NCBI GenBank assembly: GCA_014728175.1
Contig: WJMA01000015.1
Location: 1 to 64,000, forward strand
Source: Candidatus Fermentibacterota bacterium
GTDB lineage: Bacteria > Fermentibacterota > Fermentibacteria > Fermentibacterales > JCC-6
Length of the DNA: 64,000 bases
Direction of reading: 5' to 3'
Made by a program: the position numbers and the translations under genes. Shown here one piece after another: positions 1 through 64,000 of the stretch (positions are counted from its first letter, which is position 1; the number at the start of each line of letters is the position of its first letter). The notes under the pieces were generated by a model. It was not told where the DNA came from and did no database searches. It saw only the letters and a list, made by a program, of their open reading frames with translations.

Positions 1-834
1 GTTTGGGGCGACGGAGCGGTCGGCATGGGCCTCTCCGTCGCCCTTTCCGATACCTGCGACGTATTACTGGTCGGGCCTGCCGGCAGCGGAAGGGGGACCT
101 GGAACGTTCGCACTGGAGGATTTTTCACCGCCCAGGCAGCGGTGGAGCATGTGGAATGCGGCGGCCGACCGGAAGGCGACTTTGCGCTTGTAGCCCTTAA
201 GGCCTACGACGTATCCTCTGCGGCGAATGCCGTTTCCCGCTGCTGCGGCCGGATCGTGTGCTTTTCCAACGGCATGGGGCTGGAGAAGGAGTTCGGAGCC
301 GGTTTATGGGCGAGGGTTGAGCCAGCGGTCCTGTCCCTGGGCTTCCTGGTCGACGATAGCCGAGAAGTGACCGTGTCACCCGGCGAGGTGATCGTTTCCG
401 AGGGTGGAGAGGCCGCCCGGCTGTTTCGGGACACCCGGATGCCGGTCCGAGAGGTCGATAATATCGAGACGTACCGCTGGGCCAAGTGGCTGGTCAACAG
501 CGCGATCAATCCCCTGGGTGCGCTTACCAGCCTTCGCAACAACGAGTTGAGGGATGCAGAACTATCCGGGGTCGTCGATGGCATGGTCTCGGAGTTGAAG
601 GCGATAATACCTGATGATCTCAGGCCCGGCGCGACCGACATCGCCGGGAGCATGCTCGATATGCTCCTGTCGGAGTCGGGCAACAGATGCAGCATGCTGC
701 AGGATCTGCAGGCCGGTAAGAGAACGGAGATAGATTATCTGACCGGGCTGGCCGGCGATAGCCCCGAAAAGGCCCCGCTGGCTGTCACCGTGACCGCCCT
801 GGTGAGAGCTAGAGAGAGACGATCCTCCTCGTAG
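1..834 (+). CDS. panE: 2-dehydropantoate 2-reductase family protein, 5' truncated by window edge
   Basis: Ketopantoate reductase family (NADPH-dependent reduction of 2-dehydropantoate to pantoate in pantothenate/CoA synthesis). The frame is open from base 1 and the Rossmann fingerprint GDGAVG lies before the first ATG (25), so the true start is only a few codons outside the window. Visible family marks are the ALKAYD segment with its substrate-binding Lys, the NSAINPLGAL motif with the preceding WAK lysine, and near the C terminus SMLQDLQAGKRTEIDYL, a hallmark of the family. The 3' end overlaps the convergent gene at 809 by 26 bases. It could act on another 2-oxo acid; the family call is firm, the exact substrate is inferred. 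Confidence 0.85.
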   Translation, partial: VWGDGAVGMGLSVALSDTCDVLLVGPAGSGRGTWNVRTGGFFTAQAAVEHVECGGRPEGDFALVALKAYDVSSAANAVSRCCGRIVCFSNGMGLEKEFGAGLWARVEPAVLSLGFLVDDSREVTVSPGEVIVSEGGEAARLFRDTRMPVREVDNIETYRWAKWLVNSAINPLGALTSLRNNELRDAELSGVVDGMVSELKAIIPDDLRPGATDIAGSMLDMLLSESGNRCSMLQDLQAGKRTEIDYLTGLAGDSPEKAPLAVTVTALVRARERRSSS

Positions 835-2224
835 AGATACCCGCCTCGGTTCTAAGCGTTGCCACGTACACTCCGGCCGGCAGGCCGGGCTCGATCTGCA
901 AGGTCTGGCCCGATGTAGTCCCCGAGAAAACCTCTTCCACCAGCCTGCCGTCCGTGGCGTAGATCTGGACCTCTGCCCGTTGGGGGCTTGCCAGCTCGAA
1001 GCGTATAGATAACGCGCCGGTGCAGGGATTGGGGCCGACCTCGAAGCTGGTCGCGATGGGAAGAGAGCTACCCTCGGCCACCCCGACGAAAGACTCGCAG
1101 TCTATCCAGAGGTCCTTGGGCTGGTTCCCGGCGGTGGGGACCATGTACAGCATTCCCACGTCCGAAGGCAGATGCCTTATCACCGACGGGCCGCCCAGAA
1201 AGGGAGCCCTATCGGTCACGGCAACCGGCGTTTGCAGCAAAAGCTCGCTCATGGAGGGGGCCGAGGCCACCAGTATCTCGTCGTTCGAGCTATCACCGAA
1301 GCAGATTGCGGCGTCTGACGCTCCGTCTTCCACGTCTAGGAAGGGGTAGATGCCGTCGTTGTAGTCGTTCGTGGTCCAAGAGGAACCGTAATCGGTCGAT
1401 ATGGCCAACACCACCTTGCCGGCGTCGTCGTGGTAGACGACTCCCACGTTCTCCGAGCCGGCGGCTTCGGCGGCGATTACGGGGGAAGCCTCCGCTGCGG
1501 CCGGGCCTACTATGGAAGACGTCCAGGTGGAGGGATCGGTGAAGGTAAGTACCTTTACGTTGTCGGTGACCATGTCCCTGTAGGCGGCGTACATCCTTCC
1601 ACCGGTGCCGGCTTCCGCCGACAGGCCGCCAACGTTGCTCTCTATGGTGGAGAAGGAGCCCCAGGTAGCGCAGCTGTCCGAGCTTATGGCCAGATAAAGC
1701 CCCCCGCTCTTGTCGGCTGCGAACAGCCAGAAGTCACCTGTTTGGAGGTTCTGGACTGCCTGTGCGGCAGCCAGAGTATCGCCGCTGCCTGGGAATAGAT
1801 GTGTGAAAGTGAAGTTTGTGAAGGACGGCATATCGTACCGCATGGAGAGAAGGTAGGGAGTTCCACTTGGATTAACACAGCACGCAATATGCATGTATTT
1901 GGCATCGGCTGTTATAACAGTATTGGGCGAGTAAGTGGAGGGAGTGGTCGTAATGCTAGTAGCTATTCGCCAGAATCGAAGGGTAGAAGATCTATATATT
2001 CTGATTAGATCTTGAGGTTGATCCTTCATTACTGCGACGGCATATCCTCTGCCTTCGCTGTAGGTAAAGTCGGAGTAGCGGAGACCTTCTCCCATCCATG
2101 TGGATTGGGAGGAGCCCATATTCCATACTATGGCATCGTAACTCCAATCGGTGCCGGGGAGTTCGACGTTTGGTGATTGGCCTATCATGGCGGCTACCAG
2201 GAGAAGCAAAGTATTCGTAAACAT
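809..2224 (-). CDS. secreted beta-propeller-like protein with C-terminal T9SS-type sorting domain
   Basis: A 471-residue secreted protein of unknown function. I chose the ATG at 2224 because AAAGGAGG lies 7 bases upstream; it is followed by a hydrophobic signal peptide (FTNTLLLLVAAMIG). The body has recurring short segments such as LYLAISSDSCATWGSF and VLAISTDYGSSWTT, which resemble the Asp-box motif (S-x-D-x-G-x-x-W) of sialidase/BNR propellers. The last ~85 residues carry the pattern GPNPCTGALSIRFEL, ending LPAGVYVATL and a basic tail, typical of Por-secretion-type sorting domains. It converges on and overlaps the reductase gene by 26 bases. The ligand or substrate is unknown. Confidence 0.75.
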   Translation of the reverse strand: MFTNTLLLLVAAMIGQSPNVELPGTDWSYDAIVWNMGSSQSTWMGEGLRYSDFTYSEGRGYAVAVMKDQPQDLIRIYRSSTLRFWRIATSITTTPSTYSPNTVITADAKYMHIACCVNPSGTPYLLSMRYDMPSFTNFTFTHLFPGSGDTLAAAQAVQNLQTGDFWLFAADKSGGLYLAISSDSCATWGSFSTIESNVGGLSAEAGTGGRMYAAYRDMVTDNVKVLTFTDPSTWTSSIVGPAAAEASPVIAAEAAGSENVGVVYHDDAGKVVLAISTDYGSSWTTNDYNDGIYPFLDVEDGASDAAICFGDSSNDEILVASAPSMSELLLQTPVAVTDRAPFLGGPSVIRHLPSDVGMLYMVPTAGNQPKDLWIDCESFVGVAEGSSLPIATSFEVGPNPCTGALSIRFELASPQRAEVQIYATDGRLVEEVFSGTTSGQTLQIEPGLPAGVYVATLRTEAGISTRRIVSL

Positions 2225-2333
2225 CACTCTGCCTCCTTTCGGAGACAATTATGCTGTGTGGAACCCATATTCATTTCCGACCATTTAATATAATTCCTAT
2301 AATTAGAGTGGGTTCCCGCGGCAAGTATTCGGA

Positions 2334-2849
2334 CTATATGTCCTCCTCCTCGCCCATGTAGGTCTCCTTGTCCAGTAGTTTCCACACCGGTCTGCCGGTC
2401 AGCTCCTGCAGCTCCTCCAAAACATCCAATTGGGCGGGGTCTATCTGGAGGGACTGCTTGAACATGTCTATGGCCTGTTCCTCCTGCACCCTGATCATGA
2501 ACAGCCTGGCCATGGCGTTGTAGGCCTCGGTCATCTCCGGGTCCAGCTCGGAGGCCGTCTCCAGGTTCTCTATGGCCTTCTCCATCATCAGCTCTTCGTC
2601 CATCTCCCGGCCCCAGAGCTGTATTACCGGTACGTTGTCCAGCATGGCCATCGCCCAGCACAGACCCAGCTGAAGGTATATCTCCGGGTTCTTCGGATCG
2701 AGCTCGATGGTCTCCTCCAGTATCTTGACGGCCTTATCGGGGTTGTTGTCCTTGCGGTAGTAGATGGCCAGTCTCAACCTGGCGTCGATGTCCTCGGGAT
2801 TATCGCTGACAGCCCTTTTGAGGCTCTTTTTCGGTACTTGGGGCTCCAT
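2334..2849 (-). CDS. TPR-repeat protein
   Basis: A 171-residue soluble protein made mostly of tetratricopeptide repeats: ARLRLAIYYRKDNNPDKAVKI, then the repeat ending ELDPKNPEIYLQLG, then ENLETASELDPEMTEAYN and DMFKQSLQIDPAQLDVLE. No signal peptide or membrane segment is seen, so it is probably a cytoplasmic scaffold. The frame extends 4 codons further to a TTG at 2861, but a GGAGG abuts that codon; the ATG at 2849 is placed better though its spacing to GGAGG is long (12). It is transcribed away from recG across a 133-base gap. Partner proteins cannot be deduced. Confidence 0.7.
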   Translation of the reverse strand: MEPQVPKKSLKRAVSDNPEDIDARLRLAIYYRKDNNPDKAVKILEETIELDPKNPEIYLQLGLCWAMAMLDNVPVIQLWGREMDEELMMEKAIENLETASELDPEMTEAYNAMARLFMIRVQEEQAIDMFKQSLQIDPAQLDVLEELQELTGRPVWKLLDKETYMGEEEDI

Positions 2850-2940
2850 TGCCTTATGCAACCTCCGTGTTGCTGATTGTCCTCCGGCGCCTGATATATC
2901 CTCCCGCCATTCACGTCAAGCCCCTTCCACCCTTGATCCG

Positions 2941-2946
2941 TATAAT
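2941..2946 (+). promoter_or_regulatory. possible -10 element upstream of recG
   Basis: A perfect TATAAT hexamer lies 37 bases before the recG TTG start in the divergent gap. No good -35 hexamer is found at 16-18 bases upstream, so this is only a candidate. Confidence 0.3.
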
Positions 2947-2982
2947 GGCTGGAGGTAGTGTCGATCAGGTCGGGAGGTCGCT

Positions 2983-5016
2983 TTGCTGGATAAAGAGATC
3001 CGCTATCTGAAGGGAGTTGGCCCGGCCAGGGCCGAACGGCTGGGCAAGCTGGGGATAGCAACCGTCAACGATATGCTGCTTCACCTTCCCCGGGACTATC
3101 TGGACCGGAGGAACGTTACTCCCATCGCCTCGCTGAGGCCGGGTGGGGAAGCCACGGTGGTGGGAACGGTGAGCAGAAGCTACGACCTCAGGACCAGAAG
3201 GGGCGGCAAGATATTCCAGGTGGTCCTGGACGACGGGACCGGTACGGTTACGCTGACCTTTTTCCACGCCCGCTATCTGCGCCGAAAGCTCAAGAAAGGG
3301 GTACGACTCTCCGCGTCGGGTAAGGTGGAGTCATACCGAGGGCTGAGCATGGCCCACCCGGACCTTTACTTCCTCGATGCCTCCGAGGACCGGGAGTACG
3401 AGTCCGGCAAGCTTCTGCCCGTGTATCCGCTTACCGCGGGGATAAGCCAGGGGGTCATGCGGAAGCTGGTTCAGACCGCTCTGTCGGAGGCGGAGGGGCA
3501 GGTTGGCGAGATACTGCCCCCGTCGGTTATTAGGGATGCGGGTTGGCAGAGCAGGTTCGACCTGCTGGTGTCGGTGCATTCCCCGTCCCAACCCGGGGAG
3601 GGACAAAGGGCCCGGGACATGCTGGCCCTGGAGGAGCTCTACCTCTACCAGCAGATGTTGGGCAGGGTCCGTCAGAAGGCCAGGAGCCTGGACGGGACTC
3701 CCCTGCGCAGCGATCCCCGGGCTGTCGGGGTTTTCGTGGAGAGCCTGCCCTTCGAACTGACCGGTGCCCAGAGACGGGTTATCGAATCGGTTATCGAGGA
3801 CGTCTCCCGCGATGTGCCCATGAGGCGTTTGCTGCAGGGTGACGTCGGCTCGGGCAAGACGGTGGTGGCGGCCCTGGCGTGCTGGATATGCCTGAGATCC
3901 GGGCATCAGGCGGCGATGTTGGCTCCCACCGAGGTACTGGCCTCCCAGCACAGGGATTCACTGGGATCCTTTCTGGAGCCGTTGGGTGTACCCTGTCACC
4001 TTCTTACCTCCTCCACCCCCAGGGGGGAGAGGAAGAGGATCCAGGGCGAGCTGTACGGAGAGAAGCCGTGCCTGCTGATAGGCACCCACGCCATATTGGA
4101 GGAGAGCGTCTTCGTTCCCGAGCTGGGTCTTCTGGTGGTGGACGAGCAGCAGAAGTTCGGGGTGGCCCAGAGGGAGTCCCTTCTGGAGGGGAGACTGCCC
4201 AGACCTCACATGCTGGTGATGACCGCCACTCCCATACCCCGCACTTTGTCCATGACCTTCTACGGGGACTTGGATCTGTCCGTGATAGACGAGATGCCCC
4301 CCGGCAGGGGGTCGGTCGAGACCAGGGTGATGGGAAGGCAGAGCAAGCGCAGGATCTTCCGGTTTCTCGAGAAGCGGTTGGGCCGAGGAGGGAGGGCTTA
4401 TCTGGTCTATCCTCTCAAGGAGGCGTCCGAACAGGAGGACCTGAGGGACGCGACCTCGGCATACGAGGTCTTACGGAAGGGCTCCCTGGGACGCTTCGGA
4501 GTGGGGCTCCTGCACGGAGGGATGCCCGGAAAGAGCAAAGTGGAAGTGTCCGAGGCCTTCGCCGCGGGCGACATCTCCCTCCTGGTTTGTACCACAGTGG
4601 TGGAGGTGGGTCTGGATGTGCCCGAGGCCACGGTGATGGTGGTTGTGAACGCCGAGCGGTTCGGACTGAGCCAGCTGCACCAGCTGCGGGGAAGGATAGG
4701 CCGGGGGGGGAGGGACGCCTGGTGTTTCCTGGTAACCGGGTCGCCTCCGGAGGGAACCGCCATGGAAAGGCTGATGACACTGCAAAGCACGAACGACGGC
4801 TTCGAGATAGCCCGGAAGGACCTGGAGCTGAGAGGACCGGGAGAGCTTCTGGGAACGCGTCAGCACGGCATACCCGGCTTCAGGGTCGCCGATCTGGCCA
4901 GGGATTCGCAACTTGTTCCCCGGGCGAAGGCCCTCGCTGTGGAGCACCAGCGGTGGGAAAGGCTCAGGGGCGAGTTCGAGCTCCGCTTCGGGCCAATCGG
5001 ACCTCCCGGGATCTAG
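2983..5016 (+). CDS. recG: ATP-dependent DNA helicase RecG
   Basis: RecG remodels stalled replication forks and Holliday junctions. The 677-residue product has the family's length and order: N-terminal wedge/OB domain (the start LKGVGPARAERLGKLGI is a helix-hairpin-helix-like segment typical of RecG; the OB fold follows around residues 50-140), then two helicase lobes. Walker A is GDVGSGKT (about residues 286-293); the Walker B/DExH box reads DEQQ at about 387, where most RecG proteins have DEQH. MTATPIPRTL, RIGRGG and a C-terminal LELRGPGELLGTRQHG are further RecG signatures. The start is TTG with GGGAGG 5-6 bases upstream. Confidence 0.95.
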   Translation: MLDKEIRYLKGVGPARAERLGKLGIATVNDMLLHLPRDYLDRRNVTPIASLRPGGEATVVGTVSRSYDLRTRRGGKIFQVVLDDGTGTVTLTFFHARYLRRKLKKGVRLSASGKVESYRGLSMAHPDLYFLDASEDREYESGKLLPVYPLTAGISQGVMRKLVQTALSEAEGQVGEILPPSVIRDAGWQSRFDLLVSVHSPSQPGEGQRARDMLALEELYLYQQMLGRVRQKARSLDGTPLRSDPRAVGVFVESLPFELTGAQRRVIESVIEDVSRDVPMRRLLQGDVGSGKTVVAALACWICLRSGHQAAMLAPTEVLASQHRDSLGSFLEPLGVPCHLLTSSTPRGERKRIQGELYGEKPCLLIGTHAILEESVFVPELGLLVVDEQQKFGVAQRESLLEGRLPRPHMLVMTATPIPRTLSMTFYGDLDLSVIDEMPPGRGSVETRVMGRQSKRRIFRFLEKRLGRGGRAYLVYPLKEASEQEDLRDATSAYEVLRKGSLGRFGVGLLHGGMPGKSKVEVSEAFAAGDISLLVCTTVVEVGLDVPEATVMVVVNAERFGLSQLHQLRGRIGRGGRDAWCFLVTGSPPEGTAMERLMTLQSTNDGFEIARKDLELRGPGELLGTRQHGIPGFRVADLARDSQLVPRAKALAVEHQRWERLRGEFELRFGPIGPPGI

Positions 5017-5099
5017 AATAATCGCCCCCGTTGTCGTCGAGGTTGCCGATACGCAGCTACATTTGAAATATTCTGTCATGGATGAAACGGTCTGCGTAC

Positions 5100-5127
5100 T
5101 TGACAGAAAGCGCCCCGGGCTTAGCAT
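5100..5127 (+). promoter_or_regulatory. candidate sigma70-type promoter for the TPR-PEGA-TonB gene
   Basis: TTGACA at 5100-5105 and TAGCAT at 5122-5127 are separated by 16 bases, in the 164-base gap between recG and the next start at 5181. The -35 is perfect and the -10 matches 4 of 6. Confidence 0.5.
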
Positions 5128-5180
5128 AGATGTCGAGTCTCGGACCGGACGGGCCTTAGTATACACCTCTAGGAGGGGGT

Positions 5181-7592
5181 ATGTGCGCAGCCGAAAGCCG
5201 TGTTGATGAACTTCTCGATACGGCCCGCAAACGGATACAGAGCGGTGAGCGAGAGAAAGCGCTGAAGCTCCTGCGCAAGGCGCTGGACCTGGATCCCGAT
5301 AACGAGGAGGCCAGGTCGGAGATCGCCTTGATAGAGCGGGAGATAGCCGCCATGAAAGCCTTCAAGGAAACTCGTTCGCGGCGTACGCACCGTCCCGAGA
5401 ACGGCTCGTCCTCCAGCGATTTCGTAAACGAATGCCTCCAGCGCTCGGAGAAGGCCCTCAGCGAGGGCGACGAGGTCAGGGCTCTCCAGGAGCTGGAGAG
5501 GGCACGCCGCCACGATGCCGAGAACCGCCAGGTAAGACATAAGATCAAGCTGGTAAAGAGAACCATAAAGGCCAACAATCTTGCCGACGTGGCCTTCACC
5601 GCTCTTCGCAGAGGGGATCCGGCCGGTGCCGTCAAACAGGCCCGAAAGGTGTTCGAGCATTGGCCCTCCGCCCCCATACTCGAGAATTTGCTGGATCTGA
5701 TAGAGTCCTATCAGCCCCCGGCCGAGGGCGCAGAGCCGGCGGAAGAGGTCGAGGCGGAGGAGTGGGAAGAGGCCGAGGTCGAGGCGCTTGAGGAAACCGA
5801 GGAGGTTGAGGAAGCCGAAGAGGTTCGAGAGGCAGAGGAAGTCGAAGAGGCGGAAGAGGTAGAGGAGGCCGACCTCGACGAGCTGATCATTAAGCCCGAG
5901 GAGACCGCCGCGGCCGCCCCCCCCGAGGCGGAGGAACCCGTCCCCGAGGCAGAGGTCACGGAGGTCGAGGAAGAGGAGGCCGAAGCGGAGGAGGTATCCG
6001 AGGCCGCGCCCGCCATAGCTTCCATAAGGAAGAAGATATCGGCCAGCAATTACGTCGACGCGTTGCGCGAGGCCAAAATAGCCAAGAGGCAGTATCCGCA
6101 GGAAAAGACCATCTCCGAGCTTCTAACCAAGTTGGAGAGCCTGGTCGGCGAGGAGCGGGAGGCCCCGGCCCGGGCAGAGAGGAGACGGCCCGCCGCCAAA
6201 CCCAAGCCGACTCCCACACCGGCCGAGGAGCCGGAGGCCAAGAAGTCAAAGCTGGTACCCCTGTTGATAGGGCTGGGAGCGGTTGTCGTAGTGGTCGCCG
6301 GCCTCTTCGGTCTGGGCATAATCGGGGGAGGCGAGCCGGAGGAAGAACCTGTTCCCGTGCCCCAGCTACCCCAACCTTACACGCTCTCGCTCCGGGTGGA
6401 TGGCCCCGAGAGCCCCACCGTGGCGGTGGACGGCGAGCAGATTCAACCCGAATCTCCGGGATTCTACATCCATCAGGACACGGTTTTCGGTAGCAGGACT
6501 ATCGAGGCGCGGGCCTCGGGCTACCAGACCGTCGCCATGCAGTTGAATTTCGATGAGGGGCAAGCCGTCGAAGAGAGCATAACCATGGATACCCTGGGCA
6601 CCGATTCTGCGACGGTCAGCCTTTCGGTGAGCATGCCTGCGGGAGAGGAGCAGCCCTCCATGGAGGAGTTGTCCTTCCTGGTGGACGGCGAGGAGGTGGA
6701 GCCCCCGATAAACCTACCCACCGGGAGGCATACGTTCCAGGCGGTCGCCGGCAATTTCGAGTCAGTTGCGGAGACGGTGATGGTCGATACCCCGGGCGAG
6801 TTCTCCAAAGAGCTGGCTCTTCTGGCCCCCGAGCAGTCGCAGATAACCCTGTCGCTTTCCGCCGATACCCCGGGCTCTGCCACATTCTACGTCGACGGCG
6901 TACGGGTGGGAACCGGCAGGACCGTATCCTACGTGGCCCCCCACGGGGCCCATTCCCTGCGAATCGCCATGGAGGAGAGGGAGGACTGGTACAACAACAT
7001 TGAGCTGGCAGAGGAAGGCTACAGCCGAACCGTGACCCTGGAGGAGGCCCAGACCACCGGAAGGCTCCGTATAATGCCCGAGCCCCAGGCCGAGGTCTAC
7101 GTAAACGGGGAGAGCGTAGGTACCACTCCACTACAGCCCATCGAGCTGGAGGAGGGAGAGTACACTGTCCGCCTGGAGAATCCGGAGTATGAAACCCAGA
7201 CCCAGACCGTCGCCATCGCTCCGGGGGAGGACGTTACCATTCAGTACACGGCCGAGAGGATTCAGGAAGAGGCGCCCCCGGATACTACGGAGGGCCCGGA
7301 CGTGGAGGAGGAGGTTCCCATAACTCCTCCGTTCCCCATAGAGCAGGTCCCCCCACAGACACCCAGCCTCGCCCGCAACAGGGGCGATGTCCACGGTTAC
7401 GTAACCCTCGAGGTCAGCGTGGGGGCGGACGGCACCGTGGAGGACGTTAGAATAGTCAATGACGATCTGGGCCTCGGTTGCGGACAGGCCGCCGTGGATG
7501 CCGTCAGACAGTGGCGGTTCAACCCGGCCATGCGGGGCGAAGAGCCCGTGGCAGCCACCACGACCGTAATGGTCCGATTCGACATAGACTAA
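5181..7592 (+). CDS. TPR-transmembrane-PEGA-TonB C-terminal composite protein
   Basis: An 803-residue envelope protein. In order: N-terminal TPR-like helices (residues 1-170), a Glu-rich linker (about 180-275), another helical repeat, a Pro/Lys-rich linker, one transmembrane helix (about 356-378, LVPLLIGLGAVVVVVAGLFG), then four PEGA-like beta domains (each has a V(Y)VDGE/VNGE turn; the best is GRLRIMPEPQAEVYVNG near 626) and a TonB C-terminal domain (about 733-803) with GYVTLEVSVGADGTV and AVRQWRFNPA. The ATG follows AGGAGGG by 5 bases. I infer a cytoplasmic TPR half and a periplasmic PEGA-TonB half linking inner membrane to wall or outer membrane. No TonB-dependent receptor or ExbBD is nearby, so energy transduction is not supported. 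Confidence 0.85.
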   Translation: MCAAESRVDELLDTARKRIQSGEREKALKLLRKALDLDPDNEEARSEIALIEREIAAMKAFKETRSRRTHRPENGSSSSDFVNECLQRSEKALSEGDEVRALQELERARRHDAENRQVRHKIKLVKRTIKANNLADVAFTALRRGDPAGAVKQARKVFEHWPSAPILENLLDLIESYQPPAEGAEPAEEVEAEEWEEAEVEALEETEEVEEAEEVREAEEVEEAEEVEEADLDELIIKPEETAAAAPPEAEEPVPEAEVTEVEEEEAEAEEVSEAAPAIASIRKKISASNYVDALREAKIAKRQYPQEKTISELLTKLESLVGEEREAPARAERRRPAAKPKPTPTPAEEPEAKKSKLVPLLIGLGAVVVVVAGLFGLGIIGGGEPEEEPVPVPQLPQPYTLSLRVDGPESPTVAVDGEQIQPESPGFYIHQDTVFGSRTIEARASGYQTVAMQLNFDEGQAVEESITMDTLGTDSATVSLSVSMPAGEEQPSMEELSFLVDGEEVEPPINLPTGRHTFQAVAGNFESVAETVMVDTPGEFSKELALLAPEQSQITLSLSADTPGSATFYVDGVRVGTGRTVSYVAPHGAHSLRIAMEEREDWYNNIELAEEGYSRTVTLEEAQTTGRLRIMPEPQAEVYVNGESVGTTPLQPIELEEGEYTVRLENPEYETQTQTVAIAPGEDVTIQYTAERIQEEAPPDTTEGPDVEEEVPITPPFPIEQVPPQTPSLARNRGDVHGYVTLEVSVGADGTVEDVRIVNDDLGLGCGQAAVDAVRQWRFNPAMRGEEPVAATTTVMVRFDID
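5799..5870 (+). repeat. Glu/Val/Ala-rich low-complexity coding repeat
   Basis: An imperfect hexapeptide-like repeat (EEVEEA, REAEEV and variants) inside the acidic linker of the TonB-like protein, reflecting repeated GAGGAGGT/CGAAGAGG-type units in the DNA. It is a plausible site of length variation. Confidence 0.7.
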
Positions 7593-7607
7593 GCAAAGGC
7601 TGGTATA

Positions 7608-7964
7608 TTGCTGCTGAGAGAAGAGGCCTACTTCTGGTCACCCGCCGTCGATGTGTACCTTCTGGAGGACAGGATAGTGGTCTACGTCGAGCTCCCCGGG
7701 CTGACGTCGGACGACGTAGAGGTGGAAACCAGAGACGGATCGCTGCTCATCAGGGGCGAGAAACGCCTGCCCCCGGCGGGCGGAACCGCTGACAGCTTGG
7801 AGATCCGGACCGGCCATTTCGAGCGTAAGATCGAGCTTCCACCTCAGGCTGACCCCTCGAAGTCGGTGGCCGAGATGAAGGACGGCCTTCTGAGGATAGT
7901 CATCCCCAGAAGCAGCGGAACAAAGATCTCCGTACCCATTAGAGAACAAAAAGAAGAGAACTGA
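7608..7964 (+). CDS. Hsp20/alpha-crystallin family small heat-shock protein
   Basis: An ATP-independent holdase of 118 residues. The alpha-crystallin domain runs from PAVDVYLLEDRIVVYVELPG to the signature MKDGLLRIVIPR, which matches the Hsp20 'A-x-x-x-n-G-v-L-x-i-x-x-P' motif; a short C-terminal extension carries KISVPI, an I-x-V/I-type motif used in oligomerisation. The N-terminal arm is very short. The start is TTG with AAAGG about 8 bases before. It sits 14 bases before lon, so a shared heat- or misfolding-responsive operon with the protease is likely, though I see no CIRCE element. Confidence 0.9.
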   Translation: MLLREEAYFWSPAVDVYLLEDRIVVYVELPGLTSDDVEVETRDGSLLIRGEKRLPPAGGTADSLEIRTGHFERKIELPPQADPSKSVAEMKDGLLRIVIPRSSGTKISVPIREQKEEN

Positions 7965-7978
7965 CCCGAGAGGTGCCG

Positions 7979-10315
7979 ATGCCTGAGACTCAGGAGTTCG
8001 TCGTTCCGGAGGTTATTCCGATTCTTCCCATGCCGGAGGGAGTGGCTTTCCCCTACACGATCGTCCCGGTAACCGCCACCAACCAAAGCGAGCTTCATCT
8101 GGTGGACGATTCGGTGTCCGGGAACAAGACGATCGGGTTGGTGAGCATCAGGGAAGGGTCCGAGCCACCCTACGACCAGGAAGATCTCTACGAGGTGGGA
8201 ACGGTCTCGGGAATAGTCAAGCTGTACAGGTTCCCGGGTGACGTGGTACGCCTTAACCTCAAGGGCCTGGCTCGGTTCCGCATATTGGAGTCGGTCGAAA
8301 CCTCCCCCTACATAACCGCCCGGGTGGAGAAGATCCGCACCGTATGGCCGGACGACAGCATGGAGCTCGAGGCCTGGAGAAAGAACATAGAGAACCAGCT
8401 CAGGGAGATAGTTGAGCTGTCGCCGGGGGTTCCGGACGAGGTACAACTGCTGGGGCTGGTAAACGACCCGGAGCGTCTGGGCTTCGTTGCCGCCAGCGGT
8501 ATCGAGGCCAACACGAAGGACAAACAGAAGGTCCTTGAAGAGCACGATATGGTCAAGCGGTTGAAACTGCTCTCCCGGATCATGGGGCGGGAGATAAAGG
8601 TGCTGAGGTTGCGGAACAAGATCCAGGGCCAGGTCCGCTCCGAGATAGAGCAGGACCAGAAGGAGTACTACCTCAAGGAGCAGATGAAGGCCATTCAAAA
8701 GGAGCTGGGCGGGGAGACCGAGAATCCCGAGGTGCTTGAGCTCAGGAAGAAGCTGGCCCGGAAGCAGCTTCCCGACGAGGCCAGGACGGCGGCGGAGGAG
8801 GAGTTGAAGCGCTTGGCCCGGATGCCCTCGGCCGCTCCGGAAGTCGCCGTGACCAGGAACTACATAGAATGGCTCCTCCAGTTGCCCTGGATGGAGAGCA
8901 CCAGGGACATGCTCTCCATAGACCGGGCCCGCAGGATCCTGGACAACGACCACTACGATCTGAAAGAGGTCAAGCAGAGGGTGCTGGAGTTCCTCGCGGT
9001 CCGCATGCTCAATCCCGAGGCGTCCACACCCATACTGTGCTTCGTGGGGCCCCCGGGGGTGGGAAAGACCTCCATGGGTAAAAGCATAGCCCGGGCCCTG
9101 GGGCGCAGGTTCGTAAGGCTCTCCCTGGGGGGAATACACGATGAGGCCGAGATAAGGGGGCATCGCAGGACGTACGTGGGAGCCATGCCGGGCAGGATCA
9201 TCCAGGGCCTGAAAGAGGCCGGGACGAACAACCCCGTGTTCATGCTGGACGAGGTGGACAAGATAGGCAGAGACTTTCGGGGTGACCCCACCTCCGCTCT
9301 GCTGGAGGTGTTGGACCCAGAGCAGAACTTCAGCTTCCACGATAATTACCTGAACGTTCCCTTCGATCTGAGCAAGGTGAAGTTCATAACCACGGCCAAC
9401 CAGTTGGATACCATTCCCTCTCCCCTCCGCGACCGGATGGAGATCATCCGAATTCCGGGCTACACAGAGGAGGAAAAGCTGGAGATAGCCAGACAGTACT
9501 TGATCAAGAAACAACGCCGTAACGCAGGTCTGGACGGCAAGACTCTCCGGTTTAGAAAGAGCGGTCTCCGCAAGATAATAGACCGCTATACGAGGGAGGC
9601 CGGAGTCCGTGAGCTGGAGCGCCAGATAGAGAAGATCTGCAGGAAGGTGGCCATGAAGGTGGCTCGGGGGGATGAGTCTCTTACCGTCCTGGGAGCGAGC
9701 AACGTATCCGATCTCCTCGGCGCCGAGAGGTATAAAAGCGAGGTGGCCGGGTCCCGACCGTCGGTCGGAGTGGCGACCGGCCTGGCCTGGACTCCTGCCG
9801 GAGGGGAGATACTGTTCATCGAGACCGCCCTGATGAGCGGGAGCGGCAAGGTCATACTCACCGGTCATCTGGGCGAGGTTATGAAGGAGTCCGCAAGCGC
9901 TGCCCTGTCCTGGATCAGGTCCAGGGCGGAGGAATACGGTCTGGAAACCGATTTCAACAAGACGGACATCCATGTACACGTTCCGGCGGGAGCCACCCCC
10001 AAGGACGGCCCATCGGCCGGAGTACCCATGCTTATCTCCATACTGTCGGCCCTTACCGGACGGCCGGTGCGCAACGACGTAGCCGTTACGGGGGAGATCA
10101 GCCTGCAGGGGAGGGTCATGCCCGTGGGGGGAGTAAAGGAGAAGGTTTTGGGTGCCAAAGCGGCCGGAATCAACAAGGTGGTTCTGCCCGGGGATAACAT
10201 GAAGGACCTGGAGGAGGTGCCTTCCGAGTTACGGAAGGGGATGGAGTTCTTCTCCGTAGGCAAGGTATCCGAGGTCGTTCCGATGTTTCTGCTGGAAGGT
10301 GAAGAGGGAGGGTAG
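7979..10315 (+). CDS. lon: ATP-dependent Lon protease
   Basis: Lon degrades misfolded and regulatory proteins. The 778-residue protein has the LAN substrate-binding domain (residues ~1-200), a coiled helical region, an AAA+ module with Walker A GPPGVGKTS and Walker B VFMLDEVDK, and a C-terminal Ser-Lys protease domain with PKDGPSAG. With the ATG at 7979 (AGAGG 5 bases upstream) the catalytic serine is residue 679 and the KEK lysines are 720-722, matching the numbering of E. coli Lon, which supports this start over the in-frame GTG at 7973. It follows hsp20 and is immediately followed (0 bases) by a lipoprotein gene. Confidence 0.97.
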   Translation: MPETQEFVVPEVIPILPMPEGVAFPYTIVPVTATNQSELHLVDDSVSGNKTIGLVSIREGSEPPYDQEDLYEVGTVSGIVKLYRFPGDVVRLNLKGLARFRILESVETSPYITARVEKIRTVWPDDSMELEAWRKNIENQLREIVELSPGVPDEVQLLGLVNDPERLGFVAASGIEANTKDKQKVLEEHDMVKRLKLLSRIMGREIKVLRLRNKIQGQVRSEIEQDQKEYYLKEQMKAIQKELGGETENPEVLELRKKLARKQLPDEARTAAEEELKRLARMPSAAPEVAVTRNYIEWLLQLPWMESTRDMLSIDRARRILDNDHYDLKEVKQRVLEFLAVRMLNPEASTPILCFVGPPGVGKTSMGKSIARALGRRFVRLSLGGIHDEAEIRGHRRTYVGAMPGRIIQGLKEAGTNNPVFMLDEVDKIGRDFRGDPTSALLEVLDPEQNFSFHDNYLNVPFDLSKVKFITTANQLDTIPSPLRDRMEIIRIPGYTEEEKLEIARQYLIKKQRRNAGLDGKTLRFRKSGLRKIIDRYTREAGVRELERQIEKICRKVAMKVARGDESLTVLGASNVSDLLGAERYKSEVAGSRPSVGVATGLAWTPAGGEILFIETALMSGSGKVILTGHLGEVMKESASAALSWIRSRAEEYGLETDFNKTDIHVHVPAGATPKDGPSAGVPMLISILSALTGRPVRNDVAVTGEISLQGRVMPVGGVKEKVLGAKAAGINKVVLPGDNMKDLEEVPSELRKGMEFFSVGKVSEVVPMFLLEGEEGG

Positions 10316-11023
10316 ATGAGATCAGCGTTCCCGATCCTGCTCTGTTTCCTGTTGCTGACCGGTTGTACCTGGAAGGAGGAGCCGGACCGGATGGTGGGCC
10401 CGGACGGGCAGCTGGTGGTTGGCGAGCTGACCGGGATCGAAGGGCGACTGGCAAGGTTCGATGGCTTGGAGGTATCCCTTCCGGAGGGGCCGGCCAGGGT
10501 ACGACTCAGAAACGGCGCCAGCTACCTGGGCGCGGTAGCCTACGACGGCGATGCGCTGACCATAGAAGGCGGTACCGGAACCCTGCGGCGGAGCCTGGAC
10601 GATGTCAGTAGCATGGTCTGGGGCGCCACCGGAGCGGAATCCTACGTGTTCGACGTTCCCGCGGGTTTCGGCTGGTACAACACCCATGTGGTGGTGTCCA
10701 GGGGAACGCCGTTGGGGGTGGTGGCGGCAGGTACGGTTTCCGAACAGACCGGCACCGCCGGGCCGGGCGGACAGGAGCGGTATTCCAGTACCGCAGCGGC
10801 GGTTCCAGAAGCGACCCACGGCCAGCTGGTGATGAGAATCGGAGAGGCCTCGAACCCTGTCTCGGTAGGTGACGCATGGTCTGGCCCGGCCGGGAGTGAC
10901 GGGGAGGTTTACTTCGCCGTGAATTCCGTCGGGGACAGCTCCTACGGTTACTTCACAGTTACCCTGCTGGTGGAGGAAGCCCCGATATCGTCGCCATGCG
11001 TGATCTACCCCGCGGGTGACTGA
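10316..11023 (+). CDS. lipoprotein with PA-IL (LecA)-like lectin domain
   Basis: A 235-residue predicted lipoprotein (signal MRSAFPILLCFLLLTGC; the lipobox Cys is in LTGC). Residues ~40-105 look like a small beta barrel of unknown type. Residues ~108-226 resemble the galactophilic lectin PA-IL: the order LGVVAAGTVSEQTGTAGPGG, then GQLVMRIGEAS, then SGPAGSDGEVYFAVN and YGYFTVTLLV follows the PA-IL strand pattern (VAAG...GP.G, ALVMKIG, GSFSVNI). Whether the Ca and galactose ligands are kept is unclear: the PA-IL Asp-rich sugar site is not obvious. It starts directly after the lon stop, so it is translated from the same message. The sugar-binding role is inference. Confidence 0.65.
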   Translation: MRSAFPILLCFLLLTGCTWKEEPDRMVGPDGQLVVGELTGIEGRLARFDGLEVSLPEGPARVRLRNGASYLGAVAYDGDALTIEGGTGTLRRSLDDVSSMVWGATGAESYVFDVPAGFGWYNTHVVVSRGTPLGVVAAGTVSEQTGTAGPGGQERYSSTAAAVPEATHGQLVMRIGEASNPVSVGDAWSGPAGSDGEVYFAVNSVGDSSYGYFTVTLLVEEAPISSPCVIYPAGD

Positions 11024-11048
11024 AGCTGCATCGTACGGTCAAAGGACG

Positions 11049-11077
11049 TTGACGCCAATAAAATACGAACTTAGAAT
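11049..11077 (+). promoter_or_regulatory. sigma70-type promoter upstream of the LysM gene
   Basis: TTGACG (11049-11054) and TAGAAT (11072-11077) are separated by exactly 17 bases in a locally AT-rich gap. The gene start lies 56 bases downstream of the -10. Confidence 0.65.
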
Positions 11078-11132
11078 ATTATGAACTTATGAGATTCGTA
11101 TCCGGGTGGTCCACTTGTTACGGAGGTTGGTC

Positions 11133-12158
11133 ATGAGATCTCAGTTCATGTTGTTGCTGTTGGTCCCGGTCGTGCTGGTTGCGGCCGTTACCACGGCCCA
11201 GGAGCAGAACGAGTACGAGATAGGTTACGGTGACACTCTCTGGGACCTTTCCATAAGGTTCTACGGCTCTCCGGAGTACTGGCAGGATATACTGCTGGCG
11301 AATCCGGAGCTGGATGGCCCCGGATCTCTGCAGCCGGGCCAGAGGATAGTCATACCGGCGATATCGGGTGTCTCTTCCCCGACCAGCGTACATACTTACG
11401 AAAGCTCGTCGGTGTTCGTTCCCACCCAGGCCGCCAACGTGGCCATGCTCAGCAGATTGAGAATCGAGAGCGCGGGATGGATCGCCGCATCCCCCCTGGT
11501 TCCCGAGGGGCGCGTAGTGTTGGTGGATATAGAGGAGCGGGAAGAGTTTAGCAACGAAGAAGCCATGATGGGCGACCTGATCGAGCTGGACATCGGTAGC
11601 AACGACGGAGTCGGAGTCGGGCAGATCTTCCACGTTCTCAAGGAAGGCGGGCTGGTAGACCATCCCCAGACCGGCGAGAGCATGGGCCGCCTGATCAGGG
11701 TGGCAGGCGTATGCAGGGTCCTCCGGACCGAGGCGGAGACCAGCGTCGCCAAGCTCGAGCATTGCTACATCACTGTCGAGGCCGGCGATCCGGTGGTTGG
11801 CTACGAGGCCGCCTCCGACATTTACATCAATCCTCAACCCGTGAGCAGCGACCTCGACGCCTGGGTGGTGGCCATAAAAGATCCCGACAGGTCGAGCGCC
11901 TTCAGCTTCGACATCGTCTACCTGGACAAGGGCTCCCAAGACAACGTCAGCCCGGGCGACATGTTCGCCGCCTACAAGTCCGGATCCATGGCGGTCACCC
12001 CCGCCGGAGAGGACGTGCGTACCAGCGACGTGGAAATAGCCGAGGTGGTGATCCTGGCAACCAAGAGTTCCACTTCGGCGGCCATCGTAAGTTCGAACGT
12101 CAGCACTGATCTGGTGGAGGTCGGAGACAGGCTTCGTCTGGTGAGACGCAGTAGCTGA
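11133..12158 (+). CDS. secreted LysM-domain protein
   Basis: A 341-residue exported protein. The ATG at 11133 is chosen over the in-frame GTG at 11106 because GGAGG lies 6 bases upstream and a signal peptide follows at once (QFMLLLLVPVVLVAAVTTAQ). A single LysM domain spans about residues 27-75 (YEIGYGDTLWDLSIRFYG ... LQPGQRIVIP), which binds GlcNAc-containing glycans such as peptidoglycan. The remaining ~260 residues are beta-rich and contain two similar segments (EGRVVLVDIEER...IGSNDGVGVGQIF and the DIVYLDKGSQDNVSPGDMF region), of a kind seen in LysM proteins of related phyla but without known function. Confidence 0.85.
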   Translation: MRSQFMLLLLVPVVLVAAVTTAQEQNEYEIGYGDTLWDLSIRFYGSPEYWQDILLANPELDGPGSLQPGQRIVIPAISGVSSPTSVHTYESSSVFVPTQAANVAMLSRLRIESAGWIAASPLVPEGRVVLVDIEEREEFSNEEAMMGDLIELDIGSNDGVGVGQIFHVLKEGGLVDHPQTGESMGRLIRVAGVCRVLRTEAETSVAKLEHCYITVEAGDPVVGYEAASDIYINPQPVSSDLDAWVVAIKDPDRSSAFSFDIVYLDKGSQDNVSPGDMFAAYKSGSMAVTPAGEDVRTSDVEIAEVVILATKSSTSAAIVSSNVSTDLVEVGDRLRLVRRSS

Positions 12159-12175
12159 TCCCAGCCGCTGCGCAA

Positions 12176-13339
12176 ATGCACTGGAAGGTCGTAGTCAAGG
12201 CTGAGAATCCTTCCCGGAGAGCCCTGGACACTCTGGGCGAGATAACGGGGCTCTCCCGGAGCGAGGCGCTCCTCGCCCTGAGAAAGGGAGAGTTGGTAGC
12301 AGGCGATCGCTTCGCCAAGTCCCGTGCCGAGAACCTGGCGAGATCGCTGCGGGAAGACCTCGGGCTGGACGCGACGGCCGAGCAGGTGGAAGACCGATCC
12401 TCCGAATCGCGGAGTCCCCTGTTCAGAGTGGTGCTTGCGGGCTACAGGCCTGGATACAGGGCCAGGGTCAGGGAGAAGCTGGAACGCCTGAGCAATCTTC
12501 CCCCCGAGCAGGTTGTCCTGTGGCTATCCAAGATTCCCTTCGTTCTCCGGGATAACGTGGATCACCAGACTGCCCGCAGTATAAAGAGGATCATGACCGA
12601 GGCCGGGGCCATAGTCGACTTCGGTCCCTCCGGCGTGGGCGAGGAGGGGAAGCCTATAACCGTAGGCCCCACCATTACTACCAGACCCGGGCCCACCGTC
12701 CGCAACGAGCCGGCGGTCAAGACCGAAGAGCCGACCGAGGAGGAGCCCGAGGCTCCCCCGGTCCCGCCGATGGTAAGCGAGGGCCCGGGCGCTTACAGAA
12801 GCGTTCCCCCTCCCGTGTTGAACTTCCTTCCTCCTCCGGAGCCGGATGTGGAAGCTCCGCCCCTGGTGGAGTTCGAACCCGAGCGGTCGGAGCCGCCGCC
12901 CAGGATGAGCTACAGATCTCCACCGCGGGAACTCTCCCTACCTCCGGTGTTGGGGCCGACCGAGGTCTGCTCCGGCGCACCACCCATGCTTCTGGTTACC
13001 GAGCCGGTCGGCGATGATGGGGGAACCGGGGAGGAAGAGAGGCCGTTCCTGCTGATTCTGCACCGGCCTTCGAACATTCTCAGCAGGAGCGTCACCAAGG
13101 CCGTCAGGGATTGTCTTAAGATCACGGATAAGCAGGCGGAGGCACTTCTGGGCAGCTATCCCGTAAGATTGGCCAGCTTCCCCAGCCGGGAGGAGGCCCA
13201 GGAACTGGCTCAGATCCTGGAGAACCACGGAGCCACGGTATCGGTGCTGGAATCGACCACCGACCTGTATCCGAGCTTTCCATCTCAACGCGCTGCCGAG
13301 GGATCCCTGGGTTTCAGGGAATGGCTAAGGCGTGGTTGA
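12176..13339 (+). CDS. protein with three ribosomal L7/L12 C-terminal-like domains
   Basis: A 387-residue protein with no signal peptide. Three segments share the length and pattern of the L7/L12 C-terminal domain: residues 1-67 ([16 protein letters not shown]), 82-149 (FRVVLAGY ... [14 protein letters not shown]) and about 290-357 (FLLILHRP ... [14 protein letters not shown]). In each, a beta strand, an alpha helix, a 'transmitter' helix region and a helix ending in (A/H)GA-x-V are in the L7/L12 order. Residues 150-285 form a Pro/Glu-rich disordered linker. The 3' end overlaps the xer gene by 8 bases. In L7/L12 this fold recruits translational GTPases; here a protein-protein interaction role is inferred only. 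Confidence 0.6.
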
Positions 13340-14231
13340 TCCCCTTCTGGACAGGTTTCTGGAAGCTGCGGCCCTGGAACGGGGCCTGTCGGAGCAGACC
13401 CTGGGAGCGTACTGCAGGGATCTAAGGCAAGCATCGGATTGGCTAAGCCGGGAGAACGGGAAGGAGCTCTCGTCGGCCGGCCCGGACGACGTCTCGGCGT
13501 ACGTCTACCATCTATCCAAATCGGGATATGCCCCCTCCAGCGTCAAGCGGAAGCTGTCGGCTATGCGCAGCTTTTACTCCTACCTGGTAGAGGAAGGGCT
13601 TCTGGAAGCGGATCCCAGTCTGCTGGTGTCCTCCCCCCGGGGAGTCAAGGGTCTTCCCCAGACACTGAGCCCGGGAGAGGTGAAGGCGCTCATCGAGGTT
13701 TGGGACGGATCGACGCCGCTCTCGGTTAGGAACAGGGCCCTGCTGGAGCTGGCCTACGGGGCGGGGCTGCGGGAGAGTGAGCTGGTGAACATCACCGTGG
13801 ACAGGGTGTTTTTGGAAGAGCTCTACGTAAGGCCTCTGGGCAAGGGTAGCAAGGAACGCCTGGTCCCCATAGGGGGTATGGCCGCCCGGTGGCTGCGAAG
13901 GTACATCGAGGAAGCCAGGCCGATACTGGTCGGGCAACGGAGGGTGAGCAACCTGTTCATCACCTGCAGGGGAAGGCCGCTGTCCAGGATGACCGTATGG
14001 AACGTGGTAAGGGAATCCGGTCGTCGGGCCGGGCTGGGAAAACCGGTCCATCCCCATGTGCTGCGTCACTCGTTCGCCACCCACCTGCTGGAGGGGGGAG
14101 CCGATCTCAGAGTGGTTCAGGAGCTGCTGGGGCATTCGGACATAAGAACCACTGAGATATACACCAACGTCGACAGGACCTACTTGACAGAGGTTCTGAA
14201 GAGCTTCCACCCCCGGGCCCGGTCTTGCTGA
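13332..14231 (+). CDS. xer: XerC/XerD-type tyrosine recombinase
   Basis: Site-specific recombinase for chromosome-dimer resolution at dif. The 299 residues match the Xer length: N-terminal SAM-like core-binding domain (1-90) and a catalytic domain with the complete active site, R147 (GAGLRESEL), K171 (GKGSKER), H242 and R245 ([10 protein letters not shown]), H268 (LGHSDIRTT) and nucleophile Y277 (IYTNVD). The GTG start overlaps the upstream gene by 8 bases. It is a chromosomal-type Xer, not an integrase: no arm-binding domain and no att-like repeats nearby. Whether it is the XerC or XerD paralogue, or a single Xer, cannot be decided from this window. Confidence 0.93.
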
Positions 14232-14398
14232 GGTTTCCCTCCAGGTTCGGTGGCCCCCGGGATATCTCTCGGGCCCTTTACCATCTTTCCGTTTGGGGCG
14301 GAGGAAGGGAATCCTCGGTATGGATTCCGCAGTTCGCTTCCCTGAGCAACCACGTAAGGGAGATCTCTCGGACTCCTTCCGGAAGCAGGGTGGCCGGC

Positions 14399-14923
14399 AT
14401 GTCCCGTCAGCTTAGCCTGTGGCCGGACCGGGCGGAGCTGGCCGCTTCCCTGCCTCCCCCCGACGCCGCCGATCTGTTCGCAGCCTGCATGCGGGAGGCG
14501 ACCGCCCTTCTGGAGCTGGGCTATCCCCGCGGCGAGGGCCTGGATTTCGTAACCAGGGCACCTTTGCCGGGATCCAACTCCCGTCGCACGAAGGCCCAGA
14601 TACGATCGGCCCTCCATCACCTGGGGGGTGATTTCGGGGTCTTCAAGTCGCTTCTCAGGGCTCCCGACAGGTTCGATCCCCGCTTGAAGGTCGTATTCTC
14701 GGTATGGCCTTCCGAATCCATAGACTCCGACTTCGAGGCCGTCCACCTGGCCTACGAGGGGCAAACCGTACCGGCGGTGGTAAGCTTTCACAAGGATGTG
14801 AGGGGATACTGCCTGCTGGTTATGTTCGATCTCGCCGAGAGGCTGCGGGCGGCCGAGGGAGTGGCCATGGCCACCCGGAGCTTCGCGGAGTTCGTCTCCC
14901 CGGACCGGACCTCGGCCGACTGA
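14399..14923 (+). CDS. hypothetical protein
   Basis: A 174-residue soluble protein I do not recognise. It begins MSRQLSLWPDRAEL and includes a positively charged segment (FVTRAPLPGSNSRRTKAQIR) and a predicted alpha/beta C-terminal half. No signal peptide, membrane helix or catalytic motif is evident. The same frame is open back to a TTG at 14225 inside the xer gene, but the extra stretch looks non-coding in composition and has no ribosome site, so the ATG at 14399 is preferred with little certainty. The intergenic DNA 14232-14398 shows nothing else. Confidence 0.5.
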   Translation: MSRQLSLWPDRAELAASLPPPDAADLFAACMREATALLELGYPRGEGLDFVTRAPLPGSNSRRTKAQIRSALHHLGGDFGVFKSLLRAPDRFDPRLKVVFSVWPSESIDSDFEAVHLAYEGQTVPAVVSFHKDVRGYCLLVMFDLAERLRAAEGVAMATRSFAEFVSPDRTSAD

Positions 14924-15029
14924 GGTCCTGCCTGCGAACCTTGCAGTTGCTCCACGGAATGGCTAGCTTCCTGCGCGTTGTCCCTGCAGTAGCAATTCGG
15001 CAGATAGAGGCTGGATAGTAGGTTCATAG

Positions 15030-17369
15030 ATGTACGTTCTTTTATTCCTGATCGGTGGTCTGGGGCCGGTGGTGCCGGACGGAGCGGATCTGAACACTCT
15101 CACCGCAGGTGACACCCTTCTGATTTCTCTGGACGACGGAGAGGCATGGTTCAGGGTTCTGGAGGACGATTACGTCTGTCTGAGGGTACCGGGCTCTTCG
15201 GGGGTCAGGACCAGCGTGTTCGACGATTCCGGGGAGTCGCTGGCCACCGGGTCCGAGGGGGAGGACGTGGTCATCTCCGCCTTTTCCCACTACTGGTTCT
15301 ACGTGCGGTTGAGGGGAAGGCCCGGTGACACGGTTCGGGTCAGCCTGGAGGCGGTTCCCTGCATCCGGTTGAGTCCCCGGACGGAAGCGCGGGGCAGGCT
15401 GCCTTTATCGGAGATGGGACGCTGCTACGATTTTGTTCCCCCCGAGGAAGGCAGGTGGCAGTTGGTGCTTTCGGGAGGAGACAGGACCGACCTGGACCTG
15501 GAGGTATACGGTGAAGGCATGCACAGGCTGGGCGGTGGTTACTCCCGCTCCGCCAGCGAGAAGGTGGTCTTCAACGCGTTCCCCACCGATTCCCTGGTAT
15601 TTCTGGTCAGCAGGTTCAACAAGGCCGGCAGGGGAAGCTACGCTCTGGAGGTGTCCAGGGCGGGAGGCGTGCGGAGACTCGAAGGGAACCGGTCCGGTCT
15701 TCTGGATTCGGAGAACTACATCGACAGATACCTGTTGCCGGCCTCGGAGAGCTACAGGCTGGTCCAGCTGGGCTCGACCTCCAGCGGCGCAGACATAGAT
15801 CTGTCCCTCTACGATTCCGAGGGGGAGCACTTGTATTCCTCGGCGGGTAGCTCTTCCTCCGAGGCCCTTCTGATGGGCCCCGAAGCCGGAGAGATAGTGG
15901 TGTGCGTGGAGGCCTACAACCTGGACGAGCAGGGGCAGGCCAGGTACCAGCTAAGCACCCTGACACCCCCGGCCGCGGTAGATCCGGTTCCCCTCCACCG
16001 TACGATAGGGCTGCAACCCGGACGAAGCGGCCTGACCGGGTGCGTCTGCCCCGATGACGGCTTCTACACCGTCGACTGCCGGTTCGAGAAAAGCAGGGAC
16101 GGCGACGTGAGGTTCTTCAGGGGTGAGGGCGATACTTCCATCCTCTCCACCACCGAGAGGGGAAGGGAGACCTTCACGGTGTGGTGTTCGGAGGGAGACA
16201 CCGTATGGGTAGCCCCGTACTTCGCCGATCTTGCCGACGGGGGAGAGTGCACCGTATCCGTAGAGAGAGCTGATCCGGAGCCGGTGACCGGAAGCGTCTC
16301 CGGAGAGATAGGCGAGCGCAGCGGGCGCAGCCATTCGTATACCGTGGAGGCGGACAGTGGGAGCATAGTGGTGGTAAGGCTCTCAGGGAGAGACAGGGAA
16401 ACCGATCTGGACATGACCGTTTCCGGAAAGGGCTTCGACATAACGGCCGAGGGATATCTTAGCTCCGTGGACGCCGCCGGCGATGAGTCGGTTTCCATAT
16501 GCGCCGAGGAGGATCTTGAGTTCGCGGTTACCGTGTACGCTTACGAGCGTGGAGCCGGTACCGGTTACGATCTGGACGTTTCCAGGATAGAATCGACCAC
16601 CATGGAGCCCGATACGCCCGACCCGCAGATCCGGGCCCTGGTAGTGGGCATAAGCTATTACGAGGCCAGGGAAGACGTGCTCAACCGGGCCAGCATGGAC
16701 GCCTGCGACTTCTACTCGTTCCTGACCGAGGAGCAGGACGTAAGGCCGGAGCAGGTGGCTCTGATGGTAAACGGCATGGCAACCGAGGAGGAGTTCCGAA
16801 ACAGCTTCCGCGAGATCCTGGAGGTGTCCGGTCCGGAGGACCTGACCGTGGTGTTCTTCAGCGGGCACGGAATGCAGTACGCACCCGGTACGGGAGGCCC
16901 GGAAGAGGCCGATGCGGCCAACGAGGCTCTTTGCCTGTACGACGGCGACGTGGAGGATGACTGGCTCTCCGCCACCGTGGAGGAGACGGCTAGATGTCCG
17001 GTTATCCTGTTCGTCGACGCCTGCCACTCGGGCGGGCTGGTAAACGACTTCGAGGACGGCTCCGACGTCCTGGTGGTAACCGCGGCCCGGGAGGACAGGA
17101 GCGTCAGCGAGCGCATCCTGACCCCCATTCTGCTCCGAGCGGCCAGGGGAGACGCCGATTACGACCACGACGGCTGGGTAACCTCCACCGAGCTGGTGAA
17201 GTACGTGGACCTGAGGTTGAGAGAGATCTGCCCGATGTGCGACGCGGTGGTGGAGCCGGGAGCGGTCTCGTGCCCAGAATGCGGCACCAAATTAATAGGT
17301 GACAACGCAATACCAAGACCGGAACAGGGAGAGTACCTGAGCAGGGAGATAAGGCTTTGGAGGAACTGA
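15030..17369 (+). CDS. secreted caspase-like (C14) peptidase with beta-sandwich repeats, EF-hand loop and zinc ribbon
   Basis: A 779-residue predicted exported cysteine peptidase. A short N-terminal hydrophobic segment is followed by about 500 residues of repeated ~110-residue beta-sandwich units resembling pre-peptidase C-terminal (PPC) domains; they repeat patterns such as DLDLEVYGEGM, DIDLSLYDSEGE and DLDMTVSGKGF. The caspase-like domain starts near 530 (IRALVVGISYYE) with catalytic His613 (FFSGHGM) and Cys665 (DACHSGG). Residues 710-721 form a canonical EF-hand loop (DYDHDGWVTSTE), and about 733-751 form a CxxC...CxxC zinc ribbon (CPMC, CPEC). It overlaps pheS by 13 bases. Ca control of the protease is an inference by analogy with metacaspases; the target is unknown. 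Confidence 0.85.
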   Translation: MYVLLFLIGGLGPVVPDGADLNTLTAGDTLLISLDDGEAWFRVLEDDYVCLRVPGSSGVRTSVFDDSGESLATGSEGEDVVISAFSHYWFYVRLRGRPGDTVRVSLEAVPCIRLSPRTEARGRLPLSEMGRCYDFVPPEEGRWQLVLSGGDRTDLDLEVYGEGMHRLGGGYSRSASEKVVFNAFPTDSLVFLVSRFNKAGRGSYALEVSRAGGVRRLEGNRSGLLDSENYIDRYLLPASESYRLVQLGSTSSGADIDLSLYDSEGEHLYSSAGSSSSEALLMGPEAGEIVVCVEAYNLDEQGQARYQLSTLTPPAAVDPVPLHRTIGLQPGRSGLTGCVCPDDGFYTVDCRFEKSRDGDVRFFRGEGDTSILSTTERGRETFTVWCSEGDTVWVAPYFADLADGGECTVSVERADPEPVTGSVSGEIGERSGRSHSYTVEADSGSIVVVRLSGRDRETDLDMTVSGKGFDITAEGYLSSVDAAGDESVSICAEEDLEFAVTVYAYERGAGTGYDLDVSRIESTTMEPDTPDPQIRALVVGISYYEAREDVLNRASMDACDFYSFLTEEQDVRPEQVALMVNGMATEEEFRNSFREILEVSGPEDLTVVFFSGHGMQYAPGTGGPEEADAANEALCLYDGDVEDDWLSATVEETARCPVILFVDACHSGGLVNDFEDGSDVLVVTAAREDRSVSERILTPILLRAARGDADYDHDGWVTSTELVKYVDLRLREICPMCDAVVEPGAVSCPECGTKLIGDNAIPRPEQGEYLSREIRLWRN

Positions 17370-18925
17370 GAGATCTTCATCCGCTGGAGAGGGAGCTTCT
17401 GCGGTTCCTGCGGGAGGTCGGGGAGTCGTCCGACACCGAGATAGTCTCCCGCAGCGGATTACCGGACGAGGGCTCCTTCAGACGGGCGGCGGAGTGGCTC
17501 CTGTCCCGGGGTCTGGTGAGAGAGAGCCGTCGCGAGGAAAGCGCGACGGTGGAGTTGGGCCCGGTGGGAAGGAGTTACCTGGAGAAGGGCACGATTCCGG
17601 AGCTGGCTCTGATGGAGGAGGTCCGTGAAGGCAGGACCGACTTCAGGGAGATCCAGGGCCTGGACATGTTCGACAACGCCCGTTGGGGCAGCGCCCTGGG
17701 CTCGCTTCTGCGGGCCGGCCTGGTGAGGAAGACCGACCGGGGCCTGGAGCTCTCCTCGGAGGGGGAGAACGTCTTCCGGCTGTGCTGGAAGGTGGTGTAC
17801 GAGCCGCTCTCCAGGGGTGAGGAGGTATCGCTCTCCGGGCTTCCCGAAGGCGTCGCAGACCTGGTCCGCTCCCGAAGCCCCAAGCGAACCAAGAGCAAGG
17901 CGGAGTTCGTTATCAGAACGCACGTAACCCGGTACCTGCAGATAACAGAGAAGGGCGGGAAGGCCCTCGAACGCTCCGAGGAAGGCGGAGAGACCGTAGG
18001 GGCCATAACCCCCGAGATGCTGAGGGCAGGAACCTGGAAGGGCGCTTCCTTCCGGGCCTACAAGATGGATATCCCTCCCTCCCGCATCCACTCGGGCCGG
18101 CTGCACCCGTACATGCGATACCTGGACGCGGTGCGGCGGAAGTTCGTGGCCATGGGATTCTCGGAGATGAGGGGGCCCCTGGTCGAATCCGAGTTCTGGA
18201 ACAACGACGCGCTGTTCATGCCCCAGTTCCATCCCGCCAGGCAGATACACGACGCCTACTACGTGGAGGAGGGCCTGTCCTCTCCCCGCCCGGAGCCCGA
18301 GATAGTATCCAGGGTGGCCGAGACCCACGAGAACGGAGGAGATACCGGCAGCCGCGGATGGAGCTACCGGTTCGACAGGAACCGGACTCTGAGAGCGGTA
18401 ATGCGGTCGCAGGGTACCGCCCTGTCCGCGAGATGCCTGGCCTCCGGGCCCGAGGTGCCCGGAAAGTACTTCGCTCTGGCCCGGTGCTTCCGCTACGATC
18501 AGGTGGACGCCACCCACCTGCCCGATTTCTTCCAGATAGAGGGGATAGTGCTGGGCGAGGGCATAAATCTCAGGCATCTGCTGGGTCTGCTCAAGATGTT
18601 CGCCGAGGAGATAGCCGGCGCGGAGGAGTACAGGTTCCAGCCGGGGTACTTCCCTTTCACCGAGCCCTCGGTGGAGCTGCATGTGAAGCATCCCGCGCTG
18701 GGCTGGATCGAGGGGGGCGGTGCGGGTCTGTTCAGACCTGAGGTCTGCCTACCCCTGGGAGTGGAGGTGCCGGTCATCGCCTGGGGACTGGGCCTGGACA
18801 GGCTGGCCATGTTGGCCATGGGTCTCAGCGACATAAGGGATCTGGTAACCCCGGACCTTTCTGTACTCAGACGGATGAAGATAAGGGCCGACAAACTGGT
18901 CGGGGGGGGAGGCGGGGATGCCTAA
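17357..18925 (+). CDS. pheS: phenylalanyl-tRNA synthetase alpha subunit, archaeal/eukaryotic type
   Basis: Charges tRNA-Phe as an alpha2-beta2 enzyme. At 522 residues it has the longer archaeal/eukaryotic architecture: N-terminal winged-helix DNA-binding-like domains (residues ~1-200, LHPLERELLRFLREVGESSD) rather than the bacterial coiled coil, then the class II core. Motif-like segments are FSEMRGPLVESEFWNNDALF and PQFHPAR, then motif 2 (FALARCFRYDQVDATH) and motif 3 (VIAWGLGLDRLAML). The TTG start overlaps the caspase gene by 13 bases; the stop overlaps pheT by 8. Most bacteria use a shorter PheS of ~330-350 residues; the archaeal type is known in spirochaetes and some candidate phyla. Confidence 0.95.
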   Translation: MEELRDLHPLERELLRFLREVGESSDTEIVSRSGLPDEGSFRRAAEWLLSRGLVRESRREESATVELGPVGRSYLEKGTIPELALMEEVREGRTDFREIQGLDMFDNARWGSALGSLLRAGLVRKTDRGLELSSEGENVFRLCWKVVYEPLSRGEEVSLSGLPEGVADLVRSRSPKRTKSKAEFVIRTHVTRYLQITEKGGKALERSEEGGETVGAITPEMLRAGTWKGASFRAYKMDIPPSRIHSGRLHPYMRYLDAVRRKFVAMGFSEMRGPLVESEFWNNDALFMPQFHPARQIHDAYYVEEGLSSPRPEPEIVSRVAETHENGGDTGSRGWSYRFDRNRTLRAVMRSQGTALSARCLASGPEVPGKYFALARCFRYDQVDATHLPDFFQIEGIVLGEGINLRHLLGLLKMFAEEIAGAEEYRFQPGYFPFTEPSVELHVKHPALGWIEGGGAGLFRPEVCLPLGVEVPVIAWGLGLDRLAMLAMGLSDIRDLVTPDLSVLRRMKIRADKLVGGGGGDA

Positions 18926-20576
18926 GATAGAGGTCGGCGCCAGTGATCTGAAGCGGTTGTCCGGCCTGGACTCCCTGAGCCCTTCCGATCTGGAGGAGCG
19001 GTTGACGCTTCTCAAGGCGGAGATAGACGATTGGCGAAAGGACACGATCAAGATCGAGCTCAACGACACCAACCGTCCGGATCTGTGGTCTGTGGAAGGC
19101 GTGGCCCGGGCTCTGCGGTGTGGAGAGCGGGGCCGGACCGACCATCTGAGAGACATGCCGGCTCCTTCCAGGAAGGTGACGGTAAACGCCGCCATGAAGG
19201 GTATAAGGCCCTACGTCGCCTGCTTCAGGGCCACCGGATACAGCCTGGATGATCCGGCGCTGGAGGCCCTGATCCAATCCCAGGAGAAGCTCGCCGAGTC
19301 GTACGGGGGCAAGCGGGGCAGGGCGGCCATAGGCTTCCACAGGGCGGAGGAGATCTCCTTTCCCGTCAGCTACGGTCCGGCGCCCCCATCGACGGTGTTC
19401 CATCCCCTGGGCGAGGAGGGGGAGATGGAGCTGGCGGAGGTTCTATCCCGGACCGAGAAGGGAAGGCAGTACGCGCATCTACTGGAGGGAATGGATCTGT
19501 ATCCGGTCCTGACCGATTCCTCCGACGAAGTGTTCTCGTTCCCTCCGGTTATAAACAGCAATGCCACCGGCCGGGTGAGACCTGGTGACGACGACCTGTT
19601 CTGCGACGTGACCGGGACGGATTGGGAGACGGTTCAGCTGGCGGCGACCATACTGGCCTGCAACCTTGAGGACAGGGGAGCGGAGATAGAGCCCCTCAGG
19701 ACCGCCTATCCATACGAAACCCCGGCCGGCCGGTCGCCGGTGGCCCCCCTGCTCTTCGCCGACAGCCTGGAAGCCGAGAAGGCTCGCATGGAGAGCGTTC
19801 TGGGAACCACCCTCTCCGATTCGGAGATATCCGGAGCCCTTTCCAGAATGGATTACGTTCTGGCGGAGGTGGTCGATGGAAGCGTGCGCGGGGTGCTTCC
19901 GCCCTACCGCTGCGACGGGCTGCACCCGGTGGACATGATCGAGGACGTGGCCATAGGCCGTGGTTACCATTCGTTCCAGCCGGTCCGGCTCAGTGGTTAC
20001 ACCATCGGTAGGGTGTCGCCCCGCCAGTTGCTGGCGGACGAGCTCAGAACCGTACTGGTCGGCATGGGCTGCGAGGAGATACTGCGGCCGGTTCTGGTGA
20101 GTGAGACCAAGCTGAGAGAGCTTACCGATACCACGGGAAGGGCCGTACGCCTGGCCAATCCCATGACCGCCGAGTACTCCGTGGTAAGGAGCTCGTTGCT
20201 GCCCGGTCTGCTGGAGACGGAGAGCGTCAGCGGTCACGCGGCCTACCCTCACCGGATGTTCGAGCTGGGAGAGGTGGTGCGCGTAGATGACGACGGGCTG
20301 ACCGCCTCGGAGGAAGTTCTCGCCTTCCTGGCTTGCGGGAACGACGTCGACCTGGGAGTGGCCCATTCGATTCTGGGAGGGCTGTGCAGGGCGAGAATGG
20401 TGAATCTGGAGCTGGAAGAGAGCGAAGACCGCCGGTTCGTGCCGGGCAGATCCGCCCTGGTTCGCATCGATGGGGAAGCCGCCGGGATGATAGGAGAGGT
20501 CCATCCCGCCGTGCTGGATAGATGGGGCATCGATCGACCCGGCTCCGCCTTCGAGATAGGGCTGGCCACCCTTTAG
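18918..20576 (+). CDS. pheT: phenylalanyl-tRNA synthetase beta subunit, archaeal/eukaryotic type
   Basis: Beta subunit partner of the preceding PheS. At 552 residues it matches archaeal PheT and lacks the ~800-residue bacterial form's N-terminal EMAP-like tRNA-binding and C-terminal anticodon (FDX-ACB) domains. Diagnostic segments are IELNDTNRPDLWSVEGVARAL near the N terminus and DMIEDVAIGRGYHSF, the B5/catalytic-core linker of this type. A B3/4 editing-type region lies in the middle (about 90-200). The ATG overlaps pheS by 8 bases, so the subunits are translationally coupled. Confidence 0.94.
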   Translation: MPKIEVGASDLKRLSGLDSLSPSDLEERLTLLKAEIDDWRKDTIKIELNDTNRPDLWSVEGVARALRCGERGRTDHLRDMPAPSRKVTVNAAMKGIRPYVACFRATGYSLDDPALEALIQSQEKLAESYGGKRGRAAIGFHRAEEISFPVSYGPAPPSTVFHPLGEEGEMELAEVLSRTEKGRQYAHLLEGMDLYPVLTDSSDEVFSFPPVINSNATGRVRPGDDDLFCDVTGTDWETVQLAATILACNLEDRGAEIEPLRTAYPYETPAGRSPVAPLLFADSLEAEKARMESVLGTTLSDSEISGALSRMDYVLAEVVDGSVRGVLPPYRCDGLHPVDMIEDVAIGRGYHSFQPVRLSGYTIGRVSPRQLLADELRTVLVGMGCEEILRPVLVSETKLRELTDTTGRAVRLANPMTAEYSVVRSSLLPGLLETESVSGHAAYPHRMFELGEVVRVDDDGLTASEEVLAFLACGNDVDLGVAHSILGGLCRARMVNLELEESEDRRFVPGRSALVRIDGEAAGMIGEVHPAVLDRWGIDRPGSAFEIGLATL

Positions 20577-20582
20577 GGTTCC

Positions 20583-22562
20583 ATGTCCAGCGAGTTTCGG
20601 CTCCATTCGGAATTCGAGCCCGCCGGAGACCAGCCCCGGGCCATAGAAGAGCTTCTGGCGGGTCTGCGGGAAGATATGGAGTGGCAGACTCTCCTGGGCG
20701 TTACCGGCTCGGGCAAGACCTTCACCATGGCCCACGTGATTGCGGAGGCCAACCGCCCCACTCTGGTGGTAAGTCACAACAAGACGTTGGCCGCCCAGCT
20801 GTACAGCGAGTTGCGCGGCTTCTTCCCCGAAGCCGCCGTGGAGTACTTCGTCAGCTACTACGATTACTACCAGCCGGAAGCCTACCTGCCGGTCACGGAC
20901 ACCTACATAGAGAAGGACGCGGACCTCAACGAGGAGCTGGACAGGCTGAGGCTGAGGGCGACCACCTCGTTGCTCTCCAGACGGGACGTCGTAGTCGTGG
21001 CCTCCGTAAGCTGTATCTACGGGCTGGGCAATCCCGACACCTTCGAGTCGGTCTGCGTATCTGTGAAGACCGGTCAGGAGCTTTCCCTGGAAGGACTTCT
21101 GAATTCCCTGGTCTCCATGCAATACTCCCGAAACGATATAGCTCTTACCAGAGGGACCTTCCGGGTCAGGGGGGACGTGGTGGACGTGGTCCCCGCGTAC
21201 GGCGAGATGGGCATCCGGGTGGAGTTCTTCGGCAGCCGGGTGGACTGCATCCGGATCGTGGATCATCTGACCGGAGAGGTCCGGAGAGACCTGGACCGGG
21301 CCCTGATTTACCCGGCCAAGCACTTCGTGCTACAGGAGAGCGATCTCAACCTGGCCCTGGGCAGGATAGAGAGGGAGCTGGAGGAAAGGCTGCAGCACCT
21401 CAGAGCCCGGGGCAAGCTTTTGCAGGCCCAGAGGCTGGAGTCGAGGACCAGGTACGATCTGGAGCTTCTGGCGGAGACCGGATACTGCTCGGGAATAGAG
21501 AACTACAGCCGACACCTCTCGGGCCGGGAGGAAGGCCAGAGACCGGCATGTCTGCTGGATTACTTTCCCCGGGACATGCTGGTTTTTGTGGACGAGTCCC
21601 ACCGGACCATTCCCCAGATACGCGGGATGTACAGGGGCGACAGGTCCAGAAAGCAGACCCTGGTGGGGCACGGCTTCAGGTTGCCCTCCGCCCTGGACAA
21701 CAGGCCCCTTTACCTGGACGAATTCGTGGAGGTCACCTCCAACAAGATATGCATGTCCGCCACCCCCGGGGATTACGAGCTGAGGCTGTCGGGCCGGGTG
21801 GTGGAGCAGATAGTGAGACCCACCGGACTGGTGGATCCGGTCATAGAGATCAGACCCGCCACCGGACAGGTCGACGACCTGGGGGGTGAGATAAGCAAAA
21901 CCGTGGAGGCCGGAGGCCGGGTGCTGGTGACCACCCTCACCAAGAGGATGGCGGAGGAGCTGACCGAGTACCTGTGCAACCTCGATATCCACGCCAAGTA
22001 CGTGCACAGCGAGATAGACGCCCTGGAAAGGGTTTCCATACTCCGGGAGCTGAGGTTGGCGGAGTTCGACGTCCTGGTCGGGGTCAACCTCCTTCGAGAA
22101 GGTCTCGATCTGCCCGAGGTGGAGCTGGTGGCCATACTGGACGCGGACAAGGAAGGATTCCTCCGTTCCCGGACCAGCATTGTCCAGACCGCCGGAAGGG
22201 CCGCCAGGAATCTGGCGGGAACCGTGGTTCTGTACGCCGACCGGGTGACCGGGGCGATGCGCTCGGCAATGAGCGAGACCCGTAGAAGGCGCAGGATACA
22301 ATTGGATTACAACCGCAGGCACGGCGTGGAGCCGAAGAGCGTTTCCAAGACCAGGGAGGAGGTTCTGAGGAGCACCAGCATCGCCGACGTTTTCGGGTCG
22401 AAGAAGCCGGTCGATGCCGAGGCTTTGGATCTTCCCTCCGAGCCGGACAAGGCGGCGATGATCCTGGAAAGGAGAATGCTGGAATCGGCGGAGGCCCTGG
22501 ACTTCGAAGCCGCAGCGGCGTACAGAGATCGGCTGAGGAGAATTCTGTCGGATTCGGAGTAG
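20583..22562 (+). CDS. uvrB: excinuclease ABC subunit UvrB
   Basis: Damage-verifying helicase-like subunit of nucleotide excision repair. The 659 residues show Walker A GVTGSGKTFTMA (about 40-50), the beta-hairpin motif YYDYYQPEAYLP, the DESH box in MLVFVDESH, motif V-VI (VGVNLLREGLDLPEVELVAI and QTAGRAARN), and a C-terminal UVR domain (MLESAEALDFEAAAAYRDR) that binds UvrC. It starts 6 bases after the pheT stop at an ATG. uvrA and uvrC are not in the window. Confidence 0.97.
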   Translation: MSSEFRLHSEFEPAGDQPRAIEELLAGLREDMEWQTLLGVTGSGKTFTMAHVIAEANRPTLVVSHNKTLAAQLYSELRGFFPEAAVEYFVSYYDYYQPEAYLPVTDTYIEKDADLNEELDRLRLRATTSLLSRRDVVVVASVSCIYGLGNPDTFESVCVSVKTGQELSLEGLLNSLVSMQYSRNDIALTRGTFRVRGDVVDVVPAYGEMGIRVEFFGSRVDCIRIVDHLTGEVRRDLDRALIYPAKHFVLQESDLNLALGRIERELEERLQHLRARGKLLQAQRLESRTRYDLELLAETGYCSGIENYSRHLSGREEGQRPACLLDYFPRDMLVFVDESHRTIPQIRGMYRGDRSRKQTLVGHGFRLPSALDNRPLYLDEFVEVTSNKICMSATPGDYELRLSGRVVEQIVRPTGLVDPVIEIRPATGQVDDLGGEISKTVEAGGRVLVTTLTKRMAEELTEYLCNLDIHAKYVHSEIDALERVSILRELRLAEFDVLVGVNLLREGLDLPEVELVAILDADKEGFLRSRTSIVQTAGRAARNLAGTVVLYADRVTGAMRSAMSETRRRRRIQLDYNRRHGVEPKSVSKTREEVLRSTSIADVFGSKKPVDAEALDLPSEPDKAAMILERRMLESAEALDFEAAAAYRDRLRRILSDSE

Positions 22563-22617
22563 GGAATAGTGGCCGGTGACATTCGGAGAATGACGCCGCT
22601 GGTCTTCCTTTCCGGCC

Positions 22618-22646
22618 TTGACGACGTGGCCCTTAGTGACTATTCA
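22618..22646 (+). promoter_or_regulatory. candidate promoter of the small secreted protein gene
   Basis: TTGACG (22618-22623), a 17-base spacer, then TATTCA (22641-22646). The -10 is weak against TATAAT but the identical TATTCA at the same 17-base spacing appears upstream of the gene at 54664, also 44 bases before the start codon. Confidence 0.5.
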
Positions 22647-22689
22647 ACCGTACGTGAATCGGTAGTGAATCCATCGAAAGGAGGACGCG

Positions 22690-23310
22690 GTGAAGTATCT
22701 TGTGTGCATTGCTCTTATCGCGGCAGTCGCATTTGCGGCTGACAACCTCATGCTGGACGAGGCTATCCATATCGGATCTTCCGAGGATATGCTCCAGTAT
22801 GACGACGGGACCTCTTGGTGGCTGACCTGGGGTGGTCTGTACCGCGGAGTCTGGTTCAACACGGCCGACTTCTACGGTTCGCAGACAGAAGGTACTGCCA
22901 ACCAGGGTGAGTTCTGGTTCTACCACTACGGCTCCCCTTACGAGTGGGACACCAGCAGCTTCTACTCAGAGCTCTATGATGGCGGCGTTAGCGGTCCGGA
23001 GACCGAGCTCGACCAGACCTCGGTTACCGCGACCCATAACTCGCCGGTGTACGTCGAATACGGCGGCATCCAGACCGCTGAGGAGTTCTGGCAGTTCATC
23101 AACACCGAGATGTCCTCGGGCAACTGGCCTTCCATCCTGGGCGACAACACTCCCAACAGCGTCGACCACAGCTTCTTCTCCGACGACATGATCGTCTGGG
23201 AGCCTTGGGTAATCCAGGGTCCGGGAGCCAACGACTACTTCGATCGCATGTCCGACTGGGTACCCGCTCTCGAGGAAGAGACCTGGGGCTCGATCAAGAG
23301 CCTGTTCTAG
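22690..23310 (+). CDS. small secreted protein of unknown function
   Basis: A 206-residue exported protein with a clean signal peptide (KYLVCIALIAAVAFAADN) and a mature part rich in Trp, Tyr, Phe, Asp and Glu (for example DGTSWWLTWGGLYRGVWF and GEFWFYHYGSPYEW). There is no lipobox, no sorting domain and no recognised catalytic motif. The GTG start has a near-perfect AAAGGAGG 6 bases upstream, its codons are less rich in ATA and AGG than its neighbours, and it has its own promoter and a strong terminator. These features suggest a single-gene unit expressed at a high level, perhaps an envelope or surface protein. Function unknown. Confidence 0.75.
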   Translation: MKYLVCIALIAAVAFAADNLMLDEAIHIGSSEDMLQYDDGTSWWLTWGGLYRGVWFNTADFYGSQTEGTANQGEFWFYHYGSPYEWDTSSFYSELYDGGVSGPETELDQTSVTATHNSPVYVEYGGIQTAEEFWQFINTEMSSGNWPSILGDNTPNSVDHSFFSDDMIVWEPWVIQGPGANDYFDRMSDWVPALEEETWGSIKSLF

Positions 23311-23330
23311 GATAGCCTGGAATCAAGAAA

Positions 23331-23358
23331 GGGGCGCCGGAAAGCCGGCGTCCCTTTT
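23331..23358 (+). terminator. intrinsic terminator
   Basis: Ten-base stem GGGGCGCCGG paired with CCGGCGTCCC (one G:T pair), AAAG loop, then TTTTGC, 20 bases after the stop at 23310. Confidence 0.85.
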
Positions 23359-23478
23359 GCATATGCCCGCCCTCTCCATGCCGCTCCACCTTTCGAACCC
23401 GTCCGATGTTGACTTCACCGACCGGCCCCTGCAGGATAGGCCCTTGCCTGGGGCCATAATCAGGGAACGGAGCGGCGT

Positions 23479-25203
23479 TTGAGCGTCATCGTATCCAGAT
23501 CCGCGGGTTTCTGCTGGGGGGTCAGGCGGGCCGTCGACCTGGTTCTTGCCGAGCTGAAGAGCGGGGAGGGCCCTTTTAGTGTATACGGCCAGCTGGTTCA
23601 CAATCCCCAGGTGATAGAGGCTCTGCGCAAGAGAGGGGTGGATATCTGCGAGGACCCGGCGAAGATGTCCGGCGGTACCCTCTTCCTCCGCACCCACGGT
23701 ATTCCACTGAACGAGCACAGAAGCCTGGGCGACCTTCCGATAGCCGTACGGGACCTGACCTGCCCCCGGGTGCGCCGAGCCCTTACCCTGGCCGCCGAGA
23801 AGAGCGGCGAAGGCTACGATTTGGTCATACTGGGCGACGAGGGGCACCGGGAGGTAACCGCTCTCAAGTCGTACGCGGGGAAAGGCGCCGTGGTCATCTC
23901 CGGGCCTTCGGACGTCGATGGTCTGGGTGAGTTGGCCCGGCCTTTCCTGCTTTCCCAGACCACCCAGAGCACCAGGACCTTCGATGATACTCTGCGGGCG
24001 ATGAAGAAGCGTTTTCATAACCTTGAGCACGCCAACACTATCTGCGGGTCCACCGAGGAGAGACAGAGCGAGCTTCGGGCTCTCTGCCCCCGGGCCGATT
24101 GCGCGGTGGTGGTGGGGGGACGGAACAGCGCCAACACGGGAAGATTGCTCCAAATCGCCCGCGAGGAGGGCCTGCCGGCCGTCCAGGTAGAGACCTACGA
24201 GGAGCTGAACCCCGAAGATTTCAGGGGCTGTCACCGGATTCTGCTTACCGCCGGCGCCTCCACCCCGGGTTGGAGCATAAGAAAGGTAAGAGAAAGGCTA
24301 TACGAGATACAGGGCTCCAGGGCCAGGATGGGTGCGCTGAGGACGCTGGTCCGGAACACGGTTTTCGGAAGCGCTCATATCCCCTTGGTGGCGGCTGCCA
24401 TAGCATTTGCGGGCAGCAGGGTGCTTGGTGGATCCGGCTGGCTTCTGGGAGGGGTCGCCGCCGGCCTGACCCTGTACGTGCTGCACGTTTTGAACTCGGT
24501 GATGGAGACCGGGGTCTGCCGGCTGACCTGCGAGAAAAGGCAGGAGTACGTCGCGGCCCGGAAAAGGATCCTTCTGGGGAGCGCGTTCCTGGCACTGGGC
24601 GGCGCTCTGGCCTCGGCGGTGGCCGCCGGGGTGATCTGGGTGGCTGCGGTGGCCCTGTCCCTCCTTCTGTTCCTGCTCTACTCCCTCCCCGCCCTACGCG
24701 GTCCCGGTGGAAGGCCGGTCGGCCTGAGGGCGATTCCCGGGGCCAGAGACGTCCTGTTCTCCACCGCATGGGCGTTCCTGCTAGCTTTACTGCCCGGCGT
24801 GCTTGCCCGCCCCGTCGTACCCCTGGGCGCCGTGGTCTGCTGGTCGATCGCCCTGTTCAGTCTTTTCCTGGGTAGGTCGCTGCTGGTGGATCTGGTCGAC
24901 CTCCAGGGCGATGCGCTCATGGGTATGGACACCATACCGCTCAAGCTGGGCAGGAACAGAAGCCGCAAACTCTTGTACGTAAGTTTATTGGCGGCAACAT
25001 TATCCATGCTGGTCGGAGTGGTCCTCGAGGTGCTGCCTATCTGTTCGGCCTCCTTCGCGGTGGCGCCGGCGTGGTTGCTTGCCGGATACCGCACGGTTCG
25101 GTCGACGCCGTTTCCCTCCGAGCTCTCCGCCAGGACGGCCTCCGACGGAGCGCTGCTTGCCTCGGGGCTGGTTCCGGGGATAGTGTGCCTGTTGCTCGGA
25201 TGA
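23479..25203 (+). CDS. ispH: IspH-UbiA fusion: HMBPP reductase with membrane prenyltransferase domain
   Basis: A 574-residue two-domain protein. Residues 1-285 are 4-hydroxy-3-methylbut-2-enyl diphosphate reductase (LytB/IspH, last step of the MEP isoprenoid pathway): cluster cysteines C12 (GFCWGV), C95 (LTCPRV) and C189 (TICGST), histidines H41, H73 and H123, and catalytic E125 (EGHREV) are all present. Residues ~290-574 are hydrophobic with several transmembrane helices and a UbiA second motif DLVDLQGD (D471-D474-D478); the first motif is poorly conserved (LHVLNSVMETG around 335-344). The start is TTG. I infer product channelling from IPP/DMAPP formation to a prenyl transfer, but the UbiA half may be non-canonical. 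Confidence 0.85.
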   Translation: MSVIVSRSAGFCWGVRRAVDLVLAELKSGEGPFSVYGQLVHNPQVIEALRKRGVDICEDPAKMSGGTLFLRTHGIPLNEHRSLGDLPIAVRDLTCPRVRRALTLAAEKSGEGYDLVILGDEGHREVTALKSYAGKGAVVISGPSDVDGLGELARPFLLSQTTQSTRTFDDTLRAMKKRFHNLEHANTICGSTEERQSELRALCPRADCAVVVGGRNSANTGRLLQIAREEGLPAVQVETYEELNPEDFRGCHRILLTAGASTPGWSIRKVRERLYEIQGSRARMGALRTLVRNTVFGSAHIPLVAAAIAFAGSRVLGGSGWLLGGVAAGLTLYVLHVLNSVMETGVCRLTCEKRQEYVAARKRILLGSAFLALGGALASAVAAGVIWVAAVALSLLLFLLYSLPALRGPGGRPVGLRAIPGARDVLFSTAWAFLLALLPGVLARPVVPLGAVVCWSIALFSLFLGRSLLVDLVDLQGDALMGMDTIPLKLGRNRSRKLLYVSLLAATLSMLVGVVLEVLPICSASFAVAPAWLLAGYRTVRSTPFPSELSARTASDGALLASGLVPGIVCLLLG

Positions 25204-25222
25204 ATGGTATGGCGACGGTGGT

Positions 25223-25582
25223 ATGATGTCTGCGAGGTGTACATGGCCGATTATGCTGGTCGGTGTGGCCTGGGTAGGGCTTCTGAGTTGCGGAGAGCCT
25301 GCGGTACGTACCACCGAGGGCCCGGAGCAGGTGGATGATCCTTTCGACAGGGTAGTGGTCACCGGCTCGGTGGTCAATCTGCGTGGTGGACCTGGAACCC
25401 GGTACACGGTGGTAGGTAGGGTGAAGTGGGGGGATACCCTGGTGGTGACCGGAGCGACCACGGGATGGCTGAGGGTCTATGACCAATCGGAATCCCTGTT
25501 CGGCTGGATATTCGAGGAGCTAACCGATCCCGCCCAAGACGGGGGCGGGGAGAATGAAGGCCGGGGAGACGATTCCCGTTGA
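25223..25582 (+). CDS. SH3b-domain lipoprotein
   Basis: A 119-residue predicted lipoprotein; the ATG at 25223 is directly followed by a second ATG at 25226. The signal ends in GLLSCGEP (lipobox Cys). The mature part is one bacterial SH3 domain (VVVTGSVVNLRGGPGTRYTV ... GDTLVVTGATTGWLRVY ... GWIFEELT), commonly a peptidoglycan-binding module. The tail is Gly/Asp/Glu-rich. It lies 19 bases after the IspH-UbiA gene and probably shares its transcript. Confidence 0.85.
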   Translation: MMSARCTWPIMLVGVAWVGLLSCGEPAVRTTEGPEQVDDPFDRVVVTGSVVNLRGGPGTRYTVVGRVKWGDTLVVTGATTGWLRVYDQSESLFGWIFEELTDPAQDGGGENEGRGDDSR

Positions 25583-25607
25583 CCTGGGGAATTCATTGAT
25601 GTACTTG
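25579..25607 (+). promoter_or_regulatory. weak promoter candidate upstream of purB
   Basis: TTGACC overlaps the stop of the SH3 gene and TACTTG follows after 17 bases. The -10 fits poorly, but spacing and -35 match the other candidates in this window; purB starts 55 bases downstream. Confidence 0.3.
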
Positions 25608-25661
25608 TTTGTCGATGCTCCCCAAATGTTGCTTCGAGCGTTCCGGGCGTAGGAGGGGTCC

Positions 25662-26984
25662 ATGATCGATCGTTACGATGTGCCGGAGATGAGCCAGATA
25701 TGGTCCCGCAGGTCCCGTTTCGAGAGATGGCTGAGGATAGAGATACTTGCCGTGGAGGCCAGGGCGGAGGCCGGAGAGGTGCCCGCCGAGGATCTGGTTA
25801 AAATCAGAGAGAACGCGAGGTTCGACCTGGAGCGGGTAGACGAGATCGAGCGGGAGGTAAGGCACGACGTGGTAGCCTTCCTTACCAGTGTTTCGGAAAA
25901 TCTCGGAGAGGAGTCCCGACACGTACATTACGGGATGACCTCCAGCGATGTACTGGACACCTGTCTGGCCACGCAGATAAGAGATTCCGGCGAGTTGCTG
26001 CTGGAGTCTCTCGAAGGCCTGAGAGCGGCGCTGGGGGGTCTGATCGAACGTTGCCGGGGCATGGTCTGCCTGGGAAGAACGCACGGAATGGCGGCCGAGC
26101 CCACCACCATGGCTCTGAAGTTCGCCGGTTTCCTGTCGGAGTGCGATCGCTGCCGCCACCGCTTGAAGCACTCCCTGGAGCAGGCCTGCGTGGGAAAGAT
26201 ATCCGGTGCCGTGGGGACCTACGCCCACCTGGATCCCTACGTGGAGGAGCACGTTTGCGAAGGGCTGGGGATCCGCGCCGAGAAGGTCGCCACCCAGGTG
26301 GTACCCAGGGACAGACACGCCTCTTTTCTGCACGCCCTGGCCGGGCTGGGCTGCCTGACCGAGAGGTTGGCGACCGAGGTTCGGCACCTGCAGCGCAGCG
26401 AGGTGGGGGAGGCCCAGGAATCGTTCGGCAAGGGGCAGAAGGGTTCCAGCGCGATGCCCCACAAAAAGAATCCCATAGTAAGTGAGAGGTTGTGTGGAAT
26501 GGCCAGGCTGCTCCGGGGGTATCTCCAGGTGGCAATGGAGAACACGGCGCTGTGGCACGAGAGGGATATCAGCCATTCCTCCGCTGAGAGGTTCGTTCTT
26601 CCCGACGCGTGCGGGGTCGCTCTCTACGCGCTGAGGAAGGCCGAGGATCTCGTCGGTGGTCTGCGGCTGTTCCCCGAGAGGATAGCGGCCAATCTACGCA
26701 GAGCCGGCGGCGGGTTCTACTCCCAGAGCGTGCTGCTGGCACTTATAGACAAGGGAATGACCAGGGAGCGTGCCTACTCCCTGGTTCAGAGCACGGCTTT
26801 GAAGGCCGCGGGGAAGAATCTCGACTTCGTGGACGAGGTGCTTAAGAACCGGGAGGTGACCTCCGTTCTTCCGCCGGAGGAGATCGCCTCCATATGCAGC
26901 CCGGAAAGGCTCCTCAGACACGAGGAAACGGTTCTGGCCAGGCTGGAGCCGCTCGATCCAGAGGAGAAGGCGAAAGGTGAGTAG
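25662..26984 (+). CDS. purB: adenylosuccinate lyase
   Basis: Cleaves SAICAR to AICAR and adenylosuccinate to AMP in purine synthesis. The 440 residues match family length, with the fumarase/aspartase superfamily signature SSAMPHKKNPI (the flexible catalytic loop), the HYGMTSSDVLDT segment carrying the general-acid region, and GRTHGMAAEPTTM. The ATG follows AGGAGGGG by 5 bases. It is the first of a purine run (purB, purL, purQ, PurS-like), interrupted by the GAF/GGDEF-like gene 3 bases downstream. Confidence 0.96.
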   Translation: MIDRYDVPEMSQIWSRRSRFERWLRIEILAVEARAEAGEVPAEDLVKIRENARFDLERVDEIEREVRHDVVAFLTSVSENLGEESRHVHYGMTSSDVLDTCLATQIRDSGELLLESLEGLRAALGGLIERCRGMVCLGRTHGMAAEPTTMALKFAGFLSECDRCRHRLKHSLEQACVGKISGAVGTYAHLDPYVEEHVCEGLGIRAEKVATQVVPRDRHASFLHALAGLGCLTERLATEVRHLQRSEVGEAQESFGKGQKGSSAMPHKKNPIVSERLCGMARLLRGYLQVAMENTALWHERDISHSSAERFVLPDACGVALYALRKAEDLVGGLRLFPERIAANLRRAGGGFYSQSVLLALIDKGMTRERAYSLVQSTALKAAGKNLDFVDEVLKNREVTSVLPPEEIASICSPERLLRHEETVLARLEPLDPEEKAKGE

Positions 26985-26987
26985 GAT

Positions 26988-28136
26988 ATGGCTTACGGTA
27001 TTCTAGGACTGGTTATCGGCCTGGTTGCCGGCTACCTGATCGACTTCCTTATGAAGAGGACGGTCATAGCCGAGAAGGACTCTCGAATAAACGAGCTGAC
27101 CACAGGGATGGCCGACCTGAAGAGGGAGAACAACCAGCTGGGCTCGAAGATCGGGAGATTGGAGCGCGAGATCCAGAAGCACAGGGATCTGGCCATACTC
27201 TTCCCCGAGCTGGCGAAGCAGATTCTCTGGGCCCGCAGCTCGGAGGAGCTGTCGCGGTACGTGGTTCGGGCGGTCAACCGGCTTACCGGTTGTGAGAAGA
27301 TCGCCGTTTTCGTAGCCGACAAGCCCGGAAAGAGGCTGGCCCTGATCCACAGCCAGAATCTGGAGGACGTGCTGAAACCTCCCCTGGTGGTCAAGGTGGG
27401 CGAGGGTCACATCGGCTTCGCGGCGGAGACCGGCCAGTTCATGACCAAGGAAGGCTTCGAGGAGCAGAGCACCCTGGTCAAGAAGCAGGTGGAGTCGACC
27501 GCGCTGGAGAACTTCGTGCCGGACATCGTAGCCCCCATGATCGGCCAGGGAGTCCTCTACGGAGTGGTGTGTCTATGTGACCTTCCGCTTACGTCCAACC
27601 TTCCCCAGGAGAGGGTCCGGGCGGTGGCCTCGATTGGGGCGGCGTCGTTGGAGAACATAAGGCTTCTGGACCGCTTCGTTTCCGCAGCTGACCTGGACAG
27701 CGAGACCGGCCTTCCGGGAATGACCAGTCTGCACGACAAACTGGAGGGAGAGCTGGAAAGGGTTCGCCGCTTCAACAGCCCCCTCTCCATTCTCGAGCTG
27801 TCCATACCTCAGGCCAAATCGGAGAACAGGTTCCTGGCCAGGGAGGTAATGCTGATCGGGTCGGGGCATCTCAAATCCACTATGCGCAATATCGACATCG
27901 GCATAAGGACTGCCAGAGAGAGGCTTCTGCTGCTTCTTCCGGGGACCGACCGTGAGGGGCTGGCCAACGTCGTGGAAAGACTGGGCGAGGATATGCCCGG
28001 ACTGCAGAACGAGGAGGGCCAGGAGCTGGGTCCGGTGGAGATAAGGTCGCTGCTCGTACCCGAGGGGGCGAGCATGTCCGCCGAGGAGGTTCTGGACAAG
28101 ATCGGAGAGAAGGGATTCCAGAGGTACGAAGCCTGA
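26988..28136 (+). CDS. membrane-anchored GAF protein with degenerate GGDEF domain
   Basis: A 382-residue protein: one N-terminal transmembrane helix (GILGLVIGLVAGYLIDFLM), a coiled coil (~25-70), a GAF domain (about 75-220) and a GGDEF-like fold (about 235-382) starting DSETGLPGMTSLHDKLEGEL. Where active diguanylate cyclases have GG(D/E)EF followed by LLPGTD-like residues, this protein reads RTARERLLLLLPGTD, so the catalytic motif is lost and cyclic-di-GMP synthesis is unlikely. It may sense a ligand through GAF and signal by dimerisation. It lies between purB and purL, and its TGA overlaps the purL ATG (ATGATGG-type junction); the reason for this placement is unknown. Confidence 0.75.
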   Translation: MAYGILGLVIGLVAGYLIDFLMKRTVIAEKDSRINELTTGMADLKRENNQLGSKIGRLEREIQKHRDLAILFPELAKQILWARSSEELSRYVVRAVNRLTGCEKIAVFVADKPGKRLALIHSQNLEDVLKPPLVVKVGEGHIGFAAETGQFMTKEGFEEQSTLVKKQVESTALENFVPDIVAPMIGQGVLYGVVCLCDLPLTSNLPQERVRAVASIGAASLENIRLLDRFVSAADLDSETGLPGMTSLHDKLEGELERVRRFNSPLSILELSIPQAKSENRFLAREVMLIGSGHLKSTMRNIDIGIRTARERLLLLLPGTDREGLANVVERLGEDMPGLQNEEGQELGPVEIRSLLVPEGASMSAEEVLDKIGEKGFQRYEA

Positions 28137-30433
28137 TGGCGCAACGGGATAGCCTGGAGTCCACTCTCCGACGAGAGATAGATCTTCGCGGTCTGGCCAT
28201 GACGGTTGGTGAGGCCGCCAGGCTGGCCGATACGCTCGGTAGGATGCCCACCCCCCTGGAGCTGCATCTCTTCGATATAATGTGGAGCGAGCATTGCTCT
28301 TACAAGAGTTCCAAGGCTTTGCTCCGCATGCTTCCCACCGCGGCCGAGCAGGTCGTTCTGGGGCCGGGTGAGGACGCCGGCGTGGTCTCGTTCTGCAGCG
28401 CCGAAGGAATGGAGTACGATCTCGTCCTGGCCCACGAGAGCCACAACCACCCCTCTCAAGTGCTGCCCGAGGAGGGGGCCGCCACCGGGGTGGGGGGCAT
28501 AGTAAGGGACGTCTACTGTATGGGAGCGGACGTGGTGGGAGTCCTCGACCTGCTCAGGTTCGGCGACCCGAAGGGGAAGCACGGTGAGCGATCCAGATCG
28601 ATCGCCCGGGGCGTGGTGCGTGGCATATGGAAGTACGGCAACGCTCTGGGTGTGCCGAATCTGGGCGGAGATACGGTCTTCGACGAAGGCTACGACGACA
28701 ACTGCCTGGTGAACGTAGTGGCGGTGGGCATAGGCCGCCACGACCGTATCGTGCACAGCTACGTACCGTCGTGTGCCGCCGGGGAGCCCTACGTGCTGGT
28801 ACTGGTGGGCAAGCCCACGGACGATACCGGGTTCGGAGGCGCTACGTTTGCCTCCTCCGATCTGGACGAGGAGTCGGACAAGGGCGCTGTACAGGTGGCG
28901 GATCCATTCCTTAAGAGGGTACTGACTATAGCCAACGCAGCGGTGGCCGAGATGCTGCACCAGCGGGGAATCGAGTTCGGCTTCAAGGATCTGGGAGCGG
29001 GCGGGATAGCGTGCGTGAGCAGCGAGATGGCCGGTCATTCCGGAATGGGGATAGTCGTGGACCTGGACCGGGTCCCCACCTCCCTGGAAGGGATAGCCCC
29101 GGAGGTGCTGGCCTGTTCCGAGACCCAGGAGAGGTACGGCCTGGCGGTGCCGGAAGCGGTGGCGGAAGATGTTCTGGAGATCTACAACGTCGATTACGAG
29201 CTTCCCCGCCTGTTACCCGGGGCCAGGGCGGCGGTAGTGGGCCGCTTCCAGGCCGATCCGGTGTACAGGGTCATAGCCGGAGGCGAGGAGGTGGCCAGCA
29301 CTCCCGTATCCATGATTACCGAGGGAATACGTTACGAAAGGCCCCGGACTCCGGCCGGTGTCGAGGTCCGTGAGCCGCCCGCCAGGCCGGTCGACCCGCT
29401 CCGAGACCTGGCATCCATGTTATCGTCGGTTCCCGGCGCGTCCCGAATGCCGGTATGGAGTTACTACGACAGCGAGGTCCGGGGGAGCACGGTTTTCCGT
29501 CCGGGAGAAGCCGATGCGGTGGTGATCCGTCCGCTTCCCGGTTCGGACGTGGGGCTGGCGGTAAGCGGTGACGGCAACCCGTGGTTCGGGGAGCTGGACC
29601 CGTACCTGGGCGGTGCCCATGCAGTGGGGGAGGCGGTCAGAAACGTGGTCTGCACGGGTGCGGTTCCCCTGGCCGCAACGGACTGCCTGAACTACGGCAA
29701 TCCGGAGAACCCCGAGGTGTTCTGGCAGTTCGCCCGGGGCATAGAGGGCATCCGTGACGCCTGCGGCAAACTGGGCATGCTGCGCGATGGGGAGCCGCTT
29801 CCCATAATTACGGGCAACGTCAGCTTCTACAACCAGTCCCAGGCCGGGAAGGCCGTTCCCCCCTCCCCCATGGTGGCCGTATGCGGCAGGTTGGAAGACG
29901 CCTCCGCCGCTTGCGACCTCAGCCCGAAGCGTCCCGGGGACCTGATAGTCCTGCTGGGACCCAGACGGGACGAGCTGGGGGGCAGCCTTTACTACAGGGA
30001 GTGTCTCCGGCACCGTGGCGGCAAGGTGCCCCAGTTCAGGGGAGACCTGGAGAGAAGCATGGGTCTGTTCGTACTGGACCTGGTTGCAAGACGGCTGGTG
30101 CGAGCCGCCCACGACGTATCGGAGGGCGGTGTCCTGCTCGCCGCGGCGGAGATGGCGTTGGCCGGCGCGGATGCCTGCAGGCTGGGTGTTCGACTGAAGG
30201 GGCCCTCTATGGACCCCGTCTTCCTCTATTCGGAGACTCCGGGATATCTGCTCGAGGTCTCGCCCCGGGACTGGGAGTCGTTGGAGGAGGTTCCCGAGTT
30301 CGCAGACGTGGTGGGAGAGGTAACGGATGACTTCTCCGTATCGACGAGCGACTGGTCTTTAGACCTGGCGGAGGTACTCGATTGCCATCGCGATCTTCTG
30401 CACGGGTTGATCTGGCGTGAGGAGGGGGTCTGA
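28136..30433 (+). CDS. purL: phosphoribosylformylglycinamidine synthase II
   Basis: Synthetase subunit of the multi-subunit FGAM synthase, converting FGAR and glutamine-derived ammonia to FGAM with ATP. At 765 residues it is the 'small' PurL type that needs separate PurQ and PurS. Signatures are MWSEHCSYKSSK at the N terminus, AHESHNHPSQV and GAATGVGGIVRD, with a second AIRS-like half including SFYNQSQ and HDVSEGGVL. The ATG overlaps the preceding stop by one base, and purQ starts 1 base after its stop, so the genes form an operon. Confidence 0.96.
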   Translation: MAQRDSLESTLRREIDLRGLAMTVGEAARLADTLGRMPTPLELHLFDIMWSEHCSYKSSKALLRMLPTAAEQVVLGPGEDAGVVSFCSAEGMEYDLVLAHESHNHPSQVLPEEGAATGVGGIVRDVYCMGADVVGVLDLLRFGDPKGKHGERSRSIARGVVRGIWKYGNALGVPNLGGDTVFDEGYDDNCLVNVVAVGIGRHDRIVHSYVPSCAAGEPYVLVLVGKPTDDTGFGGATFASSDLDEESDKGAVQVADPFLKRVLTIANAAVAEMLHQRGIEFGFKDLGAGGIACVSSEMAGHSGMGIVVDLDRVPTSLEGIAPEVLACSETQERYGLAVPEAVAEDVLEIYNVDYELPRLLPGARAAVVGRFQADPVYRVIAGGEEVASTPVSMITEGIRYERPRTPAGVEVREPPARPVDPLRDLASMLSSVPGASRMPVWSYYDSEVRGSTVFRPGEADAVVIRPLPGSDVGLAVSGDGNPWFGELDPYLGGAHAVGEAVRNVVCTGAVPLAATDCLNYGNPENPEVFWQFARGIEGIRDACGKLGMLRDGEPLPIITGNVSFYNQSQAGKAVPPSPMVAVCGRLEDASAACDLSPKRPGDLIVLLGPRRDELGGSLYYRECLRHRGGKVPQFRGDLERSMGLFVLDLVARRLVRAAHDVSEGGVLLAAAEMALAGADACRLGVRLKGPSMDPVFLYSETPGYLLEVSPRDWESLEEVPEFADVVGEVTDDFSVSTSDWSLDLAEVLDCHRDLLHGLIWREEGV

Positions 30434-30434
30434 A

Positions 30435-31262
30435 TTGCCCGCTCCCCGGGTTTCGGTGGTCCAGTTTCCCGGCTCCAATTGCGAGTATGAGACGGCGAGG
30501 GCGCTGCGTCCCCTGGGCTTCGAGGTTGAAGTGGTAAGATGGAACCGGCCCCAACGGCTGCGTGGAAGCCGAGCCGTGATCCTTCCGGGAGGTTTTTCCT
30601 TCGAGGATCGGGTGAGGGCCGGAGCGGTGGCCGCCAAGGAAAGGATCATGGACGAGGTGGTGCGTACAGCGGCCGACGGCGCCGCCGTACTGGGAATCTG
30701 CAACGGCGCTCAGATCCTGGTGGAGAGCGGGTTGATCCCCGGGTGGGACCCCCAGAGAATCGATGCGGCCCTCGCCGCAAACCTGGTGGAAGGCAGGACC
30801 GGTTATCTCAGCCGCTGGGTGTTCGTCAAGGCGTCCGAGACCGCCCGCCGGATATGCCCCTGGCTCCGTCGTCTGGAAGACCGGCCGGTTGCCTTGCCCA
30901 TTGCCCATGCGGAGGGCCGTTTCGTCTTCAGGCCGTCGGATCTGGATAGGATCGACCGCGACCAGATGCTTCTCTACTGCCAACCCGATGGCTCGGAGGC
31001 CGGCGGTTACCCCCATAACCCCAACGGATCGGGCCTGGATCTGGCGGGCCTGACCAACCCCGAGGGAAACGTCCTGGCCATGATGCCTCATCCGGAGCGG
31101 GCCAGGTGGATGTGGCAGGTTCCCCCGGCCCTGAGCGGGTACTGGGGGAAGAGGAGAAGGGACGCCCACCACGACTCGTCCCTGTTGGCTGGAAGCGGGC
31201 CCGGCTGTCTTTTCTTCGAAGGCCTTGCCGCCAGCCTGGAGATGGATGACGACCATGGGTGA
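30435..31262 (+). CDS. purQ: phosphoribosylformylglycinamidine synthase I (glutaminase)
   Basis: Class I glutamine amidotransferase subunit supplying ammonia to PurL. The 275 residues carry the nucleophile Cys in LGICNGAQIL and the catalytic His and Glu in MMPHPERA, plus FPGSNCEYETARAL at the N terminus. I chose the TTG at 30435 because AGGAGGGGG lies 6 bases upstream and the protein then starts right at the first strand; an in-frame GTG exists at 30417. The 3' end overlaps the PurS-like gene by 8 bases. It is longer than the ~225-residue Bacillus PurQ; the insertion lies after the nucleophile region. Confidence 0.95.
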   Translation: MPAPRVSVVQFPGSNCEYETARALRPLGFEVEVVRWNRPQRLRGSRAVILPGGFSFEDRVRAGAVAAKERIMDEVVRTAADGAAVLGICNGAQILVESGLIPGWDPQRIDAALAANLVEGRTGYLSRWVFVKASETARRICPWLRRLEDRPVALPIAHAEGRFVFRPSDLDRIDRDQMLLYCQPDGSEAGGYPHNPNGSGLDLAGLTNPEGNVLAMMPHPERARWMWQVPPALSGYWGKRRRDAHHDSSLLAGSGPGCLFFEGLAASLEMDDDHG

Positions 31263-31791
31263 GAAGAGGACGGTCAGGCTGGTGGTGGGGCTGAGGGCGG
31301 AGGATCCCTCCGCGGTCACCGCTCTGGCTACGCTGAAGTCGCAAATGCCCGAAGAATGCCCCCGGAAGCTGGAGCGCTACGATCTGTGGGAGTTCGAGCT
31401 CGATGGAGGCGGGGCCGATACCGTTCGGGAGATAGCAGGCCGTTACGTGGATATAGTCAACCCGAACAAAAACGTGCATTTCGTCCTGGATGGTGAATCG
31501 GTCCCTCCCTCCTCGCAGGGCCTCGATACGGTGTGGGTGGCGGTGAGCAACGTAGACGACAGCGACTCGCTCACCTGGTCGAAGATTCTTCGATCGGTGG
31601 GCTATCCTCTGGTCATGGTGCGACGCTCCGTTCTATGGGGGCTTTGCTACCCCTCCCCCATGCGTTCGGACCTGTCCAGGGCCAGGGCGCTCGCGGTCGC
31701 CCGGGCCGTATCCAGGAGCCGGGGCCTTCTGGGCAATCCCGTTTCCCAGAGGATAGAGGTCCTGAGCGACGCCGGTTCCCCAGAAGACTGA
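31255..31791 (+). CDS. purS: PurS-like protein, about twice the usual length
   Basis: The third FGAM synthase subunit is normally an ~80-residue PurS that bridges PurL and PurQ. This 178-residue product begins with a PurS-like ferredoxin-fold pattern (VRLVVGLRAEDPSAVTAL, then YDLWEFELDGGGADTVREI, then a strand ending the first ~80 residues) and continues with a second ~90-residue part (VWVAVSNVDDSDSL ... RVEVL-type end at QRIEVLSD). The position in a purB-purL-purQ operon and the 8-base overlap with purQ support the assignment more than the weak sequence match. The ATG at 31255 is used. It might also be an unrelated regulator. Confidence 0.6.
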   Translation: MGEKRTVRLVVGLRAEDPSAVTALATLKSQMPEECPRKLERYDLWEFELDGGGADTVREIAGRYVDIVNPNKNVHFVLDGESVPPSSQGLDTVWVAVSNVDDSDSLTWSKILRSVGYPLVMVRRSVLWGLCYPSPMRSDLSRARALAVARAVSRSRGLLGNPVSQRIEVLSDAGSPED

Positions 31792-31792
31792 C

Positions 31793-34153
31793 GTGAGGGA
31801 GCACCCCTACCAGGGCATACTGCACCAGGTGCAGCGTCCCCAGCAGTACACCGGCGGCGAGTGGAACTCGATTCCGCCCGACCGGCGGCTTCCCCGAGTG
31901 ACCCTCGTGTATCCCGACATCTACGAGCTGGGAATGTCCAACCTGGGCCTGGCCGTCCTCCGCCACCTTCTTCTGGCCAGCGGGAAGTTCGATGTCCGGA
32001 GGGCGTTCTGTCCGGCTCCGGACCTGGAGGGGGTAATTTCCGGAAAGAAGCTGCCCTGGGTGGATCTGGAGGCCGGGGAGCCGGTGGCGGAGAGCAGGGT
32101 CGTTGGCTTCGGGATCCCGTCGGAAAGCCTGTTCAGCAACGTGCTGCATATCCTGCGGCTGGCCGGGCTGCCGCTTTGCAGGTCATCCAGGGGCGGGGAC
32201 GATCCCCTGGTGGTGATGGGGGGAGGTGGGGTATCGAACCCCATTGCCCTGGAACCTTTCGCCGACCTGGTTTTCCTGGGGGAGATAGAGGAGCAGGCCG
32301 TCGAGCTGTTCGGTACCCTGTGCGCCCCCGGATCCAGGCGGGACAGGCTTGAAGCGGCGGCGGGCATACCCGGCGCGTGGGTCCCCGATTTGGGTCGATA
32401 CGAGGTACGACTGCAGAAGGCAAAAAGCCTCAGGCCCGAATGGGCCCCGGTCAGGCAACTGGTGCCGCTCTCCCGGGTGAGCCATGATCGAGCCGTGGTG
32501 GAGATCGCCAGGGGTTGCTCCCGGGGATGCAGGTTCTGCCAGGCATCCTTCGTCGGCAGGCCGGTGAGGGAAAGGGCGCCGGAAGAGATACTTGAGCTTT
32601 CCCGGCGGGCGTTGGAGCTCACCGGATGGGAGAAGCTGGGACTTCTGACTCTCTCCTACTCCGACTACACCCATCTGGAAGCCCTTCAGAGGTCCCTGGG
32701 AAGACTCTGTGCGGAGAGAAAGGTAAGGCTCACCACTCCGGCGCTGCGCCCCGACACCTTCCTGGAGACCGCCGTGGAGAGCATGGTCGGATCCAGGGTT
32801 ACCCTCTCCGTGGAAGCGGGAAGCTCGCGGCTTCGCCGCATGGTGAACAAACCCTTCGAGGAATCGGTCATCCTGGCTGCCGTGGTGAAGGCTTTGGACA
32901 TGGGGGCCACCGGCGTAAAGCTGTACTTCATGATCGGTCTACCCGAGGAGACCGAAGACGATCTGAGGGCGGTGTGCGACCTGGTCTGTAAGGTCTCGGG
33001 GGTGGCGAGGGCAAAGGGCAGGAAACGGAAGCGCGACGTTACCGTGGCCCTTTCTCCGTTCGTACCCAAGGCCCATACCCCGCTTCAATGGGCCCCCCAA
33101 CCTGCCGCGGGGGAGCTCAGGCGAAGGATACGTCTGATTAAAAGTGGATGCCGCAAGGTGAGTTACACGGTCAACGATCCCAGGCTGGCGGTTCTGGAGG
33201 CGGCCCTGGGGGTCGCTTGGACCGAATCGATAGGAGAGTTGCTGCAGAAGGCCGTGGAAAGAGGAGCCCGGTTCGACGCCTGGGGAGAGAGGCTGAGGTG
33301 GGACGTCTGGGAGCCCTTGTTGAGGGACGCGGGAGTGCTGGATGAGCTTCGGGAGGAGCGTGATCCGGGCGGAGATCTTCCCTGGAGCTTCGTCCGGACG
33401 GGAGTAAGCTGCGGGTTTTTGCTCGATGAGCGGAAGAGGTACCAGAACCTCGAGATCACCCCGGACCGCAGGCTGTCGAGGCACTCGGAGGGGGGCGTGA
33501 GCAACGGCTCGGCCGCGGGTAGCCGTAACCTGCCCGCTTCCGGGGGAAGGAAGCCCGATCCGTGCGTATTGAGGGTGCGGTACGCGAAACGGGGCCTGGG
33601 CAGGTTCTCCTCCCACCTGGACATGGTCCGCATGTGGAACAGGACCGTACGGCGAAGCGGTTTGCCCGTCAACTATTCGGAGGGTTATGTTAGAAAGCCT
33701 AGAATTCACTTCGGCCCCCCTCTGTTTCTGGGAGCCTTGAGTGAGTCGGAGTACATCGACTTGCTTCTGGAAACGGACCCGGGGCATGACAGCCTGAGCG
33801 CTATAGGAGATTCTCTGCCAAAGAACTTCGAGGCATTGTGTTGCGCCGTCATGCAGGCAGGCACCCCCTCTCCGGACAAGCAGGCGAGTGCGGCGGTGTA
33901 CAGCGTGGTGATTCCGGGCAGGGCCGAGGAGGCGGCGGGCGAGGCTCCCCTCCGGGACGATCTCCTGGAGATCGAGATAGTGTCCGATTCCGAGCTCCTG
34001 CTTACCGTAGACCCCCTTTCGGGGGCGGTAAGGCCCGACAGGTTGTACCCCCGGGACGAATGGGGAACCGAACGGATTACGAGAATAGAGATACTAGGGA
34101 AGACCGAGAAAGATAAGCTGGAACCATTGTTGAAATTGCCTACGGAAAGATGA
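31793..34153 (+). CDS. B12-binding-like radical SAM protein with C-terminal DUF2344 domain
   Basis: A 786-residue protein of the TIGR03960-type family. The N-terminal region (about 30-200) resembles a cobalamin-binding-like domain (VTLVYPDIYELGMSNLGLAVL, VVGFGIPSES). The radical SAM core has the cluster motif C242xxxC246xxC249 (GCSRGCRFC) and a GE-like segment. From about residue 595 the DUF2344 domain begins (RVRYAKRGLGRFSSHLDMVR). In many bacteria this gene precedes rng and rplU, as here (TTG of rng 5 bases downstream), suggesting a ribosome- or tRNA-related modification, but the substrate is not known. The start is GTG at 31793, 1 base after the previous stop. Confidence 0.9.
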   Translation: MREHPYQGILHQVQRPQQYTGGEWNSIPPDRRLPRVTLVYPDIYELGMSNLGLAVLRHLLLASGKFDVRRAFCPAPDLEGVISGKKLPWVDLEAGEPVAESRVVGFGIPSESLFSNVLHILRLAGLPLCRSSRGGDDPLVVMGGGGVSNPIALEPFADLVFLGEIEEQAVELFGTLCAPGSRRDRLEAAAGIPGAWVPDLGRYEVRLQKAKSLRPEWAPVRQLVPLSRVSHDRAVVEIARGCSRGCRFCQASFVGRPVRERAPEEILELSRRALELTGWEKLGLLTLSYSDYTHLEALQRSLGRLCAERKVRLTTPALRPDTFLETAVESMVGSRVTLSVEAGSSRLRRMVNKPFEESVILAAVVKALDMGATGVKLYFMIGLPEETEDDLRAVCDLVCKVSGVARAKGRKRKRDVTVALSPFVPKAHTPLQWAPQPAAGELRRRIRLIKSGCRKVSYTVNDPRLAVLEAALGVAWTESIGELLQKAVERGARFDAWGERLRWDVWEPLLRDAGVLDELREERDPGGDLPWSFVRTGVSCGFLLDERKRYQNLEITPDRRLSRHSEGGVSNGSAAGSRNLPASGGRKPDPCVLRVRYAKRGLGRFSSHLDMVRMWNRTVRRSGLPVNYSEGYVRKPRIHFGPPLFLGALSESEYIDLLLETDPGHDSLSAIGDSLPKNFEALCCAVMQAGTPSPDKQASAAVYSVVIPGRAEEAAGEAPLRDDLLEIEIVSDSELLLTVDPLSGAVRPDRLYPRDEWGTERITRIEILGKTEKDKLEPLLKLPTER

Positions 34154-34157
34154 CAAA

Positions 34158-35717
34158 TTGAAAACCGACTTCATAATCGACGCACATCCCGAAGTGACCA
34201 GAATAGCCGTTCTGGAGGATGGTCGGCTCATGGAGCTGATAATCCAGAGGGCCAACGAGACGAGGCTGGTTGGCAACATAAACCTCGGCAGGGTGAACGC
34301 CGTTCTGCCGGGTATGCAGGCGGCGTTCGTGGACATCGGCCTCGAAAGGAGCGCCTTCCTGCACGTGTCCGACGTGAGGACGGGCGTCATCAAGGCGAAA
34401 GAGTTCGCAAAGTCGCTGGTCGAGGGCTCCCCCCTTAACTCCAGCGATACCGATGCTTCCATTGAGAACCTGCTGCACAACGGCCAGGAGGTCCTGGTCC
34501 AGGTAACCAAGGAGCCCATTGGCACCAAGGGAGCCAGAGTCAGCTCCAGGATATCCATAGCCGGGCGCTACGTGGTAAGCATGCCCGGAGACTCTGTTGC
34601 CGGGGTGTCCAGGAAGATAGCCGACCGCAAGGAGAGGGTGCGGATAAGGAGCATCCTCAGGGACATCCGCAGGAACGGGTTCGGCGTGATCGCCAGAACC
34701 GCCGCCATCGGACAGAGCGCCGAGGCGCTCAAGAGCGATTTCCAGAGAATCGTCGAGACCTGGAAGGAGATAGGTCAGACTACCCTCAAAAGCAAGGCTC
34801 CCACCCTGATACACAAGGAAAGGGACGTGGTGACGACGGCGCTGCGGGACCTGGCCACTCCGGACGTGCACACCATAGTCACCAACAGCAAGGAGGTCAG
34901 GAACCGCGCCACCAAGTACCTGAAGAAGATGGCACCCAAGCTGGCCGGCAAGGTGAAGCTGTACAAGGGCAAGACTCCCATCTTCGACCATTACGACCTG
35001 GAGGGGGAGATCACGCAGATCATGGCCCGCGAGGTTCCCCTGAAGAGCGGGGGCTCCGTGGTGATAGAGCATACCGAGGCCCTGGTGGCCATAGACGTCA
35101 ACACGAAGCGCTACGTCGGGAAGCGCGATCAGGACAGCACCATATTCAAAACCAACATGGAGGCCGCCAAGGAGGTGGCCAGGCAGCTCCGGCTCCGGGA
35201 CATGGGGGGAATAATCGTTATCGACTTCATAGACATGGAGAACCAGCGGCATAAGGAGAAGCTTCTCAATACCCTGAGAAGCGAGCTGGGCAGGGATCGA
35301 TCCCCGACCAAGACCTGCCAGGTCAGCCCTCTGGGTCTGGTGGAGATGACCAGGAAGAGGGTGCGGCCCAGCCTGATGCAGTCCATGTCCGAGCCCTGCA
35401 GCAATTGCAGAGGCAGCGGGCGGGTACTGTCACCGGCCTCCGCCGCAACCATGTTGGAGAGGTTTCTGGAAAGAGCGTCGATTAAGAAGAAGCACAAGAA
35501 CCTGGTGGTGACGCTCCATCCCCAGCTGTCCACCTACCTCTTGAGCGATGGTATGAGGAAGGTGGGCTACCTGGCCGACATGGACAGGATGAACGTCGAG
35601 TTCAGGGAAGACCCCAAGCTTCGGGTGGACGAGTTCAAAGCCTACTCTCTCGATACTCACGAGGACGTAACCGATCTCTACAGCAGCTGGGACCGTTCCT
35701 CCGGCTCCGGGAGTTGA
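34158..35717 (+). CDS. rng: ribonuclease G/E family endoribonuclease
   Basis: Single-strand-specific endoribonuclease for rRNA maturation and mRNA turnover. The 519-residue length and absence of a long C-terminal scaffold fit RNase G. The N terminus contains an S1 RNA-binding region (GNINLGRVNAVLPGMQAAFVDIG), followed by the catalytic DNase I-like domain with the Mg-binding aspartates D313 (VAIDVNTKR) and D356 (IVIDFIDM), and a Zn-link CSNC near residues 414-417. The start is TTG. It precedes rplU, a common and probably autoregulatory linkage. Confidence 0.95.
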   Translation: MKTDFIIDAHPEVTRIAVLEDGRLMELIIQRANETRLVGNINLGRVNAVLPGMQAAFVDIGLERSAFLHVSDVRTGVIKAKEFAKSLVEGSPLNSSDTDASIENLLHNGQEVLVQVTKEPIGTKGARVSSRISIAGRYVVSMPGDSVAGVSRKIADRKERVRIRSILRDIRRNGFGVIARTAAIGQSAEALKSDFQRIVETWKEIGQTTLKSKAPTLIHKERDVVTTALRDLATPDVHTIVTNSKEVRNRATKYLKKMAPKLAGKVKLYKGKTPIFDHYDLEGEITQIMAREVPLKSGGSVVIEHTEALVAIDVNTKRYVGKRDQDSTIFKTNMEAAKEVARQLRLRDMGGIIVIDFIDMENQRHKEKLLNTLRSELGRDRSPTKTCQVSPLGLVEMTRKRVRPSLMQSMSEPCSNCRGSGRVLSPASAATMLERFLERASIKKKHKNLVVTLHPQLSTYLLSDGMRKVGYLADMDRMNVEFREDPKLRVDEFKAYSLDTHEDVTDLYSSWDRSSGSGS

Positions 35718-35743
35718 CCGACGCTTGCCTCGGACCTTATAGA
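35714..35743 (+). promoter_or_regulatory. candidate promoter for rplU
   Basis: TTGACC (35714-35719) overlaps the rng stop; TATAGA (35738-35743) follows after 18 bases within TTATAGAAT. rplU starts 37 bases further on. Confidence 0.5.
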
Positions 35744-35779
35744 ATCGGCCACTGTTTCGATGGATCATGGAGGTAGGAC

Positions 35780-36094
35780 GTGTACGCAGTTATAGAGACC
35801 GGCGGGCTCCAGTTCAAAGTGGAGCCCGGAATGGAGCTGACGGTTCCCAGGCTGCAGGCCGAGGAGGGATCGGATTACAGTTTCGACAAGATCCTTCTGC
35901 TATCGTACGATGAAGGTGTCGACGTGGGCACACCCATGGTATCGGGCGCCAAGGTGCTGGCCAACGTCAAGGGCCACGAGAGGGGCCCTAAGATAAAGGT
36001 TTTCAAGCGTAAGCGCAGAAAGGGATACGAAAGAAATGCCGGCCACCGTCAGGAGCTCACCCGGGTTCTGGTGAAGGAGATCCTCAGGGCGTAA
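35780..36094 (+). CDS. rplU: 50S ribosomal protein L21
   Basis: Ribosomal protein L21 binding 23S rRNA. The 104 residues match the family: MYAVIETGGLQFKVEPGMEL at the N terminus, then GAKVLANVKGHERGPKIKVFKRKRRKGYERNAGHRQ, here only cited by its parts, the basic signature KVFKRKRRKGYERNAGHRQ lying at about residues 74-92. The start is GTG with GGAGGT about 5 bases before. Unlike the usual rplU-rpmA pair, the next gene (2 bases on) is folD, so L27 must be encoded elsewhere. Confidence 0.96.
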   Translation: MYAVIETGGLQFKVEPGMELTVPRLQAEEGSDYSFDKILLLSYDEGVDVGTPMVSGAKVLANVKGHERGPKIKVFKRKRRKGYERNAGHRQELTRVLVKEILRA

Positions 36095-36096
36095 AG

Positions 36097-36942
36097 ATGG
36101 GCCATGTACTATCCGGCAAGGAGTTGGCGAAAACCGTCCGCGCGGACGTGAAACGGCGGGTCTCCGAATCCACCTACCGTCCCCCGGGGCTTACCGTGGT
36201 AATGGTGGGCGAGGACCCGGCCAGCGAGGTGTACATCTCCTACAAGCAAAAAGCCTGCCGGAAGGTCGGAATCGAAAGCGAGGTGAAGAGGTTCTCCGCC
36301 GACGTGGACCAGAGCGAGGTGTTGGCCGAGATCGACCGGCTGAACACGGACGACGATATCGACGGAATTCTGGTTCAACTTCCCCTGCCCAACCACCTGA
36401 GTGAGTCTACCGTTGCCGCCAGGGTGTCTCCCGGAAAGGACGTGGACGGTCTGCATCCGGTGAACGTCGGACGCCTGTGGCGGGGAGAGAGCGGGCTGTT
36501 TCCCTGTACTCCCACCGGGATCGTGGAGCTCCTCAGGCACTACGGGGTGGCTATGGACGGCGCGCTGGCGGTGATAGTGGGCAGAAGCAACATAGTTGGC
36601 AAACCATTGGCGGCATTGCTTCTGCGGGAAAACGCCACCGTGGTTATAACCCATTCCCATACCTCCGACCTGCCCGGTCTCACCAGCTCTGCGGACGTAC
36701 TGGTCGCCGCAGCCGGATCCCCCGGCATGATAGGGCCCGATCACGTAAAGCCCGGATCGACGGTCATAGACGTGGGCATTTCTCGAACGGAGGAGGGCCT
36801 GAAAGGGGACGTGGACTTCGATTCGGTAATCGATGTGTCTGGAGGGGTTACTCCCGTTCCCGGAGGGGTCGGACCTCTGACCATTGCCTTCCTGCTTCGG
36901 AACACCGTACAGGCCTGGATGGAGCATACCACCGGCCGTTAG
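36097..36942 (+). CDS. folD: methylenetetrahydrofolate dehydrogenase/cyclohydrolase
   Basis: Bifunctional enzyme interconverting 5,10-methylene-, methenyl- and 10-formyl-THF, which feed purine synthesis encoded nearby. The 281 residues carry YISYKQKACRKVGIE (with the catalytic Tyr and Lys), the loop ILVQLPLPNHL, KDVDGLHP, and the NADP-binding GRSNIVGKPLAALLL. The ATG is 2 bases after the rplU stop. Confidence 0.97.
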   Translation: MGHVLSGKELAKTVRADVKRRVSESTYRPPGLTVVMVGEDPASEVYISYKQKACRKVGIESEVKRFSADVDQSEVLAEIDRLNTDDDIDGILVQLPLPNHLSESTVAARVSPGKDVDGLHPVNVGRLWRGESGLFPCTPTGIVELLRHYGVAMDGALAVIVGRSNIVGKPLAALLLRENATVVITHSHTSDLPGLTSSADVLVAAAGSPGMIGPDHVKPGSTVIDVGISRTEEGLKGDVDFDSVIDVSGGVTPVPGGVGPLTIAFLLRNTVQAWMEHTTGR

Positions 36943-36972
36943 CCCCGAAGAGCCCGGTTGATCCTTGAGTAC

Positions 36973-37002
36973 TTGACATCGAGCCCATGGGTCTGCTAGA
37001 GA
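36973..37002 (+). promoter_or_regulatory. candidate promoter upstream of the DUF948-like gene
   Basis: TTGACA (36973-36978), 18-base spacer, TAGAGA (36997-37002; 3 of 6 bases match). Its position is compatible with translation starting at 37077, not at the ATG at 36987. Confidence 0.35.
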
Positions 37003-37076
37003 AGATTCTGGAAGATGTTGACTCGAGCATTCGAGCGCTTCAGGCTTTTGTAGGCTCTATCGAAGGGGAGGTTTCT

Positions 37077-37439
37077 GTGAGCCCGACTGCCGTAATCCTG
37101 TTGATCGGAGTGGTAGGATTCTGGGTCCTTCTGCTCGCCGTCGTTCTGCTCGCCTTGAGGATCTCTCGCGCCCTAACCTGCCTGGAGGGCACCCTTACCG
37201 AGCTTCAATACCAGATCGAGGAGATAGGGCCCCGGGCCTCGGCCGCCCTGGAGCAGGCGGAGAAAACGGCCCTGGAGGCCGAGAGAACCACGGCCCAGGC
37301 CAGAATGCTGGTCAAGGGTCTCGCCCGGAGCACGGGAAAGACCCCCCTTCACAACCTGCTGAAGGCTGTACCGGTCGTCGTATCGGGTTTCAAGGTCGTG
37401 AAATCCATGGTGCAGAAGAAAAAGAGAGGGGAGCCATGA
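37077..37439 (+). CDS. small membrane protein, DUF948-like
   Basis: A 120-residue protein with a single N-terminal transmembrane helix (AVILLIGVVGFWVLLLAVVLL), then a coiled-coil/heptad region (LEGTLTELQYQIEEIGPRAS, EQAEKTALEAERTTAQA), a layout seen in DUF948 and YtxH-like general-stress proteins. GTG at 37077 is preferred: GGGGAGGT is 5-6 bases upstream and the helix then begins the protein. An ATG at 36987 in the same frame would add 30 amphipathic residues but has no ribosome site. The stop overlaps the next start (ATGA). Confidence 0.65.
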   Translation: MSPTAVILLIGVVGFWVLLLAVVLLALRISRALTCLEGTLTELQYQIEEIGPRASAALEQAEKTALEAERTTAQARMLVKGLARSTGKTPLHNLLKAVPVVVSGFKVVKSMVQKKKRGEP

Positions 37440-38392
37440 GGGCGGCAACCCGGCTCCTTACACTGCTTCTGGCCGCTTTAATGGGCCTGGGATGCAGGGG
37501 CCCGGCCGAAGGCCCGGTGAAGGGCGTCCTGGTGGTTTATCCGCAAGAGCTGGAGGAAGAGGTCGACGAGGCCCTAGGTGAGTTGCAGATATACCTGACC
37601 ACCGTGGACAGGGAGCCGGTATTCAACTTCTCCTCCGCGCGTCTCCAGGATTTCGAAGGATCCCTGAGGCTGCGCAGGACCATCCTGTTCCTAACCGAGA
37701 AGGCCTCCCAGATTCCCGGCGAGCTGGCTTCTGCGGATGGCGTTTACAGGGCCAGGGACGTCTGGGCCAGCAACCAGTTGGTCTACGGGGCGGTCCTTCC
37801 CGACGTAACCAATATGGACGCTCTGTCGGACAGCCTGCTGAAAGCTTACAACCTTCACATGCGCGACTTCATATACGGCAGTTTTGTGGTCACACAGATG
37901 AGCAGCCCGGAGAGGATAGACTCGCTCCGGGAGCTGGGATTCACCATCGATGTGCCCAAATCGTACTCCACCGAGGTCTGGAGACCCGAGGAAGGTTTCG
38001 TCCAGTACCAGCGTTTCGATTCGGAGAACTGTGCGCTGATGCTCAGCATCCGCTGGAAGCCGGCCGAAGACGGAATCGGATCCGGCGAGGAGGCCATGCA
38101 ATGGCGGGAGGCAGTGGCCAGGCGCTTCTTCCATGATGCCCAGGAAGACTCCGTCGACAGGGCGAAGACCACCGCCAGCCCCATGGTCCTGGATGGCGCC
38201 GAAGGCCTGGAGCTCCTCGGTATCTGGCGCAATCCCGAGCATCTGAACGCTGGAGCCTTCACCTCCTACTTGCTTCGGCACGGAGACCGGAAATACCTGA
38301 TCGATTTCGAGGTCTACTACCCCGAGGGCCAGAAAGAGCCATATATTCGTGAAGGTTGGACGATAATGAACACATTTGTCCCTGGAAGTTGA
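37436..38392 (+). CDS. DUF4837-like lipoprotein
   Basis: A 318-residue predicted lipoprotein; the signal ends ALMGLGCRGP with a lipobox Cys. The body follows the pattern of the DUF4837 family of Bacteroidetes-type lipoproteins: an early VLVVYPQELEEEVDEAL segment, VFNFSSARLQDF, ELGFTIDVPKSYS, and near the C terminus LELLGIWRNPEHLNAGAFTS with DFEVYYPEGQKEPYIREG. Function is unknown. Start overlaps the upstream stop by 4 bases; the next gene starts 1 base after its stop. The family call rests on remembered pattern and should be treated as moderate. Confidence 0.7.
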   Translation: MRAATRLLTLLLAALMGLGCRGPAEGPVKGVLVVYPQELEEEVDEALGELQIYLTTVDREPVFNFSSARLQDFEGSLRLRRTILFLTEKASQIPGELASADGVYRARDVWASNQLVYGAVLPDVTNMDALSDSLLKAYNLHMRDFIYGSFVVTQMSSPERIDSLRELGFTIDVPKSYSTEVWRPEEGFVQYQRFDSENCALMLSIRWKPAEDGIGSGEEAMQWREAVARRFFHDAQEDSVDRAKTTASPMVLDGAEGLELLGIWRNPEHLNAGAFTSYLLRHGDRKYLIDFEVYYPEGQKEPYIREGWTIMNTFVPGS

Positions 38393-38393
38393 C

Positions 38394-39257
38394 ATGAACG
38401 AGGACTTTTCAGCGGAGATCCAGGAGCTTTACGAAAGGTGGATAAGCGCCCCTTCCGCGGCGGTCTGTACTCGCCTGGCCGACAGGTTGCGGGTCTCGGG
38501 CAAGAGCGATGAAGCGATCGACGTCGCCAAGCAGGGCCTGGAGGAGTGGCCCGATAACGTCGCCCTGCAGGTAGTGATGGGTAGATGCCTGCTGGAGGGA
38601 GTCAACGTCGAGGAGGCCGAGAAGATCTTTCTGAAGGTGCGCAAGAAGGATCCCTTCAACCTGGTCGCCCTGAAAGGGCTGTCCACGATAGCAATGGATC
38701 AGGAGAAGTACTCCGAGGCCGAGAGCCTGTTGGAGGAGTATCTCTTCGAGAACCCTACGGACGAAGAGGCCGAGAACATGCTGGAGCAGGCCAAGTTCAA
38801 GAGCAAGGCCACTCCGGTCAAGGAATCGACCGAGGAGCCGCCTTCGGAAGAGCCCCCACCCCCTTCGGAAGAGGAATCGACCGCCGGGTCCGAGGACGGC
38901 TCGGAGCAGGCTGTCGCTGAGGAGGAAGAAGCTTCGGCCGATACCTCGGAAGCGGCTGCCGCCGAAGAGGGTTTCCCCCAGACCCACAGGATGAAGAGCG
39001 TCCTGGAGCAGCAGGAGCCTTCGGAGACCGAGACCCGGGAGGTGGAAGAGGAGGAGGAGGAAGAGGAAGAGGCCCCGGAGACGGAGCGGGAGCAGCCTCT
39101 GCCCGAGCCACCCAAGACGCAACCCCCCGAAGCCTCCACGGAGGAGAGACGGGTTGTATCGGAGCCCAGGAGGGAGCCCAGGAGCCTTCTGGACCTCTTC
39201 ACCGAGGAGGAGAGAGCGGAGCTGGGATTGGAGCCCTACGGAAGCACCGAGGAATGA
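38394..39257 (+). CDS. TPR protein with acidic disordered tail
   Basis: A 287-residue soluble protein. Residues ~1-140 are TPR repeats (YERWISAPSAAVCTRLADRL, WPDNVALQVVMGRCLLEG, KKDPFNLVALKGLSTIAM, ENPTDEEAENMLEQ); residues ~145-265 are a Glu/Ser/Pro-rich disordered segment, and the last ~25 are a short helix (SLLDLFTEEERAELGL). I chose the ATG at 38394, one base after the previous stop, instead of an upstream TTG at 38376. The stop overlaps the aroQ ATG by 4 bases. Its composition resembles the acidic linker of the protein at 5181. Role unknown. Confidence 0.75.
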   Translation: MNEDFSAEIQELYERWISAPSAAVCTRLADRLRVSGKSDEAIDVAKQGLEEWPDNVALQVVMGRCLLEGVNVEEAEKIFLKVRKKDPFNLVALKGLSTIAMDQEKYSEAESLLEEYLFENPTDEEAENMLEQAKFKSKATPVKESTEEPPSEEPPPPSEEESTAGSEDGSEQAVAEEEEASADTSEAAAAEEGFPQTHRMKSVLEQQEPSETETREVEEEEEEEEEAPETEREQPLPEPPKTQPPEASTEERRVVSEPRREPRSLLDLFTEEERAELGLEPYGSTEE

Positions 39258-39700
39258 CGGAACTCCCTCTGGTCCGGGTGATCAACGGTCCCAACCTCGG
39301 AAGGCTCGGAGAACGGGAGCCCGAGGTCTATGGCAAGGCCAGCTCCGAATACCTCAAGACGGAGCTGGAGAAGGCCGCCGAGGCACTTCGTCTTAGGGTC
39401 GAGTTGAGCCAGCACGACGCGGAGGGTGAGATGGTCAGCTCCATCTGGGAAGCCTCCGACAGTGCCATCGGCCTGGTTGTAAACCCGGCCGGCTACTCAC
39501 ACTATTCGGTCGCCGTACTGGACGCCATGAAGAGCTTCCCCGGAACGATCGTCGAGGTCCATATTTCTCAGGTACTGGCTCGGGAGCGGTTCAGAGCGAA
39601 CCTGCTGACGGCGACCGCGGCAGATACGGTCATTATCGGCGCGGGCGTACATGGTTACGTTCTTGCTCTGCGATACATATCCAGCAATATCCGCCCCTGA
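39254..39700 (+). CDS. aroQ: type II 3-dehydroquinate dehydratase
   Basis: Third step of the shikimate pathway (3-dehydroquinate to 3-dehydroshikimate). The 148 residues match the dodecameric type II family: INGPNLGRLGEREPEVYG (with the catalytic Arg and Tyr), NPAGYSHYSVAV, EVHISQVLARERFR (with the catalytic His and second Arg), and GAGVHGYVLAL. HYS replaces the usual HTS, a mild variation. It overlaps the upstream gene by 4 bases and precedes efp, a common arrangement. Confidence 0.94.
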   Translation: MTELPLVRVINGPNLGRLGEREPEVYGKASSEYLKTELEKAAEALRLRVELSQHDAEGEMVSSIWEASDSAIGLVVNPAGYSHYSVAVLDAMKSFPGTIVEVHISQVLARERFRANLLTATAADTVIIGAGVHGYVLALRYISSNIRP

Positions 39701-39742
39701 GAGCCTCCAGGGCATTTTCCGTAGACTGCAGGGAGCGACGGA

Positions 39743-40306
39743 ATGACCACCAGCAACGATTTCCGTAAGGGCATGATAATCGAGTACGACGGCGATCTGT
39801 ACGAGATCGTCGATTTTCTGCACGTGAAGCCCGGGAAGGGATCGGCCTTCGTAAGATCCAAGTTGAAGGGCGTGTTCTCCGGGAAGGTAATTAACAAGAA
39901 CTGGAGGGCGGGAGAGAAGGTCGAGGAGGTCAGGCTGGAGCGCCGAACCTTCGAGCTTCTGTACCGAAAGCCCGGAGAGTTTGTGGTAATGGATCCCCAG
40001 ACCTTCGAGCAGATAACGCTGTCCGAGGAGACGATGGACGAAGCCGGCAGGTACCTGGTGGACAACTCGGAGCTGATAATCGTATTCCGCGGGGAAAGGC
40101 CGGTCATGGTCGAGCCGCCCATGTTCGTAGAGCTGGAGGTCAGGCAGACCGAACCCGGGGTGAAGGGCGATACCGCTTCCGGGGGGTCCAAACCCGCGGT
40201 GATGGAGACCGGCCTGGAGGTCCAGGTGCCGCTCTTCGTCAGGGAGGGCGATAGGGTAAAGATAGATACCCGGACCGACAGCTACATAGAAAGGGCTTCC
40301 TCCTGA
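39743..40306 (+). CDS. efp: elongation factor P
   Basis: Relieves ribosome stalling at polyproline; the nearby proteins with Pro-rich linkers (for example 12176-13339) would need it. The 187 residues contain the KOW-like domain with HVKPGKGSAFVR, in which the modifiable lysine is K32, the P/YeiP central domain, and the C-terminal OB domain ending LFVREGDRVKIDTRTDSY. No modification genes (epmA/B or ymfI) are next to it. ATG start. Confidence 0.97.
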   Translation: MTTSNDFRKGMIIEYDGDLYEIVDFLHVKPGKGSAFVRSKLKGVFSGKVINKNWRAGEKVEEVRLERRTFELLYRKPGEFVVMDPQTFEQITLSEETMDEAGRYLVDNSELIIVFRGERPVMVEPPMFVELEVRQTEPGVKGDTASGGSKPAVMETGLEVQVPLFVREGDRVKIDTRTDSYIERASS

Positions 40307-41058
40307 GCGCCGAGCGCCGGATCGTACTCATCCCGACCTACAACGAGGCGCAAAACGTAGGCGATCTCTACGAGTCGATTCGGGAGGTCTGCGATTACTC
40401 GATCCTGTTCGTAGACGACCACTCTCCCGATAACACCGCCGACGAGATCGAGCGGGTCCGAGGCCGCGACAGGAAGGTGCGTTTGCTTCGCAGGCCGGAG
40501 AAGACGGGACTGGGAAGAGCCTACAGGGACGCTTACGCAATGGTTCTCGACGAGGGCGACTGGGACCGGGTCTTCATGATGGACGCGGATCTGTCCCATC
40601 AACCCCGCTACCTGCCCGACATCGACGCGGCTCTCGACGAAAGCGATTTTGTTATTGGCTCGCGTTACCTTCACGGGGTAAGCGTGCTGAACTGGTCGAT
40701 CATCCGTCTGAACCTGAGCCTGGCCGCCAACAGATACATCCGGGCCGTAACCCGTCTACCCGTTGCCGACTGTACCAGCGGCTTCCGGGGCTTCAAGGCG
40801 GAGATACTGCCCCTGTTGGTCTCCAGCCGGGTACGGGCCAGCGGATACGCCTTTCTGGTGGAAACGCTGTACAGGATTTGGCGGGCCGGTTTCTCCATAA
40901 CCGAGGTTCCCATCGTGTTCGTGGAACGGACCAGGGGAAGCTCCAAGGTCTCATGGCAGGTGTTTATGGAATCGCTCCTGACACCCCTCCGGTTGAGAAC
41001 CGGCACCCTGCTGGGCTTTGCCTCCGATCCGGAAAGATCGGCTCAGTACGACGAATAG
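40303..41058 (+). CDS. polyprenol-phosphate mannosyltransferase-like glycosyltransferase (family 2), probable CTG start
   Basis: A DPM1-like GT-A enzyme that moves mannose or another hexose from a nucleotide sugar to polyprenyl phosphate. The family N terminus IVLIPTYNEAQNV begins at about 40321 in this frame, then DDHSPDNTADEI and the DxD motif in MMDADLSHQP, with SGFRGFKAEI downstream; an in-frame ATG at 40477 would delete the nucleotide-binding half. Between the frame's last stop (40252-40254) and the conserved region there is no ATG, GTG or TTG; the CTG at 40303 overlaps the efp stop as CTGA and is the best start. Length 251 residues. It converges on and overlaps dacB by 16 bases. Confidence 0.8.
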   Translation: MSAERRIVLIPTYNEAQNVGDLYESIREVCDYSILFVDDHSPDNTADEIERVRGRDRKVRLLRRPEKTGLGRAYRDAYAMVLDEGDWDRVFMMDADLSHQPRYLPDIDAALDESDFVIGSRYLHGVSVLNWSIIRLNLSLAANRYIRAVTRLPVADCTSGFRGFKAEILPLLVSSRVRASGYAFLVETLYRIWRAGFSITEVPIVFVERTRGSSKVSWQVFMESLLTPLRLRTGTLLGFASDPERSAQYDE

Positions 41059-42455
41059 AGATTCTCCACGAACCTGTCCTGCCACCGTCTGGCCCTGTAA
41101 ACCATTCCCTTGGGGATCTCTATTATGATGGCGACCAGCAGTCTTTTACCGGATTCGGTGACCAGGAGCCCGGCCAGAGCGGAGGTGTCGCCCAGGGTTC
41201 CCGTCTTTCCCCTGAAGGACCCGGGAGGCAGGCTGCCCAGCCTGCCTCCCAGAGTCCCGTCCATCCCGTTTACGGGAAGGGTTGCCAGGAACTCCGGTCC
41301 GAACTCGGTTGATGATGCGCCCTCCTCCAGAACGGCTACCAGATGTCTGGGTGTGAGCCTGTTGAGCCTTGACAGACCCGAACCGTCGGCCAGGGCCAGC
41401 CCCGCGGAGCCGGGAACCATCCGCCCCAGCATCGCTCCGGCCAGATCACAGCCGGCACCCGTACTCGCAGGCTCTCCATGCTCCTCCAGAGCAACCGTGC
41501 GCAGGACCTGCTCGGCGACCATGTTGCGGCTCCATTTGTTCATGCTGGTAAGGATCACGAACATCGGATCGGAGTACATGACCGCTGTTGTAAGCAGGGT
41601 ACCGGCCGGCTCGATATCCCTGCTCATGGGTCGGCTGACATCCAACCCGGCGCGTCGAAGACACTCCCCCAGCCAGGACGCCAGCTCGAAGGGCGCTCCC
41701 GCGAAAGGCTTGTAAAGTATCAGTGAGGTATCCGAGGGTAATCCACCTTCGAGGGTTATGCTCGGCAGACCCGAATCCCATCCCTCTACTTCGACCCTGA
41801 GGGACTCGCTTCCTCCCAGGATCAGACCGGAACGCAGCTGCAGATCGGGAAGTGGGGGATAGGTGAAGATCTTGAGTTCCCCGTCTCTGGTGCCCAGGAT
41901 GATCTCCAGCACGTTGTCGCCTATGCAGAGAGCCTCTATCGGAGGGCAGTACGTACGGTCCCAGTCGGCCCTGTGCCAGCCCAGGCAGTGAGGCTCTTCC
42001 TCGAAGGCGGAGACATCGTAGTAGACCTTCCATACGTCGCGGTGGGGAAGGGCGGCCGCCGTCTCGTAGGCCGCTCTGACCACATCTTCGGCGCTGAGAA
42101 GAGGAGCTCCGGAACCTACCAGGTAGATGCTCTCTTCGAGCGTGTCGACCAGGATCTCAGTTCTGTAGACCCAGGAAGGCCCCAGTGTCCTCATGGCCAG
42201 AAGGGTCGTAACCAGCTTTACCGTGGATGCGGGTCTGAAGTACCGGTCGGGGTCTCTGCTCAGAAGGCATCGGCCGGTGCGTAGGTCTTGAACCAGATAG
42301 CCGCACCGCCAATCCGGCGGCAGTTCGGGTACCACATTGTCCGACCCCATAAGGAGAACCAGAACCAGCAGTGCGATCATGCCGCAAACCCCCCAAAGAT
42401 CCGGCCGCGAGATGGACGGCCGACTGGTGTTGACGATCGGCTGGAAAATATGCAT
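41043..42455 (-). CDS. dacB: D-alanyl-D-alanine carboxypeptidase/endopeptidase (PBP4 family)
   Basis: Penicillin-binding protein of peptidase family S13 acting on peptidoglycan in the periplasm. The 470 residues start MHIFQPIVN with a transmembrane or signal helix (VCGMIALLVLVLLMG). The three active-site motifs are present: SxxK in RPASTVKLV, SxN in WSRNMVAEQ, and KTG in FRGKTGTLGD. The frame continues upstream past the ATG at 42455, but the added residues do not look like protein and would run into the divergent gene at 42519. The 63-base gap to that gene must hold the promoters of both. Confidence 0.93.
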   Translation of the reverse strand: MHIFQPIVNTSRPSISRPDLWGVCGMIALLVLVLLMGSDNVVPELPPDWRCGYLVQDLRTGRCLLSRDPDRYFRPASTVKLVTTLLAMRTLGPSWVYRTEILVDTLEESIYLVGSGAPLLSAEDVVRAAYETAAALPHRDVWKVYYDVSAFEEEPHCLGWHRADWDRTYCPPIEALCIGDNVLEIILGTRDGELKIFTYPPLPDLQLRSGLILGGSESLRVEVEGWDSGLPSITLEGGLPSDTSLILYKPFAGAPFELASWLGECLRRAGLDVSRPMSRDIEPAGTLLTTAVMYSDPMFVILTSMNKWSRNMVAEQVLRTVALEEHGEPASTGAGCDLAGAMLGRMVPGSAGLALADGSGLSRLNRLTPRHLVAVLEEGASSTEFGPEFLATLPVNGMDGTLGGRLGSLPPGSFRGKTGTLGDTSALAGLLVTESGKRLLVAIIIEIPKGMVYRARRWQDRFVENLYSSY

Positions 42456-42518
42456 CTGCTTTCCCTCGGATGCAAATCTCCGGTGTAGAGGAAACCATTC
42501 GCCCCGGGAGGTCCAGGA

Positions 42519-44183
42519 GTGGTACTGATTCTCGTATTCGCGTTGTTCTTGATGTCGTTCGGTTGCGGAACTCCCCAGTCTTCCGACCCCGGGGAACGGG
42601 TCGTGATGACGGTAGCCGACAGCATCGTGTATCTCGAAGATCTGAAAGTCGAGTCCAATCTCTCGAGGCTGGATTCCGCGCAGATCTCGCGCAAGCTCCA
42701 TCTTCTGGTCGATAAGCTGCTAATAGTGGCAGACGCCAGGGCCAGAGGCCTGGATACCCTGTCGGACGTCCGAAGAATGTTTCATGAGAGGGAGCGGGAA
42801 TTTCTGCAGAACGCCTACCTCGAGCAGAAGCTGGCTTCCGTAGCTGCCGATTCGGACTCGGTAAGATCTTTCTACGACGATCTGGGAACCGTCGTGCGGT
42901 ACGGGGCCATACTCACCGAAGACAGCGCGGCCGCCGAGAGCATAAGGGCCTTGGCCGCGGAGGACCCGAGTATCGTCCGCGGTTGGCCCCGGCAGGCGCA
43001 ATTGTCTCCCTCAGGGATAATACTGACTTACAACGGCCCCCGGGACGCTCAGAGAATACGCGGCAACGTTTCCTCGATACTCCTGGCTCTGGGTCCAGGA
43101 GAGGTTTCGCCCGTGGTAGGTTGGGATTCCATGTGGCACGCCTTCGTACTGGACACGATTTACACCCGGCCGCCGGAGCCCTTCGATCGGATGAGGGGCG
43201 ACATTTACGACTACATAACGGCTCATCTCCGAGAGGAGTATAAGAGGGCGCTGGAGGACAGTCTCCGGCAGGGCCGCAACCTGCGGGTGGATTCCGCGGC
43301 TATAAACCTTCTTCTCTCCCATTCGATAAATCCCCGAGGTGACTTCGAGCCCTACTCCGAGGCCGAGAGAAACGTTCCCGCGTACGCCTTCGACGGGGGC
43401 GATAGGTCCGTGGAATGGCTTTCGCTCAACATAAAGAACCTTCCTCCCCCCGCTCCCAGAGACGCCACGGACCGGGAGTGGGTGACCAGGTACGCGAGGC
43501 TTCTAGGCCTGTACGACATAATGGCGGTCCGGGCCAGGGAGATGGGCCTGGACACCGTAGATAGAACACGGAGATTGATAGCGGGCAAGAAGATAGACAA
43601 TCTGATGGACGTTTACCACGATTCGGTTATCGCCCCCAGGGTCGAGATCGACGAGGAATCCCTGCAGGAGCTTTTCGAGAGCCGGCGTGACGAGCTGGTC
43701 GTAGATGAGCACAGGCGGTTCTCGGCCGTCGCGGCGGTGGGCTCGGCCCAGATAGGCGTAATGGACAGTCTCTTGGAGGCGGGGGAAAGCCCTCTGGAGC
43801 ATCCCGATCTGCTAACCCGTGTACAGGCTCTTCTGGCGGAGGGAGAGGACGTTCTGACCAGGCCTCTGCGCAGAAGAAGCTTGCCGGCGGAGCATGCGGG
43901 GGTTGTGTTCGATCTGCAGCCCGGGGAGTCGGTGGTGTGCACACTGGGGGAAGACCGTAGAATATTCTTCCGATTGGAAGAAATACTGCCCGAAAGGCCC
44001 GCCGAGTTGGAAGAGGTGCGGAGGGATCTGGAGCGCGAACTTTTCTTCCAACGAGAGACAGCCGTTCTTGACAGCCTTGTAGACAGCCTGAGGCAGGAGT
44101 ATGATTTCCAGGTGAACCGGGATTTCATCTTCGACCTGGTGGAAGAGCATAGAGCCGGCAGCGGTTCTGCTGAAGAAGGCTGA
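42519..44183 (+). CDS. SurA/PrsA-like lipoprotein with two parvulin-like halves
   Basis: A 554-residue predicted lipoprotein (signal VLILVFALFLMSFGC, lipobox Cys). It begins with a SurA-N-like helical part (VADSIVYLEDLKVESNL, LLVDKLLIVADARARGLD). Two PpiC/parvulin-like stretches follow, each ending in a periplasmic-chaperone tail: LGPGEVSPVVGWDSMWHAFVL and LQPGESVVCTLGEDRRIFFRL, each then followed by a long helix. The isomerase active-site residues are not evident, so chaperone activity for outer-membrane or secreted proteins is more likely than prolyl isomerisation. GTG start with GGAGGT upstream. Divergent from dacB. Confidence 0.75.
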   Translation: MVLILVFALFLMSFGCGTPQSSDPGERVVMTVADSIVYLEDLKVESNLSRLDSAQISRKLHLLVDKLLIVADARARGLDTLSDVRRMFHEREREFLQNAYLEQKLASVAADSDSVRSFYDDLGTVVRYGAILTEDSAAAESIRALAAEDPSIVRGWPRQAQLSPSGIILTYNGPRDAQRIRGNVSSILLALGPGEVSPVVGWDSMWHAFVLDTIYTRPPEPFDRMRGDIYDYITAHLREEYKRALEDSLRQGRNLRVDSAAINLLLSHSINPRGDFEPYSEAERNVPAYAFDGGDRSVEWLSLNIKNLPPPAPRDATDREWVTRYARLLGLYDIMAVRAREMGLDTVDRTRRLIAGKKIDNLMDVYHDSVIAPRVEIDEESLQELFESRRDELVVDEHRRFSAVAAVGSAQIGVMDSLLEAGESPLEHPDLLTRVQALLAEGEDVLTRPLRRRSLPAEHAGVVFDLQPGESVVCTLGEDRRIFFRLEEILPERPAELEEVRRDLERELFFQRETAVLDSLVDSLRQEYDFQVNRDFIFDLVEEHRAGSGSAEEG

Positions 44184-44185
44184 CG

Positions 44186-45127
44186 ATGCGCTGCAGAATA
44201 TGCGGCCACGAGAACGGTAGACGCGATAAGGGCAGGTGTGAGAACTGCGGGTTCGACCTGGGGCAGATGAACCTGCCTCTCAAAGAGCAGAGGTCTGCGC
44301 TACATAAGAAACTCGACAAGCCGGTAACCTTCCAGGAGAGGGTACCGCTGAGAAAGGAGAGCCCGAATCGCTCCGGATGGATCGGAGTAGCCTTTTTCGT
44401 GATAGGCCTGATCGGTGCGATATACGTGGTGAGAAGCTTTGAGCAGTCACACCAGGTAATCGGCAGAGGCCAAATGGAGGATATCGAGGCCGAACAGACG
44501 GGAAGCCAGTACATGGACTCCCTTCCCATCAGAATGGGCACCGATCTGGTCTACGAGATGAACAGGGAGGGCACCAGCGCCGCTCCCCACACCAATCTTG
44601 ATCTGAACATGATGCCCCAGGGAAGTACGGTGGGTATTCTCGGGCATCGGGATCTGCTCATAAAGCCGGTGGCGGTCTTCATCGAGATGAAGAGGATGGA
44701 GGTCAAGGGCAACCTGAAGATCGAGTCACTCATCTGCTGGGAAGATACGACGGAGAGCAGCTACTCCAAAGTTCCCCTATTCCTGGGTCAGGAAACTCCC
44801 GAGGATAGCCTCGGGCCCGTCGAGTTCAGGCTCATCTTCATGGATGAATGGTTGGTGGGTCGGGTGGAAGAGTTCAACATAGACGTTCCCGCGCCGGTGA
44901 CCGGGGGGAGATTCAGCCAGGCGAAGTTCGACAGCGTCCTATACCAGGTCGGAAGAAGGTTGGACCGCAGGAGCGACATCGATGACCGCACGGTCCAGGT
45001 AACGGCCATGTTCGACGATGAAACCCGCCTGGGTGAAGCGATGGACATTCTTCAGAATATTCAGCCGCCTTTGGACAGCCTGGGTTACAAGGCTTTCAAT
45101 ATCAAGTACTTCAGAGTGGAGCAGTAG
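44186..45127 (+). CDS. zinc-ribbon membrane protein of unknown function
   Basis: A 313-residue protein. Residues 3-24 form a zinc ribbon (CRICGHE ... CENCGFD), followed by a basic linker, one transmembrane helix (IGVAFFVIGLIGAIYVV, about 72-88) and a ~210-residue extracytoplasmic beta-rich domain I do not recognise (LNMMPQGSTVGILGHRDLL, MDEWLVGRVEEFNIDVP, QVTAMFDDETRL). The ATG starts 2 bases after the SurA-like gene, with GAAGAAGG upstream, so they are probably one operon and the product may take part in envelope biogenesis. Confidence 0.7.
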   Translation: MRCRICGHENGRRDKGRCENCGFDLGQMNLPLKEQRSALHKKLDKPVTFQERVPLRKESPNRSGWIGVAFFVIGLIGAIYVVRSFEQSHQVIGRGQMEDIEAEQTGSQYMDSLPIRMGTDLVYEMNREGTSAAPHTNLDLNMMPQGSTVGILGHRDLLIKPVAVFIEMKRMEVKGNLKIESLICWEDTTESSYSKVPLFLGQETPEDSLGPVEFRLIFMDEWLVGRVEEFNIDVPAPVTGGRFSQAKFDSVLYQVGRRLDRRSDIDDRTVQVTAMFDDETRLGEAMDILQNIQPPLDSLGYKAFNIKYFRVEQ

Positions 45128-45138
45128 GCGCCTTCTCC

Positions 45139-46974
45139 TCAGGGCAGGACGACCAGCTTCTCTGTGAGCAGACCGCCCTCTCTTTCGAGTACGGCCATGT
45201 ACACGCCGGCGGGTAAGTGAGTAAGCTCGACCTTCATTCTCGCTCCCGCCCGGATTCTCCTGTCAAGAACGACCCTTCCACTTAGGTCGAACACCTTGAG
45301 CTCACCGGCCACTGCGGGTGAGTCGATCACCACCCGGGGCGAAGGGGAGGGACTTGCCATAACCACCATCGTAACCGAGCGGTCGGCCCGAGCCGAGCGG
45401 CTCGACGTTCCCGTTTGCTCCTCGAACCTAATGGCGTCGAACAGGATCTTCTGGCCGTTGGTCCCGGTGTTGTCCCCCAGAACGACTTCCAGCTCCTCCG
45501 TTCCCCGGTAGGGGCCTCCCAGGCTTACCCATCGGCCGGGATTCTCGTACTGTGGGATGGTAACCGAGTCGCATCCCAGGTCGTGGTTGATCACGTAAAC
45601 AGCGTCGGCCGTTCCCCCGTAGTCGGGGATGTAGACGTCCAGGGAGTACTCGCTGCTGCTGTCTGGGAGGTCGAAGCGCCAGGCGGCCCAATTGACGTTC
45701 GGACCCGACTGCACCGAGTAGGTGTAGAACAGCCCGTAGAGCTGGCCGTCGGTGGTCACGTTGTGCCAGTAATTCTGCGGCCCGTGAAGCGTAAAGGTGG
45801 CCTCGACGTTGTCCGTCAGGCTGTCCGAAGGCGGCTCACCGGTCAGGTGCTCCTCTATGCAGTCCCAGAGCTCGGGCCGGGTTCCGTCGTATCCGAGGGC
45901 CCACATCCCGGTTCCCTGTATGTCGGCCGACGTCACCAGGTCGTACTTCAAACCCAGGGATCGGTCGTCGTCGTACCAACCCTGGTTCCAGGTGGCGTAG
46001 TAGTAGGTGTAATAGGGGGTCAGAGATTCCTGGTCCCAGAGCCCGCCGTAGGTCTCTGCCCTCTCCGCCAGCGTTTCGTAGTACAGGGTACTGCACGAGC
46101 CAACGACCTGGGAGTGCGGTGAAGGCCCCTCCGTCTCCCACTGGTGGCCGTAGTAGGGAAGCCCTATCAAGAGCTTGTCGTGGATCAGGGGAGCCCAGAT
46201 GACGTAATCGTTCAGACACCACACCATGTTGGAGGAGGACTCCGGCCCTCCCCATCCCACCAGGGGGCAGCAGGGGCCGGCGTATGACGACCAGGGGCCG
46301 TGGAATGCGTAGCACATCATGAACATGGCGTCCACATGTGAGGAGAGCTGGCTGTAGTCGAAGGCGTCGGCCCAATCCACCGCAGGGGTGCAGATGGATA
46401 GATGGCTTCCCGGAGCGTGGGTGTCCAGCTCCGACCTCAGGAGCTCCATGAAGTCAACCAGGTTCTGCTTGTCGCTTCCGTCGACGTTCTCGAAATCCAC
46501 GCAGACTCCTTCCACCGAGGTGGTCTTCACCACGTCGACCAGGTTGTCCACTGCCTGGGTCTTGTAGGTGTTCAGTATCTGGTGGATCTCACTTTCGCTG
46601 AAGTTGGTGACCGTAACCACGGCCACTCCTCCGGAGGCTTGAACCGAGTCGATCGGCTCTTCGAAGATGTCCGGGAAACCGTGCCAAGAGGTTATGGATC
46701 CATCCCCGCCCATGTCTATACTGAAGCAGGCCAAAATGCTGAGAAGATCGTAGCGGATGGTGGCCGATCCTATCCAGTAGGGCAGGAAACCCATGACCGT
46801 GCATCGAAGCGAGCGCCCCTCGTCGCTTCCGTATACGTCGTACAGCGCGGGCGGGCTGTCCCGGTGCGCATGGGATTCGATCTGATGCACCGAGGGCAGC
46901 CGGGGCAGTGGGCGGTCCACTGAGGGAGGGGAAAGCCCCGCTGCCAGGAGGCTCAAGGCTGCGATCAGGCCCAT
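45139..46974 (-). CDS. secreted GH18-family protein with T9SS-type sorting domain
   Basis: A 611-residue exported protein, ATG at 46974 with AGGGAGGG 4 bases upstream and a signal peptide (LIAALSLLAAGLSPP). The glycoside hydrolase 18 catalytic motif reads VEGVCVDFENVDG, of the spore-germination/YdhD subtype; its acidic Glu is present, and GFLPYWIGS and MFMMCYAFHGPW match the barrel strands. After residue ~430 a beta-sandwich region (DVYIPDYGGTADAVYVIN) resembles a golvesin/CBM-type domain, and the end (VFDLSGRVVLDRRI, LPAGVYMAVLEREG, then a basic tail) is a Por-secretion-type sorting domain. It probably cuts chitin-like or peptidoglycan-type GlcNAc glycans outside the cell. It runs convergent to the zinc-ribbon gene. 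Confidence 0.9.
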   Translation of the reverse strand: MGLIAALSLLAAGLSPPSVDRPLPRLPSVHQIESHAHRDSPPALYDVYGSDEGRSLRCTVMGFLPYWIGSATIRYDLLSILACFSIDMGGDGSITSWHGFPDIFEEPIDSVQASGGVAVVTVTNFSESEIHQILNTYKTQAVDNLVDVVKTTSVEGVCVDFENVDGSDKQNLVDFMELLRSELDTHAPGSHLSICTPAVDWADAFDYSQLSSHVDAMFMMCYAFHGPWSSYAGPCCPLVGWGGPESSSNMVWCLNDYVIWAPLIHDKLLIGLPYYGHQWETEGPSPHSQVVGSCSTLYYETLAERAETYGGLWDQESLTPYYTYYYATWNQGWYDDDRSLGLKYDLVTSADIQGTGMWALGYDGTRPELWDCIEEHLTGEPPSDSLTDNVEATFTLHGPQNYWHNVTTDGQLYGLFYTYSVQSGPNVNWAAWRFDLPDSSSEYSLDVYIPDYGGTADAVYVINHDLGCDSVTIPQYENPGRWVSLGGPYRGTEELEVVLGDNTGTNGQKILFDAIRFEEQTGTSSRSARADRSVTMVVMASPSPSPRVVIDSPAVAGELKVFDLSGRVVLDRRIRAGARMKVELTHLPAGVYMAVLEREGGLLTEKLVVLP

Positions 46975-47128
46975 CGGACCCTCCCTTCGGAAGAGCTTGT
47001 TCTTGCCTCTACGATCTTCTCTTCCCTCCCCGTTCTTGTCAAGCGGTCCCCATGACCGGTGGCGGGTGGTACTTATATTCGATTTCGCACCGTAAGCTTT
47101 TCGTGATTGCCAATCGGTTAGGAGACCA

Positions 47129-48472
47129 ATGAGCCTTGCAGATAAGATTCCGTTCGATGAAGCCGTTCAAAGGTATTCGAGAGCCATAGGCTTTCGTACG
47201 CTTTCCACCCAGGAAGGAATTCCCGACCGGTCCCAGTTCGAGTTGCTGCACGAGTTCCTCGAGCAGGCTTTTCCCCTGGTGCATGGGTCGCTTCGCCGGG
47301 AGGTCGTGTCCGGTCTGAGCCTTCTGTACGAATGGCCCGGCCGGGACAATGACATTACTCCCGTCATGCTTACCGCCCACCAGGACGTGGTTCCGGCAGA
47401 CGAGGGGAGCTGGAGGCATCCCCCCTTCTCCGGCCGGATCGCCGACGGCCGGGTATGGGGTCGGGGAACTATAGACTACAAGCTGGGCCTGATGGGTATG
47501 CTGGAATCCTGCGAGGCCCTGCTTCGATCGGGTTTCGCCCCCCGCAGAACGCTTTTCCTGGCCTTCGGCCACGACGAGGAGATAGGAGGCGGAGACGGCG
47601 CTGAGAGCATGGTGCAGCTGTTGGAGAAGCGGGGCATCAGATGCGCCTTCGTCTTAGACGAGGGAGGCTACGTCCAGACGTTTCCCTGGATGAGCGTTCC
47701 CCTGGCCACCGTGGGCCTTGCCGAGAAGGGTTACGCAACCGTCAGGTTGTTTTCCAGAGGCGAACAGGCGCATGCCTCCGTCCCCCCCAGAAGAACCACG
47801 GTGGGCAACGTCTGCAGGGCGGTCTCGGCCCTGGAGGACAATCAGGTACCGATAAGTCTATGCGAGCCGGTGGAGATCCTTTTGGAAACATGCTCGGGCG
47901 ATTCCCGGGATCTCGGAAGGCTGCGGGATGCTTCCGCGGACTACCTCCCAGAGGCCGCGGAACTGGTCTCTTCCTGGCCGGGGGGCAACGCGTTGGTCCG
48001 AACCACCGCCGCCCCCACCGTACTCAGGGGAAGCTCGAAGGAGAACACGCTTCCCGGCCTGTCCTCTGCTTTGGTCAATTTCCGGACCGTCCCCGGGCAG
48101 ACCTCCGGCGATGTATTGGATCATGTCAAGAAGGTGGTCTCAGACATCGACGTCGAGGTGGAGCTGATCCGTGATGCATCTCTGAGCGAGCCTTCCGAGG
48201 TTTCGAGCCGAGACGCTCCCGAGTACGAGATCCTGCTGGAATCGATATCCAGGGCCTTCCCCGAGGTCGGGGTTAGCCCCAGCGTATTCACCGCGGCTAC
48301 GGATTCCAGGAAGTATCACCGGATCGCCGACAACGTCTACAGGTTCGAGCCGGTGGACCTGGGAAAGAGGTGCATGGGGGCTCTCCACTCGGTCGACGAA
48401 TCGGTGGCCGTTTCCAATTATCGAGCCGCCTTGACCTTCTACACCGAGTACATGGTTGGAACGCTGAGCTGA
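47129..48472 (+). CDS. M20 family metallopeptidase (carboxypeptidase-like)
   Basis: A zinc-dependent peptidase/deacylase of 447 residues. Metal ligands and motifs: TAHQDVVPAD (His and Asp), RGTIDYKLGL (bridging Asp), GHDEEIGGGDG (catalytic Glu and metal Glu), LDEGG (Asp/Glu), and near the C terminus KYHRIADNVYRF (His). The dimerisation lid lies at about 190-310. It resembles the PM20D1/ArgE-like branch, so the substrate may be an N-acyl amino acid or dipeptide. No signal peptide is seen. ATG start; it is divergent from the GH18 gene over a 154-base gap. Confidence 0.88.
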   Translation: MSLADKIPFDEAVQRYSRAIGFRTLSTQEGIPDRSQFELLHEFLEQAFPLVHGSLRREVVSGLSLLYEWPGRDNDITPVMLTAHQDVVPADEGSWRHPPFSGRIADGRVWGRGTIDYKLGLMGMLESCEALLRSGFAPRRTLFLAFGHDEEIGGGDGAESMVQLLEKRGIRCAFVLDEGGYVQTFPWMSVPLATVGLAEKGYATVRLFSRGEQAHASVPPRRTTVGNVCRAVSALEDNQVPISLCEPVEILLETCSGDSRDLGRLRDASADYLPEAAELVSSWPGGNALVRTTAAPTVLRGSSKENTLPGLSSALVNFRTVPGQTSGDVLDHVKKVVSDIDVEVELIRDASLSEPSEVSSRDAPEYEILLESISRAFPEVGVSPSVFTAATDSRKYHRIADNVYRFEPVDLGKRCMGALHSVDESVAVSNYRAALTFYTEYMVGTLS

Positions 48473-48572
48473 TCCGAGCCTCCAGGTTGCGCGAAAAACG
48501 CTCCTTGCCGCTTGCGCCTGCTCGCCATACGATTTATCATGTTGGGGATACGGGTTTTTGAAGGGTCTGCCG

Positions 48573-49064
48573 ATGGCTATTGCTCTTACGAGTAGTGCTT
48601 TCGAGGATGGAGGTTATCTTCCCAAGTGGTACACTAGGCAGGAAGTCAATGCCTCGCCGCCCCTGGGATGGACCAAGCCGCCGCTGGGAACCCGCAGCAT
48701 CGCCCTGGTATGCACATCTCGCAGAGGCAAGGGCGACGTCTTCTACCACTGGTTGGCGTACAATCTCGGTCCGGAAAGACGTTCCATAGACGGCAAGCAG
48801 CCCAACACCGAGAGGATCTTGGGCTCGGTGAGACAGGCCGCGAACAGCCGGGGCGGCTTCGGGTGGGTCGGCCCCGCGGACCCGGACGAGAGGTTAACCC
48901 TTCGGTTGCGGCTGTTCTGTCTGGATAAGATGATCGACCCCTCCCAGGGCCCGGAGGCACTGGACCTGGTAAGGGCCATGGACGGTCACGTAATAAGCGA
49001 CGCCACCCTGATCGTCCATAACGGCCCCCGGGAAGAAGCCGAAAAGGCTCAGAAAGAGGGCTGA
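48573..49064 (+). CDS. divergent YbhB/YbcL (PEBP) family protein
   Basis: Raf-kinase-inhibitor-like / phosphatidylethanolamine-binding family, 163 residues. It has the family start (ALTSSAFEDGGYLPKWYTRQEVN, quoted only in part: SSAFEDGGYLPKWYT) and the later LRLFCLDKMI, but the usual DPDAPxGxWVHW and GPxPPxGxHRY ligand-site motifs are replaced by SRRGKGDVFYHWLAYN and GWVGPADPDERLTLRL. Ligand binding is therefore doubtful. I chose the ATG at 48573 (GAAGGG 6 bases upstream) over the TTG at 48558. A canonical PEBP gene follows 28 bases later. Confidence 0.8.
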   Translation: MAIALTSSAFEDGGYLPKWYTRQEVNASPPLGWTKPPLGTRSIALVCTSRRGKGDVFYHWLAYNLGPERRSIDGKQPNTERILGSVRQAANSRGGFGWVGPADPDERLTLRLRLFCLDKMIDPSQGPEALDLVRAMDGHVISDATLIVHNGPREEAEKAQKEG

Positions 49065-49092
49065 TCGCCGGGCGCGTTTCACGGAGGACAGC

Positions 49093-49560
49093 ATGATCAT
49101 GATTCTCTACCTGTTCAGCTCTGCCTTTGGCAACGGTGAGGCGATACCGGCTGATTACACTGCCGATGGCCGGGACATCTCACCGCCGCTTCAGTGGGAC
49201 AGTCTACCCCCGGAGACCGAGAGTCTGGCCCTGGTATGCGAGGACCCCGATGCCCCGGTGGGCAACTGGGTCCACTGGGTCGTGTACAACATTCCCCCCG
49301 AGCGGAAAGTGCTTCCGGAAGGGATCTCCGCGGACGAGGAGGTTCTGGAGGACGGAACCACCCAGGGCGAGAACTCCTGGGGCCGTATCGGCTACGGAGG
49401 CCCATCCCCCCCCTCGGGGACCCACAGGTACTTCTTCCGACTATACGCGCTGGACACCTCGCTGGACCTCGAGCACGGGCTCACCTCCGACGAGCTCAGA
49501 GCGGCTTTCGAGGGACACGTCGTAGAGCAGGCCGAGCTGATGGGGCGGTACGGCAGGTAG
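49093..49560 (+). CDS. YbhB/YbcL (PEBP) family protein, canonical
   Basis: A 155-residue PEBP protein. The ligand-pocket motifs are intact: CEDPDAPVGNWVHWVVYNIP and YGGPSPPSGTHRYFFRLYAL. The function of bacterial members is not settled; small anionic ligands or phospholipid headgroups are suggested for the family. The N terminus (IMILYLFSSAFGNG) begins directly at the first strand with no signal peptide. It lies in tandem with the divergent paralogue upstream. ATG at 49093; a second ATG at 49099 is also possible. Confidence 0.9.
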   Translation: MIMILYLFSSAFGNGEAIPADYTADGRDISPPLQWDSLPPETESLALVCEDPDAPVGNWVHWVVYNIPPERKVLPEGISADEEVLEDGTTQGENSWGRIGYGGPSPPSGTHRYFFRLYALDTSLDLEHGLTSDELRAAFEGHVVEQAELMGRYGR

Positions 49561-49585
49561 TGAGCATCCTAAGGCCCAGCCGGTC

Positions 49586-50794
49586 TTGAGAGCCGTCAAT
49601 CTGAGAGGTCCACTGGCCCGCTGCTGGGATCTCGACGAGGACGTCGTCTACCTTAACCACGGCTCCTTCGGTGCCTGCCCCCGAGAAGTCCGGGACCACA
49701 GACGGATGCTTCTGGACAGGCTGGAACGTGATCCCATGGATTTCATGCTCCAGCTCTACCCCGTTCAGATACGCAAAACCATCCACCGGCTGGAAACCTT
49801 CCTGGGAGCTCAACCGCAAAGCGTGGTCCTGGTTGGAAACGCCACGAAGGGCGTGAGCACGGTTCTGCAGTGCCTCAGCTTCGAAAGCGGCGACGAGCTG
49901 CTTACCACCGGCCAGGAATATTTCGCCTCCTACAACGCCCTGTGCCGCAAGGCGAAGCGAACCGGGGCCCGGGTGGTACAGGCCGAGCTTCCCTTTCCTC
50001 TGCGCGAACCCGAACGGCTTCTGGAGGCTGTCCTGCGGGAGGTAACCCCCCGCACCCGGCTTCTTCTGGTCGATCATATCCTGAGCCCCACCGGGGTGGT
50101 GATGCCCCTGCAAGAGCTGGTCGAGGAGCTTTCAGCCAGCCCCGTGCAGATACTCGTAGACGGCGCGCACGGGCCGGGCTCGGTTCCGATAAACCTGGAG
50201 AGTCTCGGTGTCCACTACTACACCGGCAACTGCCACAAGTGGCTGTGCTCCCCCAAGACCTGCGCCGTTCTATACGTCCGCCCCGATCTGCAGGATAGGA
50301 TCGGCCCTCTGGCCCAGAGCTACACCGAGGAGGACATGGACATAGGCTCGGGAAGATTCCAGCTGGAGTTCATCTGGAACGGAACGTTCGATCCGACGCC
50401 GAGGCTCGCCGTAAGCAGGGCCCTGGAATACATGGCCTCTCTGATCGACGAAGGATGGAAGGGAATAATGAGAGAGAACCACCGAAAGGCGATGCAGGCC
50501 CGGGAGGAGATCTGCAGCGTTCTGGATCTCGACCTTCCCTGTCCCGACCGATTGTGCGCCTCGATGGCGGCCCTGCCCCTACCCTGGATGGAGCCTCCGT
50601 CGCCCTTTCCGGTAGGCTGGACGGATCCCCTGCAGAAAACATTGAGAGAGGAACACGGAATAGTGGTCCCGGTCACCTGGGTCCGCAAGCCCCGACGAAG
50701 GTTGCTGCGCATCTCCGCCCAGCTGTACAACGGCAAGGACGAGTACCGCTACCTGGCAGATACGCTCAGGCGGACCGGCCTGCGTGGCGGCTGA
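49586..50794 (+). CDS. class V PLP-dependent aminotransferase (isopenicillin-N-epimerase-like)
   Basis: A 402-residue fold-type I PLP enzyme. The N terminus YLNHGSFGACPREVRDHR is typical of the isopenicillin N epimerase/cysteine desulfurase-like branch. The PLP lysine lies in TGNCHKWLCSPKTCAVLYV, preceded by VDGAHGPGS (Asp and His contacting PLP). The start is TTG with no strong ribosome site; the stretch before it holds no better start. It is 25 bases after the PEBP gene. Racemase, epimerase or desulfurase activity cannot be told apart from this sequence. Confidence 0.85.
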   Translation: MRAVNLRGPLARCWDLDEDVVYLNHGSFGACPREVRDHRRMLLDRLERDPMDFMLQLYPVQIRKTIHRLETFLGAQPQSVVLVGNATKGVSTVLQCLSFESGDELLTTGQEYFASYNALCRKAKRTGARVVQAELPFPLREPERLLEAVLREVTPRTRLLLVDHILSPTGVVMPLQELVEELSASPVQILVDGAHGPGSVPINLESLGVHYYTGNCHKWLCSPKTCAVLYVRPDLQDRIGPLAQSYTEEDMDIGSGRFQLEFIWNGTFDPTPRLAVSRALEYMASLIDEGWKGIMRENHRKAMQAREEICSVLDLDLPCPDRLCASMAALPLPWMEPPSPFPVGWTDPLQKTLREEHGIVVPVTWVRKPRRRLLRISAQLYNGKDEYRYLADTLRRTGLRGG

Positions 50795-50871
50795 AAATAG
50801 GGAATACTCCCGATCCCGAGCGTGTAACATGTGAGATCCGGTAGGAACTCGACTCTGAAGGGAAACAGCGC

Positions 50872-52101
50872 ATGTTTGTCATAGTCTTATTGTTAGCTTC
50901 TCTGCATCTTATCAATCCAACCGCCCAGACGGCGGATACGGTTCCCCTGGAGGATGTCAGGGAGCTGGCCCGGGGCAACACGGACTTCGCCGTGGAGCTG
51001 TACGGTCGGGTCGCCGGCGGTATGGAGGGGCAAAACGTCTTCCTTTCGCCGTTCAGCGTATCCTCGGCGCTGGCCATGGCCTACGCCGGAGCCAGAGAGG
51101 AGACCGAGGAGCAGATGGCGGAGGTGCTTCATTTCACCCTTCCCCAGGACAGGCTTCATCCCGCTTTCGGCTTACTGGGCGAGCAGCTGTCCACCGCCGA
51201 GCTGGCTCCCTCCGAGACCGGTGATCCTCTTATCCTGAACATAGCCAACGGATTGTGGGTCGATAGTAACTTCCCTCTTCTGCAGGGTTACGTAGGCTTG
51301 GTTCGAGAGCATTACGATGCCGAGGTCCGTAACATGGACTTTGTCGGAGACCCCGACGGGTCCCGCAGGATCATAAACGAATGGGCCAGCCGGAAGACCA
51401 GGCGGAGGATCCAGAACCTTATTCCCGGCGGGGTGATCGACGTGGATACCCGGGTGGTTCTGACCAACGCCATATACTTCAAGGGTTCATGGCAGCATCC
51501 ATTCCCCGAGGAGCAGACCGAGCCGGACGATTTCCACCTGCCGGATGGCTCGGAGGTCGAGGTTCCCATGATGCACCTGACCGAGTCGCTTCCCTACACC
51601 GAGACCGCCGGATGCGCCGCCGTGGAACTTCCCTACGTGGGCGGGAACCATAGCATGATAATGCTGCTGCCGGACGGCAGTCCTGCCGACTTCGAAAAAA
51701 GCCTGGATACGGATACGCTAAGGCGGATCGTGGAGAGGTTGAACAGCTACAGGGTGACCCTGACCATGCCCCGATTCGAGTTCTCCTGCGGAACCCGTCT
51801 GGCCGAGACTCTGGGTGCCATGGGCATGTCCCTGCCCTTCTCGATGCGGGCGGACTTCAGCGGCTTCACCGGACAACCCGACCTGTGCATATCGGAGGTC
51901 GTTCACAAGGCTCTCGTGAAGGTTGACGAGTCGGGTACGGAGGCTGCCGCAGCAACCGCGGTGGTCATGGAGATCGTGTCGATGCCTCCGCCCGAGTTGG
52001 AGGTGGAGATGACCCTCGACCGTCCCTTCCTGTTCCTGATTCTGGATAAATCCACGCTTACCGTGGAGTTCATGGGTAGGGTATGTGATCCGTCCGCATG
52101 A
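50872..52101 (+). CDS. secreted serpin
   Basis: A serine/cysteine protease inhibitor of 409 residues with an N-terminal signal (FVIVLLLASLHLINPTAQT). Serpin landmarks: NVFLSPFSVSSALAMAYAGA, NAIYFKGSW, the hinge DESGTEAAAATAVV and the C-terminal RPFLFLILD and FMGRV. The hinge has the small residues needed for loop insertion, so it should be inhibitory. Counting as in alpha1-antitrypsin puts P1-P1' at Val-Ser in EIVSMPPP, i.e. a hydrophobic specificity; the loop is a few residues longer than usual, so this is uncertain. It converges on a gingipain-like protease across a shared hairpin. Confidence 0.93.
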   Translation: MFVIVLLLASLHLINPTAQTADTVPLEDVRELARGNTDFAVELYGRVAGGMEGQNVFLSPFSVSSALAMAYAGAREETEEQMAEVLHFTLPQDRLHPAFGLLGEQLSTAELAPSETGDPLILNIANGLWVDSNFPLLQGYVGLVREHYDAEVRNMDFVGDPDGSRRIINEWASRKTRRRIQNLIPGGVIDVDTRVVLTNAIYFKGSWQHPFPEEQTEPDDFHLPDGSEVEVPMMHLTESLPYTETAGCAAVELPYVGGNHSMIMLLPDGSPADFEKSLDTDTLRRIVERLNSYRVTLTMPRFEFSCGTRLAETLGAMGMSLPFSMRADFSGFTGQPDLCISEVVHKALVKVDESGTEAAAATAVVMEIVSMPPPELEVEMTLDRPFLFLILDKSTLTVEFMGRVCDPSA

Positions 52102-52121
52102 GCGGATAGGTTAGGTAAGAG

Positions 52122-52148
52122 GAAGGGCTCCCGGTCCGGGAGCCCTTC
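52122..52148. terminator. bidirectional hairpin between serpin and C25 peptidase genes
   Basis: An 11-bp perfect stem (GAAGGGCTCCC / GGGAGCCCTTC) around the loop GGTCC sits between the two convergent stops. Neither side has a clear T-run, so it may end transcription poorly or act mainly as an mRNA-stabilising hairpin. Confidence 0.7.
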
Positions 52149-52167
52149 AATTCAGGTATGGGTCGGG

Positions 52168-54426
52168 TTACCTGATCACGACCATTCGCATTGTTCTCTC
52201 GATCTGGTCGCAGTCGATCTTCACTACGTAGACGCCCGTGGGCAGATCCTCGCAGGATACGGGGACCTCGTTCACTCCCGACCCCAGAGTTGTTCTCTCG
52301 ACGGTGGATACGGTCCTGCCGCTTACGTCGTGCACGGTAAGACCCATTTCCACGGGGCCGGAGGAAGTAACTCTGACTATCGCCATGCCCGCGGTGGGAT
52401 TGGGAAGAGGACCTTCTACGGTGAGAGAGACCGGAAGGCCGCTACCCCCGATGCCTTCCTCGGTCACGGGAATGTCCATGGTGTCGTACGCGTAGTTGTG
52501 CTTCCAGGCTCCCACCCTGACCGTGTCGTTCTGAACCGCGGTGAAGCTCAGGGTAACCTCTCCCGAGGAGTTGGTGTTGTCCTGCACGTAGAAGGTCTGA
52601 GGATCGTCCGGATGGTCTCCGAGCCCGTCGGTCGCGGTTATCGTTACCCCCTGCACCGGTGAGCCCCCGGAGGTGACCGTGTAGGTCCGGGACTGCGATC
52701 CGGGAGGGATGGGGCTCTCTCCGGAGAGGTCCAGCCCGTACGGGCTGCCGTTTTCGTCGCAGTTGAAAGCGTCCTGCGCCGGATCACCGAACCAGTGGTA
52801 CATCCTGGCGTTCTTCAGACCGTAGGAGCCGTATCCATTGATTACCGCCACGTTGGCGTCGTTGAAGCATTCGCCTATTCTGGTGACGCCGTCTCGATAG
52901 AGGCCCCAGTAAAGCTCGCGGTCGTACTGGTGGTTGGGGCTGGTGTAGGAGGGGTCGCTGGCTCCGCAGTTGCTGCTGGCACCGATGTCTGGCGCCGCCA
53001 TCCAGCTTTCGGACAAGCAGTTGTAGCTGGCACCATGGTATCCACAGTCGCACGCTATGTTGAAGACTATGGGATAAAAGTCGTTGGTCAGGTCGTAGAT
53101 GTTGCCCGCGTTCCAGCCGGGGGACCACAGCCAGGAGGTGTGCGAGCCATGACCTCTGTAGTTCACGGTTCCCACGCCCTGGTTAATCCGGTTCTCCAGA
53201 TCTGAGGCGGACGCTCCCTCCGGCGGATAGAACTTGTAGAACGTCACATCGGTCAGGGTGTAACCGTAGGACGCGATGTTGTTCTTACATTGGGTGTACT
53301 TCTGGGGATAGTTCTCCTCGTGAGCGGCGAGGGCCGCCTCGGCCGGTATAGAGGTCGAGCCCGATCCGGTGTGGCTCATGTAGGCGATCATCTTGTCCAC
53401 CTGGTTGGGCAAGTCGTCGGCCGTGTCGGAGTATCTGCCCACCGCCAGCTCGGGGTAGTTGTCTCCGTCTATGAGAGCGTAGTAGTAGTCGCTGTAGAAG
53501 CCGTAGCCGCTGTAGGAGGGCAGTTGCGAATGGTTGCCCACTATCATCGCGAACCTGGTCACGCCGGACTGGTAGTTGTTGTTTATGGCGTTCCTTATCT
53601 GAGAGATCGAGGCCGGGTTGGACAGTACCTCCACCGCGAGGGGAAGGCCCAGTACGTGGTCGAGAGTTACCAGAGGTGTTATGGCGTCCAGGTTATCGTC
53701 GTTGGTAACCAATATGAAGACCACGTCGTCCCGGTTGTAGTTGTCCCTTATGGGAACCTGGAGATCCTCGTAGTTGATCAGGGATGCGCCGTGCGAACGG
53801 GCGATGGAAGCAGCGGTCGGCGTCTCCGGCAGGGCTTCGCCCTCGAACTCGATGGCGATCCTGACCTTGTTGGTCACCAGTAGCTTCTCCTCGGCAGGAA
53901 CGTAGCGGAGAGGATTGACCTCCAGCCTGGCCACGTTCAGGCCCGACCACGATCCGGGTTCGGCCATTCTGGACCATTGCTCGGGCATGGTCGCCTCGGA
54001 CCGGTAGGAGTCTCTGTTCCAGGTGAAAGGCGGGGTGGGCATGCCGTCGCGCTGCAGCTCCTGGAAGGGCCGAAGGAGCACGTCGGTCATCTCCACCCAT
54101 TCGGCCTCCGCCGACTCTATCACCGCAGTGCAACCGTTGGGCACGCCTACCAGAAGGTTGATCTGAGGTATCTCGGGATTGCCGGGCTCCACCTCGTGGA
54201 AGGTGTACTCCGGAATGATGGCCTTGAGGAAGGTCGTAGATGCATGTTCCTCGGATACCATCCAGAATCCGGGAATCTCCACCTCCATTATCAATCGATC
54301 CCTGTTGGATTCCAGGATGTTGATCGCGGGCTCCTGTCCCGCCTCGCCACTCAGGCTCACCCAGTCGCCCGGCGCATTCACCGTAGGCAGTTGGGCCAAC
54401 ATCGACAAAATGAGTAGAACAGCCAT
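52168..54426 (-). CDS. secreted C25 (gingipain-like) cysteine peptidase with T9SS-type sorting domain
   Basis: A 752-residue exported protease. The signal peptide (AVLLILSMLAQLPTVNA) is followed by a propeptide (~20-215), then the C25 catalytic region with VFILVTNDD, YALIDGDNYPELAVGR, the catalytic His in NYRGHGSHTSW and the catalytic Cys in VFNIACDCGYHG. A beta-sandwich (Ig-like) domain follows (VQGVTITATDG), and the C terminus (NPTAGMAIVRV, VHDVSGRTVST, LPTGVYVVKI, basic end) is a Por-type sorting domain. Start ATG at 54426 with GGAGGTAATCG upstream. In Porphyromonas these enzymes are Arg/Lys-specific; specificity here is unknown. Confidence 0.9.
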   Translation of the reverse strand: MAVLLILSMLAQLPTVNAPGDWVSLSGEAGQEPAINILESNRDRLIMEVEIPGFWMVSEEHASTTFLKAIIPEYTFHEVEPGNPEIPQINLLVGVPNGCTAVIESAEAEWVEMTDVLLRPFQELQRDGMPTPPFTWNRDSYRSEATMPEQWSRMAEPGSWSGLNVARLEVNPLRYVPAEEKLLVTNKVRIAIEFEGEALPETPTAASIARSHGASLINYEDLQVPIRDNYNRDDVVFILVTNDDNLDAITPLVTLDHVLGLPLAVEVLSNPASISQIRNAINNNYQSGVTRFAMIVGNHSQLPSYSGYGFYSDYYYALIDGDNYPELAVGRYSDTADDLPNQVDKMIAYMSHTGSGSTSIPAEAALAAHEENYPQKYTQCKNNIASYGYTLTDVTFYKFYPPEGASASDLENRINQGVGTVNYRGHGSHTSWLWSPGWNAGNIYDLTNDFYPIVFNIACDCGYHGASYNCLSESWMAAPDIGASSNCGASDPSYTSPNHQYDRELYWGLYRDGVTRIGECFNDANVAVINGYGSYGLKNARMYHWFGDPAQDAFNCDENGSPYGLDLSGESPIPPGSQSRTYTVTSGGSPVQGVTITATDGLGDHPDDPQTFYVQDNTNSSGEVTLSFTAVQNDTVRVGAWKHNYAYDTMDIPVTEEGIGGSGLPVSLTVEGPLPNPTAGMAIVRVTSSGPVEMGLTVHDVSGRTVSTVERTTLGSGVNEVPVSCEDLPTGVYVVKIDCDQIERTMRMVVIR

Positions 54427-54591
54427 CGATTACCTCCGCTGTAAGGGTTGCTGCACAAATGTCCCGGAACGAGTAGCTACGAATACGAGACTACAAGCCC
54501 CCCCCTCGGTCAAGCCTCCCCTTGGGGACGGGGGAATGTTAAATGCCAAATAAAATGCTTGAATGCTTGTTGCGACCACCCCCACACCCCT

Positions 54592-54620
54592 TTGACCAAA
54601 GAGTTTCCCCGTACTATTCA
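54592..54620 (+). promoter_or_regulatory. candidate promoter for the methyltransferase gene
   Basis: TTGACC (54592-54597), a 17-base spacer, TATTCA (54615-54620); the start codon lies 44 bases downstream. The arrangement is identical to that upstream of 22690. The rest of the gap 54427-54663 shows nothing else convincing. Confidence 0.5.
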
Positions 54621-54663
54621 AAACCAAGTCGTTCACGGCGGCGGCGATTCCGGAAAGGGGCGC

Positions 54664-55416
54664 ATGAGGAAGCAAGGCGGATACGAGAACTCGGCGCGTC
54701 TGTACGACCTCTTCGACGACAAGGAGAACCTGGAGCTCTTCTGCAATCGCGCGGCCTCCTCCGGCGAGGTTATCGACGTAGGGGCGGGCACCGGGCGGAT
54801 AGCCATTCCCCTGGCCAGACGTGGGGTGAGGGTCTACTGCGTCGAGCCCTCACCGGCCATGAGACGGGTCTTCGACCAAAAACTGGACCGCGAGCCGCAG
54901 CTTCGCAAAAGAATCACCCTTGTCCCTTCGTACGCCTCTTCTTTCGAGGCCGGCAGGCGGTATCCGGCGGCGTATCTCTCCGGCAGCTTCGACCATCTGC
55001 TCGATGACTCCGAGCGGATGGCTGCCCTGAGCAACGTAAACCGCCATCTAACTACCGGTGGGATGCTGGTCTTCGACGTGTTTCTGGGATCGATGGGAGA
55101 CAAGCCCCTCTCTCCGGCCGGAGTGGCTCAAACTCCCGAGGGCGAGGTTCGCAGATTTGTCGGGGGAAGGGTTCTTCCGGGTGGCAGGAAGGAGACCACT
55201 CTGGTCTTCGAGAGGTACGTAAAGGGCGAGTTGGTGGAGAGGATCGAGGAGCATTCTCTGGTGGGTATCACCAGCCGTCCAATGATCCATGATCTTCTGA
55301 GCCGAACCGGCTTCGAGCTGGCCCATGAGTGGGGCGACTACGACCAAGAACCCTACATCGACGGCGACGATATGATGATCGTGGAGGCTTCCAAAGCACA
55401 CGATATAGGGGAGTGA
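54664..55416 (+). CDS. class I SAM-dependent methyltransferase
   Basis: A 250-residue methyltransferase. Motif I is VIDVGAGTGRIAIPLARRGV, with the acidic end of strand 2 in VYCVEPSPAM and a post-motif segment LTTGGMLVFDVFLGS. The N terminus YENSARLYDLFDD is typical of small-molecule methyltransferases related to UbiE/Methyltransf_25. I chose the ATG at 54664, with GAAAGGGG 5-6 bases upstream and a promoter at 54592, rather than any upstream start in the same frame. Substrate unknown. Confidence 0.85.
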   Translation: MRKQGGYENSARLYDLFDDKENLELFCNRAASSGEVIDVGAGTGRIAIPLARRGVRVYCVEPSPAMRRVFDQKLDREPQLRKRITLVPSYASSFEAGRRYPAAYLSGSFDHLLDDSERMAALSNVNRHLTTGGMLVFDVFLGSMGDKPLSPAGVAQTPEGEVRRFVGGRVLPGGRKETTLVFERYVKGELVERIEEHSLVGITSRPMIHDLLSRTGFELAHEWGDYDQEPYIDGDDMMIVEASKAHDIGE

Positions 55417-55546
55417 TCTCTCCAATATCTACAAATGTTGTCGTTGCGGTGGTACGTAGCGGCGTCGTATCTTGAAAACGTGACGATCAGCCAGTAGCTG
55501 CGTAGCGGATCGTAATTGCAAGAGCTTCCGACCAACCCGAGGAAGG

Positions 55547-56434
55547 GTGAGACATTTGAGATTGCGATTGGATGACGTGATCCATCTGGATGAGTGTTGC
55601 CAAGAGGTATTTGACGTTATCGAAGAAGAGCTGCACGACTTGAAGGAGCAGGGGCACTCGGTCAAGAGATGGTCCGAGCACTACATGCCCAGCGGCCAGC
55701 GTGGTCCGTACAAGAGGTCGACCGATATTCACCACTTGCTCTTCTACCGGGATAAAGGCTCCGGACTGGACTTCAGGATCAAACGGCACCAGAGGATGAG
55801 GAGAAGCCTTTCCCAGGAGATCGAGACCTCCGACAGAACGATCAAATGCGATTTCACGGTACACCGGTCCAGCAGAACCGCCGCAACCTTGGCCAAGTTC
55901 CTACCCTATCTGGGCGCGATAGTAGGGGGCTTCCTCGGCTGGGCGGCTTTAGCGCTGTTCGGGGATCCCCAGACGGCCAACGTCTGGGTCTGGGTCATCG
56001 TCCCCCTACTGGTCCTGGCTTTTGTCGGGGCCCGGATCAAGAGGAACTTCTCCGCTTTCTACTCCAGGCTGGTTTCCGCGAACAGCTCTTCGCTCTCCGA
56101 AGAGGCCGTGCGTGGCATCCGGGCCAGGGTCGAGCCTCTGGTAGAGCAGGTGGTGGACAAGTGGCGGGAGAAGGACGAGGTCTACTTCCAGGACAAGTTG
56201 GAGGAAAGCGCGTACGATGCGATCGACCTGGAAGACCCCGAGAATCTGGCTCTGATCTCTTACGTGCAGATGACCGAGGGGCAGGATGTCGCCTGGCGCA
56301 GGTACGGCCTTTACCTTGCTGAAAGGCGCAAGCACTACGAGGCCATGCTCAGAAAGCTGAGGGACGAGCCCGAGTTCCATGCCATATACAAGAGGGCATA
56401 CGAACGCATGCAGGCTCAAAGCGGGGGGAAGTAA
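55547..56434 (+). CDS. membrane protein of unknown function
   Basis: A 295-residue protein I do not recognise. The first ~115 residues are soluble and charged (DDVIHLDECCQEVFDVIEEE, KRWSEHYMPSGQRGPYKRST); two adjacent transmembrane helices follow (LPYLGAIVGGFLGWAALALF and VWVWVIVPLLVLAFVGA), then a ~130-residue helical C terminus rich in Glu, Lys and Arg. The GTG at 55547 is the longest start; a TTG at 55556, with GGAAGGG upstream, may be the real one. No neighbour suggests a function. Confidence 0.65.
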   Translation: MRHLRLRLDDVIHLDECCQEVFDVIEEELHDLKEQGHSVKRWSEHYMPSGQRGPYKRSTDIHHLLFYRDKGSGLDFRIKRHQRMRRSLSQEIETSDRTIKCDFTVHRSSRTAATLAKFLPYLGAIVGGFLGWAALALFGDPQTANVWVWVIVPLLVLAFVGARIKRNFSAFYSRLVSANSSSLSEEAVRGIRARVEPLVEQVVDKWREKDEVYFQDKLEESAYDAIDLEDPENLALISYVQMTEGQDVAWRRYGLYLAERRKHYEAMLRKLRDEPEFHAIYKRAYERMQAQSGGK

Positions 56435-56459
56435 TCCGTAACGAGGCCCCGGTCAGACG

Positions 56460-57098
56460 CTATACCTCTATGACCTTACCCGCTCCGCCCTGGACGTACT
56501 TGCCGGGGTAGCTCTTCTTGATGTCGGAGATGTGCTGGGTACAGTGGGTGGGGCACACCAGCTTCAGGTCTTCCAGCAGCCCAAGCTCGTCAAATCCGTG
56601 CAATCCACCTATCAGCGCGTGGACGTTTCCCCACTGCGAAGCCGCCGTAAGGATGGTTCCTACTCCCGGATGGGAGCATCCCGCTACCACCACCGGCCCC
56701 TTTTCCGTCGCCAGCACCAGCGACTGCTCGATGCCTTTCAGCTCGCCCGTAGAGAATATCCCCTCGTGTATCTCCCGAGAATCCTCGACCTTGATTACTT
56801 CCGAGGTTCCGAAAGGCTCTCTGCATGAACCGGGAACGTAAACCGGAACCGAGTTGACTCTTAGGAAATCCGACAGCCCACCCGTATGGTCCCAGTGGTC
56901 GTGAGAAATCAACACCTCCTGGACTTCCATTGGATCGATGCCCAGGCCGGCCATGTTGCCCATGAGTATCGAGCCGTTCGCGCCGGTGTCGAAAAGGATC
57001 TTCCTTCCGTGGGCCTCGACCAGGCACGCGAATCCCCAGTCAGCCTGCAAATTGTTCTCCAGGCTCGTGTTGTCGTATACGATCGTTGCTTTCATCAT
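56460..57098 (-). CDS. metallo-beta-lactamase fold protein (dihydropterin-RFA-P-synthase-like branch)
   Basis: A 212-residue MBL-fold hydrolase/oxidoreductase. The metal motif is SHDHWDHTGG; further ligands are in VVVAGCSHPG (His) and the C-terminal LVCPTHCTQHI (His). The start KATIVYDNTSLENNLQADWG and the CSHPG motif resemble MTH-type proteins annotated as 7,8-dihydropterin-6-methyl-4-(beta-D-ribofuranosyl)-aminobenzene-5'-phosphate synthase-like. The enzymatic role is unknown. The two ATG codons in tandem at 57098 and 57095 overlap the TGA of the upstream glycosylase (ATGATGA), implying translational coupling. Confidence 0.85.
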   Translation of the reverse strand: MMKATIVYDNTSLENNLQADWGFACLVEAHGRKILFDTGANGSILMGNMAGLGIDPMEVQEVLISHDHWDHTGGLSDFLRVNSVPVYVPGSCREPFGTSEVIKVEDSREIHEGIFSTGELKGIEQSLVLATEKGPVVVAGCSHPGVGTILTAASQWGNVHALIGGLHGFDELGLLEDLKLVCPTHCTQHISDIKKSYPGKYVQGGAGKVIEV

Positions 57099-57877
57099 AT
57101 TCCCGCCGTTTCTCGAAGACTGTGATCGATACTGCCGTCTGGAAGCATCCAGTCCGGATGTGCCATCCCCGATTCCTCGATCTCGTACCGAACGCAGAGG
57201 GACCAATCTCCCTTACAGTACAGCTCCACCCATTTCCTGTCCAATATTCCGGCCCTGTAGTACCGTTTCATGGGGCACATGTCGTACCATTTGCATTCCT
57301 TGCTCAGGACTCCTAGCTTCCGGTAGTGAGCGGACAACAGCTCCATCTTAGCCGAGTCGTACACCACCGCGGCGGGGTGCTCTAAAGGCAGTAGCTTTCC
57401 GCCGTCGGCCAGCATCAGGTTCCCGTACAGCTCTCCGAAGGACTTCCTGCCGGGAACGTCCAGCGAGTATTTGTCCAGCAGGTACCTGGTGGCGAAGTAA
57501 CCCATGGGCACCAGCACCTCCGGGTCCACCAGCTCGATCTCCTCATCGAGGTAGACGCTGCAGGCTTCTATCTCGTCGCTCTTGGGTTTCCTGTACCCCG
57601 GCAGCATGCACTTGACCAGGTTGGTCATGTAGACGCTCTCCCGCGGCACCGAGGCGATGTCCAATAGCTGGCCCAGCACCTTACCGGAAGGACCTATGAA
57701 CATCACTCCTTCGCGGTCCTCGTTCTCCCCGGGCGCCTGGGCCACCAGCATAAGCCTCGCGGCCGGATCGCCTTCACCACAAAGAGCGTTCCGTCTGGTT
57801 CGCGCCAGCCTGCACCGGTCACATTCCAGAATCCTCTGACAAATCCGGGACGTTCTTAAAGTAATTAAAGCAATCAC
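57095..57877 (-). CDS. family-4-like uracil-DNA glycosylase with extra C-terminal Cys-rich domain
   Basis: A 260-residue Fe-S uracil-DNA glycosylase. Motif A is AQAPGENEDREG, of the family-4 GEAPGxxED type. Cluster cysteines are in CDRCRL (C19, C22) and in VKCMLPG and EACSVYL; motif B contains LEHPAAVV. The last ~70 residues form an additional domain with cysteines in CKWYDMCPMKRYY and YCKGDWSLCVRY, then PHPDWMLPDG-like residues (AHPDWMLPDGSID), which I recognise as recurring in this branch but without known function. The start is uncertain: the GTG at 57877 directly abuts GGGGAGG. It lies 13 bases after the DUF2905 gene. Confidence 0.88.
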   Translation of the reverse strand: MIALITLRTSRICQRILECDRCRLARTRRNALCGEGDPAARLMLVAQAPGENEDREGVMFIGPSGKVLGQLLDIASVPRESVYMTNLVKCMLPGYRKPKSDEIEACSVYLDEEIELVDPEVLVPMGYFATRYLLDKYSLDVPGRKSFGELYGNLMLADGGKLLPLEHPAAVVYDSAKMELLSAHYRKLGVLSKECKWYDMCPMKRYYRAGILDRKWVELYCKGDWSLCVRYEIEESGMAHPDWMLPDGSIDHSLRETAGI

Positions 57878-57890
57878 CTCCCCGGCAAAG

Positions 57891-58103
57891 CTATTTCTTC
57901 AGAAGGTTGATGAGCAAGGTAAGAACGATGCTCAGAAGCAGCATCGAAACGATCGGTATGATTACTTTACTCCGCTCCGTCTCTATCCGGATGTCACCTG
58001 GCAGTCTTCCGAACCAGCTCAAAAGCCACGGTGCGAAGTGCAGTACTGAACCCACCACTATCAATATGGCTCCACCGATGATCAGCCATTTGCCCACAGC
58101 CAA
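57891..58103 (-). CDS. DUF2905 small membrane protein
   Basis: A 70-residue protein with two transmembrane helices (LIIGGAILIVVGSVLHF and IPIVSMLLLSIVLTLLINLL) linked by the conserved DUF2905 loop FGRLPGDIRIE. Function is unknown. The start appears to be TTG at 58103. It lies 34 bases after the methyltransferase gene (58138-58989, transcribed first) and before the glycosylase, all on the minus strand. Confidence 0.9.
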   Translation of the reverse strand: MAVGKWLIIGGAILIVVGSVLHFAPWLLSWFGRLPGDIRIETERSKVIIPIVSMLLLSIVLTLLINLLKK

Positions 58104-58137
58104 CCGCCTAACCGCTCAGAATTTTAACCGGAAAAAG

Positions 58138-58989
58138 TCATCTCAGCTTTCGACACACGACCATCCGCACCGGTCCGAAGGGCACGTAGTAGCCACGGTC
58201 CGCAAACTGTTTCTCTAGGTCCTTCCTAAGCTTTGCAAGGTAAGCCGAAGCCATCTTCCCGTCCACACTCGGATCCCTCAACCGCCTTTGCTGCAGCCAA
58301 CCCTGCGCGTACAGCTCGACCGCACATTCGGCTGCTTCCCGGTCCCATCGAACGTCGAGAGCCCTCTCGGCCCGGGTCTCGACCTCCAATGGGGAGGAAG
58401 CCAACAGCGCATCGAAACACTCGAAGGCAATTTCATCGAGTAGACAGAGAATGCCCGAAGAACGTAAAACTCGAACGCATTCGCCAAGAACCTCAAACAA
58501 AGCCTGCTCACCGAAGGCCAGCTCGATATCCTGCATACCCAGGAAGCAGCTTACTGACTCGAAAGCCCCATCAGGAAACGGTATCCGACGCGCATCGCCC
58601 CGAACCAGCCGGGCACGTACTCTTGCCCTCCTAAGTAAAGGTTTGGCAGCCGCATGTACCCCCGAGAAATCTATGTTCAAACCCACCAGCCCGGCTTGGG
58701 GAAACCTCCAGCCCAGTTGGGCCAGGAAGGTCGCGTACCCGCAGGCGAAGTCCAGATGCAAACCCCTGCCAAGATCGGGCATAGCGGACGTAGCCCACCG
58801 CTGAACACCGCCCCAACCGATGTCCAGGCCGTCTACAACACTGCGCGGTTCCGCCATCCCCTCGGTGAACCAGGCCCGCAGCTCCTCTTCCAGTTTTCGA
58901 ATTCCGAGATTTTCCAAAGGCATATTGACCGCATCCCAGGAAGCCCACGCGAGTTCTTCGGTCTCCCTTGCTGCGAATGTTCCAGACAT
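58138..58989 (-). CDS. class I SAM-dependent methyltransferase
   Basis: A 283-residue methyltransferase of UbiE/Methyltransf_11 type: motif I HLDFACGYATFLAQLGWR, then LVGLNIDFSGVH, the GDARRIPFPDGAFESV segment (motif II), and LGECVRVLRSSGILCLLDE (motif III). The N-terminal ~95 residues (WASWDAVNMPLENLGIRKLE) look like a helical lid. The ATG at 58989 is 90 bases from the divergent SnoaL gene. Substrate unknown; lower AT content distinguishes it from the genes after 59 kb. Confidence 0.85.
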   Translation of the reverse strand: MSGTFAARETEELAWASWDAVNMPLENLGIRKLEEELRAWFTEGMAEPRSVVDGLDIGWGGVQRWATSAMPDLGRGLHLDFACGYATFLAQLGWRFPQAGLVGLNIDFSGVHAAAKPLLRRARVRARLVRGDARRIPFPDGAFESVSCFLGMQDIELAFGEQALFEVLGECVRVLRSSGILCLLDEIAFECFDALLASSPLEVETRAERALDVRWDREAAECAVELYAQGWLQQRRLRDPSVDGKMASAYLAKLRKDLEKQFADRGYYVPFGPVRMVVCRKLR

Positions 58990-59078
58990 CCCTGAACAGG
59001 TCTACATCAACTAGTACAATATCTACTGCACACAATAATTGTTTGCTAATCAACGCATAACTCGAGATCGGAGTTGGA

Positions 59079-59510
59079 ATGAGTACCCAGGCGAACAAGG
59101 AGATCGTTAGACGGTGGATAGAGGAGGGCTGGAACGGCGGTGATGTCGGGATAGTAGACGAGCTCTACCATCCGGATTTTACGGCTCAGCCTATGTTGGC
59201 GGGTCATCCCGAGCTCCGCGGCAGCCAGTCAGTGAAGGACTATGTTCTGGGCATGCGCGCCGCGTTCCCTGATTTGAATTTTACTATCAAGTACCTGATC
59301 GCGGAGGACGACTATGTGGCGGGGGCTTTTCGGGTCGAAGGTACACACAAGGGCACGCTCTTCGGCATTCCTGCAACCGGCAAGACGGTCGACTTCGAAG
59401 CGGTAGACATCTGGCGTTTCAGGGACGACAGGATAGTCGAACGGCCACTCGCCGTGGCCGACTTCCTGCATGCTCTTCAACAGATGGGCCTTATACCGCA
59501 GATGGGCTAG
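59079..59510 (+). CDS. SnoaL-like ester cyclase/NTF2-fold protein
   Basis: A 143-residue protein of the SnoaL-like (polyketide cyclase/ester cyclase) NTF2 fold: NKEIVRRWIEEGWNGGDVGIVDE, HPDFTAQP, FPDLNFTIKYLIAEDDYV, GTHKGTLFGIPATGKTVDF and EAVDIWRFRDDRIV, all family hallmarks. Such proteins are usually stand-alone and their substrates unpredictable. ATG start, with GGAG upstream. No polyketide genes are nearby. Confidence 0.88.
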   Translation: MSTQANKEIVRRWIEEGWNGGDVGIVDELYHPDFTAQPMLAGHPELRGSQSVKDYVLGMRAAFPDLNFTIKYLIAEDDYVAGAFRVEGTHKGTLFGIPATGKTVDFEAVDIWRFRDDRIVERPLAVADFLHALQQMGLIPQMG

Positions 59511-59595
59511 CCCCGGATTCCAGGCAAATGGCGGTACGCCCTGCGTCATCCTTAAGCCGTGGCTGAAACGTACTAGACAAGAGGTGCGCCAAGTA

Positions 59596-60000
59596 ATGGA
59601 ATGGCCCATTTTTGCCTGTGGATTGGCTGCCAACGTATGGAGAATCGTATCTTCATTGACATGGACCTGGAAGAGGATCAAGCGAAAGAGCAAATCAGTA
59701 CTGAGGTATAGGTTATCCGCGTATCTGGAAGTTTTTGTTTTGGGTGTGATATTCCTATTTGGATCGCAGTCTGCTGATATGCGCTATTTCTGGCTTGTTC
59801 TCGCAATAACCTTCGTCGGATTACCCGTATATTCCTCATGCTTGACCTGGATCAAATTCAGACGTGGGAAATCGGAGTCATCGGCTCCTTCAGACAAAGC
59901 CCTACAACGAGACATTACATCGAGAAAAGTAATTCAAGCTTTGATCCATCTTGCATTGTTGTGCCTTTGGACATACTCCTGGAGACATCTTTTGGCCTGA
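59596..60000 (+). CDS. hypothetical membrane protein
   Basis: A 134-residue protein with three or so hydrophobic segments (LSAYLEVFVLGVIFLFGSQS, FWLVLAITFVGLPVYSSCL, ALIHLALLCLWTYS). I do not recognise it. I chose the ATG at 59596 rather than the upstream in-frame start at 59470, which would overlap the SnoaL gene. The DNA here is clearly less GC-rich than the rest of the window, and codon use differs. Confidence 0.5.
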   Translation: MEWPIFACGLAANVWRIVSSLTWTWKRIKRKSKSVLRYRLSAYLEVFVLGVIFLFGSQSADMRYFWLVLAITFVGLPVYSSCLTWIKFRRGKSESSAPSDKALQRDITSRKVIQALIHLALLCLWTYSWRHLLA

Positions 60001-60071
60001 CAAATCACTGCAGCGGATGCGGTCAAACCGCACTGCTGAACTCCAACATTTGACAGAAACACGATGTAGAA

Positions 60072-60570
60072 ATGAAAAGTAATCGTAAGCGACCTTATGC
60101 AAAAGAATTACGTCTATTACCTAACCGAGCCTGCCGGAAAAACTTCCATCCAGGCTTTTCCCCCGAGCTGACACCGAAGCAAATGCTGGGAATGGGAGTC
60201 TTCGGCGGTAAATACATGACCGATTGCAGAGACGAGTTTCCCAAGAGCTGGTTTACCCATGCAAAGCTGTGTCATGAACGCCATGATTCCGAGTTGAACT
60301 ACTTTGGAGTCAATGCCTTTCAACCATTATCTGTTTGGTGGGAAAAGGGATGGATCTATAATGAAGATCCCAGAGGATGGTTCCAGTGGTATTGCAGGTA
60401 CTACATGGGCAGAAGATGCCCTGACGACGAACGTCAGGTTAAAAAGATGGAGGGCGATGAAAAGGCATATTGCCCAAATCAAGAAGCACTGCAAAGAAGG
60501 AGACGTGAGTTGCCGTCCAAGACAGAGGCAGGCATTGCTGAACCGGGCTTACGACAGTAGAAGGATGTAG
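60072..60570 (+). pseudogene. frameshifted gene of an uncharacterised Trp/Arg-rich protein family
   Basis: Reading from the ATG at 60072 gives KKRPYAKEL-like residues (RKRPYAKELRLLPNRACRKN), then FHPGFSPELTPKQMLGMGVF and WFQWYCRYYMGRRCPDDERQ; after the run AAAAA (60441-60445) the product becomes low-quality, while the +1-shifted frame reads KRWRAMKRHIAQIKKHC and continues to 60570 with SCRPRQRQALLNRAYDSRR. I recall this as one continuous family in other genomes, and removing one A restores it (about 165 residues). Either a recent loss-of-function mutation or a homopolymer sequencing error. Function unknown. Confidence 0.7.
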
Positions 60571-60686
60571 CATCGAAAAACGGTATTCGGCCGACGCTGT
60601 ACCTTGTCGTCGCCTTATATGCAACGATAATCCAAGACCAGGAAGTGTAGCGGAAGAACTCATGCCCCTTAAACGAAGGCACTGAC

Positions 60687-61909
60687 ATGGAGAAGAGAGT
60701 CCTTTTTATCAGTGGTTCGCTGGGCATGGGTCATGTCACCCGCGACCTCGCAATCGCGAGAGCTCTGCGTTCCCGCAAACCCGAGATCGAGATCATGTGG
60801 ATGGCTGCGCATCCGGCGAACATCGCAATCCAAGAGGCGGGTGAACGGCTTCTTCCGGAACGGTTTTCGTGGGCCGATGAAACAGCGGTTGCCGAAAATG
60901 CCGCCGATGGGTTCCGACTGAAAGTCCTCAAGTACGTATTCAATATCAGGAAGGTTTGGGCGGCACACCTCGATGTCTTCAGACAGGTAATCAACGACGA
61001 GCGCTTTGAGCTTATCATTGGCGACGAGACGTACGAAATAGCCATTGCATTGACCGCGAAGAAACTGCTGCTGGACATTCCCTTGTAATGATCTACGACT
61101 TCATCGGGACCGAATCGATACCGAACAACCCGTTGGAAAAGCTGGGTGTGTACATCAACAATAGAAAGTGGGCCAGAAGCTACAAGAGCTCTCCATCCTG
61201 CCTTACCAACCTGTTTGTAGGCGAGTTGGAGGACGTTCAGGACAAGAGCTTCGGATTCCTCTTGCCGAACCGACGAGATTGGGCCAGAAAAAGATGCGAA
61301 TTTCTGGGATACATCGTACGGTTCGACCCTGAAGACTATACGGAAAGGAGTAGGGTTCGCGGGAAGCTGGGATACGGCGATGAGACCTTGGTGGTATGCT
61401 CCATTGGAGGAACGTCGATCGGCAAGGAGATGCTCGAACTCTGTGGGCGGGCCTATCCTTTGATTAAAAGAAAGCTCCCGGATCTGCGCATGGTCCTGGT
61501 CTGCGGCCCGCGGCTCTCCCCCGAATCCCTGAGTGTTCCTCAGGGAGTTGATGTGAGGGGATACGTCCCCGACCTTTACGAACACTTCGCTGCCAGCGAT
61601 TTGGCCATAGTCCAGGCAGGCGGCACGACCACGCTCGAGCTTACCACTCTCAGGAGGCCTTTCCTATACTTCCCGATAGAAGGCCAATTCGGGCAGGATA
61701 TTCACTTGACCAGGCAATTGGAAAGACATGGAGCTGGGATCAGGATGTTGCTCTCGAAGAACACTCCGGAAATTCTGACCGAGAAGGCTATCGCCGCTAT
61801 TGGAAGTGAGGTGAACTTCGAACCTATCCCCACGGATGGTGCCGAGAAGGCCGCTGGCATCATATGTGGCCTCCTGGGCGGGGATCAAGATGGGCGGAGC
61901 GTGCAGTAG
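60687..61909 (+). pseudogene. MurG-like glycosyltransferase (GT28 type), split by a frameshift
   Basis: Two adjacent frames make one GT-B glycosyltransferase. 60687-61088 holds the N-terminal half (KRVLFISGSLGMGHVTRDLAIARAL), ending LLLDIPL-stop. 61088-61909 holds the rest, starting MIYDFIGTESI, with the donor-binding half SIGGTSIGKEM, RMVLVCGP and the signature QAGGTTTLELTTLRRPFLY. The junction is TAATG; inserting one T near 61083 would join ...DIPFVMIYDF in one frame of ~407 residues. A true two-subunit, translationally coupled form cannot be excluded. It resembles UDP-sugar glucosyl/GlcNAc transferases; acceptor unknown. Confidence 0.75.
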
Positions 61910-61992
61910 ACTCGTTTGCATGAACCAGCGGCAGGTGTAGCCGGCCGTGCCGGTATAGTCCCCGAGCCCGCTATGCAGAATGGTGTGAGAAT

Positions 61993-62412
61993 ATGGGAAA
62001 GATGAGAGAGCAGTTGATCGAAACCGCCAGAGCGATTTCCGGCGAGTTTTACTTGCAGAAAGAATTCTCTGCGGGGGGCGTCGGTGCGGCCATCCTTACG
62101 GCCGATGGCAACATCTATTCCGGAATCTGTCTCGATCTCGGATGCGGGTTGGGATTCTGTGCCGAAGTTGCCGCCATGGCCGAAATGCTGAAACACAGGG
62201 AAACCCACATCGATACCGTGGTGGCGGTCTCCGGCCGCGGAATTCTCCCGCCTTGTGGCCGATGTAGAGAAACGATGGCCCAACTCGATGCCAGAAACCT
62301 CGATGCGAAAGTGATTATCTCGGAGAACCGTACACTGCTCCTCCGCGATCTTCTTCCCGACCATTGGCTGAGCAAACCAGGGGCCGAGCCAAGCGATCCG
62401 GACGATGCTTGA
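61993..62412 (+). CDS. cytidine/blasticidin-S deaminase-like zinc enzyme
   Basis: A 139-residue member of the CDA superfamily. The zinc site is GFCAEVAAMAEM (Cys-Ala-Glu, with the proton-shuttling Glu) and PPCGRCRE (two Cys). The N-terminal FSAGGVGAAILTADGNIYSG and the SGRGILPPCG stretch fit cytidine/blasticidin-type deaminases; the residues that select cytidine are not clear. It could act on a free nucleoside or an antibiotic-like base. ATG at 61993; a stand-alone gene in the low-GC region. Confidence 0.85.
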   Translation: MGKMREQLIETARAISGEFYLQKEFSAGGVGAAILTADGNIYSGICLDLGCGLGFCAEVAAMAEMLKHRETHIDTVVAVSGRGILPPCGRCRETMAQLDARNLDAKVIISENRTLLLRDLLPDHWLSKPGAEPSDPDDA

Positions 62413-62464
62413 AGAGAGGCCTGAAGCCAAACGGTTGTTTCGATACGTACGGAAAGAGGATGCC

Positions 62465-63229
62465 TTGAGAAGCACACCATTGCCGCTGAGTTTGTTGCTG
62501 TTCTTGATTCTATTATCGACACTGGCATACAGCGAACCACGTGATCGGATCAACGATCTTCTAGACCTGGAGATCGTTGTTCCTCTCGAGATCCAGTGGT
62601 GGTACAATCAGAGCCACGACGATTCGGCGCATCCCACCAATAGCTGGGCTCTGGCAAACGTATACGCGACTCCAACGGAGGATTCGGAGCCGATCGGCGA
62701 ATTCACCGTTGAGACCGTATGGGCCGAAAACAACATCCTGAAGTTCGTCTTGGGCTATCGGCCTGCCGGAAGGGATTCGGTAATTGTCTGGCGAGACCGG
62801 CTGGGTGATTGGGGATACGGCATTCATCAGTTCGTTCTCCAGAAGCGTGACGACTGGGTTTTGCTGCCACCGGGTCCTTACGGTGAGGAAGCATGGATTC
62901 GGGTGCAAGACAACGCTGAAGGCGAGGGATTGTACGGCAGAGTTGTATGCCTGGAAGGCCGGTTGATCGAGATAGACTCGATGTCTGTGCTTAGCGTCGG
63001 AACCGGAGACAGCGCGAAGATCGATAGGCAGATATACTTGGTGACCAGCGTCGATAGCCAGATGGTGGAATTCAGACCTGAGCTGCCGTCGGACATGCCG
63101 AGCGGAGCTTCGGACGATCTGTCCGAACATCCGGCCGATTCGCTTCCCATCTACCGAGTCTGGCTGAGACGCATGCTGACTGTAGAAGGAGAGCCGAGAT
63201 TCGAGATCGCTTACCCGAGAGGATGCTAG
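62465..63229 (+). CDS. secreted protein of unknown function
   Basis: A 254-residue exported protein. I chose the TTG at 62465, since AAAGAGGA is 4-5 bases upstream and a signal peptide follows directly (RSTPLPLSLLLFLILLSTLAYS); the frame is open further back to 62405. The mature part is beta-rich and Trp-rich (QWWYNQSHDDSAHPTNSWAL, WGYGIHQFVLQKRDDWVLLP) and may contain an SH3-like segment (VYATPTEDSEPIGEF). I do not recognise it. Confidence 0.6.
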   Translation: MRSTPLPLSLLLFLILLSTLAYSEPRDRINDLLDLEIVVPLEIQWWYNQSHDDSAHPTNSWALANVYATPTEDSEPIGEFTVETVWAENNILKFVLGYRPAGRDSVIVWRDRLGDWGYGIHQFVLQKRDDWVLLPPGPYGEEAWIRVQDNAEGEGLYGRVVCLEGRLIEIDSMSVLSVGTGDSAKIDRQIYLVTSVDSQMVEFRPELPSDMPSGASDDLSEHPADSLPIYRVWLRRMLTVEGEPRFEIAYPRGC

Positions 63230-63479
63230 GTATTGCCGAGTTAGGCCGCCAGTAATTCAGCGCAGAAAACCTGGCGGTTTCGAAGCCGATTGCGGAGAAA
63301 ACTCACCCCAGAGGAAAGTCGAATGCCTCGATCGATTCTGTTCATCATGGTAGTTTAGGTAGGGGTCATGTCTACTAAGGCAGCAGAAGTGACCGCTGAT
63401 CCAAGGGAGTAGGGGAATCTCCAGAGGGCAGTTCGGGCTACTGGTCGCTTATGTAACATGTTGAATAGAGAGATGCATC

Positions 63480-63956
63480 ATGGCTACGGCTAAATTCCTT
63501 GTACTTTTCTTTGTCCTCTCCGGAGAACTGTACGCTCAGACGACAGCGGTAGACATCGATGGCCTGGAGGTGCAGGAACCGGTAGCAGGGATTCACGTAG
63601 TAGATGTGATGTGGGGGCCGGTGCTTCCCTGGCAGCAGTTCGAGGAGTTGAAGCTCGAAGGGGAAGGCTTCGAATGGGCCCGGTACAGGGTGGTCTATTC
63701 GGTTATTCAGGCCTGTCCGTACTTCTACATCGATCTGGCAGCCTTCGGTGACATGGAATCTCGGATAGCGTCCACCTATCGGATCCCGCTTGGCTCCTCC
63801 GCGGATCTGGTCGGGGATATCGAGTTGCGAGAATGGCGTACCCCGAATTGTTTCGGGTTCGGTGTAACTAGGGGAGATTACTCGGGGGATTACCTCCTTC
63901 TTATAGAGGGGGAAGGCAGATTCGAGATATCGCCGCAGGAAGACGGGCCTGAGTGA
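63480..63956 (+). CDS. small secreted protein of unknown function
   Basis: A 158-residue exported protein with a signal peptide (TAKFLVLFFVLSGELYAQT) and a beta-rich mature part (HVVDVMWGPVLPWQQFEELK, GDYSGDYLLLIEGEGRFEIS). Not recognised. The preceding 250-base gap (63230-63479) contains a tiny frame, MPRSILFIMVV-stop at 63323, that looks like a truncated signal peptide, perhaps the remnant of another secreted-protein gene. ATG start; its stop overlaps a possible next start by one base. Confidence 0.6.
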   Translation: MATAKFLVLFFVLSGELYAQTTAVDIDGLEVQEPVAGIHVVDVMWGPVLPWQQFEELKLEGEGFEWARYRVVYSVIQACPYFYIDLAAFGDMESRIASTYRIPLGSSADLVGDIELREWRTPNCFGFGVTRGDYSGDYLLLIEGEGRFEISPQEDGPE

Positions 63957-64000
63957 TGCATGAGCTGTTTGATCCCGCCCTGGGTGCTGCGGGGCTTGCC
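63956..64000 (+). CDS. possible start of a further gene, truncated by window edge
   Basis: A frame starting ATG at 63956, overlapping the previous TGA (TGATG), is open to the end of the window and reads MHELFDPALGAAG. Too short to identify. Confidence 0.3.
   Translation, partial: MHELFDPALGAAGLA

Follow-up and report, generated by a model that had tools for sequence, protein, structure and literature searches.

IspH-UbiA 'Rosetta stone' fusions, mainly from Desulfobacterales, were described by Rao et al. (2015; PMC4746011), who proposed for them the same idea of localisation and supply that is considered for the protein studied here, and who could not express IspH-UbiA at full length. Two further systems with the UbiA fold are relevant. 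The DGGGP synthase of M. jannaschii (DGGGPS) strongly loses activity when D66 or D70 is changed to Ala or when the Asp residues of motif 3 are mutated, and these mutants bind GGPP almost as before (PMC9385802). UBIAD1, also of UbiA fold, is a GGPP-responsive protein that binds to HMG-CoA reductase (PMC9314443). The IspH-UbiA fusion type has been known since 2015 and the Fermentibacterota protein is a member of it; this study adds the range of the fusion, a loss of the motif-1 Asp that is shared among its members, and the finding that pathways for the usual acceptors are missing.

The fusion gene and its spread

The window analysed is a stretch of 64,000 nucleotides (contig WJMA01000015.1) from a Candidatus Fermentibacterota bacterium, and the contigs of its closest named relatives are those of Candidatus Fermentibacteria and Aegiribacteria. 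The fusion gene and its parts are as follows.

23466..23472, + strand: possible ribosome-binding site aacggag, 6 bases 5' of the TTG start, inferred from the sequence
23479..25203, + strand: IspH-UbiA fusion gene, one open reading frame with a TTG start, 574 aa and no internal stops
23479..24318, + strand: IspH (LytB) domain, residues 1-280, from PF02401, TIGR00216 and invariant residues
24346..25200, + strand: UbiA-fold membrane domain, residues 290-574, predicted N-terminal helix and nine membrane helices
24493..24519, + strand: degraded UbiA motif 1, N339-S340-x-x-E343-x-x-x-C347 (canonical NDxxDxxxD), from the alignment
24679..24699, + strand: UbiA motif 2-like stretch, with Y401 in 34/34 and residue 407 mostly basic
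24736..24750, + strand: conserved PGARD loop, residues 420-424 (PGS-K/R-D in relatives)
24889..24912, + strand: UbiA motif 3, D471-x2-D474-x3-D478 (DLVDLQGD), from the alignment

A small SH3-domain protein is encoded at 25223-25582 (+); its start lies 20 bases past the fusion stop codon and the two genes may be co-transcribed.

The fusion, which the first-pass annotation had read from this one sequence, recurs widely. It was found in 40 of the 41 searched relatives of the order, at similar length and with a few copies broken by contig ends. The one relative that lacked it (G036) is a genome 80% complete with zero IspH matches. Because the fusion in these 40 relatives is about 50% identical, chance or a frame artefact is excluded. 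Outside the order, at least 23 of 297 genomes, belonging to at least 20 families, had a match spanning both domains. As dsrA was above the cut-off in only 4 of these 23 genomes and had zero matches in the fusion's own genome, the fusion is not a trait of sulfate reducers and the confinement to them reported by Rao et al. no longer holds. Several changes were needed to explain the fusion state on the IspH tree, in which the deep branches were weak.

The IspH domain

Residues 3-274 matched PF02401 (LYTB/IspH) with 249.7 bits (E 3.9e-74), TIGR00216 scored 229.8 bits, above its cut-off of 187.85, and the nearest solved structures were IspH (3dnf, E 1e-51). The three Fe-S cysteines C12, C95 and C189, as well as H41, H73, H123 and E125, all of which had been listed as kept from the single sequence, were invariant in 57/57 aligned fusions, as were the further IspH residues T161/T162, S217, N219 and S261 of the domain. 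The fusion was also the sole IspH match in its own genome by profile search. Its sequence thus identifies the N-terminal half as the cell's HMBPP reductase, which would catalyse the last step of the MEP pathway (HMBPP to IPP and DMAPP).

Fold of the membrane domain

The C-terminal ~285 residues had been described as a membrane domain related to UbiA, and the model agrees with this: AlphaFold2 on alignment A1 (pLDDT 82, pTM 0.80) gave an N-terminal helix followed by nine membrane helices, and D471, D474 and D478 are present. The model of the full-length fusion was poor (pTM 0.58), and domain contacts between the two halves were unsupported. The Pfam search gave a divided answer. PF01040 reached only 20.3 bits on the 574-aa protein alone, below the cut-off of 34.2, so that the single sequence did not pass as UbiA; the relationship stood at the family level, where PF01040, and no other Pfam family, matched 12/12 members of alignment A1. 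Three distant fusions (L046, L048 and L049) scored above the Pfam cut-off by themselves.

In Foldseek searches against the PDB, the best matches were DGGGP synthase, UBIAD1 and the UbiA proteins of A. pernix and A. fulgidus. Their TM values were about 0.47-0.65 and their probabilities 0.99-1.00, with weak E-values (best 1.5e-3); soluble trans-prenyl synthases, which have a related fold, were interspersed among these UbiA matches. Profile-profile comparison (hhalign) depended on the reference set, with 97.6% (E 4e-12) against a broader set of canonical UbiAs and ~1% against a narrow set consisting mostly of heme O synthases. Likewise, the Fermentibacterota-only profile of the domain had zero PDB matches, and the broader profile A3 found the M. 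jannaschii DGGGP synthase in the PDB (E 2.9e-11). The best curated model was the prenyltransferase NF010117 of NCBIfam (PRK13591; E 2e-10), yet its 40 bits fall short of the cut-off (238), so the domain is not a member of that family. A membrane domain unrelated to UbiA was not what emerged, as Pfam, Foldseek and hhalign all pointed to UbiA; structure prediction and profiles together show the membrane half as a predicted true UbiA fold.

Motifs of the UbiA half

Motif positions were set by MAFFT and profile alignments, which placed N339-S340-V-M-E343-T-G-V-C347 on the canonical NDxxDxxxD. The position of motif 1 is secure because many far fusions align without gaps through the following N-E-P-x-R, e.g., NHYTDPSPANFNEPYR. 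The first UbiA motif had been called weak, rightly so: the 574-aa protein has N339, S340, E343 and C347 where N-D-xx-D-xxx-D is expected, and the looser pattern N-x3-D/E-x3-D also fails at C347.

For comparison, 57 UbiAs from the same genome set were used as controls, their loci being picked without a motif filter on the matches. In these the motif-1 N was found in 56/57, the second position was acidic in 56/57 (Glu in several) and the third was Asp in 57/57. The first Asp of NDxxD was present in 23/57; since it varies in normal UbiAs, its loss was not counted as evidence. In Fermentibacterota, on the other hand, the third position was S, V, L or C in 34/34 and Asp in 0/34, the second was Glu (E343) in 32/34, and N was kept in 5/34. 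Among the other fusions (n=23), N was found in 18, the second acid in 17 and the third acid in 5, the latter thus missing in 18/23; both acids occurred in three (L046, L048 and L138). The accompanying Fisher values leave relatedness out of account and were not read as probabilities.

Motif 3 (D471, D474, D478) was complete in 34/34 Fermentibacterota, D478 and G482 were present in 57/57 fusions, the basic residue 423 of the PGARD loop was found in 34/34 Fermentibacterota and 22/23 other fusions, and Y401 (34/34) and W431 were strongly conserved. The second and third positions of motif 1 correspond to D66 and D70 of the M. jannaschii DGGGP synthase. As the Asp mutants of that enzyme hardly lose GGPP binding, a domain without the D70 equivalent could still hold a prenyl diphosphate.

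Standalone relatives and variants

The A3 profile search covered 290 genomes. Fused domains matched at full length with E 1.9e-56 or better, and after a gap the remaining matches began at E 8.6e-29. Of the standalone relatives, three (L164, L165 and L167) were read, none with the canonical N-x3-D/E-x3-D motif 1. In L164 (1760-6247) and L165 (5542-9977), which are loci from two genomes of one family, the standalone UbiA-fold protein lies directly behind succinate dehydrogenase/fumarate reductase genes; that of L167 is located elsewhere. In the tree with 59 canonical UbiAs, the three standalone relatives and the fused domains formed a clade (100/99), within which the order was unsure and the branches were long. 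The next tier of A3 relatives, L166 and L168, had a normal motif 1.

In L168 (4484-7395), the UbiA gene with normal motif 1, a geranylgeranyl reductase gene and a GGGP synthase gene are consecutive, and this bacterial locus is possibly an archaeal-type ether-lipid cluster; such a potential has been proposed for the FCB group (PMC7852524). A different variant was found in G118 (L169 646-2142, -), in which IspH is fused to a shortened UbiA-like domain of ~220 residues (498 aa in total) that Pfam does not detect as UbiA. The fusion in both L045 and L137, like the standalone relative of L164, has as a neighbour a MurA-like gene of the EPSP-synthase family; the Pfam scan of this gene covered L045 and L164.

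Isoprenoid genes and possible acceptors

The fusion's own genome was searched family by family and had one polyprenyl synthase match and one UppS match. When the fusion was compared with separate UbiA genes, the only other UbiA above the cut-off was a decaprenyl-phosphate phosphoribosyltransferase (DPPR synthase; NF008977, E 4.8e-75). The DPPR synthase gene (G000:C52, locus L001, 1384-2391, -) adjoins an ORF that is IspE-like by eye, another MEP-pathway gene.

Acceptor genes were sought in draft genomes of unequal completeness, on which the following absences rest: MqnA/D was not found in the own genome and 31 order relatives, MenD was not above the cut-off in 17 genomes, and PcrB/GGGP synthase was not above the cut-off in the own genome and 32 order relatives. 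The archaeal-type lipid route through DGGGP synthase was rejected on the PcrB result in the Fermentibacterota examined. The menaquinone route (MenA/MqnP) was likewise set aside, with MqnA/D not found, MenD not above the cut-off and the other UbiA being the DPPR synthase. Because genes of these two routes were not found, the usual UbiA acceptors are not evident from the gene content. No conserved neighbour hinting at an acceptor was seen at six fusion loci or at further loci.

Proposed role of the fusion

Based on these results, the protein is best read, with a probability of about 0.5, as an IspH tethered to the membrane by a UbiA half that would still bind a prenyl (di)phosphate and is doubtful as an ordinary prenyltransferase. 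On this view the UbiA half would keep IspH on the inner side of the cytoplasmic membrane. With the motif-3 half-site and the basic loop kept, binding of an isoprenoid (di)phosphate has most likely persisted, and loss of the motif-1 Asp would preclude the ordinary two-site, Mg-dependent prenyl transfer in Fermentibacterota. The gain would lie in membrane tethering, and possibly in feedback or a local supply, and not in a fixed hand-over of IPP/DMAPP. Of the two ideas in the first-pass annotation, that the fusion puts the soluble IspH at the membrane is supported by the UbiA-fold domain with its nine predicted helices and should hold. The direct passage of IPP/DMAPP to a prenyl transferase is unproven and supported by none of these results: the genome has a polyprenyl synthase and a UppS of its own to build chains, the motif-1 Asp is missing, and neither a quinone nor an archaeal-lipid acceptor pathway was found.

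Several observations go against this preferred reading. An acid is retained at E343 in 32/34, and Glu also occurs at that position in several controls, so partial metal binding is possible; the conservation of motif 3, Y401 and W431 resembles an active pocket more than a bare anchor; L046, L048 and L138, with both motif-1 acids, could be ordinary enzymes; and the Foldseek E-values are weak (best 1.5e-3).

Some of these observations also favour the strongest rival, a possible but less favoured one, which follows the proposal of Rao et al. (2015) and of the first-pass annotation. Here the UbiA half would be a working prenyltransferase whose metal site is non-standard (E343 and motif 3), and the fusion would serve to raise IPP/DMAPP locally. 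The motif-3 Asp residues and Y401 in 34/34 and E343 in 32/34 speak for it, as do the maintenance of the fusion in at least 20 other families, the three fusions with both acids and the fact that the nearest models of the domain include DGGGP synthases. However, the third motif-1 Asp is gone in 34/34 and present in 57/57 controls, and the acceptor routes through MqnA/D, MenD and GGGP synthase were not found in the Fermentibacterota examined. UbiA enzymes usually take longer prenyl diphosphates rather than the product of IspH, which also counts against an active transferase.

Rather unlikely, and drawn from analogy, is the further reading that the UbiA half is a prenyl-diphosphate sensor regulating IspH, a bacterial parallel to UBIAD1. 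The response of UBIAD1 to GGPP and its binding to HMG-CoA reductase make a sensor role conceivable rather than demonstrated. Such a role would fit a domain that has lost motif 1 and retained motif 3 and the basic loop, the continued GGPP binding of DGGGPS mutants at the equivalent residues (PMC9385802), and the way in which UBIAD1 senses GGPP on a different enzyme of isoprenoid synthesis (PMC9314443), with 8djk among the fold matches. On the other hand, the argument is purely one of analogy, UBIAD1 itself works as an enzyme as well, and the poor full-length model (pTM 0.58) leaves domain contacts unsupported. In a broader form, and with similarly low odds, the clade of UbiA-fold domains, most of which are fusion partners of IspH, might have given up ordinary prenyl transfer and by the same analogy be a membrane receptor for prenyl (di)phosphates that tunes or positions IspH. 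Finally, that the membrane domain is not UbiA, or that the fusion arose artificially through assembly or a frame error, is highly improbable, for it could point to the 20.3 bits of the 574-aa protein against the cut-off of 34.2 but is already contradicted by the same fusion in dozens of independent genomes, by the UbiA fold and profile evidence, and by L046, L048 and L049 exceeding the Pfam cut-off.

The significance of the fusion lies in the combination found here: the fusion is kept across the phylum and in many other families with a catalytic Asp missing and the predicted phosphate-binding half-site kept. The question is thereby made testable, as the UbiA half is either an anchor or sensor for IspH or a site of prenyl transfer with an unusual metal site. 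Either answer would fill a gap dating from 2015 and would bear on the organisation of the end of the MEP pathway.

Comparison with known systems

Like the Fermentibacterota protein, the fusions of Rao et al. (2015) have UbiA C-terminal to IspH in the same domain order on a single polypeptide, with a membrane location proposed. They differ in that they are reported to carry two DXXXD repeats and to come from sulfate reducers, whereas the Fermentibacterota fusion has a degraded motif 1 and is found without dsrA. The IspH-RPS1 fusions of the same study also have IspH with a C-terminal partner, but the partner consists of ribosomal S1 repeats and there is no membrane domain. The M. jannaschii DGGGP synthase (6m31/7bpu) has the same fold and is both the best PDB sequence match and the best fold match of the domain; its DFEDMEGD aligns with DLVDLQGD of the fusion. 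In contrast, its motif 1 (N62/D66/D70) is intact and required for activity, and that of the fusion is degraded; GGGP synthase, on which its substrate supply depends, was not above the cut-off in Fermentibacterota. UBIAD1 on HMG-CoA reductase (8djk) resembles the fusion as a UbiA-fold membrane protein tied to an isoprenoid-pathway enzyme; unlike the fusion, it is a separate protein, belongs with the mevalonate pathway and also makes menaquinone-4. If the receptor reading were true, the fusion would be to bacteria what UBIAD1 bound to HMG-CoA reductase is to the mevalonate pathway.
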